Of a stretch of 37,396 bases of DNA, positions 1 to 37,396 are shown piece by piece. Position numbers and translations under genes: made by a program. The stretch is from Mycobacteriales bacterium (GTDB lineage Bacteria; Actinomycetota; Actinomycetes; JAFAQI01), in assembly GCA_035504215.1 (NCBI GenBank), contig DATJSI010000056.1:1-37396 (forward strand), given 5' to 3'. Below the pieces are notes generated by a model. That model did not search any database and was not told the origin of the DNA. It was given only the letters and a program-made list of their open reading frames with translations. The first letter of the stretch is position 1. Every line of letters starts with the position of its first letter.

Positions 1-2
1 TG

Positions 3-401
3 GCGGCGCGCGAAGGTACCGGCGTCGACCTGCTGCTCGGCATCGGCGGGACACCGGAAGGCATCATCGCGGCGAGCGCGTTGAAGTGCCTCGGCGGCGT
101 CATCCTCGGCAAGCTGTGGCCCCAGAACGACGAGGAGCGACAGAAGGCACTCGATGCCGGGCACGATCTCAACCGCGTGCTCGACACCGACGACCTCGTC
201 CGCGGCGACAACGTCTTCTTCGTCGCGACCGGGGTCACCGACGGCGAGCTGCTCGAGGGCGTGCGCTACTTCGCCGGCGGCGCGTCCACCCACTCGCTCG
301 TCATGCGTTCCAAGAGCGGCACGATCCGCTCGATCCACAGCGAGCACAAGCTGACCAAGCTGCGCGCTTACAGCTCGGTCGACTTCGACCACCACATCTG
401 A
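3..401 (+). CDS. glpX: GlpX, class II fructose-1,6-bisphosphatase (3' part)
   Basis: C-terminal ~132 residues of the gluconeogenic phosphatase that hydrolyses fructose-1,6-bisphosphate to fructose-6-phosphate. The frame is open from base 3 and the gene starts outside the window. Visible class II features are the [20 protein letters not shown] segment, the [21 protein letters not shown] stretch, the [11 protein letters not shown]-like block (here [11 protein letters not shown]) and a final [14 protein letters not shown] strand followed by a short tail. fumC follows 29 bases downstream on the same strand, the same order as glpX-fum in mycobacteria (established knowledge). Together with pckG in this window it supplies gluconeogenic capacity. 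Nothing looks damaged; only the 5' end is missing. Confidence 0.95.
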
Positions 402-409
402 TCAGGTGC

Positions 410-431
410 TGCCTGCGGGACAATGCAGGCA
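410..431 (+). promoter_or_regulatory. Inverted repeat abutting the fumC start codon
   Basis: TGCCTGC (410-416), an 8-base loop (417-424) and GCAGGCA (425-431) form a perfect 7-bp hairpin whose last base is the A of the fumC ATG. It lies in the short glpX-fumC gap. It could weaken translation of fumC on a polycistronic message. The loop also holds GACAAT, six bases before ATG, which resembles a -10 element, so the same bases could instead be a leaderless promoter. The role is inference. Confidence 0.4.
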
Positions 432-1846
432 TGAGTGAAGCGGAGTACCGGATCGAGCACGACTCCATGGGCGACGTAAAGGTCCCCAAGGATGCCCTCT
501 GGCGGGCCCAGACCCAGCGGGCGGTCGAGAACTTCCCGCTCTCCGGCGTCACGATCGACCCCGCGCTGATCGCGGCCCTCGGCGCGATCAAGTCCGCGGC
601 CGCCGTGGTCAACGGCGAGCTCGGCGTACTCGATCCGGAGATCGCGACGGCGATCTCGGCGGCCGCCGACGAGGTTGCCGAGGGCCGGCACGACGACGCG
701 TTCCCGATCGACGTGTATCAGACCGGATCGGGGACGTCGTCGAACATGAACGCCAACGAGGTCGTGGCCAGCCTCGCGTCCAAGCGGCTCGGACGTGACG
801 TGCATCCGAACGACCACGTCAACGCCTCGCAGTCTTCGAACGACGTGTTCCCCTCCGCCATTCACATCGCGGCCGTGCAGTCGATCACCGCCGAGCTGAT
901 CCCTGCACTGCGCCACCTCGAGGCCGCGCTCGCCCGCAAGTCCGACGAGTGGGGCGACGTCGTGAAGAGCGGCCGCACGCACCTTATGGACGCGACGCCG
1001 GTGACACTCGGCCAGGAGTTCAGCGGCTACGCCGCGGCGATCGGGTACGGCGTCGAACGGCTCGAGGCCTCGCTGCCGCGAATCGGCGAGCTACCACTCG
1101 GCGGCACCGCCGTGGGCACCGGGATCAACACCCCCGCCAAGTTCGCCGCCCACGTGATCCGGGTGCTCGTCGAGCGGCTCGGCCTGCCGCTGACCGAAGC
1201 ACGCAACCATTTCGAAGCGCAAGGCGCACGCGACGCGCTGGTCGAGGCCAGCGGCCAGCTGCGAACGATCGCCGCCGGCCTTTACAAGCTCGCGAACGAC
1301 CTGCGCTGGATGTCCTCCGGTCCGCGGGCCGGGCTGGCCGAGATCCACCTCCCGGACCTGCAGCCCGGCTCGTCGATCATGCCGGGCAAGGTCAACCCGG
1401 TCATTCCCGAAGCGGTCTGCCAGATCGTGGCGCAGGTGTACGGGAACGACGCTGCGGTCGCCTTCGGCGGAGCAGCCGGCAACCTCGAGCTGAACGTCAT
1501 GCTGCCGGTGATCGCCCGCAACCTGCTGGAGTCGATCCGGCTGCTGGCGAACTGCTCGCGGCTGCTGGCCGATCGTTGCATCGACGGCATCACGGCGGAT
1601 GTCGAGCGCTGCCGGACCTACGCCGAGTCCTCGCCGTCGATCGTCACGCCGCTCAACCGCTACATCGGCTACGAGAACGCTGCCAAGGCCGCGAAGCACG
1701 CGCTGGCCGAAGGCGCGACGATCCGGCAGGCCGTCATCGACCTCGGGTTCGTCGGCGACGGCGAGGGCCAGCTGACCGAGGCCGATCTCGACAAGGCCCT
1801 GGACGTTCTTTCGATGGCCTACCCCCACGGTCGCTCGGGCGGCTGA
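431..1846 (+). CDS. fumC: Fumarate hydratase class II
   Basis: Fe-S independent TCA-cycle fumarase (fumarate + water to L-malate), a cytosolic homotetramer in this family. The 471 residues match the usual ~465. Visible signatures: the N-terminal substrate region ([20 protein letters not shown]), [14 protein letters not shown], the [19 protein letters not shown] block, [18 protein letters not shown] and the superfamily signature [15 protein letters not shown] with its catalytic serine loop. The ATG at 431 was chosen because homology starts at once ([14 protein letters not shown]) and upstream in-frame codons read through glpX in another frame. It lies just behind glpX, probably co-transcribed. 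The closely related aspartase is less likely given the HPNDHVNxSQSSND context and the location. Confidence 0.95.
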
Positions 1847-1874
1847 CCGGCGTCCGGTACCCGGCCGGCGGGGG

Positions 1875-1910
1875 TTGACATATTCCTATATCGGAATACG
1901 GTCGCTCCTA
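1875..1910 (+). promoter_or_regulatory. arsR promoter with embedded operator
   Basis: A consensus -35 TTGACA (1875-1880) is followed by a 16-bp spacer and a -10 TACGGT (1897-1902). The ATG of arsR begins 7 bases later (1910), so transcript and reading frame should start together (leaderless). The spacer contains a perfect inverted repeat, TATTCC (1881-1886) - TATATC - GGAATA (1893-1898), an AT-rich island in GC-rich DNA. Its position between -35 and -10 is ideal for autorepression by the ArsR protein encoded next. Sequence facts are direct; binding is inferred. Confidence 0.75.
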
Positions 1911-2251
1911 TGCCTCGGTCGGCGACCACCTCGGACGTGTTCAACGCGATCGCCGAGTCGCGCCGGCGCGACATCCTCGACTCGCTGGTGGCCGGCGAGA
2001 AGGCCGTCGGGACGATCGTCGAGGACCTCTCGATGTCCCAGCCTCAGGTGTCGAAGCACCTCCGCGTGCTGAGCGAGGTCGGCCTGGTCCGCTGCCGCAC
2101 CGACGGGCGCCGCCGCCTCTACCGCGTGGAGCCGGCCCGCCTGCGACCGTTCCACGACTGGCTGGCCAAGTACGAACGAGCGCTGAACGCCCGGCTCGAC
2201 CGCGTGGATGACTACCTCCAGGAGCTCCAACAACAAGGAGAAGCACAGTGA
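1910..2251 (+). CDS. ArsR-family winged-helix repressor
   Basis: 113-residue metalloregulator-type HTH protein. The N-terminal helix NAIAESRRRDILDSL leads into a winged helix with recognition helix SQPQVSKHLRVLSEVGLV and wing CRTDGRRRLYRVEP. No cysteine- or histidine-rich metal site is visible, so this is the non-metal branch usually paired with SRPBCC/AHSA1 proteins. The next gene is exactly such a partner, and the GTGA overlap of stop and start (2248-2251) implies translational coupling. Autoregulation through the palindrome at 1881-1898 is likely. Start: ATG 1910, positioned 7 nt after a TACGGT -10. Confidence 0.9.
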   Translation: MPRSATTSDVFNAIAESRRRDILDSLVAGEKAVGTIVEDLSMSQPQVSKHLRVLSEVGLVRCRTDGRRRLYRVEPARLRPFHDWLAKYERALNARLDRVDDYLQELQQQGEAQ

Positions 2252-2748
2252 CGCCAGCCCGGCATGGATCCGCAGTGATCGAGTTCCCGAGCGACCTCGA
2301 GATCCTCATCACGCGCGAGTTCGACGCTCCGATCCAGCTCGTCTTCGACGTGTTCACCAAACCGGAGCACGTGCGGAAGACCTTCGCGCCGTTCGGCGAA
2401 GAGGTCACGGTCTGCTCGATCGACCTGCGGGTCGGCGGCGACTACCACTACGTGATGGTGACCGACGACGGCATTGAGTGTTCGTTCCGCGGCACCTACC
2501 TCGAGATCGAGCCGCCGACCCACACCGTCGAGACGTGGAAGTTCGACGGGTGGCCCGATGCAGAGGCAGTCGAGACCATGGATCTCCGCGAGACGGATGG
2601 CGTCACGACGCTGACCTGGCGGCTGGTGTTCAGCGACCAGGCCGGCCGCGACCACATGACCAAGTACGACGGGATCGAGGCCAGCTTCGACAGCGTCGAG
2701 CGATACCTCAACACGCTGCAGGATCCGCAGGGAGCAGCGTCCAGCTAG
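2248..2748 (+). CDS. SRPBCC/AHSA1-domain protein
   Basis: 166-residue protein with an AHSA1-like START/Bet v 1 fold: an amphipathic strand (DLEILITREFDAPIQLVFDVF), the helix TKPEHVRKTFAP, the block DLRVGGDYHYVM and the long C-terminal helix with GIEASFDSVERYLNTL. The family binds hydrophobic ligands in a deep cavity; the bacterial ligands are mostly unknown. The start is the GTG at 2248, which overlaps the arsR stop by four bases and is preceded by AAGGAG at 2235-2240. Co-transcription with arsR suggests it binds or processes the inducer sensed by that regulator (inference). An ATG-like internal start is not needed. Confidence 0.88.
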   Translation: MTPARHGSAVIEFPSDLEILITREFDAPIQLVFDVFTKPEHVRKTFAPFGEEVTVCSIDLRVGGDYHYVMVTDDGIECSFRGTYLEIEPPTHTVETWKFDGWPDAEAVETMDLRETDGVTTLTWRLVFSDQAGRDHMTKYDGIEASFDSVERYLNTLQDPQGAASS

Positions 2749-2763
2749 CCGCTCGCCGATCGC

Positions 2764-2812
2764 ATCCTCACCGCCAAGGGCGTGATCGCGGCGGTGAGGA
2801 TACGGTCGGCGC
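2764..2812 (+). promoter_or_regulatory. 12-bp perfect inverted repeat plus -10 ahead of VOC gene
   Basis: ATCCTCACCGCC (2764-2775) and GGCGGTGAGGAT (2790-2801) are exact reverse complements separated by 14 bases. The right arm runs into TACGGT (2801-2806), and six bases later comes ATG 2813, the same -10/start spacing as at arsR. The element could be a terminator for the arsR-AHSA1 operon (no T tract), an operator covering the VOC promoter, or both. Confidence 0.6.
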
Positions 2813-3226
2813 ATGACGGATTCAGCGGCCGCGGGTGCGGTGCCGGACATGAAGCTCGAGCTCGTGCCCGTCCCGGTATCCGACGTCGACCGCGCGCTGG
2901 CGTTCTACTTGCAGGCGGGGTTCGGCAACCTGCATGACACCCAGGTCACTCCCGACATGCGAGTCGTGCAGCTGACGCCGCCGGGTTCCGGCTGCGCCAT
3001 CGTCTTCGGCACCGGCATGGGACCGATCACCGACATGACGCCTGGCTCGGTGAAGGGCCTGCACCTTGTCGTGCAGGACATCGAGGCGTCGCGTTCGGCA
3101 ATGCGGTCCCGTGGCGTCGAAATCGGCGACGTCGAGGATCTCGGCGGCGTGCTCTACGCGTCGTTCACCGACCCGGACGGCAACCTGTGGTTGCTGCAGC
3201 AGTGGCCGGAGAGCTACCAGGCCTGA
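2813..3226 (+). CDS. VOC (glyoxalase/bleomycin-resistance fold) protein
   Basis: 137 residues with the paired beta-alpha-beta-beta-beta modules of the vicinal oxygen chelate superfamily: LELVPVPVSDVDRALAFYLQAGFG at the N-terminus, GLHLVVQDIEASRSAMRSRGVEIG in the second module and the C-terminal SFTDPDGNLWLLQQWP typical of this family. Metal ligands are not obvious beyond the usual His/Glu positions, so an enzyme and a binding protein are both possible. The ATG at 2813 is supported by TACGGT six bases upstream; MKLELV 11 codons later would be an alternative. It follows the arsR-AHSA1 pair but has its own promoter-like element. It converges on the methyltransferase at 3234. Confidence 0.9.
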   Translation: MTDSAAAGAVPDMKLELVPVPVSDVDRALAFYLQAGFGNLHDTQVTPDMRVVQLTPPGSGCAIVFGTGMGPITDMTPGSVKGLHLVVQDIEASRSAMRSRGVEIGDVEDLGGVLYASFTDPDGNLWLLQQWPESYQA

Positions 3227-3233
3227 GTCACCG

Positions 3234-3905
3234 TCATCCTCGGACGGCGCGGATCCACCGACCCGCGGGATCGAGCCGGCGGTCGATCACGAGGCCGTGT
3301 CCGCGCAGCGAGTCCGCGAGCTCGTCGTCGTCGACCCGCACCGTCGTGAAGGTCTGAGTCCAGTGCCGGCCGCCGATGCGATAGGTCACGGTTGCAGACA
3401 GCAGACCTGGCCCTGGCCTGGAGATGTCGCCGAGCGAGACCTCGACACCACCCAGCGCGACGGTGGAATCGGCCGCGGTGTCGAACCACGCCGGCTCGTG
3501 CCGCTCGATCACCACGCATCCGTCGGCCGCAACGTGGCGAGCGCAGGTCGCGAGGAACCCGTCTCGTTGTGCGGTCGGCGAGTTGACCAGATGCGAGCAG
3601 AGCAACACCCCGTCGTACCGGCGACCGAGGTCGAGCGCTTCGATCCGCGCGAGGACCTGGTGCGCGCCCGTGATCCGGGCCAGCATCTGCGCTGAGTCGT
3701 CGACGGCGGTGACCTGGTAGCCACGTTCGAGCAGGGAGCGAGTCACCCGACCGGCGCCCGCCCCGAGCTCGAGCAACGACGCCGGTGGCGGCACCGCTTG
3801 CTCGATGAAAGTCGGCTCCTCGCCGGCCGGCAGCGCCGCGTAGACCTCAACCGAACAGCCGTCGGCGGTGAGATCACCCGGTCCGCTACCGACCGCCGGG
3901 GCCAT
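3234..3905 (-). CDS. Class I SAM-dependent methyltransferase
   Basis: 223-residue Rossmann-fold methyltransferase. SAM motif I is LLELGAGAGRVTRSLLERG (about residues 44-62), the acidic end of strand 2 is VTAVDDSAQML, motif II/III is RRYDGVLLCSHLVN and the post-motif strand is DGCVVIERHEPAW. The C-terminal half is a beta-rich substrate cap. The substrate cannot be named. It is the last gene of the minus-strand run uppS - RodZ-C-like - phoH - methyltransferase, 35 bases behind the phoH stop, so co-transcription is likely. Start: the ATG at 3905 is the first in frame with family-like sequence; the upstream ATG near 3930 is out of frame. Confidence 0.9.
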   Translation of the reverse strand: MAPAVGSGPGDLTADGCSVEVYAALPAGEEPTFIEQAVPPPASLLELGAGAGRVTRSLLERGYQVTAVDDSAQMLARITGAHQVLARIEALDLGRRYDGVLLCSHLVNSPTAQRDGFLATCARHVAADGCVVIERHEPAWFDTAADSTVALGGVEVSLGDISRPGPGLLSATVTYRIGGRHWTQTFTTVRVDDDELADSLRGHGLVIDRRLDPAGRWIRAVRG

Positions 3906-3940
3906 CGCCGTGCTCGACGAAGGCGTGCATCCTGGCGACG

Positions 3941-5281
3941 CTAGCTGCCGATGTCCTCGAGCATCTCGGTGACGAGCGCCGCGATCGGCGAGCGCTCGGA
4001 TCGGGTCAGTGTCACGTGCGCGAACAGCGGATGGCCCTTCAACGCCTCGATCACAGCGGCAACACCGTCGTGGCGTCCCACCCGGAGGTTGTCGCGCTGC
4101 GCCACGTCGTGGGTCAACACGACGCGGGAGTTCTGACCGATCCGCGACAGGACGGTGAGCAGCACACCGCGTTCGAGCGACTGGGCTTCGTCGACGATCA
4201 CGAACGAGTCGTGCAGGCTGCGCCCGCGGATGTGCGTCAGGGGCATGACCTCGAGCAGCTCGCGGTCGATCACCTCGTCGATGACCGTGTCAGGGACCAC
4301 CGCACCGAGGGTGTCGAAGACGGCCTGTGCCCAGGGCGTCATCTTGTCGGCCTCGCTGCCCGGCAGGTAACCGAGCTCCTGGCCGCCGACGGGATACAGC
4401 GGGCGGAAGACGAGCACCTTCTTGTGCTGCCGGCGTTCCAGCACCGCCTCGAGCCCGGCGCAGAGCGCGAGCGCGGACTTGCCGGTGCCCGCTCGGCCGC
4501 CGAGCGACACGATGCCGACTTCCGGGTCGAGCAAGAGGTCGAGCGCGATGCGTTGCTCCGCACTGCGGCCGTGGATCCCGAAGACCTCGCGATCCCCCCG
4601 CACGAGGCGCAGCGTCTTGTCGGCGGTGACGCGGGCGAGCGCATGGCCGCGCTCGGAGAGCAACACGACACCGGTGTGGCAGGGCAGCTCACGCGCCGCT
4701 TCGTGGTCGAGGGGGTCGCCGGCGTACAACGCGTCGACGTCATCGCCGGACACGTCGAGCTCGCTCATCCCGGTCCAGCCGGTCTCCACCTGGCCGGCGA
4801 GATACTCGTCCGCGACCAGGCCAACGCTCGCCGCCTTGATCCGCAGCGGGGTGTCCTTGCTGATCAGTACGACGTCGGTGCCGTCGGCCGCGAGGTTTGC
4901 CGCGACGGTGAGGATGCGGGCGTCGTTGTCCACCTGGCGGTAGCCGGCCGGAAGGATCGACGGATCGCTGTGGTTGAGCTCGACCCGCAGCGTGCCGCCC
5001 TCATCGTTCATCGGCACCGGAGCGTCGAGCCGGCCGTGCTTGACCCGAAGGTCGTCCAGCAGGTGCAGCGCCTGCCGCGCGAACCAGCCGAGCTCAGGGT
5101 GGTAGCGCTTCGCCTCGAGCTCCGCGATGACCACCACCGGAAGCACGACCTCGTGCTCGGCGAAGCGGTTCAGCGCAGACGGATCGGCGAGCAGGACGCT
5201 GGTGTCGAGGACGTAGACGCGCCGACGCGGCTTGCGCCGCTTGGTGGGAAGGGATGCGGCGCTCGTCACGGCTGGGGTCAC
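3941..5281 (-). CDS. phoH2: PIN-PhoH ATPase (PhoH2 type)
   Basis: 446-residue two-domain protein: an N-terminal PIN ribonuclease domain ([12 protein letters not shown] with Asp26, the [10 protein letters not shown] glutamate, then DNDARIL and the [13 protein letters not shown] end) and a C-terminal PhoH ATPase with Walker [10 protein letters not shown] (~261-269) and Walker B VIVDEAQ (~361-367). Family members couple ATP-dependent RNA unwinding to cleavage (established for mycobacterial PhoH2). The GTG at 5281 was chosen: it has GGAGG four bases upstream, and sequence further upstream is low-complexity Arg-rich translation without family features. It lies near uppS, fumC and glpX as in mycobacteria. 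All catalytic acidic residues appear present. Confidence 0.93.
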
Positions 5282-5304
5282 GTGGCCTCCGAAGCGAGAC
5301 CGGC

Positions 5305-5336
5305 ACGTACGCCGGCCGTCTCGGCCGACGGTACGT
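5305..5336. repeat. Imperfect inverted repeat upstream of phoH
   Basis: The arms ACGTACGCCGGCCG and CGGCCGACGGTACGT, separated by a 3-4 base turn, form an interrupted stem in the gap between the RodZ-C-like gene and phoH (both on the minus strand). It could be an intergenic terminator or attenuator. There is no T tract, and its function is unproven. Confidence 0.35.
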
Positions 5337-5418
5337 CGGCGACGACCCCGCTCCGGCGTACGACACGCAACGGCCGAATGAAGGATCGGCGGACAGCAGT
5401 CGTGGCCGGCTCGCCGTC

Positions 5419-5955
5419 TCAGCGCACGTGCAGCGTGCGGACCTGCCCGGTCGGCCCGGGCCGGCGCGAAGCGTGGCCGTGGGTCGAGATCCGGACCGCA
5501 CCGGCGTTGCCGAGCACGACGTCGAGACCGCCGCGCCGCACGACCACACGCTGGCCGCGATGCAGGATTCGTCTGGTCAACACGTGACCGTGCCGGCTCA
5601 CCTCGACGTAGCACGAACCGTGCACGTCGCGGAGCCGAAGCGCCGGCGGAGGCACGCGATGGTGATGGTGGCGATGGCGGGCCTTGGTCGCCACCGGCGG
5701 TGCGGGCGGGTCCGGCGAGGCTGCGACGGAGGGAACCACGAGCGGCTGGCGCGGCGTCACGACCGCCTCGCGCGGTGGCTGACCCTGCGCGATGGCTCGC
5801 CCGATCTCACGCCCGAAGACCAGGCCGCCGACCGCGAGCACGGCCACGATCGCGACGGTCGGCAGCACCGCGCGCGGCCGCGACGGCGGCTTGCGATGGC
5901 GGCCGTGCTGGGCATGCGGGCGCACCGCATGCTGCTTGCGATGCCGGCCGGCCAC
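5419..5955 (-). CDS. Single-pass membrane protein with RodZ-C (DUF4115)-like domain
   Basis: 178 residues. A basic cytoplasmic N-terminus rich in Arg/His (residues 1-28) precedes one membrane helix ([17 protein letters not shown], ~32-48). After that come a Pro/Ala-rich linker, a His-rich patch (ARHRHHHH) and a ~65-residue C-terminal domain ([58 protein letters not shown]). That C-terminal pattern, a short beta barrel ending in xLGNAGxVxV, is how the periplasmic domain of RodZ/DUF4115 looks, but the cytoplasmic Xre HTH of true RodZ is absent. The start is a GTG, with a purine-rich GGGGGATGA stretch upstream. It sits between the prenyl synthase and phoH. A role in envelope assembly is inference from the domain and its uppS neighbour. 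Confidence 0.75.
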
Positions 5956-6041
5956 GGTTTCATCATCCCCCGAGACCGGACAAATCCCCGGGATTCGCTC
6001 ATTGCCGTCCGGCGGCGAGCCCTCCGGATCGCGGGGTCGGT

Positions 6042-6809
6042 TTACGCCCCGTGCCGGCGCTCGCGCTGCGCGTAGGAGCGCAGCGCACGCAGGAAGTCGA
6101 TCCGCCGGAAGTCCGGCCAGAGCGCGTCACAGAAGTAGAACTCCGAGTGCGCGCTCTGCCAGAGCAGGAAGCCGCCGAGCCGTTGCTCGCCCGACGTACG
6201 GATCACGAGGTCGGGGTCGGGCTGGCCGCGGGTGTAGAGGTGGTCCGCGATGAGCTCGACGTCGAGCAGGCTCGCCACCTCTTCCAGCGACGCGCCCCGC
6301 GACGCGTGCTCCTGCAGCAGGCTGCGCACAGCGTCAGCGATCTCCCGCCGACCGCCGTAGCCGATCGCGACGTTGACCACGAGCCCGGACTTGCGGCGGG
6401 TCGTCTCGTCGGCCTCCTTCAGCACGCGCACCGTCGAGTCTCGGAGCAGGTCGAGGGCGCCCACCGGATGCACCCGCCAGGGTCGCTCGGGGGCGGCCAG
6501 GTCGGTCACGGTCGCGTCGATGATGTCGAGCAGCGGCAGCAGCTCGTTCTCGGGCCGACCGAGGTTGTCGCTGGAAAGCAACCACAACGTGACGACCTCG
6601 ACACCGGCCTCGGTGCACCAGTCGAGCAGGTCGAGGATGTGGTCCGCGCCGGCCTGGTGGCCCTGGCTGACGTGGCGCGCACCCGCGGCGCGGGCCCATC
6701 GACGGTTGCCGTCGACGATGACGCCGACGTGGCGCGGCTTTGGTGCAGCCACCAACGAGCGCTCGAGTCGTCGCTCGTAGACGCGATAGATCAGCGCCCG
6801 CACGCCCAT
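6042..6809 (-). CDS. uppS: cis-prenyl diphosphate synthase (UppS/Rv1086-like)
   Basis: 255-residue cis-prenyltransferase that extends an allylic diphosphate with isopentenyl diphosphate, making the polyprenyl carriers for cell-wall sugars. Visible: the diphosphate-binding P-loop HVGVIVDGNRRWAR with catalytic Asp33, the SSDNLGRPENEL block and the C-terminal signature RTSGEQRLGGFLLWQSAHSE. The NRRWAR form, with RR rather than GR, and the modest length resemble the mycobacterial short-chain Z-farnesyl synthase Rv1086 rather than the decaprenyl synthase Rv2361c. Product length cannot be decided from sequence alone. ATG 6809 has GGAGG about ten bases upstream. It lies 53 bases behind pckG. Confidence 0.92.
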   Translation of the reverse strand: MGVRALIYRVYERRLERSLVAAPKPRHVGVIVDGNRRWARAAGARHVSQGHQAGADHILDLLDWCTEAGVEVVTLWLLSSDNLGRPENELLPLLDIIDATVTDLAAPERPWRVHPVGALDLLRDSTVRVLKEADETTRRKSGLVVNVAIGYGGRREIADAVRSLLQEHASRGASLEEVASLLDVELIADHLYTRGQPDPDLVIRTSGEQRLGGFLLWQSAHSEFYFCDALWPDFRRIDFLRALRSYAQRERRHGA

Positions 6810-6862
6810 CCTGGCCGCCTCCTCGAGGTCACGGTAACGCCAGGAGTTCTGAGCGGAGGTCC

Positions 6863-8683
6863 CTACTTACCGAGCCGGCGCTCGAGCGTGTCGAGCTGGG
6901 CCCAGAGCTCGGCCGGCAGGTGGTCACCGAACCGCTCGTAGTGCGGATGGATCAGCGCGGCTTCCTCGCGCCACGTCTCGTCGTCGACCGACAGCAACAG
7001 CTCGACCGACTCCTCGGGCAGGTCGAGCCCGGACAGGTCGAGCGAGTCCCGCGTCGGAACCCGGCCGATCGCCGTCTCGACCGCGTCCGCCGTACCCCCG
7101 ATCCGCTCACTGATCCACTTGAGCACGCGGCTGTTCTCGCCGAAACCGGGCCAGACGTACTCGCCCTTGTCGTTCTTGCGGAACCAGTTGACGAAGTAGA
7201 TCCGCGGCAGCTTGTCGGTCTCCGCGCCCTCGCCCAGCCGCAGCCAGTGACCGAAGTAGTCGCCCATGTTGTAGCCGCAGAACGGCAGCATGGCGAACGG
7301 GTCGCGACGCAGCTCGCCGACCTTGTTCTCCGCCGCCGCGGTGCCTTCGGACGCGACGTTCGATGCGAGGAAGACGCCGTGCGCCCAGTCGAAGGACTCG
7401 GTCACCAGCGGAACGCTGGACGCACGCCGGCCGCCGAACAGGATCGCGTCGATCGGTACGCCGGCGGGGTCCTCCCACTCGGGCGCCATGGTCGGGCACT
7501 GCGACGCGGGCGCGGTGAAGCGGGCGTTCGGATGCGCTGCCGGCTCGTCCGAGCCGGGTGTCCAGTCGCGACCCTTCCAGTCGGTCAAGTGCGCCGGCGG
7601 GGTGTCGGTCAACCCCTCCCACCACACGTCGCCGTCGTCGGTCAACGCGACGTTGGTGAAGATGCAGTTGGCGTACAGGGTTGCGATCGCGTTCGCGTTG
7701 GTCGTCTCACCGGTGCCGGGCGCGACACCGAAAAAGCCGGCCTCCGGGTTGATCGCGTGCAAGCGGCCATCGGATCCGAACCGCATCCAGCAGATGTCGT
7801 CACCGACCGTCTCTGCCTTCCAACCGGGCAGCGTCGGCTGCAGCATCGCGAGGTTGGTCTTGCCGCACGCGCTCGGGAACGCGGCGGCAACGTAGCGGAC
7901 GTCGCCTTCCGGCGAGGTGAGCTTGAGGATGAGCATGTGCTCGGCGAGCCAGCCCTCGTCACGCGCCATGACGCTCGCGATGCGCAACGCGTAGCACTTC
8001 TTCCCGAGCAGCGCGTTGCCGCCGTACCCGGAGCCGTAAGACCAAATCTCACGGCTCTCGGGGAAGTGCACGATGTACTTCTCGGAGTTGCACGGCCACG
8101 CCACGTCGGCCTGGCCCTCCTCGAGCGGGGCGCCGACCGAGTGCACGGCCGGCACGAAGAAGCCGTCGGTGCCCATCGCGTCGAGGGCTGCCTTGCCCAT
8201 GCGGGTCATGATCTTCATCGAGATCACGACGTACGGCGAGTCGGTGATCTCGACGCCGAGCGCGGAGATCGGCGAGCCGAGCGGCCCCATGCAGAACGGG
8301 ACGACGTACATCGTGCGGCCACGCATGCAGCCGGTGAACCGGCTGTTCAGCGTCTCCCGCATCTCGGCCGGGTCGACCCAGTTGTTCGTCGGGCCGGCAT
8401 CCTCTTCCTTCGCGCTACAGATGAAGGTGCGGCTCTCGACCCTGGCGACGTCGGCGGGGTCGGACTTCGCGTAGAAGGAGTTCGGGCGCTTGTCCGGGTT
8501 GAGCCGGATGAGGGTGCCGGCGTCCACGAGCTGACGGGTGATGCGGTCCCACTCCTCTTCCGAGCCGTCGCACCACTCGACCCGATCGGGTGTGGTGAGC
8601 TCGGCGATCTCACGGACCCAGGCGACCAACCGGGCGTGCTTGGTCGGCATGGTTTCCAGGCCCGGGATCGAGACGGCAGTCAT
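6863..8683 (-). CDS. pckG: Phosphoenolpyruvate carboxykinase (GTP)
   Basis: 606-residue GTP-dependent PEPCK that converts oxaloacetate + GTP to PEP + CO2 + GDP at the start of gluconeogenesis. Visible: the substrate-binding [20 protein letters not shown] region, the metal-site [18 protein letters not shown] block, the kinase-1a P-loop [12 protein letters not shown] (~269-280) with its reactive cysteine, and the GDDICWM aspartates. The length is that of the family (about 600) and no lesion is visible. ATG 8683 is preceded by AAGGAG. It lies upstream of uppS. With glpX and fumC in the same window, this makes a small central-carbon neighbourhood, though on opposite strands. Confidence 0.97.
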
Positions 8684-8745
8684 TGAACACTCCTTGGACG
8701 CTCACGTGGCGGGCATCGTCATACCCGTTAATGCACACCCGGAAA

Positions 8746-8769
8746 GGACACCAAGCATAACGCTTGTCC
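8746..8769 (-). promoter_or_regulatory. Imperfect palindrome upstream of pckG
   Basis: GGACA-CC-AAGC, a short ATAAC centre, and GCTTGTCC are inverted copies apart from a two-base CC bulge. The element lies about 65-85 bases before the pckG ATG in the 120-base gap to the next gene. It is a plausible operator for a gluconeogenesis regulator; no family assignment is made. Confidence 0.35.
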
Positions 8770-8803
8770 GGTAATTCCCGCCACGCGGCCGGTCATCCGC
8801 GGA

Positions 8804-9322
8804 TTACCCAGCCGCGGCCTCCGGACCGGCGTCACGCAACCGCTCGACGTCGGCGAGCGCAGCGCGCAACTCGGCGAGCCAGTCGCCCGAGTGCTGACCG
8901 ACCAGCCGCACGCACCACGCGAGCGCATGCGACCGCGACCGGGCGACCCCCGCGTCCACCAACGTGTCGAGGACGATCCGTTCCGGCTGCCGTAGCCGGG
9001 TCATCACGGGCACCGCGAGCCGCGTGAAGGCCTGCTCGGTCTCGCCGCATCGAGCGCCCCAAGCCAACTTGCGGCCGAAGCGATGCTCGGCTTCACGTGC
9101 GATCTGGATCCGCTGCTCGCGGGTCTGCTCACGGAAGCGCGCAATCCGCCCGGCGAGCGCCTCGGTCCGGGCCTCGGCATCGTCGCCTGCCGGGTTCAGC
9201 TCGCTCGCGTCGAGCTCGCCGACGACGAGGATCTCGTCGCGGTCGACCGTCACCTGCGCCGGCCCGACGAACCACTCGGCCGGCAGCCGTCCGGCCAGCC
9301 AGCCCTTGATCTGCTCGCTCAT
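8804..9322 (-). CDS. Conserved actinobacterial protein of unknown function
   Basis: 172 residues, no signal peptide or membrane helix. The N-terminal half starts MSEQIKGWLAGRLPAEWFVG, followed by a short beta segment (QVTVDRDEILVVGEL). A highly charged helical middle comes next (ARIARFREQTREQRIQIAREAEHRF region). The C-terminal part reads PVMTRLRQPERIVLDTLVD and then AGVARSRSHALAWCVRLVG. That second half, a strand-like entry followed by two helices with AGVARSRSEAL-type spacing, resembles ribbon-helix-helix/CopG-like DNA-binding modules, but this is only a resemblance. I do not recognise a named function. ATG 9322 was chosen because homologous-looking sequence starts there, downstream of a striking operator at 9337-9366. 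The TetR gene upstream is on the same strand. Confidence 0.75.
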   Translation of the reverse strand: MSEQIKGWLAGRLPAEWFVGPAQVTVDRDEILVVGELDASELNPAGDDAEARTEALAGRIARFREQTREQRIQIAREAEHRFGRKLAWGARCGETEQAFTRLAVPVMTRLRQPERIVLDTLVDAGVARSRSHALAWCVRLVGQHSGDWLAELRAALADVERLRDAGPEAAAG

Positions 9323-9336
9323 CTCGCACCTGCCTT

Positions 9337-9366
9337 GTCTGATTACTTGATTACACGTAATCAGAC
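9337..9366 (-). promoter_or_regulatory. Triple TGATTAC operator
   Basis: GTCTGATTAC (9337-9346) and GTAATCAGAC (9357-9366) are perfect 10-bp inverted arms. A second TGATTAC (9348-9354) inside pairs with the same GTAATCA (9357-9363) across two bases. So there are two direct copies and one inverted copy of TGATTAC within 27 bases. The island is AT-rich in GC-rich DNA and lies 15 bases upstream of the 172-aa gene, where a repressor would cover the promoter. Confidence 0.65.
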
Positions 9367-9438
9367 CATGGAAACGAGTGTGCGACACCGGCTGTTCGCC
9401 AAGGGCGAACAGGGTGCGCTCAGGGAAGGGCGAGCAGC

Positions 9439-10005
9439 TCAGACGCCGTAGCGCATGCCGTCCATCAGCAGCGCGACCAAGCGGGCCGCGTGCTCGCGCC
9501 AATCTGCACGGTCGGTGGCGAGACAGATCCCGCTGACCGCGCGCAACAGGTCCATCGGGTCGACGTCGGCGCGAATCGCGTGCGCGCGGACGCCCGCGTC
9601 GACCAGGCCGTTGACCGCTGCATGGATCCGCTGGTGGGTCTCGACGAACAGCTCCGAGTCGGCGCCGACGACGGACTTCAACGCCATCGCCATGCCGCGC
9701 TTGGTAGCGACGTACGCAACGAATCGCTGCAGCCACTCCTCGAGTGCCTGCCCCGGCGGGCACTCGACCAGCAGCTGGTCGGCCGCCTCGCACAGCTGCT
9801 CGACCTCGCGCCGATAAACCGCTTCGATCAGCGCGTCGCGAGTGGGAAAGTGGCGGTAGAGGGTGCCGATGCCCACGTCGGCGCGACGCGCGATCTCCTC
9901 GAGCGGTACGTCGATCCCCCGCTCGAAGAAGACCGCCGCGGCCTCTGCGACCAGCCGGTCGTGGTTGCGGCGGGCGTCGACGCGCATCGGCCGGGTCGTG
10001 ACCAT
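9439..10005 (-). CDS. TetR-family transcriptional regulator
   Basis: 188 residues. The N-terminal TetR DNA-binding domain reads RRNHDRLVAEAAAVFFERG, then PLEEIARRADVGIGTLYRHFPTRDALIEAVY (HTH about residues 32-60). The C-terminal all-helical ligand domain is of the type common in efflux-pump regulators. ATG 10005 has a strong GAGGAG six bases upstream. It is divergent from the MFS pump at 10249, and the shared 243-base gap holds nested palindromes at the pump promoter. Repression of the pump and release by its substrate is the usual arrangement (inference). Confidence 0.93.
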   Translation of the reverse strand: MVTTRPMRVDARRNHDRLVAEAAAVFFERGIDVPLEEIARRADVGIGTLYRHFPTRDALIEAVYRREVEQLCEAADQLLVECPPGQALEEWLQRFVAYVATKRGMAMALKSVVGADSELFVETHQRIHAAVNGLVDAGVRAHAIRADVDPMDLLRAVSGICLATDRADWREHAARLVALLMDGMRYGV

Positions 10006-10101
10006 GACGTCTCCTCACCCGCGGCTCACCGAACCGCGATCCGGGGTTCACCGTGATGTCACTGGCAGCGCGTTGGATGGCGATGGTGACGGCCACGAAA
10101 A

Positions 10102-10154
10102 CCGGTTGCCAACCGGAGGGAGCCTCCGCTACAGTAACGGAGGAACCATCCGTT
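10102..10154 (+). promoter_or_regulatory. MFS pump promoter with three nested palindromes
   Basis: A -35 TTGCCA (10106-10111), an 18-bp spacer and a -10 TACAGT (10130-10135) face the MFS gene. Three perfect inverted repeats overlap them: CCGGTT-GCC-AACCGG (10102-10116) over the -35, CGGAGG-GAG-CCTCCG (10114-10128) in the spacer, and AACGGA-N7-TCCGTT (10136-10154) over the predicted transcription start. The last looks like a classic TetR operator. The transcript would carry a leader of roughly 105 bases before GTG 10249. Confidence 0.65.
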
Positions 10155-10248
10155 TCATTCTCGATCGTACCCGCGGCGCGCAAGCGCTGCATCGAAACGC
10201 CCCGCGGCGCACGCGCGCCGGATCAGCAGTACTGCCTCTGGAGTTCTC

Positions 10249-11790
10249 GTGAGCACCGACCCTCGCGCCACCTCGCCGGCGCCGGCCGGGTTGCGGGCCC
10301 GACTGGCCCGCCCGCACCCGACTCTCGTGCTCGGCGTGATCCTCACCTGCCAGCTCATGGTCGTCCTCGACGCGACGATCGTGAACATTGCGCTGCCGCA
10401 CATCCGGACCGCCTTGGGATTCTCGACCGCGAACCTGTCCTGGGTCGTCAACGCCTACACCCTGACCTTCGGCGGTCTGTTGCTGCTGGGCGCCCGCGCG
10501 GGTGACATCCTCGGCCGCCGCCGCACCTTCATCTGCGGCATCGCGGTGTTCACCGTCGCCTCGTTGCTGGGAGGTTTCGCGCAGAACCCGGCCGAGCTGC
10601 TCGCCGCACGTGCCGCGCAAGGCGTCGGCGGTGCGCTGGCGTCGCCGTCGGCGCTCGCCCTGCTGATGACGATGTTCACCGAGGGTCGCGAGCGCACTCG
10701 CGCGATCGGGCTCTACACGGCCGTCTCCGTCGGCGGCAGCGCGGTCGGCCTACTCGCCGGCGGCATGTTGACCCAGTGGGTCTCGTGGCGCTGGGTGCTG
10801 TTCGTCAACGTGCCGATCGGGATCGCGGTGGTCGCACTCGCGCGGATCGTCGTGCACGAGACGCCGCGCCACGAAGGCACCTTCGACCTGATCGGTGCGC
10901 TCACGTCCACGATCGGTATGGCTTCGCTGGTCTACGGCTTCGTGCGCGCGGCCACCGAGGGCTGGGGGGACAGCGAGACGCTCGCCGCGTTCGCCATCGG
11001 CGTCGTCCTGCTGAGCTGGTTCGTACTGACGGAACGACGCGCCGAGTCGCCGATCACCCCGCTTCGGCTCTTCGCCGATCGCAACCGGGCCGGCTCCTAC
11101 GTGGCGCGGCTGTTGCTGGTCGCCGGGATGATGGGGATGTTCTTCTTCCTCACCCAGTTCCTGCAGAACGTGCTCGGCTACAGCCCGATCCGCACCGGCG
11201 TCGCGTTCCTGCCGATCACGGTCGTGCTGTTCGCCGCGTCGCAAGCAAGCTCGCGCGTGCTGATCGAGCGGTTCGGCCCGCGTGCGCTGATGATCGTCGG
11301 CATCGCCTTCTCAACCCTCGGGTTGCTGTGGCTGACCCGGCTCTCGGCGTCGAGCACGTACCCCTCGCTGTTGGGCCCGTTGGTGATCTTCGGGCTCGGC
11401 AACGGGCTCGCCTTCGTTCCGCTCACTACCGCGTCGCTCGCCGGTGTCGCGCCGCAGGACGCGGGCGCTGCGTCCGGCGTCGTCAACGTCGTGCAGCAGG
11501 TAGGCGGATCGCTGGGGCTCGCCGTACTCGTCACTGTTTTCGGCGAGGCCAGCCGGCACGCCCGGGCACATGCGGCCGCGGGGCTGTCCGCAGCCGCGCA
11601 GGCGAACCACGCGTTCGTCGCCGGTGCGGACCGGGTCTTCGAGTTCTCGACCGCGCTCGTGTTCGCGACCCTGCTCATGGTCGCCTTCGCGATCCGGCCG
11701 CAACGACCCACGTCCGAGCCGACCCTCGAAGAGGAGCTCGAGGACGAGCTCGAGGTGGCGGGCTCGATCAGCGCAACCGCGTCAGGCTGA
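10249..11790 (+). CDS. DHA2 (14-TM) MFS drug:H+ antiporter
   Basis: 513 residues with a short cytoplasmic N-terminus and about 14 hydrophobic segments, the EmrB/QacA layout. Visible: TM1 with VVLDATIVNIALPHI (motif D1, LDxTIVNVALP), the loop 2-3 motif A GARAGDILGRRRTF, and motif C in TM5 (LYTAVSVGGSAVGLLAGG). The tail is acidic (LEEELEDELE). Substrate specificity is unknown; this family exports lipophilic drugs or natural products. GTG 10249 has GGAG five bases upstream. It is controlled most likely by the divergent TetR. Its 3' end overlaps the convergent transglutaminase gene by 23 bases. Confidence 0.93.
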   Translation: MSTDPRATSPAPAGLRARLARPHPTLVLGVILTCQLMVVLDATIVNIALPHIRTALGFSTANLSWVVNAYTLTFGGLLLLGARAGDILGRRRTFICGIAVFTVASLLGGFAQNPAELLAARAAQGVGGALASPSALALLMTMFTEGRERTRAIGLYTAVSVGGSAVGLLAGGMLTQWVSWRWVLFVNVPIGIAVVALARIVVHETPRHEGTFDLIGALTSTIGMASLVYGFVRAATEGWGDSETLAAFAIGVVLLSWFVLTERRAESPITPLRLFADRNRAGSYVARLLLVAGMMGMFFFLTQFLQNVLGYSPIRTGVAFLPITVVLFAASQASSRVLIERFGPRALMIVGIAFSTLGLLWLTRLSASSTYPSLLGPLVIFGLGNGLAFVPLTTASLAGVAPQDAGAASGVVNVVQQVGGSLGLAVLVTVFGEASRHARAHAAAGLSAAAQANHAFVAGADRVFEFSTALVFATLLMVAFAIRPQRPTSEPTLEEELEDELEVAGSISATASG

Positions 11791-12613
11791 CCTCGACGTC
11801 GAGCGAGGCGGCGCCACCTCCGGAGTGCACGCCGCGAAGCGGCGCGACGTCGGCATAGTCGCGCCCGCGGGCCACTCCGATGTGGCGCTCGCCGATCTGC
11901 TGGTCGTTGGTCGGGTCGAAGCCCCACCACTCACCCGTCCAGGCCTCGATCCAGGCATGGCTCTCACCGCGCACGCGCTCGCCGATCGCGGCGCTCTTCT
12001 GCGAGTGCAGGTAGCCGGACACGTAACGTGCCGGCACGCCCATAGCGCGCAGGACGACCAGCGCCACGTGCGCGAAGTCCTGGCAGACACCGAGCCGGGC
12101 CTGCCAGGCCTCGGCGGCAGAGGTGTGCACGCCGGTGACACCGGACTGGTAGCTCAGCGAGTCGTGCACCCACGCAGCCGCGGCGAGAACGGCGTCGACC
12201 GGGTCGGCATGCCACGCCACCAGCTCGGCGGCGCGGGCGTCGAGCTCGTCGTCCTCCGCGGTGTATGGCGTCGGTGCGAGCAGCTCGGCGAACCGATCGC
12301 CGATCTCCGGGCGGGCGAGGTCGTCCCATCCCGCCTGCCGCACCGGCTCGTGCGCGGCTTCGGTCTCCACGACCGCCGTACTGGTCAGCTCGAGCCGGTC
12401 GTGCGGGTCGGTGATGTCGAAGGCGATGACCTGAGTTCCCCAGTAGTCCCAGTACCGGCGGGCCGGCACCACGGGCAGCGTCGCGAAGCGTGCGTTGACC
12501 GTCGACTGGTGCAGGTCGGTGGTCGGGGTCATCCGCGCCTCGTTGTACGACGACTGCACCGGCGTCTCGTACCGGTAGACGGTGCGGTGCACGGCCTCGA
12601 GCTGCCAGGTCAC
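11768..12613 (-). CDS. Transglutaminase-like cysteine protease-fold protein
   Basis: 281 residues. The N-terminal beta domain (HRTVYRYETPVQSSYNEARMTP, bacterial transglutaminase-like N) is followed by the papain-like core with a visible Cys-His-Asp triad: Cys177 in LGVCQDFAH, His219 in ESHAWIEAW and Asp233 in GFDPTND. The family catalyses amide-bond cleavage or transfer. It is the third gene of a CP-ATP-grasp / alpha-E / transglutaminase operon, the arrangement of M. tuberculosis Rv2411c-Rv2409c (recalled). Start: GTG 12613 forms a GTGA overlap with the alpha-E stop; in-frame GTG codons slightly upstream would lie inside that gene. The exact substrate is unknown. Confidence 0.9.
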   Translation of the reverse strand: MTWQLEAVHRTVYRYETPVQSSYNEARMTPTTDLHQSTVNARFATLPVVPARRYWDYWGTQVIAFDITDPHDRLELTSTAVVETEAAHEPVRQAGWDDLARPEIGDRFAELLAPTPYTAEDDELDARAAELVAWHADPVDAVLAAAAWVHDSLSYQSGVTGVHTSAAEAWQARLGVCQDFAHVALVVLRAMGVPARYVSGYLHSQKSAAIGERVRGESHAWIEAWTGEWWGFDPTNDQQIGERHIGVARGRDYADVAPLRGVHSGGGAASLDVEVSLTRLR

Positions 12614-13551
12614 GACGACGCCCCGGCTACCCACTCAACGGTCGCGGATCCACGGAAGAACCGCTCGTGCACCGCGCCGGTCACGGTCACGCAGGCGCGC
12701 TGGATCTCGTCCAGCCGGTCGGCAAGACCGGTCGCGATGTCCGCGGCGCGGGTGAACTCCAGATCGGTACGGGTCCGCCCGAGGGCGAGCAGCCCGGCGT
12801 CCGCGACGCCCAGCCTCGAACCCGACGCCGGGATCAGCTCGAGCAAGCGGCGCTCGGCCGTCGAGACCGCGGCGTAGACCGAACGCGGGAAGAGCCGGTC
12901 CAGCAACAGGAACTCGGTCGCGTGCGGCGCGTCGATGTTTCCCCGATAGGTCCGCAGGAACGACTCGTAGGCGCCGCAGCTGCGCAGCAGCGCGCTGCCC
13001 GAGCTGGAGCTGTCGTCGACGACCTGGTACAGCGACAGCGCTCGCACCGTCATGTCGGCACGTTCGATGCTCCGGCCGAGGACGAGAAAGCGCCAGCCGT
13101 CGTCGTGGCTCATCGTGCCGTCGACCAGACCTGAGACCAGCGCGGCTCGCTCCTTGACGAAGTTGAAGTACGTCGTCGGGCTGCCGCGCCGGGCCCGCGC
13201 GCGCTGTGCCGGCAGCTCGTTGTGGGTCGTGTTGAGGCAGAGCCACATCTCGGAGGAGATGACCTCTCGCACGGTTCGGGCGTTCTCCCGGGCGCCTTCC
13301 AGCGAGCTCCAGACCGGGCTGGCCGGGTCGTAGGCAAGCCGGTCCAGAACCACCTCGGTCGTGAAGGACTCGGTGTCGAGGTCGTCGGTGATCCCGATGA
13401 CGGACAGCAAGGTGCGACACGCCTCGACATCACTGGCCGAGGACTCCTCGAGCAACAGGCCGACGGAGACCTCGAGCATGCGCGCAACGTCCTCCGCGCG
13501 CTCGACCAGTCGTCCGATCCAGAACAGCGACTCGGCGACCCGGCTGAGCAT
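12610..13551 (-). CDS. Alpha-E domain protein
   Basis: 313-residue all-helical protein starting MLSRVAESLFWIGRLVERAED, the hallmark start of the alpha-E domain family (DUF403). A conserved block, VREVISSEMWLCLNTTHNEL, and the motif GTMSHDDGWRFLVLGRSIERADMTVR follow. No enzymatic function has been shown for the domain; it always travels with circularly permuted ATP-grasp and transglutaminase-like proteins and is thought to be a scaffold or substrate-handling subunit of a peptide-forming system. Its ATG overlaps the upstream stop by one base (TGATG at 13549-13553), and its stop overlaps the downstream GTG, so all three genes are translationally coupled. Confidence 0.92.
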   Translation of the reverse strand: MLSRVAESLFWIGRLVERAEDVARMLEVSVGLLLEESSASDVEACRTLLSVIGITDDLDTESFTTEVVLDRLAYDPASPVWSSLEGARENARTVREVISSEMWLCLNTTHNELPAQRARARRGSPTTYFNFVKERAALVSGLVDGTMSHDDGWRFLVLGRSIERADMTVRALSLYQVVDDSSSSGSALLRSCGAYESFLRTYRGNIDAPHATEFLLLDRLFPRSVYAAVSTAERRLLELIPASGSRLGVADAGLLALGRTRTDLEFTRAADIATGLADRLDEIQRACVTVTGAVHERFFRGSATVEWVAGASS

Positions 13552-15125
13552 CAGTCCGCGTCCAGCTGTTGCTGCTGCTGCTGGGCCTGGCCGACGTGCG
13601 GCGCGACCGCCGGAACCCCGACGTGCAGCGGGCCGCCCGAGGCCGGCCGGCCGAGCTCCGCCCGCCGTTCGACCACGTCGGCCGCCGAGCTGAGCACCCA
13701 GGTGTCCTTGGATCCGCCGCCCTGGCTGGAGTTGACCACCAGGCTGCCGTCGACCAGTGCGACCCGGGTCAACCCGCCCGGCAGCACCCACACCCGATGC
13801 CCGTCGTTCACGGCGAACGGGCGGAGGTCGAGATGACGGGGGACGAGCTCGCCGTCGACGAGCGTCGGCGCGGTCGACAACGGCACGACCGGCTGGGCGA
13901 TCCAGCGGCGCGGCTCGGCGAGCACGTCGCGGCGCAGCTTCGCCAGCTGTCGCTCGGTCGCGCTCGGTCCGATCACCAGGCCATAGCCACCGGAGCCGTC
14001 CACCGGCTTGAGCACCAGCTCGTCGAGATGGTCGAGAACGTGCGCCCGGGCGTCCGGCTCCTCGAGCCGGTAGGTGTCGACATTGCGCAGCAACGGAGTC
14101 TCGCCGAGGTAGTACTCCACCATCGCCGGCACGTAGGTGTAGGTGAGCTTGTCGTCGGCGACGCCGTTGCCGACGGCGTTGGCAATCGTCACGGTGCCCG
14201 CGCGAGCGGCGCCGAGAATGCCGGGGATGCCGATCACCGAGTCGGGGCGGAAGTGCACGGGATCGAGGTAGTCGTCGTCGATCCTTCGATAGACCACGTC
14301 GACGCGCTGCTCGCCTTCCGTCGTACGCAGGTAGACCACGCCATTGCGCGTGACGAGGTCGCGACCCTCGACCAGCTCCACGCCCATCTGCCTGGCGAGT
14401 AGTGAGTGCTCGAAGTACGCCGAGTTGTAGGCGCCGGGAGTGAGGACGACGACCATCGGGTCGGTGACGCCGTCCGGCGCCGCCGCGCGGAGAGCAGCAA
14501 GCAGTCGAGACGGGTAGCTGGACACGCGACGCACGCGCTCGCCGCCGAACAGATCCGGCAGCACCCGCGCCATCGTGCGCCGGTTCTCGAGCACGTAGCT
14601 CACGCCGGACGGCGTCCGCAGGTTGTCCTCGAGCACGCGTAGCTCTCCGGCCGCGTCACGCACCAGGTCGATCCCGCCGACGTGCACACGTACGCCGTTC
14701 GCCGGCTCCACGCCGTAGGCCGCGCGGTGGAAGTGCTGTGAGGTCGTGATCAGCCGCCGTGGGAGCACGCCGTCGCCGAACCCGCGCCCTTCGCCGTAGA
14801 CGTCCGCGAGAAACGCCTCCAGGGCTCGCACGCGTTGGGCGACACCCCGCTCGATCAGGTCCCACTCCTCGGTCGTGATCAGGCGCGGAACGACGTCGAC
14901 GGGGAACGGCCGCTCCTCGCCCGACAGCGAGAACGTGACGCCCGCGTCGGTGAAGGCGGTCGAAAGCGCACCGCGGCGCGCAGCCAGATCGGTGAGCGAG
15001 AGCGACTCGAGCGCGGTCATCACCGAGCGGTACGCCGGCCGCAGCGAACCGTCGGCGGCGAACACCTCGTCGTAGGCGCCGGTGGCGCGCTGCTTGTCGA
15101 GGTAGGCCGCCAGCAGGTCACTCAT
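13551..15125 (-). CDS. Circularly permuted ATP-grasp protein (DUF404/DUF407 type)
   Basis: 524 residues. Typical blocks: FFVDV-like PFPVDVVPRLITTEEWDLIERG, YGVEPANGVRVHVGGIDLVRD, the ATP-grasp acidic segment LRVLEDNLRTPSGVSYVLENR, the DVVYRRIDDDYLDP strand, and the permuted nucleotide-binding part ELVLKPVDGSGGYGLVIG with NSSQGGGSKDTWVL near the end. The family is predicted to ligate amino acids or peptides using ATP (established as prediction; activity unproven). The C-terminus carries six consecutive glutamines from a CAG-rich run (13566-13583). ATG 15125 follows the DUF255 stop by 32 bases. It begins the coupled operon with alpha-E and transglutaminase genes. Confidence 0.92.
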   Translation of the reverse strand: MSDLLAAYLDKQRATGAYDEVFAADGSLRPAYRSVMTALESLSLTDLAARRGALSTAFTDAGVTFSLSGEERPFPVDVVPRLITTEEWDLIERGVAQRVRALEAFLADVYGEGRGFGDGVLPRRLITTSQHFHRAAYGVEPANGVRVHVGGIDLVRDAAGELRVLEDNLRTPSGVSYVLENRRTMARVLPDLFGGERVRRVSSYPSRLLAALRAAAPDGVTDPMVVVLTPGAYNSAYFEHSLLARQMGVELVEGRDLVTRNGVVYLRTTEGEQRVDVVYRRIDDDYLDPVHFRPDSVIGIPGILGAARAGTVTIANAVGNGVADDKLTYTYVPAMVEYYLGETPLLRNVDTYRLEEPDARAHVLDHLDELVLKPVDGSGGYGLVIGPSATERQLAKLRRDVLAEPRRWIAQPVVPLSTAPTLVDGELVPRHLDLRPFAVNDGHRVWVLPGGLTRVALVDGSLVVNSSQGGGSKDTWVLSSAADVVERRAELGRPASGGPLHVGVPAVAPHVGQAQQQQQQLDAD

Positions 15126-15157
15126 GCGAGCGCCAAGCCGTCGGCCATGCAGGAAGG

Positions 15158-17134
15158 TTAGAGCCCGGCGCTGCCGTTGGTAGTCTCTGCGGCTCGCCGC
15201 GCTCCGACCCGGGTCGCAAGGGTGGCCGGATCGGTTGTCGGTGCGTCGCACACGAAGCCTCGGCAGACGTACGCCGCCCCCGGCGGGCGGTCGACCAGCA
15301 GCGGAGACTGCCCATCGGTGACCACGACCGCGCCGGGCGAGGTGGCGCAGCGCGCCAGCGCGGCAAGCTCCGGTGCCGCCACGACGGCGATCTCCAGCGG
15401 ACCGGCCAGCAGGGCCTCGCTCACTGCCGCCGACCACCCCGCGAAGCGGGGGAAGCGCCGGATGAGCGCGGCGGCGTGGCCGAGTGCGACGCCCGCACGT
15501 TCCCGAAGGTCGGCGTCGCCGGTCAGCGCGGATGCGGTCAGCATCGCGCCGACCACGGCCGAGAAGCCGGACGGCGTCGCGCCGTCGGTCGGATCCTGGG
15601 GCCGGCGTACCAGCCGCTGCGCGTCGTCCGCCGTGTCGAAGAACCGGCCGTCCTCGTCCGCGAAGTGTGCGGTCGCGACGCCGAGCAGCTGCAGTGCGAT
15701 GTCCAGCCACTGACGCTCCCCGGACACCTGATGGAGCGTGAGCAACCCCTCGGCGAGGTCGCCGTAGTCCTCGAGCACACCCACCGGGTCACCGACCGAA
15801 CCGTCCCGCGACACGCGCCGCAGCCGCCCCTCGACGAGATGACGCTCGACCAGCATCTGTGCACAGCTTCGCGCGGTCTCTACCAGGTCGGCGCGCCCGA
15901 AAAGAGCTCCGGTCTCGGCGAGCGCCGCGATGGCCAGACCGTTCCAGGCGGTGACGACCTTGTCGTCACGGCCGGGCGGCACGCGAGTGATCCGGAGCGC
16001 CAGCAGCCGGGCTCGCTCGGCGGCGTACTCGTCGTGATCCTGCGGGTCGGCGCGAAGCTGAGGAACCGATCGGCCGTGCTCGAAGGTGCCATCGACCGTG
16101 ACGCCGAAGATCTCCGCCGCACGTAAGCCGACCTCGTCGGGCGTCCATACGTAGTAACGGCCTTCTTCGCCATCGCTGTCGGCGTCGAGTGACGAAGCGA
16201 AACCGCCGTCGCCGGTCAGCAGGTCCGCGATCATCCAGTCGCAGGTCTCGAGGGCGATCCGGCGACCGAGCGGCGAACCGCTCAATCGCCACCAGTGTGC
16301 ATAGACGCGGGCAAGCAACGCGTTGTCGTACAGCATCTTTTCAAAATGCGGGACGACCCACTCGGCATCGACCGAGTAGCGGGCGAACCCGCCGGCGAGC
16401 TGGTCGTACATGCCACCTCGCGCCATCCGCTCACAGGTGATCGCAACGATCTGCTCGCTGCGCGCGGATCCAGTGCGGGCGGCATGGCGAAGCAGGAACT
16501 CCAACGTCATCGAAGGCGGGAACTGCGGTGCGCCGCCGAAGCCGCCAGTGGAGTCGTTGTGCTCCTGCGAGAGCACGAGCGCGGCGGCGTCGAGCACCTC
16601 GGCGGTGATCTCACCGGAACGCAGCGGCGGGGTCGCTCGCTCGGCCAGCTGGTCGACCACGCGCGTGCCGGCCTGGACGATCTCCTCGCGCCTGGTGGAC
16701 CAGGCTTCGACGATCGCCTCGAGCACGTGCCGGAACGACGGCATCCCGGGCCGGTCGCGCGGCGGGAAGTAGGTTCCGCAGAAGAACGGCTCGCCGGTGG
16801 GCGTGAGGATGCACGTCATCGGCCAGCCCCCGCTGCCGGTCATCGCCTGCGTCGCCTCCATGTAGACGGCGTCGACGTCCGGCCGCTCTTCACGGTCGAC
16901 CTTGATGCACACGAAGTGCTCGTTCAGGTACGCCGCAGTTGCCTCGTCCTCGAACGACTCGTGTGCCATCACGTGACACCAATGGCACGCGGCGTAGCCG
17001 ACGCTCAGCAGGATCGGCAGTTCACGACGTACCGCAGCGGCGAACGCGTCGTCGGACCACGGCCACCAGTCGACCGGATTGTCCTTGTGCTGCAACAGAT
17101 ACGGACTCGTCGCAGAGGCAAGGCGGTTAGCCAT
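15158..17134 (-). CDS. DUF255 thioredoxin-fold protein (YyaL/SPATA20 family)
   Basis: 658 residues. The N-terminal thioredoxin-like domain contains [17 protein letters not shown], the [18 protein letters not shown] motif with Cys50 and Cys53, and a [18 protein letters not shown] turn. The C-terminal part is an (alpha/alpha)6 barrel-like domain of the N-acylglucosamine epimerase/glycosidase class ([16 protein letters not shown]). Function in bacteria is not established. A related gene, Rv1084, sits beside mca in mycobacteria; here it is a few kilobases away. ATG 17134 has TAGAGT six bases upstream, predicting a leaderless message. It ends 32 bases before the CP-ATP-grasp gene on the same strand and may be read into it. 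Confidence 0.92.
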
Positions 17135-17140
17135 GAGTCG

Positions 17141-17146
17141 ACTCTA
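17141..17146 (-). promoter_or_regulatory. -10 element of the DUF255 gene
   Basis: Read on the minus strand, TAGAGT lies exactly six bases before ATG 17134, matching the actinobacterial TAnnnT hexamer at leaderless spacing. No convincing -35 is visible. The rest of the 157-base gap to the ATPase gene holds a short GTGAG-N5-CTCAC stem (17212-17226) and nothing else recognisable. Confidence 0.5.
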
Positions 17147-17291
17147 GAGGCTGGTCCGAGGCGCATATCTCTGCACGCTTCTGCACACAACCAGGTCGGT
17201 TGACTCGTCGTGTGAGCCGATCTCACGCTCAACGGGCTCGCACCGCAGCCCGGTTGGGTGCTGAAACGGGCGGCCGGCCGGTGTGCGCGCG

Positions 17292-18464
17292 TTACGGTTC
17301 GGCTTGGCGCTGGATGAACTCGGCCATGCCCGGAACGGTGAAGGCGATCACGCCGTGCTCCGGCGCGTAGATGAGGCCTTTCGAGATCAGGCTCGCTCGC
17401 GCCGGGCCGAAGCTGGTCGGTGCCCGGCCGAGGCGGCGAGCCACTTCGCTCGAGCTCGCCGCAAGGTCACCATCGACGGCGAGGGCGCGCATGTACTGCT
17501 GCTCGGCGCGCGTCGCGCGGTCCCAGCGCGCGCGGAAGAAGCCGTCGTCGAGCGCCGCGCGGCCGCGGGCTGCGCCGACGCGCGCGTCGGCCAGCGTGAC
17601 GTGCGGCTCGGCCGCTTCCGCCCACGTCTCCTGGCCGTACTGCTGCAGGAAGTACGGATAGCCCGCCGCCGCGCGCAGGATGAGGTCGACAGCGTCCTGA
17701 TCCCAGCTGACACCCTCGGCGACCGATGGTTCGACCAGCGCTTCACGAGCGAGTTCCGGTGCCAGCTCTTCGATCCGCATGAAGCGGAACAGCCGTTCGG
17801 CGTAGGACTTCGCCTCGGCGAGGACGCGCGGCAGGTTGGGCAGTCCGGCGAGAGCGAACAGGCACGGCCATGAGTTCTGGCTCGCGAGGTGGGCCGTCGC
17901 GCAGATCGCGGTGAGCTCGTCGGCGGTCAGGTCCTGAGCCTCGTCGATGAGGACCGCAAGGCCGACGCCCTCCTCGGCCGCAGCGGCGGAAAGGTCGCGC
18001 ACGAGCTTGGTCAGGTCGGTCTCGAACGATCCGGTGTCCGCACCGCCGCCCGCGCTCTCCGTCAGGTCCAGGCCGAAACTCCACGTCCCGGTGGCATCGA
18101 CGGAGGCACGGAAGCTCAGCGCAGTCTTCAGGCCCTGCAGCAGCCGCTTGCCGGCACTGGGCCGGGCCAGATCGGACAGCGGCGCGTGCAGCGCATCGGC
18201 AAGGGCGGCACGCAGCGGCTTGCCCGCCCCTGCCTCGACCTGCGCGGTGATCCACCCGCTGGCGGATGCCTCTCGATGGAACACGCTGAGCAGAACGGTC
18301 TTGCCCACCCCGCGAAGGCCGTAGAGGACGCAGGGCCGGGCCGAGCGCCCGATCTGAAGGCGCTGGACCGCTACCCGCCACTCGAGCAGCTCGGCGTCGC
18401 GGCCGACCAAGGCGGCCGGGATCCGGCCGGCGCCCGGCGCATACGGGTTCCGCACCGGGTCCAT
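17292..18464 (-). CDS. STAND/ORC-like AAA ATPase with C-terminal winged helix
   Basis: 390 residues. An N-terminal signature (DPVRNPYAPGAGRIPAALVGRDAEL) is typical of a widespread actinobacterial ATP-binding family. Walker A is GLRGVGKT (49-56) and Walker B is LAVLIDEAQDL; an AGYPYFLQQYG helix of the lid/sensor region follows. The C-terminal ~90 residues look like a winged helix (SSEVARRLGRAPTSFGPARASLISKGLIYAPEHGVIAFTVPG region). The layout equals archaeal-type ORC/STAND switch ATPases; its target is unknown. There is no adjacent effector gene. ATG 18464 is supported by an extended -10 TGCTAGAAT ending six bases upstream, implying a leaderless transcript. Confidence 0.88.
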   Translation of the reverse strand: MDPVRNPYAPGAGRIPAALVGRDAELLEWRVAVQRLQIGRSARPCVLYGLRGVGKTVLLSVFHREASASGWITAQVEAGAGKPLRAALADALHAPLSDLARPSAGKRLLQGLKTALSFRASVDATGTWSFGLDLTESAGGGADTGSFETDLTKLVRDLSAAAAEEGVGLAVLIDEAQDLTADELTAICATAHLASQNSWPCLFALAGLPNLPRVLAEAKSYAERLFRFMRIEELAPELAREALVEPSVAEGVSWDQDAVDLILRAAAGYPYFLQQYGQETWAEAAEPHVTLADARVGAARGRAALDDGFFRARWDRATRAEQQYMRALAVDGDLAASSSEVARRLGRAPTSFGPARASLISKGLIYAPEHGVIAFTVPGMAEFIQRQAEP

Positions 18465-18470
18465 GTCAGG

Positions 18471-18497
18471 ATTCTAGCAATGTCTAGGCTGATCTAG
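18471..18497 (-). promoter_or_regulatory. Promoter with three CTAG elements at 10-bp spacing
   Basis: TCTAG starts at 18473, 18483 and 18493, three copies exactly ten bases apart. CTAG is normally rare in GC-rich actinobacterial DNA. The first copy is part of the minus-strand extended -10 TGC-TAGAAT (hexamer 18471-18476), six bases before ATG 18464. The other two lie where a regulator would touch the same DNA face. Confidence 0.5.
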
Positions 18498-18580
18498 CGT
18501 TTTACTATTGCAACGTAGAAATCCGTAGACCCGCGGTACGACGAGGCCAGGCGACCGGCGTGCGGCGGTCGCCGTCGGGC

Positions 18581-18850
18581 TCAGACGGGCGCCGGTCCGA
18601 CGACCGGGTTCCACTCGCGAACCGCGGCAACCGTGACGCCCGGCGTGGAGTAGAAGGGGTCCGCGGCCATGATCTCGCGGGCTTCGGCTTCCCCGGTGGT
18701 GAGAACGATCAGCGCGCCGGAGTCGTCCGACCACGGGCCGGCCGCCAGCAGCCGCCCTTCGGCGTGGAGCGCGGCGAGCCGGTCTCGGTGAGCCGGACGG
18801 GCGTCCAGACGGGCCTGAGACTCATTGAAGGACAACTGGATACAGATCAT
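18581..18850 (-). CDS. YciI-like domain protein
   Basis: 89-residue ferredoxin-like alpha/beta protein: MICIQLSFNESQARLDARPAHRDRL, then AEGRLLAAGPW, DDSGALIVLTTGEAEAREIM, DPFYSTPGVTVAAVREWNPV. These match the YCII fold, which has a conserved His in the first helix (RPAHRD) and the AAGPW turn. The function of stand-alone bacterial members is mostly unknown. The start is placed at ATG 18850: a TATCGT hexamer lies seven bases upstream, the same spacing seen at other starts here, while the sequence further upstream lacks family features. It lies behind the glycosyltransferase on the same strand with a 66-base gap. Confidence 0.85.
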   Translation of the reverse strand: MICIQLSFNESQARLDARPAHRDRLAALHAEGRLLAAGPWSDDSGALIVLTTGEAEAREIMAADPFYSTPGVTVAAVREWNPVVGPAPV

Positions 18851-18916
18851 GCGGCTGACGATAGGTCGGCTCGTTCCGTCCGCAGCAACCGCAGCCGCCT
18901 TCACCGCCGGCAGCGG

Positions 18917-21067
18917 TCACGTCGACGCGGACTCCGTCGGCGCCGCCGAGGTCGAGGTCGATGAGGTCAGGTCGTAGACCGTCGTACCGCCGATCGTGGT
19001 CGAGGTGAAGTGCGACTCGACCCATCGGGTGATCTCGGTGGCGTCGCCGCTGCCGCCCTGCGCGGCACCGAACCCGCCCGATTCGCTGGCGATGAAGTAG
19101 TGGATGTCACCGGCCCGGACGTAGGCCTCGAACTGCGCCAGCGTGGGCGAGGGATCGGTGCCGTTGAAACCACCGATCGCCATGACCGGCTCGTCGGCCG
19201 CCAGCTGGTAGCCCGACGCGTTCTCTGCACCGACGGTGGCGGCAACCCAGCGGTACGACGAGGCGTTCGCCTTGAGCGCACTGGTCAAGGCACGACTGAC
19301 CGAGCCGGCGTTCAGCAGGCCGCCACCGCCCTGAGTCGGCGAAGCGCCGAAGCCGCCGCGACCGAAGCCGTTGCCGCTCGAGCCCTGGCCACCGGTCGTG
19401 AAGCCGGGCGGACTGCCCTGCGCACCGAACCCCCCGGTGCCCCGGCCGGCGAAGCCCGGCGCCGCGAGGCCCGGTCCCTGCGAGCTTCTGGCCTGCGAGC
19501 CACCCGGTCCTCGGCCGGCGCCGCCGCCCGGGCCGCCGAACGCGGCCGTCGTCACGGTCGGCCCGGCTGACGGGATCGCGCCGTCGTGCGGAGTCGCGGC
19601 GGTGTCGAGGGAGTACGCGACCGGCCCGGCGAGCGCGACGACCAGAGCAGCGCCCGCAATGGCCCGCCCGACCGAAGCTCGCCGCACGACGATCGGAGGC
19701 AGAAGCAACGCCGCGGCGGCAAGGATCCCGGCCACCAGTACGAAGCCGCGTAGCCACGGATGCCACGACGGGCTGCGGGCAAGCAGCTGATGCGACCAGA
19801 TCGCGGTGACCGCGACTGTCGCCGCGAGCAGACCTCGACACCACACGCTTTCGCGAGAACGCCACAGTGCGGTCGCGCCGATGCCGACCAGCGCACCGAT
19901 CGCAGGTGCCAGCGCAACCGTGTAGTAGGGGTGGATGATCCCCTTGCTGAACGAGAAGACCAGACCGGTCACGAGCAGCCAGCTCAGCCACAGCAGGATC
20001 TGCGCGCGCCGTTGCGAGCTGCGCTCGGTACGGCGGACCGCCCACCATGCGCCGGCAGCGAGCAGCAACGCGGCCGGGATCAGCCACGACACCTGACCAC
20101 CCATGTCAGCCCCGAACAGCCTGGTGATGCCGGTCGCTCCCCACATCCCGCCGCCGGTGCCACCACCACCGCCGCCGACGCTGCCGGTCTCGTTGCCGGT
20201 CAAGCGGCCGAGTCCGTTGTAGCCGAACGCCAGCTGCAGTACCGAGTCGTTGGTGGATCCGCCGACATACGGCCGGTCCGCCGCCGGCGTCAGCATCACC
20301 GCCGCGACCCACCATCCGGCCGCGACCACGACGGCAACGCCCGCGGCGAGCAGCTGAAGCACCCGTCGCCGCAGCGACGTGCGCGCGTACGCGAGGTACA
20401 CCAACGCGAAGCCGGGCAGGATCAGGAACGCCTGGAGCATCTTGGTGATGAAGCCGAAACCGATGAAGACGCCGGCCAGCACGAGCCAGCGCGTGCTCGC
20501 CGACTCGAGTGCACGAGTGACCGCATAGGCCGCAGCGACCAGCAGCAGCACGAGCAGCGCGTCCGGGTTGTTGAAGCGGAACATCAGCGTCGCGACCGGC
20601 GTCGTCGCCAGCACCACGCCGGCGAGCAACCCGGCCGTCGCGGAGAAGTGCCGCCGTACCGTCGCGTAGAGCAAGCCGACCGCCGCGACTCCTTCAACGG
20701 CCTGCGGCACAAGGATGCTCCAGGCGTTGACGCCGAACATTCGCGCGGACAGCTCCATCACCCACAACGCAGCCGGTGGTTTGTCGACGGTGATGAAGCT
20801 CGACGAGTCGAACGAGCCGAAGAAGAACGCCTTCCAGCTCGTCGCGCCCGCCTGCACGGCGGCGGAGTAGAAGCTGTTCGCCCAGCCGGACGCGCCGAGG
20901 CCCCACACATAGAGCACCGCAGTCGTTACGAGCAGCGCGAGCAGGCTTGGTCGCACCCACGCAGGATCGTCCGTGCGACCACGAACGGCGCGGCGCCACC
21001 AGGGTTGCCGGCCCGCTATGTCACCGGATTGGACGGGTGCCAGCTCATCGATCGTCAATGCGCTCAT
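18917..21067 (-). CDS. GT39-like (PMT/ArnT fold) membrane glycosyltransferase
   Basis: 716-residue polytopic protein with roughly 11-13 hydrophobic segments. Family features: the first outside loop with YVWGLGASGWANSFYSAAVQ and SSSFITVDKPPAALWVMELS, and the FRFNNPDALLVLLLVAAAY helix. The SFSKGIIHPYYTVALAPAIG block follows. These proteins use polyprenyl-phosphate sugars to modify proteins or glycans outside the membrane. A Gly-rich spacer (~509-585) links the membrane part to a C-terminal soluble domain with QLAADEPVMAIGGFNGTDPSPTLAQF, followed by a Thr/Ser-rich tail. ATG 21067 is preferred over a GTG three codons upstream. The acceptor is unknown. Confidence 0.88.
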   Translation of the reverse strand: MSALTIDELAPVQSGDIAGRQPWWRRAVRGRTDDPAWVRPSLLALLVTTAVLYVWGLGASGWANSFYSAAVQAGATSWKAFFFGSFDSSSFITVDKPPAALWVMELSARMFGVNAWSILVPQAVEGVAAVGLLYATVRRHFSATAGLLAGVVLATTPVATLMFRFNNPDALLVLLLVAAAYAVTRALESASTRWLVLAGVFIGFGFITKMLQAFLILPGFALVYLAYARTSLRRRVLQLLAAGVAVVVAAGWWVAAVMLTPAADRPYVGGSTNDSVLQLAFGYNGLGRLTGNETGSVGGGGGGTGGGMWGATGITRLFGADMGGQVSWLIPAALLLAAGAWWAVRRTERSSQRRAQILLWLSWLLVTGLVFSFSKGIIHPYYTVALAPAIGALVGIGATALWRSRESVWCRGLLAATVAVTAIWSHQLLARSPSWHPWLRGFVLVAGILAAAALLLPPIVVRRASVGRAIAGAALVVALAGPVAYSLDTAATPHDGAIPSAGPTVTTAAFGGPGGGAGRGPGGSQARSSQGPGLAAPGFAGRGTGGFGAQGSPPGFTTGGQGSSGNGFGRGGFGASPTQGGGGLLNAGSVSRALTSALKANASSYRWVAATVGAENASGYQLAADEPVMAIGGFNGTDPSPTLAQFEAYVRAGDIHYFIASESGGFGAAQGGSGDATEITRWVESHFTSTTIGGTTVYDLTSSTSTSAAPTESAST

Positions 21068-21160
21068 GGCAGCCACGGTCGCGGGGCTCGCTGGGAGATC
21101 ACTGGGACGGTGCTGACCGCTCGCGCAGAGTTGTCGACGCTGCCGGCCGGGCGCGTGACG

Positions 21161-21598
21161 CTAGTCGCCGAGCAACGACTCCAGCAGCGGGATCAGCTCG
21201 GCGAGCCGGCGCACTTGCGGTTCTGACAGCTGAGAGAGGCGCTCCGCAAGCGAAGCGTTTCGAGTGTCCCTCGCCCATTCAAGCTTCGCGTGGCCGGCGT
21301 CGGTCAGCGCAACGTACGCCGTACGGCGGTCGGACGGATCCGCGGTCCGCGACAGCAGGCCGGCCTCCTCGAGGCTGGCGACCAACCGCGTCGCGGTCGG
21401 TGCGCTCACGCCCTCGCGGTCCGCGAGATCGCCGATCCGCATCGAGCTGCCGTCCTCGACAGTGGCCAGCGCCGACCACTGGGAGAGCGACAGCCCACCG
21501 GGACTGTTCTGCCGGAGCTGGCGGGCCAGCCGCGCGATTGCGACCCGGAGCCGGGCGGCGGTTTCGGCGTAGGAGATCGACTCCGTTGTCACGGTCAC
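21161..21598 (-). CDS. MarR-family regulator
   Basis: 145-residue winged-helix regulator: LSLSQWSALATVEDGSSMRIGDLADREGVSAPTATRL as the HTH, then SLEEAGLLSRTADPSDRRTAYVALTDAGHAKL as the wing, flanked by dimerisation helices. The DRR wing is typical of MarR. Start: GTG 21598 overlaps the stop of the 58-aa membrane protein (GTGA, 21595-21598), with AAGGAG upstream; the in-frame GTG at 21592 is an alternative. It is the third gene of the mca operon, suggesting it responds to a toxin or electrophile dealt with by mycothiol (inference). Confidence 0.9.
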   Translation of the reverse strand: MTVTTESISYAETAARLRVAIARLARQLRQNSPGGLSLSQWSALATVEDGSSMRIGDLADREGVSAPTATRLVASLEEAGLLSRTADPSDRRTAYVALTDAGHAKLEWARDTRNASLAERLSQLSEPQVRRLAELIPLLESLLGD

Positions 21599-21771
21599 TT
21601 CTCGTCGGTCTCCTTCGGTGGGTCGAAGCTCGGCGGAACCTTGCCGAGGTGTCGAGACATCGAGCGGAAGAGGAAGAAGCAGGCGATGCAGAGCGCCACG
21701 ACGACGATGAACGCGATGAAGCCCGCGCCGAAGGCGCTGTCGCCATGAGCCGACAGGCGAACCGCAAGCAT
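21595..21771 (-). CDS. 58-aa single-pass membrane protein (Rv1083-like position)
   Basis: Short gene read between the mca stop and the marR start: [19 protein letters not shown], then AFIVVVALCIACFFLFRSM and the soluble tail SRHLGKVPPSFDPPKETDEK. One membrane helix lies at ~17-36. Its ATG (21769-21771) shares one base with the mca stop (TGATG), and its stop overlaps the marR GTG, so the three are translationally coupled. Mycobacteria have a similarly placed small gene (Rv1083) beside mca. No function is known; a membrane partner for the amidase or for an efflux step is speculation. Confidence 0.85.
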   Translation of the reverse strand: MLAVRLSAHGDSAFGAGFIAFIVVVALCIACFFLFRSMSRHLGKVPPSFDPPKETDEK

Positions 21772-22652
21772 CACTGTCTGACCTCGTCCTTGATCCCCGC
21801 GAACAGATCGTCCTCCGGCTTGACCGTGTCCACCAGCGATCGCGCCAACTCATAGTCCTCGGTCGGCCACGCCTTGCGTTGAATCTCCAGCGGGCAGGCA
21901 AACCAGAACGATGTCGGATCGACTTGGGTCGCATGCGCGATGAGCGCCTTGTCCCGGATCTCGAAGTAGTCCGCGCAGTTCACCCGCGTCGTGACGCGAT
22001 ACCCGAGATCGGGCCGCTCGGTCCACTCCTCGAGCCGATCGGCGTACGGCGACTCGAGTCCGGCCTCGACCATCGCCTCGTGCAGGGCAAGGAAGCGGTT
22101 GCGGTGGAACGTCATGTGGTAGTAGAGCTTCAGCGGCTGCCAGGGCTCGCCGGTGCCGGGATAGCGATCGGGATCACCAGCCGCCTCGAACGCTTCCACG
22201 CTGACCTTATGGCACATGATGTGATCCGGGTGCGGGTAGCCGCCGTTCTCGTCGTACGTCGTTATGACGTGCGGCCGGAACGTGCGCACGACCCGGACGA
22301 GCGGTTCCGCGGCGTCGTGCAGCGTCTCCAAGGCGAAGCAGCCCTCGGGCAACGGCGGCAGCGGGTCGCCCTCGGGAAGCCCGGAGTCGACGAAGCCGAG
22401 CCAGGTGTGGTGCGCGCCGAGGATCTCGATCGCGCGCTGCATCTCGTGATGGCGGATCCCGCTCAGGTTGGCGTTGACCTCCGGTGTGTCCATCGCCGGA
22501 TTGAGGATCGATCCACGCTCGCCGCCGGTGCACGTGGCGATCAGAACCTCGACGCCCTCGCGCACGTAGCGGGCGACCGTCGCGGCGCCCTTGCTCGCCT
22601 CGTCATCGGGATGCGCGTGCACGGCAAGCAGTCGAAGCGGTTCGTCACTCAC
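21771..22652 (-). CDS. mca: Mycothiol S-conjugate amidase
   Basis: 293-residue zinc hydrolase of the LmbE/PIG-L fold. It cleaves mycothiol S-conjugates to a mercapturic acid and GlcN-Ins, detoxifying electrophiles. Visible: zinc site HAHPDDEAS (His14, Asp17), the [13 protein letters not shown] segment, and the third ligand region [13 protein letters not shown]. The HPDDEAS(K)G form, the length, and the C-terminal [21 protein letters not shown] stretch favour Mca over the deacetylase MshB. Start: GTG 22652, with a weaker CACCAT hexamer six bases upstream. It is divergent from greA (40-base gap), as in mycobacteria, and heads the small-protein/marR operon. Confidence 0.95.
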
Positions 22653-22679
22653 GCTCCAATGGTGTCACGGCTACGCGGG

Positions 22680-22685
22680 TAGCCT
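22680..22685 (+). promoter_or_regulatory. -10 element of greA
   Basis: TAGCCT lies seven bases before ATG 22693, fitting a leaderless greA transcript. The 40-base divergent gap to mca leaves little room for anything else, and on the minus strand CACCAT lies six bases before the mca GTG. No clear -35 is seen for either gene. Confidence 0.5.
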
Positions 22686-22692
22686 CGATCGG

Positions 22693-23184
22693 ATGAGCGA
22701 CGCGACCCAGACCTGGCTGACGCAGGACGCCTACGACCGCCTCGCTGCCGAACTGGAGCACCTCTCCGGCCCCGCGCGCACGGAGATCACAGCGCGCATC
22801 GCCGCCGCCCGCGCCGAGGGCGACCTCAAGGAGAACGGCGGCTACCACGCGGCCAAGGACGAGCAGGGCAAGATGGAAGCGCGGATCCGCCAGCTCAACC
22901 AGCTGCTTCGCAATGCAAAGGTCGGTACGCCGCCGTCGGCCGACGCAGGCGTCGCCGGGCCGGGCATGGTCGTCACCGTTCGGTTCAGCGACGGCGACGA
23001 GGAGACCTTCTTGATCGGCTCGCGCGAAGAGGCGGCCGTCACCGACCTGACCGTCTACTCCGCACAGTCACCGCTCGGCCAGGCGCTCACCGGCGCGAAG
23101 CCGGGCGAGGCGGTCAGCTACGCCGCTCCCAACGGCAGCGAGATCGCCGTCGAGGTCATCGAGGTCAAGGCCCACACCGGCTGA
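22693..23184 (+). CDS. greA: Transcription elongation factor GreA
   Basis: 163 residues. The N-terminal coiled coil inserts into the RNA polymerase secondary channel and stimulates cleavage of backtracked RNA. The tip is intact: the ARAEGDLKENGGYHAAKDEQGKM segment carries the conserved Asp-Leu-Lys-Glu-Asn motif with acidic tip residues. The C-terminal FKBP-like domain shows VTVRFSDGDEETFLIGSREE, SPLGQALTGAKPGEAVSY and a final beta strand. Length and order are normal for GreA. ATG 22693 was chosen over longer upstream readings because of the family start and the TAGCCT hexamer. It ends exactly at the first unit of a repeat array. Confidence 0.96.
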   Translation: MSDATQTWLTQDAYDRLAAELEHLSGPARTEITARIAAARAEGDLKENGGYHAAKDEQGKMEARIRQLNQLLRNAKVGTPPSADAGVAGPGMVVTVRFSDGDEETFLIGSREEAAVTDLTVYSAQSPLGQALTGAKPGEAVSYAAPNGSEIAVEVIEVKAHTG

Positions 23185-23188
23185 CGTC

Positions 23189-23276
23189 GGCACCGAGCGC
23201 ATGGCCGGCCGGCACCGAGCGCATGGACGTCCGGCACCGAGCGCATGGACGTCCGGCACGGAGCGCATGGCCCATA
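23189..23276. repeat. Four 22-bp tandem repeats after greA
   Basis: Four head-to-tail units start at 23189, 23211, 23233 and 23255. Each is GGCACCGAGCGCATGG (GGCACGG... in unit 4) plus six variable bases: CCGGCC, ACGTCC, ACGTCC and CCCATA. The junction octamer is self-complementary in both versions, GGCCGGCC after unit 1 and GGACGTCC after units 2 and 3, so the palindrome is kept while its bases change. A partial unit (ACGTCGGCACC) begins at the greA stop codon. The 22-bp period is not a multiple of three, so this is not coding. Confidence 0.85.
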
Positions 23277-23370
23277 GGTGCGCTGCCGGGCAGCACGCAT
23301 GGGCCATGACGGTCGCCTGGGCGACACCCATGGGCCATCCGCGTGGCGCGACGCCGCACCCATGGGCCAT
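23266..23370. repeat. Chain of three hairpins built on four CATGGGCCAT elements
   Basis: CATGGCCCAT (23266) and three CATGGGCCAT copies (23298, 23329, 23361) are spaced 32, 31 and 32 bases apart. Each interval holds a different inverted repeat: GCTGCC-G-GGCAGC (23282-23294), GTCGCC-TG-GGCGAC (23312-23325) and GGCG-CGA-CGCC (23345-23355, extended by flanking pairs). The flanking CCAT/ATGG halves can also pair, 10 bp perfect for the first (23266-23275 with 23299-23308). The array ends about 30 bases before the ilvA stop, so it lies between convergent genes and may terminate both. Confidence 0.8.
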
Positions 23371-23400
23371 GCGCGTCGTGGCCCCGCGCGCAGCGTCCGG

Positions 23401-24651
23401 TCAGTCCACCCAGAGCGGGTAGCCGCACTCGCGGATCCGGCTGAGGATCGCCTCGCAGTGTTCCTCGCCGCGGGTCTCCAGCTGGACCGAGACCTCGACC
23501 TCGTCGATGTGCAGCTTGGGGCCGGTCCGAAGATGCTCGACGTCCAGGACGCTCGCACCCATGCCGCCGAGCTCGACCAGCAGCTTGGCAAGCTCGCCGG
23601 GACGGTCCGGGATCAGCGCGTGGAAGGCGAGATAGCGACCCGCGGCGATCATGCCGTGCCGCACCACGCGGGCGAGCAGCACCGGGTCGACGTTGCCTCC
23701 CGACAGCAGCGCCACCACGGGCGGTTCGAACATCTCGGGGGCTTCCATCACCGCCGCAACGGCAGCCGCGCCGGCCGGCTCGACGACCAGCTTCGCCCGC
23801 TCGAGGATCAGCAGCAGGGCGCGGGCCAACGCGTCCTCGGGCACGGTGAGTACGTCGTCGACATAGCGGCGGACGAGGTCGAAGGTCAGCTCGCCGGGGC
23901 AGCCGACCGCGATGCCATCAGCCATCGTCGCCATCGACGCGAGCGGTACCGGGCGACCTTGGCGCAGCGACTCCGGGAAGCTGGCCGCGCCCTTCGCGTT
24001 GACGCCGACCACCCGGACGCCCGGCAACAACGCCTTGGCCGCGATCGCTACGCCGGAGATCAACCCGCCACCGCCGACGCTGACGACGATCGTCTTCACC
24101 TCGGGACATTGCTCGACGATCTCGAGCCCGACCGTCCCCTGCCCCGCGACGATGTCCGGGTGGTCGAACGGGTGGATGAGAACCGCGCCCGTCGACGCGG
24201 CGAACTCCTTCGCGGCCACGAGACCCTGGTCGAGTGTGGTCCCGACAAACCGCACGTCGGCGCCGTACGACTTCGTCGCAGTGACCTTCGGGATCGGCGC
24301 GCCCTCGGGCATGAACACGGTGGCCTGCGTGCCGAGCAACGACGCCGCCAGCGCGACCCCCTGCGCGTGGTTGCCCGCACTCGCCGCGACAACGCCGCGC
24401 GCCCGTTCCTCTGGGCTGAGCCGCGAGATCCGCACATACGCACCGCGCGGCTTGAACGATCCAGTGCGCTGGAGGTTCTCGCATTTGAGATGTACGGGAC
24501 CCCCGACCAGCTTGGCCAGCGGCCGCGAGTTCTCCAGCGGAGTACGACGGACGACATCGCCGAGCAGGTCGCGTGCCGCTTCGATGTCGGCGAGGCCGAC
24601 CGCGGCGGGTGTTTCGGCAGCAGGGACTGAGGCGGCCATTGACTCGGTCAC
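23401..24651 (-). CDS. ilvA: Threonine ammonia-lyase with ACT domain
   Basis: 416-residue PLP enzyme of the serine/threonine dehydratase family that deaminates threonine to 2-oxobutyrate, the first step toward isoleucine. The PLP lysine is in RTGSFKPRGAYVR, the phosphate loop is SVGGGGLISGVA and the substrate loop is SAGNHAQGVA. A single C-terminal ACT domain (PDRPGELAKLLVELGGMG) marks the ~400-residue form rather than the long E. coli IlvA with two ACT-like modules. The biosynthetic or catabolic role cannot be settled from sequence. GTG 24651 lies four bases after the ROK stop with CAGACT six bases upstream; ATG 24639 is the alternative. Confidence 0.92.
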   Translation of the reverse strand: MTESMAASVPAAETPAAVGLADIEAARDLLGDVVRRTPLENSRPLAKLVGGPVHLKCENLQRTGSFKPRGAYVRISRLSPEERARGVVAASAGNHAQGVALAASLLGTQATVFMPEGAPIPKVTATKSYGADVRFVGTTLDQGLVAAKEFAASTGAVLIHPFDHPDIVAGQGTVGLEIVEQCPEVKTIVVSVGGGGLISGVAIAAKALLPGVRVVGVNAKGAASFPESLRQGRPVPLASMATMADGIAVGCPGELTFDLVRRYVDDVLTVPEDALARALLLILERAKLVVEPAGAAAVAAVMEAPEMFEPPVVALLSGGNVDPVLLARVVRHGMIAAGRYLAFHALIPDRPGELAKLLVELGGMGASVLDVEHLRTGPKLHIDEVEVSVQLETRGEEHCEAILSRIRECGYPLWVD

Positions 24652-24655
24652 GCGA

Positions 24656-25621
24656 TCAGTCTGCACCCGCGGGCCAGTAGCGGTCCCCGGCCGCCACCAA
24701 CGCCGCCGCCCCGACCAGGCCCGCGTCATTGCCGAGCGCCGCCGGGACGATCCGGCAGTCGCGGACGAAATCCATCCGTGCGTGCCGCGCGAATGCGCTC
24801 CGGGCGGGCCCGAGCAGCAGGTCACCGGCCGCGGTGAGCCCGCCACCCACCGCGACGACATCGAGCTCGAGGAGATGGGCGGCCGACGCGATCGCTACGC
24901 CGAGCGCCTCGCCGGCGCGCGCAAACGCAGCGACCGCAACCTCCGCACCCGCCCGCGCCGCGTCGAGCAACGCCGAGCCGTCGGCGACGCCGGTCGGCTT
25001 CCAGCCCTGGTCGAGCGCCCACTGCACCACTGCGGGTCCGCGCGCGATCGCCTCCAGGCAACCGAGGCCGCCACACGCGCACGCCGGCCCCGAGGGATCG
25101 ACGACGACATGCCCGATGTGGCCGGCGTTGCCGGTCGGGCCGGCGACGATCCGGCCGTCGAGTACAAGTCCCCCGCCCACGCCGGTCGAGACGACGATGC
25201 CGAGCAGACCGTGCGCATCGCGCCCGGCACCACGCCAGTGCTCGCCGACCGCCATTGCGATCGCGTCGTTGACCAGCCGGACCACGCGACCCGGGTACCG
25301 CTCCGACAGCCGGGACCGCAACGGGAACGATCGCCAAGCCGGCAGGTTGAGCGGCGACACCAACCCCGCCGGCCACTGCATCGGGCCCCCACAGCCGACG
25401 CCGACGGCAGCCGGCGACCGGCCGGCGCAGACTGCATCGAGCAGACCGACGAGGGTCGTCCATAGCTCCTCGCCGGCGCCCGGACCACTCGGCTCGGTGG
25501 GCACCTGCCGGCGATCGTGAACCTCGCCGTCGCGATCGACCCACGCCGCCGCGAGCTTGGTGCCGCCGACGTCGATCGCGAGGATTCCGTCGTCCGGCAC
25601 GACGGCGCCGACCGGAGTCAT
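24656..25621 (-). CDS. ROK-family sugar kinase (glucokinase-like)
   Basis: 321 residues. The N-terminal ATP phosphate loop is ILAIDVGGTKLAAAWVD, followed by catalytic-region VNDAIAMAVGEHW and GIVVSTGVGGGLVLDG. The ROK zinc/structural motif is GHVVVDPSGPACACGGLGCLEA (Cys-X-Cys-X4-Cys intact). Most actinobacterial relatives phosphorylate glucose, but sugar specificity is not certain here, so no gene symbol is given. ATG 25621 has a CGAGG-like sequence upstream. It lies between the FIST gene (22-base gap) and ilvA (4-base gap), likely one operon. The HTH of ROK repressors is absent. Confidence 0.92.
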   Translation of the reverse strand: MTPVGAVVPDDGILAIDVGGTKLAAAWVDRDGEVHDRRQVPTEPSGPGAGEELWTTLVGLLDAVCAGRSPAAVGVGCGGPMQWPAGLVSPLNLPAWRSFPLRSRLSERYPGRVVRLVNDAIAMAVGEHWRGAGRDAHGLLGIVVSTGVGGGLVLDGRIVAGPTGNAGHIGHVVVDPSGPACACGGLGCLEAIARGPAVVQWALDQGWKPTGVADGSALLDAARAGAEVAVAAFARAGEALGVAIASAAHLLELDVVAVGGGLTAAGDLLLGPARSAFARHARMDFVRDCRIVPAALGNDAGLVGAAALVAAGDRYWPAGAD

Positions 25622-25643
25622 CAAGGGCCTCGCAGAACCTCGC

Positions 25644-26825
25644 TCAGCGCGCGGCGGAGGCCGCGTCGGTGAACGCGAGGATCGACGCGGTGAACCCGTG
25701 CACGAAGTTGCGCCCGGCGACCGGTCCGATCTCGCCGGCCGCGAAGCAGCCGGCCACGCCATGGTCGGTCAGCCCGGTGCGCACCAGTTGAGGATCGTGA
25801 TCCGCCGAGCCGAACAGGTGCGCGCCACGACCGTTGCAGGAGAACAGCAACGCCCCGGCGGTCGGCACCGGGTCGTCTCGACGGCTGAAGCGAGTCAGCG
25901 TCTCGCGTAGGTCGTGATCGGCGGCGTCCGCATCGCGCACCTGGAAGCGCACCGTGCGACCGACCGGTACGACGTCACCGACCACGAGGCCACCGCGAGG
26001 CTCGTCAACGCCGGCGATACCTCGGATCAGGAAGTCACCTTGGCCGTGTTCCTCGACGTACTCGTCCCTCGCGACGCCGAGCTGCAACCCTTCAGAAACC
26101 AGTGCCTGCTCTTCCGGCGGCAAGACCGAGAGCAGCTCGCGCAACTTGTCCAGTGCGGACTTGCCGGCCAGCCCGAGGAGCACGTTGCCCTCGGCGGCCG
26201 TCACCGTCATCGACGGGCCGACCGGACGGCAGCCTTGGCTCACCAGCGTGCGCGCGCCGACCGGGCCCCCGACCATCACACCGACTGCACCGCGGTCGAC
26301 GACGTGGTCATCGACGAGCAACCGGGTCGAGCCCCGACCGCCGACTCCGGCCGCCATCCCGCCGACGATCGGCAGGCCGGGCAGCGCCTCGTTGCACTGC
26401 TCGACGAACCCGTCGACCGGGAACGACCACGGATCGGCGAGCAGGATCGCGACCGCGTCGTCGTCCTGCCGCTCCGGCATGCCGATGACCGTGATTCCTG
26501 CGTCGGCGCGCATGACCTCCAGGTCGAAGCTGCGCAGCCGCGCGTCCGGAAGCACCGCACACCACACGGAGACGGCAGCCTCCGACTCGACGCCGCGCCC
26601 GGCACCGATCACGCCCGGCGCCGTACACCCGATGGCAACGTCAGCGGTGCTCATGCCGGCCGCCCGCTGCAGCGCCTCGCTGCCGGCCTCCGGGTCACCA
26701 CCGGTGACGAAGACCACGACAAGATCAGGCACCGCCCCGGCGAGGGCGTCCATGGCTTGCGTCGTCGCGTGCTCGGCAGCGGTCAGCAGGTCCCCGTCGA
26801 CACCCAGCCCGTCGCCGAACCTCAT
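25644..26825 (-). CDS. FIST-domain sensor-like protein
   Basis: 393 residues with FIST N (MRFGDGLGVDGDLLTAAEHA, AGAVPDLVVVFVTGGDP, IGCTAPGVIGAGRGVES, VPIVGGMAAG-like LPIVGGMAAGVGG) and FIST C (AGALLFSCNGRGAHLFG, GVAGCFAAGEIGPVAGRNFVHGFTASIL). FIST domains bind small ligands, probably amino acids, and usually sit in signalling proteins; here the protein is stand-alone. ATG 26825 is preferred because CAGACT lies six bases upstream; GTG 26840 is possible. It heads a minus-strand operon with the ROK kinase and ilvA, and is divergent from the AAA+ ATPase at 26890. Confidence 0.9.
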   Translation of the reverse strand: MRFGDGLGVDGDLLTAAEHATTQAMDALAGAVPDLVVVFVTGGDPEAGSEALQRAAGMSTADVAIGCTAPGVIGAGRGVESEAAVSVWCAVLPDARLRSFDLEVMRADAGITVIGMPERQDDDAVAILLADPWSFPVDGFVEQCNEALPGLPIVGGMAAGVGGRGSTRLLVDDHVVDRGAVGVMVGGPVGARTLVSQGCRPVGPSMTVTAAEGNVLLGLAGKSALDKLRELLSVLPPEEQALVSEGLQLGVARDEYVEEHGQGDFLIRGIAGVDEPRGGLVVGDVVPVGRTVRFQVRDADAADHDLRETLTRFSRRDDPVPTAGALLFSCNGRGAHLFGSADHDPQLVRTGLTDHGVAGCFAAGEIGPVAGRNFVHGFTASILAFTDAASAAR

Positions 26826-26877
26826 CACCACAGTCTGCACCCGTACACCGCGGCGCGGCGTGGGCCGAAAGCGGACG

Positions 26878-26883
26878 TACGGT
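26878..26883 (+). promoter_or_regulatory. -10 element of the AAA+ ATPase gene
   Basis: TACGGT sits six bases before GTG 26890. It is the same hexamer, at nearly the same spacing, as at arsR (7 bases) and the VOC gene (6 bases). The 64-base divergent gap to the FIST gene must carry both promoters. No -35 consensus is visible. Confidence 0.55.
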
Positions 26884-26889
26884 GAATGG

Positions 26890-28317
26890 GTGAGCCCTGT
26901 GACGCCGCCCCCCGCACCGTCGACCGTCCGAGACCTGCGCGAGTCCGGTCATGTCGGCAAGACCGTGAAGTCCGAGATCCGCGACAACCTGCTCGCGCGG
27001 CTGGCAGAGGGTGCCGACCGGTTCCCCGGCATCATCGGGTTCGACGACACCGTGCTCCCTCAGATCGAGCGCGCCATCCTGGCCGGTCACGACGTGGTCC
27101 TCCTGGGCGAGCGCGGCCAGGGCAAGACCAGGTTGATCAGGACCCTGGTTCAGCTGCTCGACGAGTGGACGCCGATCGTCGCCGGCTGCGAGATCAACGA
27201 CCACCCGTACTACCCGGTCTGCACCCGCTGCCGGCGGCTGGCCCGCGAACAGGGCGACGAGCTCGCCGTGACGTGGAAGCACCGCGACGAGCGGTACGCC
27301 GAGAAGCTCGCGACCCCGGACGTCTCCGTCGGGGACCTGATCGGGGACGTCGACCCGATCAAGGTCGCCGAGGGCCGCGTGCTCGGAGACCCGGAGACGG
27401 TGCACTACGGGCTGGTGCCGCGCACCAACCGGGGGGTCGTGGCGATCAACGAGCTGCCCGACCTCGCGGAGCGGATCCAGGTCGCGTTGCTCAACGTTCT
27501 CGAGGAGCGCGACATCCAGGTGCGCGGCTACACGTTGCGTCTTCCGCTCGACGTCATGCTGCTCGCCACCGCCAACCCTGAGGACTACACCAACCGCGGC
27601 CGGATCATCACCCCGCTCAAGGACCGCTTCGGTGCTGAGGTGCGCACGCACTACCCGGTCGATCTCGAGGACGAGCTGCACCTGGTCCGCCAGGAGGCGC
27701 TGGTCGACTGGGGCGACGATGCCGTCTCGGCGGCGCTGCCCGATCACCTGGTCGAGATCATCGCGCGCTTCACCCGTCACGTCCGCGAGTCGCCCGCCGT
27801 GGACCAGCGGTCGGGCGTGTCCGCCCGCTTCGCGGTTGCGGCCGCCGAGACCGTGGCGGCATCCGCCGTACGACGCGCGGTGCTGACCGGCGAGAACCTC
27901 GCCGTTGCCCGGGTGGCGGACCTTCCGGCGATCGTGCCCGCGGTCCAGGGCAAGGTCGAGTTCGAGACTTCCGAGGAAGGTCGCGAGGCCGAAGTGCTCG
28001 AACACCTGCTCCGGCGCTCGGTGGCTGACACGTTCCGCTCGCGGCTCGGTGGTGTGGACCTCGCGCCGCTCGTGGAGATGTTCGCCGAAGGGACAACCGT
28101 CGAGACCGGTGAGCTGGTGCCCGCGACCGACTTGCTGGCCGGGCTCGGGACGGTGCCGGGTCTCGGCCGGATCCTCACGGCCGTCGGCATCGACGAAGGC
28201 GCCGAGACACCGGAGCTCGCTGCCGCCGGTCTCGAGTTCGCACTCGAAGGGTTGTACCTCCTGCGCCGGCTGTCCAAGGACTACGTGTCCGACCGCGTCG
28301 TCTACGGCTCCCGGTAG
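26890..28317 (+). CDS. MoxR/ChlI-like AAA+ ATPase (Rv0958-like)
   Basis: 475 residues, annotated in relatives as magnesium-chelatase subunit I-like. Walker A is VLLGERGQGKTRL (~71-83), the Walker B/sensor region is GVVAINELPDLAERIQVALLNVLEERDIQVRG, and sensor 1 is MLLATANPEDYTNRGRII. An insertion with HPYYPVCTRCRRLAREQG carries a CxxC pair that could bind zinc. The lid follows RFTRHVRESPAVDQRSGVSARF. Tetrapyrrole genes are absent, so a chaperone role with the VWA partner, as for MoxR/VWA pairs, is more likely than chelation. GTG 26890 is fixed by TACGGT six bases before it. Confidence 0.9.
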   Translation: MSPVTPPPAPSTVRDLRESGHVGKTVKSEIRDNLLARLAEGADRFPGIIGFDDTVLPQIERAILAGHDVVLLGERGQGKTRLIRTLVQLLDEWTPIVAGCEINDHPYYPVCTRCRRLAREQGDELAVTWKHRDERYAEKLATPDVSVGDLIGDVDPIKVAEGRVLGDPETVHYGLVPRTNRGVVAINELPDLAERIQVALLNVLEERDIQVRGYTLRLPLDVMLLATANPEDYTNRGRIITPLKDRFGAEVRTHYPVDLEDELHLVRQEALVDWGDDAVSAALPDHLVEIIARFTRHVRESPAVDQRSGVSARFAVAAAETVAASAVRRAVLTGENLAVARVADLPAIVPAVQGKVEFETSEEGREAEVLEHLLRRSVADTFRSRLGGVDLAPLVEMFAEGTTVETGELVPATDLLAGLGTVPGLGRILTAVGIDEGAETPELAAAGLEFALEGLYLLRRLSKDYVSDRVVYGSR

Positions 28318-28344
28318 GCCCGATGAGCAGCTGCCCTAGCAACG

Positions 28345-28403
28345 CGAAGCCGGCTCGCTCGGGCGTGCGCGGCTTCCGATCGCTGGCGCCGCCTTCGAAG
28401 GCG
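28345..28403 (+). repeat. Two inverted repeats between the AAA+ and VWA genes
   Basis: GAAGCCG (28346-28352) and CGGCTTC (28370-28376) form one 7-bp stem with a 17-base loop. CGCCTTCGAAGGCG (28390-28403) is a perfect 14-base palindrome ending six bases before the VWA GTG 28409. Within a 91-base gap of an expected two-gene operon, these could attenuate transcription or block ribosome access; they could also bind a dimeric regulator. Confidence 0.45.
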
Positions 28404-28408
28404 CGGCA

Positions 28409-30367
28409 GTGAGCCGGTCCCGGTACGGCGAGTGGCGCGGCGGCGACGATCCGCTCGCTGCGCCGTACGACGTGACCGAGGCGGTCGACGAGCTCGGCGA
28501 CTCGGTGCTCGAAGGGCTGTCCCCCGCTGAGGCGCTCTCGCAGCTGATGCGGCGCGGGTTGTCCGGTCGCCGAGGCCTCGACGACCTGCTCCGGCAGGTC
28601 CGCGAACGCCGGCGGCAGTCGCGCCGCGCGGGGCGCTTGGACGGAACGCTGGAACAGGTTCGCGAGTTGCTCGACCAGGCAATCGAGGCCGAGCGCAGCG
28701 CGTTGTTCCCGGACCCCAGCGACGACGCGCGGCTGGCCGAGGCCGAGCTCGACGCGCTGCCCCAGGACACCGCGCGCGCCGTACGCGCGCTGTCGGAATA
28801 CCCGTGGCGGTCACCCGAGGCCCGTGCGGCGTACGAGCAGATCCAGGACCTGCTCCGGCGCGAGGTGCTCGACAGCCAGTTCCGCGGGATGAAGCAGGCG
28901 CTGCAGGGCGGCGACCCCGAGACCCAGCAAAGGGTCAAGGACATGCTGCGCTCGCTCAACGCGATGCTCGAAGCGGACGCCCGCGGCGAGGACACGACGC
29001 AGCAGTTCGACCGGTTCATGGAGGAATACGGCGAGTTCTTCCCGGACCAGCCGCAGTCGCTGGAGGAGCTCGTGGACTCCCTCGCGCGGCGGGCAGCGGC
29101 CGCGCAGCGGTTGATGAACTCGCTGTCGCCCGAGCAGCAGTCGGAGCTCGCCGAGCTGATGGCCCAGGCGATGCAGGACTCCGGGCTGGCCGGAGAGATG
29201 GGCCGGCTCGCAGACCAGCTTCGGGCCCGGCGACCGGAGCTGGACTGGAGCGGCCGCCAGCGGATGCGCGGTGACACGCCACTCGGTCTCGGCGATGCCA
29301 CCACAGCGCTCGAGGAGGCTGCGGATCTCGACGAGCTCGAGCAGTCGCTCGCCCAGGACTACCCGGGGGCAGCGCTCGACGACGTCGACCCGGAGCTGCT
29401 CGAACGCGCGCTCGGCCGCAACGCCGTCGACGACCTCGCCGCCCTGCGACGGATCGAGCGAGAGCTCCAACAGCAGGGCTACCTCCAGCGCTCCGGCGGC
29501 GATGTCACGCTGACACCTCGCGGCATGCGCCGGCTCGGCGAGACCGCGCTCGCGCGCATCTTCGCCCGGCTGCACGCCGACGGCCGCGGCGACCACGAAA
29601 CCCGCGACGCGGGCGCGGCCGGGGACCCGACCGGCGCAACCCGGCAGTGGCAGTTCGGCGACGAGCAGCCCTTCGACGTCGTACGAACCGTCCGCAACGC
29701 TGTGTTGCGCGGCGGTGCGGGTACGCCGGTGCGGGTCACTGTCGACGACTTCGAGGTCATCGAGACGGAGCGACGGTCGGGCGCGGCGGTCGCGCTGCTG
29801 ATCGACCTGTCCTACTCGATGGCGCTGCGCGGCACGTGGGCAGCAGCGAAGTCCACCGCGCTCGCACTGCACACGCTGGTGTCGACGAAGTACCCGCAAG
29901 ATGCGATCGAGGTCGTGGGCTTTTCCCGATACGCGCGCGTGCTGAAGCCGGCCGACCTGCCGACCCTGTCCTGGGACATGGTGCAGGGCACCAACCTCCA
30001 GCACGCGCTGATGCTCGCCTCGCGCCATCTGTCGCGGCACCCGGACTGCGAGCCGGTCGTCATGGTGGTGACCGACGGCGAGCCGACGGCGCACCTCATG
30101 CCGGACGGGGACGCATGGTTCGACTGGCCCACGCACCCGGAGACCACGGCCGCGACGATGGCCGAGGTAGAACGGATCACCCGGCGCGGTGCGACGATCA
30201 ACGTCTTCATGCTGGACGACGAGCCTGGCCTGGTTCGCTTCGTCGAGGCGATGGCCGCACGCAACGGCGGCCGGGTCTTCACCGCCGACGGTGAGCGGCT
30301 CGGCGACTACGTGGTGAGTGACTATCTGCGCGCGCGGCGCGGCCGGCGGCCGGCCCGCTCGGCCTAA
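28409..30367 (+). CDS. VWA-domain protein (Rv0959-like)
   Basis: 652 residues. The N-terminal ~400 residues are helical and highly charged (MKQALQGGDPETQQRVKDML region, many EL/DDL repeats). The C-terminal von Willebrand A domain begins ERRSGAAVALLIDLSYSMAL with an intact MIDAS: Asp466-X-Ser-X-Ser, the threonine in VQGTNLQHAL and the aspartate in VVTDGEPTAH. It is the expected partner of the AAA+ ATPase: the VWA MIDAS docks onto the ATPase in magnesium chelatase and MoxR systems (established). No signal peptide or membrane helix, so it is cytosolic. GTG 28409 was chosen as the first plausible start after the gap. Confidence 0.9.
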   Translation: MSRSRYGEWRGGDDPLAAPYDVTEAVDELGDSVLEGLSPAEALSQLMRRGLSGRRGLDDLLRQVRERRRQSRRAGRLDGTLEQVRELLDQAIEAERSALFPDPSDDARLAEAELDALPQDTARAVRALSEYPWRSPEARAAYEQIQDLLRREVLDSQFRGMKQALQGGDPETQQRVKDMLRSLNAMLEADARGEDTTQQFDRFMEEYGEFFPDQPQSLEELVDSLARRAAAAQRLMNSLSPEQQSELAELMAQAMQDSGLAGEMGRLADQLRARRPELDWSGRQRMRGDTPLGLGDATTALEEAADLDELEQSLAQDYPGAALDDVDPELLERALGRNAVDDLAALRRIERELQQQGYLQRSGGDVTLTPRGMRRLGETALARIFARLHADGRGDHETRDAGAAGDPTGATRQWQFGDEQPFDVVRTVRNAVLRGGAGTPVRVTVDDFEVIETERRSGAAVALLIDLSYSMALRGTWAAAKSTALALHTLVSTKYPQDAIEVVGFSRYARVLKPADLPTLSWDMVQGTNLQHALMLASRHLSRHPDCEPVVMVVTDGEPTAHLMPDGDAWFDWPTHPETTAATMAEVERITRRGATINVFMLDDEPGLVRFVEAMAARNGGRVFTADGERLGDYVVSDYLRARRGRRPARSA

Positions 30368-30396
30368 CCCGCCGCTTCATCGACCGCGCCTTCGTT

Positions 30397-30414
30397 CCGT
30401 GATCAAGATCACGG
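30397..30414 (+). promoter_or_regulatory. CRP-type palindrome upstream of the MFS gene
   Basis: CCGTGATC-AA-GATCACGG is a perfect 18-base palindrome; its core GTGA-N6-TCAC matches the Crp/GlxR half-site spacing (TGTGA-N6-TCACA). It lies 36 bases before GTG 30450 and 30 bases after the VWA stop. CAGGAT, six bases before the GTG, would be the -10, putting the site just upstream of the RNA polymerase binding region. Which regulator binds is inference. Confidence 0.55.
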
Positions 30415-30449
30415 CGGGCGTTCGGGGCGCCGCAGGGCAGGATCGAGGG

Positions 30450-31727
30450 GTGAGCCGGACCGACCCGCAGTCGCAGCGCCCTGCGACCGCGGCGAAACCC
30501 CCGCTGCCGCGGGAGGTCCGGATCCTGGTCGCGGTTGCCTTCTTCGTCGCCCTCGGGTTCGGGATCGTGGCACCCGCCCTGCCGGTCTTCGCGCGCGACT
30601 TCGGCGTCGGCCGCGCCGCCGCGGGCGCGGTGATCAGCACCTTCGCGTTCCTGCGGATCGCCTTCGCGCTGCCGGCCGGCCGCCTGGTCGACCGGCTCGG
30701 CGAGCGCATCGTGCTCGCGACCGGCATCGCCATCGTCGCCGTGAGCAGCCTGCTCGCCGGTCTCGCGAACAGCTACGCCGAGCTGATCGCGTTGCGCGGG
30801 TTCGGCGGCGTCGGCTCGGCGATGTTCTCGATCAGCGCGATGAGCCTGCTGGTCCGCATGGTCCCGGCCGGCCAACGCGGCCGCGCGATGGGTTTCTGGC
30901 AAGGCGGTTTCCTGCTCGGCGGCATCACCGGCCCGGTGCTCGGCGGTGTTGTGACCGGGGTCTCGATCCGTCTCCCCTTCTTCCTGTACGCCGGAACCCT
31001 GGCGGTGGCCGGCACGGTCGCGATCGTTGCGCTGCGCGCGACGCCGCTGGCCGACCGGGCGGATGCATCCGCGACCGCTCACACCTCACTCGCAACGGCG
31101 CTGCGTGATCCCGCCTATCGCGCTGCCATCGCCGCAAACTTCGCGGACTCCTGGGGTGCGGTGGGCGTGCGGTCCGCGCTGATCCCGCTGTTCGTATCGG
31201 ACGTCCTGCACAAGCCGGTGATCTGGACCGGGTTCGGCTTCCTTGTCGTCTCGGCGGTCAACGGCGCGATGCTGCTGCCCGCCGCCCACTACGCGGATCG
31301 GTTCGGCCGCAAACCTGTGCTCCTGACCGGCTGCCTCGGCAGCGGGGTCGGCATCGCGGTGCTGGCGATCTGGCCGGACCTCACCGGCTACTTCGTCGGG
31401 CTGGCGTTGCTGGGCTTCGGCTCGGGTCTGCTCGACGTCGCGCCGGGTGCAGTCGTCGGCGACGTCGTCGAAGGTCGCGGCGGTCCGGTGTTCGCGGCGT
31501 ACTCGATGTCTTCCGATCTCGGCACGGTCATCGGGCCGGTCGCAGCCGGCCGGCTCGCGGACGCCTCCTACTCCGACGCGTTCGGCGTCACCGCCGGCAT
31601 TCTCGGCATCGCGGCTGTTTTTGCTGCCCTCGCACCGGAGACCCTGCACCGCTCGGCCGCGCGGTCGTCGCAACCGGTGCCGAGCCCGCTGCCCGACAAT
31701 GCGACTTCGGCGACCACGACCACGTGA
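30450..31727 (+). CDS. 12-TM MFS transporter
   Basis: 425-residue Major Facilitator protein. TM1 reads FFVALGFGIVAPALPVFARDFG, and motif A in loop 2-3 is PAGRLVDRLGERIVLATG, repeated in the second half as AHYADRFGRKPVLLTG. Tandem glycine-rich helices (GGFLLGGITGPVLGGVVTG) complete the pattern of a DHA1-like exporter. The C-terminus is Ser/Thr-rich. The substrate is unknown. GTG 30450 was chosen because CAGGAT lies six bases upstream and earlier codons fall in the intergenic palindrome region. The next gene starts 19 bases downstream, so the pair may be co-transcribed. Confidence 0.9.
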   Translation: MSRTDPQSQRPATAAKPPLPREVRILVAVAFFVALGFGIVAPALPVFARDFGVGRAAAGAVISTFAFLRIAFALPAGRLVDRLGERIVLATGIAIVAVSSLLAGLANSYAELIALRGFGGVGSAMFSISAMSLLVRMVPAGQRGRAMGFWQGGFLLGGITGPVLGGVVTGVSIRLPFFLYAGTLAVAGTVAIVALRATPLADRADASATAHTSLATALRDPAYRAAIAANFADSWGAVGVRSALIPLFVSDVLHKPVIWTGFGFLVVSAVNGAMLLPAAHYADRFGRKPVLLTGCLGSGVGIAVLAIWPDLTGYFVGLALLGFGSGLLDVAPGAVVGDVVEGRGGPVFAAYSMSSDLGTVIGPVAAGRLADASYSDAFGVTAGILGIAAVFAALAPETLHRSAARSSQPVPSPLPDNATSATTTT

Positions 31728-31746
31728 GACACGCCATCATGGCCGC

Positions 31747-34700
31747 GTGACCGCAGCACCTGTCCCGACCGCGCGGCGCGCATGCGCCGTCCTCGTCGCG
31801 CTGACGCTTGCCGCCTCGGGCCTGGTGCTCGGCGCCCGAACCAGCGCCCACGCGAACGACGACACGCCCCCCGGCGACCCCACGATCTCGTCGAACAACC
31901 TCCGCGACGGATGGGACGCCGACGAGCCGGACCTGCTGCCCGCGAACGTCACGGCGAGCGACTTCGGGCCGCTGTTCACCACTCCGGTCGACGGTCAGGT
32001 CTACGCACAGCCGCTCGTGGTGAAGCAGTCCGACGACTCGACCGGCACCCTCATCATCGCGACGGAGGACGACTACGTCTACGGCATGAACCCGGTCAGT
32101 GGCGCCATCGAGTGGACCGACCACCTCGGGACCGCGTGGTCGTCGGACGTCCTCGGTTGCGGCGACCTCGAGCCCGACATCGGTGTCACCTCGACGCCGG
32201 TCTACGACCCGAGCTCGAACACGGTCTACGTCATGGCGAAGCAGGCTCCCGACGGAGCCGAGAGCACCGATCCGGTCTGGCAGCTGCACGCCTTGGACGC
32301 AAGCACCGGAGCCGAGCGCGCGGGCTGGCCGGCGACAATCAGCGGTCATCCGGACAACGACCCGAGTGAGACGTTCGACTCCGAGACGGAGGCGCAGCGG
32401 CCCGGACTGCTGCTGCTCGACGGAGTGGTGTACGCCGGCTTCGCGAGCTACTGCGACCACCAGCCCTACAACGGCTACGTCGTCGGCGTGAGCACCTCCA
32501 CGGCAACCCAGACCGCGATGTTCACGACCGAGGAAGGAACCAACGACGGCGAGGGCGGCATCTGGCAGTCCGGCGGCGGACTGGTCTCGGACGGCCCGGG
32601 CCAGATCCTCGTAGCGACCGGCAACGGCGACGTCTCCCCGGAGCCTCCGAGCGAGACCCCGCCGGCGTCGCTCGAGGAGGCCGTCGTCCGGCTGAGCGTT
32701 CAGCCGGACGGGACCCTGAAGGCGACCGACTGGTTCAGCCCGGACTCCCGGCAGGCCCTCGACGAGAACGACACCGACCTCGGCGCCGGCGGCCCGATGG
32801 CGATCCCCGACGGTTACGGCACCTCGTCGTACCCCCACTTGCTGGTGCAGGACGGCAAGGACGGCCACGTCTACCTGCTCAACCGGGACCTGCTCGGCGG
32901 GCTCGGTCAAGGGCCTGGCGGCAGTGACGACGCGCTCGGAGTGACCGGTCCGTACAACGGCGAGTGGGGGCACCCCGCGTTCTGGGGCGGGCCGGACGGC
33001 TCGTTCGTCTACACCGTCGAGAGCTCGGGATACCTGCGCGCGCTGCAGCTGACCGCCGACGCTGACGGCGTACCGTCGCTGACCTCGGTCGCGACGAGCG
33101 CCGCGACGCTGGGCTACACCTCCGGCTCGCCGGTCGTCACCTCGGACGGAACCGGCTCGCCGGCACTGGTGTGGGTGGTCGACGTCATCGGGTCCTCGGG
33201 CCGCTACCCCACCCTGAACGCGTACGACGCCGAGCCGGACAACGGCGTCCTCGACAAGGTCTACTCGGCACCCCTGTATCCGCCGGGCGTGACCGACGGC
33301 AACGACGCGCACGGCACGAAGTTCGCCACGGTCGCCGCTTCCGACGGCCGGGTGTACACCGCCACGCGGGACGGCTACGTGTTCGGCTTCGGCCACCCCT
33401 CCGCGGCGCCGCTCAATGCCTCGCCGACCGACTTCGGCAACGTCCCGGTCGGCGGCAACGCGACGCTGCCGGTCACGCTGACCGCAACCAGGGCGATCAC
33501 GGTGAACTCGGTGAGCGCGAGCGGCGCCTTCAGCGCCCCGTGGCCGGGCGGTACGCCGCAGCCACTCGATCTGTCACAAGGGCAGACGCTCACCGTGAAC
33601 GTCACCTTCGCGCCGACCGCAGCGGGTCCCCAGTCGGCCAACCTTGTGCTCGCCACGACCGAGAAGAGCAAAACCGGCGACGTCACCTTCAATCTCGACG
33701 GCTACGGCACCCAACCGGGTCTGAGCGTCTCGCCCACTTCGGTCGCTTTCGGACTGGTGCCGGTCGGCTCGGTGAACACCGCCGGGATCAACATCGTCAA
33801 CACCTCGGGAACCGAAGAGACATTCACGGTCGACTCCTCGGATCTGAACCCGCCGTTCGCCGCGGGCAACCTGCCGGCCCCGGACACGCCGATCCAAGCG
33901 GGTGCGTCGATCGCGATTCCTCTCACGTACGCGCCGACCACTGCGTCGGCCGGCGACCAAGCCACGCTCAGCTTCGACGTCGACGGGGTTGCTCCGCTCA
34001 CCGTGCCGATCACCGGCAGCGCCGTGGTCGGATCGCCTCGGCTCACCCTGAGCCCGGCGAAGGTGAACTTCGGCCTGGTCGCTCGCGGTCACTCCCGAAC
34101 GATGAGCTTCAAGATCCGCAATACCGGCAGCGTCACGTTGACGCTCGAAAAGGCGGCCCCACCGACCGGTGAGTTCAACGCGGCCAACCCGGTGTCGGAG
34201 GGCTCGCAGATCCTGCCCGGTCAGGCCGTGGTCCAGCGCGTGACCTTCCGCCCGACCAAGCTCGGCACCAGCCGCGCGGTCTACCTGATCACCGGCAACG
34301 ACGGGCGCGGGCACCAGGCCGAGCAGCTGGTCGGGACCGACGACGCGATCGCCGACTGGTACACCCGACATCACGCCAAGTCCTTGCTCGGACCGCCCCT
34401 GCACCCCGAACACGCGGTGGCCGGCGGCTACGTCCGCGTCTACCGGCACGGCCGGTTGTACTGGTCGCTCGGCACCGGCGTGCACCCGGTCGTCGAGCCG
34501 ATCCTGCATCGCTACCTCCAGCTCGGCGGGCCCGGGGGACGCGCCGGCTTCCCCACCACGAAGGTGGTCGCCATCGCCGGCGGCACGCGCCAGCGGTTCG
34601 CTCACGGCTGGGCGATCTACTGGTCGCGACCGACCGGCGCATGGGCGGTCGGCGGCAAGGTCGCACGCAAGTGGGCCGCACTGGGTGCGCAGCATGGCCG

Positions 34701-34821
34701 GCTCGGCTACCCGATCGACGACACCCACCGGGTCCCTGGCGGGTGGCGCGGCCGGTTCCGCAACGGCTCTATCACCTGGACGAAGGCGCACGGGTACGAC
34801 GTACGAATCCATCGGACGTAG
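31747..34821 (+). CDS. Secreted PQQ-like propeller / ASH repeats / LGFP protein
   Basis: 1024 residues. The signal peptide has twin Arg, an ACAVLVALTLAASGLVLG core and predicted cleavage after Ala36 (AHA-ND). A quinoprotein-like beta propeller spans ~45-545 (IIATEDDYVYGMNPVSGAIEWTD-type blades, VYLLNRD, VYTATRDGYVFGFG). Three ASH/choice-of-anchor-D immunoglobulin-like domains begin at ~555, ~657 and ~761, each opening with a LxxSPTxxxFGxVPVG pattern. The C-terminal ~155 residues are LGFP repeats (LGGPGGRAGFP, GHGWAIYWS-like HGWAIYWSRPTGAW, LGAQHGRLGYP), which attach proteins to the actinobacterial cell wall. GTG 31747 has CATCAT six bases upstream. No PQQ enzyme residues can be confirmed, so it may be a structural binder. 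Confidence 0.87.
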   Translation: MTAAPVPTARRACAVLVALTLAASGLVLGARTSAHANDDTPPGDPTISSNNLRDGWDADEPDLLPANVTASDFGPLFTTPVDGQVYAQPLVVKQSDDSTGTLIIATEDDYVYGMNPVSGAIEWTDHLGTAWSSDVLGCGDLEPDIGVTSTPVYDPSSNTVYVMAKQAPDGAESTDPVWQLHALDASTGAERAGWPATISGHPDNDPSETFDSETEAQRPGLLLLDGVVYAGFASYCDHQPYNGYVVGVSTSTATQTAMFTTEEGTNDGEGGIWQSGGGLVSDGPGQILVATGNGDVSPEPPSETPPASLEEAVVRLSVQPDGTLKATDWFSPDSRQALDENDTDLGAGGPMAIPDGYGTSSYPHLLVQDGKDGHVYLLNRDLLGGLGQGPGGSDDALGVTGPYNGEWGHPAFWGGPDGSFVYTVESSGYLRALQLTADADGVPSLTSVATSAATLGYTSGSPVVTSDGTGSPALVWVVDVIGSSGRYPTLNAYDAEPDNGVLDKVYSAPLYPPGVTDGNDAHGTKFATVAASDGRVYTATRDGYVFGFGHPSAAPLNASPTDFGNVPVGGNATLPVTLTATRAITVNSVSASGAFSAPWPGGTPQPLDLSQGQTLTVNVTFAPTAAGPQSANLVLATTEKSKTGDVTFNLDGYGTQPGLSVSPTSVAFGLVPVGSVNTAGINIVNTSGTEETFTVDSSDLNPPFAAGNLPAPDTPIQAGASIAIPLTYAPTTASAGDQATLSFDVDGVAPLTVPITGSAVVGSPRLTLSPAKVNFGLVARGHSRTMSFKIRNTGSVTLTLEKAAPPTGEFNAANPVSEGSQILPGQAVVQRVTFRPTKLGTSRAVYLITGNDGRGHQAEQLVGTDDAIADWYTRHHAKSLLGPPLHPEHAVAGGYVRVYRHGRLYWSLGTGVHPVVEPILHRYLQLGGPGGRAGFPTTKVVAIAGGTRQRFAHGWAIYWSRPTGAWAVGGKVARKWAALGAQHGRLGYPIDDTHRVPGGWRGRFRNGSITWTKAHGYDVRIHRT

Positions 34822-34895
34822 CGGCACGCGAGAGCCTGGCCCGCGACACGCCCGAAACCCGCATGAGGCGATCGAGACCGGGAACGCTTCTTCAT

Positions 34896-36410
34896 ATGGC
34901 CGAACACTTCGAACGCGAGAACAAGTACGTCGTCTCCTCCGACTTCGTCGTGCCACCGCTGCCCGGCGTGAAGTCGGCGCAGAGCGCGCTGCGGACCGAT
35001 CAGCTGAGCGCGACCTACTACGACTCGCCCGATCTCCGGCTCGCGCGCGCACACGTCACACTGCGCCGCCGCACCGGCGGCGACGACGCCGGATGGCATC
35101 TGAAGCTGCCGGTTGCGCCGGGCGCGCGCGAGGAGATCCACCGACCGCCCAGCACCCCCAGCGAGGAGGGCGCGCCACCCGATGACCTCATCGACCTGGT
35201 CAGCGCCCACCTTCGGGGTCAGCCGCTGAAGCCGGTCGCCCGGATCGACACCGCGCGGACTCGGTGGGTTGCGCGCGACCGCTCCGGACGGCAACTGGCA
35301 GAAGTGGCCGACGACCAGATCATCGGGCGCACGCTCGGCGCGACCACGAGCACCGAACGCTGGCGCGAGATCGAGGTCGAGCTGCTCGAAGGCGATGAGA
35401 CCTGGCTGCGGCGCGCCGACCGGGAGCTCACCGCCGCGGGAGCGACCAGCGGCTCGTCGTCGAAGCTGGACCGGGTCCTCGCGGACCGCATCCCGGCTCA
35501 CCCGGCTGCCCGCCGACCCCGCGGCGCCAGCCGTGGCTCGACGGCAGAGGTCCTGTGGGAGTACCTGGCGGCGCAGTACGCCGAGCTGCTCGATCGAGAC
35601 CCCGCCGTACGGCGCGATGCGCCGGACGCAGTGCACAAGATGCGGGTTGCCACTCGTCGGCTGCGCAGCACGTTGCGGACCTTCAGCCGCGACCTCGACC
35701 AAAACCGTGCGTCGCGCCTCGACGCCGAGCTCAAGTGGTTGGCCAGTGCCCTCGGCGAGGTCCGGGACCGGGAGGTTCAGATCGAACGGTTCACGGCGCA
35801 ACTCGCCGAGCTGCCGCGCGACCTGGTGCTGGGACCGGTCCAGGCGAGGGTCGACCAGACGCTACTGACGGCCTACCACGATGGCCGGCGACGGTTGCTT
35901 GCAGCGCTCGCCTCCGATCGGTACCACGCGTTGCTGGACGACCTCGAGTCCTTCTTGAGCGCGCCGACCGCCACCAAGCGAGGGCACCGGCCGGCGCGCG
36001 CCGAGGTACGGCGCCGCGTCAACAAGGCGCACCGTCGCCTCGATCGCCGGCTTCGCCGGGCCCGCCGTGCCACTCCCGGCGTGGACCGCGACGAAGCCCA
36101 GCACCGGGCACGGAAAGCGGCCAAGCGCCTGCGGTACGCCGCGGAGGTAGCCCGCCCGATCGAAGGGAAGCGCGCGAAGAAGCTCGCCAAGCAGGCCGAG
36201 TCGATCCAGGAGCTGCTCGGCGACCGGCAGGACGCCGTGGTCGCTCGTGGCATCTGCCGCGACCTCGCGGTCGCGGCGCACGGCGAAGCCGATGAAACCT
36301 CGTTCACCTTCGGCCTGCTCCTCGGCGACGAACGATGCCGCGCGAGCGAAGCCGACCGCAAGGTCTTTACGAAGTGGGCTCACGGCATCCCGAACAAGTA
36401 CCGCCTCTAG
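34896..36410 (+). CDS. CYTH-CHAD domain protein
   Basis: 504 residues. The N-terminal CYTH (triphosphate tunnel) domain carries the ExExK signature as EHFERENKYVV, followed by TYYDSPDLRLARAHVTLRRR, WHLKLPV and a REIEVELLEG strand. The CHAD domain (~225-500) has conserved histidines and basic helices: VHKMRVATRRLRSTLRTF, and RARKAAKRLRYAAEV. CYTH domains hydrolyse or use triphosphates or inorganic polyphosphate, and CHAD binds polyphosphate granules (established). ATG 34896 is preferred; the in-frame ATG at 34863 would add 11 residues without homology features. The neighbours do not suggest a pathway. Confidence 0.9.
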   Translation: MAEHFERENKYVVSSDFVVPPLPGVKSAQSALRTDQLSATYYDSPDLRLARAHVTLRRRTGGDDAGWHLKLPVAPGAREEIHRPPSTPSEEGAPPDDLIDLVSAHLRGQPLKPVARIDTARTRWVARDRSGRQLAEVADDQIIGRTLGATTSTERWREIEVELLEGDETWLRRADRELTAAGATSGSSSKLDRVLADRIPAHPAARRPRGASRGSTAEVLWEYLAAQYAELLDRDPAVRRDAPDAVHKMRVATRRLRSTLRTFSRDLDQNRASRLDAELKWLASALGEVRDREVQIERFTAQLAELPRDLVLGPVQARVDQTLLTAYHDGRRRLLAALASDRYHALLDDLESFLSAPTATKRGHRPARAEVRRRVNKAHRRLDRRLRRARRATPGVDRDEAQHRARKAAKRLRYAAEVARPIEGKRAKKLAKQAESIQELLGDRQDAVVARGICRDLAVAAHGEADETSFTFGLLLGDERCRASEADRKVFTKWAHGIPNKYRL

Positions 36411-36488
36411 CCTCGTGGGCGGTCAGCCAGCTCGCACGACGCAAACCTTTGTAACCCAGCCTCGACGAGGGTCCCACTGAGGCAAGAT

Positions 36489-36505
36489 CACTTCGTGGCG
36501 AAGTG
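36489..36505 (+). promoter_or_regulatory. Hairpin enclosing a start codon
   Basis: CACTTCG (36489-36495) and CGAAGTG (36499-36505) are perfect inverted arms around a TGG loop, so the predicted GTG start (36495-36497) sits at the stem top. CAAGAT, six bases before the GTG, would make the transcript leaderless, in which case only part of this hairpin is in RNA. The meaning is unclear. Confidence 0.35.
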
Positions 36506-37148
36506 GTCAGGACAGAGCTTCGAGCTCGACGGCGATGCCGCTGCGACCGCTGCATCGATGAGCCGGGTTGTGTGCGCCGGTAGCCAGACGCGAGTGCTTC
36601 CGTCCCCCAACGGCCTACTTCTGATCGAGGACAAGTGGCGGCCACATTGGGCATGGACGCTGGCGATCCTGCTGTTTCCGTTCGGCCTGCTCGCCCTGTT
36701 CTACCGCAAGCGAGGGCAGCTGGTTATGAGCATTGCCGTCACCGCCGAGGGCCGTAGCACCGTCACTCTACTCGGCGAGACCGGTCGGCGGACCACCACC
36801 GGGCTCTGGCAGATCATCGGCGAGACGCTCGCCGATGATCCGGATTCGAGTGAGATCCAAGCAACGACCGGGAGTCGATGGTCGATTTGGCGGCGTTCCG
36901 CAAAGCGCTGGGCGCGCATGCACCCCTGGCCTGCAATGGCGCCAATCGGCACGTTCGCACTCGGTCTGTCGCTGCTTGCGGTCTCGCCACATTCGTGGGG
37001 CGATGCCGTAGGAGCTGTGTTGCTGGCGCTACTGCTCAGCGCAGCCATCGCCCGCGGGCTTCGGCTGTGGCCGAACAACCGAGTGCTCCATTGGCACGCG
37101 GTACGAATCCCGCCGCTACGACCTGGTCAGTCGACCACCCGGTTGTAG
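36495..37148 (+). CDS. Membrane protein of unknown function
   Basis: 217 residues. The cytoplasmic N-terminus begins MAKWSGQSFELDGDAAA. A first hydrophobic pair (PHWAWTLAILLFPFGLLALFY, ~50-70) is followed by a soluble beta segment (LVMSIAVTAEGRSTVTLLGE) and a region with two further membrane stretches (MAPIGTFALGLSLLAVSPHS and AVGAVLLALLLSAAIARGL). The W-A-W-x-L-A-I-x-x-F-P-x-G-L-L pattern recurs in small actinobacterial membrane proteins, without known function. GTG 36495 has CAAGAT six bases upstream. Its 3' end overlaps the convergent ABC-2 permease gene by 22 bases. No operon partner is visible on this strand. Confidence 0.75.
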   Translation: MAKWSGQSFELDGDAAATAASMSRVVCAGSQTRVLPSPNGLLLIEDKWRPHWAWTLAILLFPFGLLALFYRKRGQLVMSIAVTAEGRSTVTLLGETGRRTTTGLWQIIGETLADDPDSSEIQATTGSRWSIWRRSAKRWARMHPWPAMAPIGTFALGLSLLAVSPHSWGDAVGAVLLALLLSAAIARGLRLWPNNRVLHWHAVRIPPLRPGQSTTRL

Positions 37149-37396
37149 AAGGTGCGCAGCGACAGCAACGTCATGCCGATCACGCCGAAGACGAGCGCGA
37201 GCGAGAAACCCCAGATCGGCATGTGCGGCAGAACCGGCGTCAACGATGCGCGCAACCCTTCGGTCATGTAGACGAGCGGGTTGACCAGTACCGCCCACTT
37301 GAGCCACGGGATCGGGCCGAGGGTCGACCACGGGTAGTAGATGCAACCCAAGAAGGTCAGCGGGAGAACGATGACACTGAAGATGAGTGGCACCTT
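37127..37396 (-). CDS. ABC-2 type transporter permease (3' part)
   Basis: The last 89 residues of an integral membrane permease; the gene continues beyond the window. Visible: LIFSVIVLPLTFLGCIYYPW, then a conserved loop with LKWAVLVNPLVYMTEGLRASL, and a final helix GFSLALVFGVIGMTLLSLRTFYNR. The NPLxYxxExLR pattern before the last helix is characteristic of ABC-2 (DrrB-like) exporters of drugs, polysaccharides or lipids. The substrate cannot be judged without the ATPase partner, which presumably lies outside. The stop (TGA at 37129-37127) overlaps the convergent membrane-protein gene. Confidence 0.88.
   Translation of the reverse strand, partial: KVPLIFSVIVLPLTFLGCIYYPWSTLGPIPWLKWAVLVNPLVYMTEGLRASLTPVLPHMPIWGFSLALVFGVIGMTLLSLRTFYNRVVD

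Follow-up and report, generated by a model that had tools for sequence, protein, structure and literature searches.

BOX elements of Streptococcus pneumoniae are modular, non-autonomous intergenic hairpin repeats whose internal units vary in number. Integron attC sites carry GTTRRRY/RYYYAAC end boxes around a variable palindromic interior, and DNA uptake sequences (DUS/USS) are built on a short core that has lineage-specific dialects and forms inverted pairs behind genes. REP/REPIN/BIME repeats often occur as inverted pairs or clusters, near the 3' ends of genes and between convergent genes (PMC3733652). Hairpin 3' ends without a U-tract are common in Streptomyces (PMC8269248), and across phyla, clusters of hairpins are proposed to act as intrinsic terminators (PMC8355165).

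Here we describe arrays of a dispersed repeat, one of which lies between the convergent genes greA and ilvA in a 37,396-nt stretch of actinobacterial DNA (the window). Their unit consists of a 9-nt core (ATG-nnn-CAT) and a 22-23 nt, mostly self-complementary segment, which gives a period of 31-32 nt. In kind, the arrays resemble REP/BIME and pneumococcal BOX elements, and in probable function U-less terminators. Like REP/REPIN/BIME repeats (PMC3733652), they are dispersed, extragenic and palindromic, form inverted pairs and clusters, and are found near 3' ends and in convergent gaps; unlike them, they have a fixed period of 31-32 nt, a separate 9-nt core and cores that are specific to a genus. 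The GTAG/CGTC tag at the foot of REP palindromes was absent from the consensus of A1 and A3, and a search for the Y1 transposase (RAYT, PF01797) gave 0 matches in the window's genome, which is 96% complete, while the control search was positive in five known genomes. Lacking both tag and Y1_Tnp, the arrays were not assigned to the RAYT-type REPs. They share with BOX elements the modular hairpin repeat, the variable number of internal units and the intergenic location, but differ in sequence and host, are symmetric and repeat the core in every unit.

In GC-rich bacteria, I-shaped and clustered-hairpin terminators lack a U-tract and lie no more than about 80 nt from stop codons (PMC8355165, PMC8269248), and the arrays likewise place a stable, U-tract-less hairpin about 80 nt or less from the stop codon. 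Those terminators are unrelated sequences, whereas the arrays, as putative terminators, are copies of a single repeat whose core and period are conserved. We detected no U-tract terminator-like site at positions 22600-24900 of the window, and a canonical intrinsic terminator was rejected because the hairpin lacks a U-tract. Short cores with lineage dialects and inverted pairs behind genes are also seen in DUS/USS, but the core is too rare outside the arrays for an uptake sequence, with a single occurrence, within an ORF, in 857 kb of array-free contigs of the window's genome. Variable self-complementary interiors at gene ends are shared with attC sites, from which the arrays are set apart by the core alone, as all dialects have ATGnnnCAT and not the attC end boxes. 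A CRISPR was rejected since the conserved part is just 9 nt and the intervening segments recur and are self-complementary. A known structured RNA was also rejected, as no Rfam 15 family matched the window at its gathering score and the only hits were far below threshold. A literature search, in which few subscription journals were covered, found no description of the arrays.

The array between greA and ilvA

The array occupies positions 23266-23370, 82 nt from greA on its left (22693-23184, plus strand, an ORF) and 30 nt from the 3' end of ilvA on its right (23401-24666, minus strand, supported by an ORF and a gene call). GreA is 75-85% identical in ten relatives, and homologs of ilvA adjoin greA in relatives. 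The first-pass annotation had described four near-identical 10-mers spaced 32, 31 and 32 nt apart, each interval with its own inverted repeat, and we re-located all of these exactly. The 10-mer CATGGCCCAT covers 23266-23275, and CATGGGCCAT begins at 23298, 23329 and 23361. Within them lie four ATGGSCCAT cores in the order > < < <, enclosing three self-complementary segments. Core 1 (23267-23275, plus strand) is a forward core, ATGGCCCAT; core 2 (23299-23307), with the sequence ATGGGCCAT, core 3 (23330-23338) and core 4 (23362-23370) are reverse cores on the minus strand. Inner segment 1 (23276-23298) pairs GCTGCC at 23282-23287 with GGCAGC at 23289-23294, and together with cores 1 and 2 it makes up the head-to-head central unit. 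Inner segment 2 (23308-23329) pairs GTCGCC (23312-23317) with GGCGAC (23320-23325), and inner segment 3 (23339-23361) pairs GTGGCG with CGCCGC, including one G-U. Tandem Repeats Finder also reported a 22-nt tandem repeat, four copies of GACGTCCGGCACCGAGCGCATG at 23183-23270, which lies between greA and the array, reaches into core 1 and had gone unmentioned in the first-pass annotation. The sequence GAGCGCATGG is common to this repeat and to the array's left edge, of which the repeat is probably an expansion; no exact second copy was found in the genome.

We compared the predicted RNA fold of 23266-23370 with dinucleotide-shuffled controls and found an energy excess on both strands (-65.4 kcal/mol, z -3.90, on the plus strand; -74.5 kcal/mol, z -5.45, on the minus strand); neither stability was reached by any of the 200 shuffled sequences. 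The minimum-energy fold is a single long imperfect hairpin in which core 1 pairs with core 4. The chain of three hairpins proposed from the sequence is thus not the most stable form, although each unit is able to fold alone.

Build, folding and location of the dispersed family

The array is not an isolated element but one of 71 arrays that we recovered from five genomes. In the 3.47 Mb draft genome of the window, CATGGGCCAT occurs 42 times, compared with 5 times for a reversed control, and pairs of TGGSCCA with a gap of 22-26 nt occur 112 times per strand, compared with once for a control pattern. The arrays hold 2 to 14 cores at intervals of 30-33 nt, most often 31 or 32. The usual array is organised around a single head-to-head centre, which extra units can flank on either side, and 47 of 64 arrays (genomes G000, the window's own, G004, G005 and G011) are simple > ... 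< series with a single such centre. In G000, 26 arrays have this build and none the reverse. Because of the head-to-head centre, such an array as a whole forms one large inverted repeat and presents the same appearance to both flanking genes. The inner segments of 22-23 nt vary from unit to unit yet tend toward self-complementarity. Within the greA-ilvA array they are unlike one another, as had been noted, but the same few types return in other arrays, the two frequent ones being GTGGGGC-TATA-GCCCCAC and GTGTCGCC-NN-GGCGACAC. Separately, two contigs of G000 (C37 at L014:1-430 and C146 at L030:2860-3169) break inside arrays that show the same alternating 31/32-nt two-unit pattern; these contigs may be adjacent in the genome and separated at a long array.

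The fold excess was general in G000 (28 arrays; mean z of -3.4 and -3.8 on the two strands). Since the greA-ilvA gap of six relatives contains no array, compensatory changes were examined among repeat copies and in other genera. In 60 distinct 31-nt units, 79% of the cells in six inner pairs were paired, compared with 71% in column shuffles, and the covariation score was 0.219, compared with 0.100 in shuffled columns and reached by 0 of 500 shuffles; as the units are related by descent, these shuffle figures cannot be taken as probabilities. Column pair 15-26 alternates between G-C and U-A, while pair 16-25 is unpaired in 33 of the 60 units and pair 13-28 is also rich in unpaired cells. In 30 head-to-head units from three genera, both sides of the three central core pairs change together with no broken pair, which shows concerted change of the dyad and not RNA pairing itself, because the reverse core is the forward core turned round. 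The inner pairing, the covariation and the two-sided core changes support the earlier proposal of selection for structure over plain duplication. Its author had named two observations that would speak against it, an absent energy excess and inner changes on one side only; overall we saw neither, despite the many unpaired cells in pairs 13-28 and 16-25. Duplication of a single unit was rejected, as the inner segments differ and still pair. A strand test in units of fixed orientation gave 71 G-U and 39 A-C mismatches, which leans towards RNA on the forward strand but weakly, the units being related; on the sense strand the excess was gone (68 and 54).

To place the arrays, genes were called by codon usage with our own script. 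With few exceptions, the 71 arrays are intergenic. The median distance to the 3' end of the facing gene was 28 nt, and in 51 of the 71 arrays it was 60 nt or less; some of these distances are overlong because the gene caller misses some short genes, such as an anti-sigma gene at L016. For gap orientation we used the 53 arrays that were classifiable and did not overlap a called ORF, together with 389 control gaps of 20-600 nt from array-free contigs and the window. Convergent gaps held 25 of the 53 arrays, compared with 47 of the control gaps (odds ratio 6.5, p 1e-8), with a slight bias toward this enrichment because the control contigs came from G000 only and were picked for lacking arrays; within G000 alone the odds ratio was 5.5. 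Divergent gaps were depleted of arrays (4/53, compared with 96/389 control gaps, p 0.0045). Tandem gaps made up the other 246 controls, and the arrays inside such gaps sit close to the 3' end of the upstream gene. Outside G010, the first core facing the adjoining gene was a forward core in 52 of 54 cases. With one head-to-head centre, RNA polymerase leaving a gene thus reaches a forward core first.

Distribution, core dialects and a gene bracketed by arrays

The genome that contains the window is a member of a small actinobacterial order, from which 13 genomes were covered. In six relatives the greA-ilvA gap is 3-34 nt long and has no array, compared with 220 nt in the window, which indicates that the window copy was acquired. 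A covariance model built from the 60 units gave 147 matches in its own genome, 35 in G010, 29 in G011, 5 in G005 and 1 in G004. With the central bases of the core unspecified, a fixed-spacing pattern (ATGNNNCAT) gave 58 forward matches in G000, 20 in G011, 28 in G004 and 3 in G005, with one stray match in the remainder of 394 sampled genomes of the class. Among the sampled genomes of the class, the repeat is limited to one family, and its carriers are the window's genome and four others.

The centre of the core is genus-specific (GCC, TGC or TGA) and matched on both arms. Forward cores read ATGGCCCAT in the window's genus and ATGTGCCAT in G011, and G004 and G005 share ATGTGACAT; the opposite arm carries the reverse complement. 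The orthologous gap between two genes that we take, from reading their proteins, to encode an anti-sigma-like and a glycerol-3-phosphate-dehydrogenase-like protein is occupied by an array in G000 and also in G004, with the dialect proper to each genome. The G004 core ATGTGACAT at L218:1191-1199 ends the upstream reading frame with its TGA, and the C-terminus of the encoded protein is unlike that of the G000 ortholog. This suggests insertion at the gene end. The arrays of G010 have the same core, the 31-nt spacing and the place behind genes, are mostly in a single orientation, and showed no fold excess when tested. At two G010 loci (L169:2833-3360 and L165:2700-2951) a second repeat, based on GCTCGGCGATCG/CGATCGCCGAGC and bearing long inverted arms, is interleaved with the core units in alternation.

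By inspecting intervals in which two arrays stand about 1 kb apart, we found a gene of about 313 amino acids. It is located beside glpD in G000 (L016:3066-4007, minus strand), between ptsI-like and MFS-like genes in G005 (L260:7652-8593, plus strand) and next to sucD in G011 (L243:17117-18058, minus strand), and a truncated copy lies upstream of ndk in G000 (L023:3244-3891, plus strand). Identity among L016, L260 and L243 is 55-61% between genera. Each of the four copies found stands between two arrays; they come from three genera and occupy four unrelated places. The gene starts about 90-120 nt past the first array. The second array lies 15-25 nt beyond the stop codon in two intact copies; the stop codon of the G011 copy falls within that array, and the truncated copy extends into it. 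Searched with a profile of the gene, the 857 kb of array-free G000 contigs gave no match, and as about one third of G000 was examined, unbracketed copies may exist. In G004 and G010, the surroundings of the arrays examined contained no copy, and other genes also occur between paired arrays. The two arrays at L016 are 78/83 identical and closer to each other than to any other array. Flanking by direct duplicates of one array is clear only there, and was rejected as a general arrangement because L023 and L243 do not show it.

The protein had no match in Pfam, NCBIfam or PDB, and the gene none in a scan of viral contigs. The nearest outside relative found, at 28.8% identity, was a hypothetical protein encoded on a Rhodococcus plasmid. 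Read by eye, the motifs of the bracketed protein (TR.QALE...LRHRLA..W..LLPGVY, PDALF..A.LVHETN.R..H and QARHDAMT.AGLTV) suggest that it may combine an AbiEi-like winged helix with a PD-(D/E)XK-like core. The bracketed gene may be the spreading factor of the repeat, and is the part that could set the repeat beyond known kinds. Tentatively, and with some doubt, the arrays could be the ends and solo remnants of a new mobile element, whose gene product would recognise ATG-nnn-CAT, spread arrays in trans and co-evolve with the cores of each genus. In this proposed mobile-element reading RAYTs offer a parallel, as they spread REPs in trans, but the enzyme here would be unrelated to them.

Competing explanations for the arrays

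We consider it moderately probable that the array is a copy of a dispersed, structured repeat of one family that was inserted between convergent greA and ilvA, where its RNA hairpin would end or protect both transcripts without a U-tract, and that the repeat spread as a non-autonomous mobile element. The arrays probably stop or shield transcripts at gene ends. A bidirectional 3'-end element best accounts for the association with gene ends, the symmetry of the arrays, their hairpins and the paired changes. The two-way element between convergent genes, first put forward as one of several options, is kept as the leading idea. The symmetric array would present the same face to both convergent genes, and a strong hairpin or hairpin cluster could halt RNA polymerase without a U-tract; alternatively, once Rho has released the transcript, the hairpin could block 3' exonucleases. 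The repeat, as a non-autonomous mobile element, would be tolerated, or useful, at gene ends. Several observations count against such a role. Relatives manage with a short greA-ilvA gap and no array, the G010 arrays keep core, spacing and place without a fold excess, the strand test is weak and lost on the sense strand, and the site has no U-tract terminator.

The persistence of core and period in G010, where the inner hairpins are missing, favours instead an element acting mainly as DNA, with sites three helical turns apart for an ATG-nnn-CAT-binding protein (in topology, nucleoid structure or insulation) and inner palindromes of secondary importance. Convergent gaps are known gyrase- and REP-type locations, and the near-palindromic core changes its centre in concert across a genome, as if co-evolving with a protein. 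A binding site would not need varying self-complementary interiors, however, and the strict gene-end location and gene-facing orientation better fit a transcript signal; we regard this explanation as unlikely. It is fairly unlikely that the arrays are purely selfish mobile repeats, functionless at gene ends and surviving between convergent genes where insertion does least harm. Such a repeat would fit the array-free greA-ilvA site of relatives, the restriction to one family, the variable copy number, the bracketed gene at four places and the G004 array that replaced the end of a gene and supplied its stop codon. It sits less well with the choice of convergent gaps although tandem gaps are far more plentiful, and with the way arrays in tandem gaps hug the upstream 3' end. 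The orientation rule and paired changes also suggest selection, though an enzyme that recognises hairpins could yield both. GC-rich DNA folds easily, and the weak Rfam matches in the window come from unrelated families, yet an artefact of composition or chance is extremely improbable given the shuffle results, the 112 core pairs against one in the control and the near absence of matches from roughly 380 further genomes in the class; the core-pair counts and the shuffles rule out chance.

The arrays make up an unnamed family of repeats that is unusually strict in its build, its orientation and its address at gene 3' ends, and whose cores shift in concert between genera. Should the bracketed gene prove to move or maintain the arrays, REP-like repeats would have evolved twice, the second time with an unrelated enzyme. 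A family of this kind offers a natural way to test whether, in GC-rich bacteria, structured repeats terminate transcripts without U-tracts.
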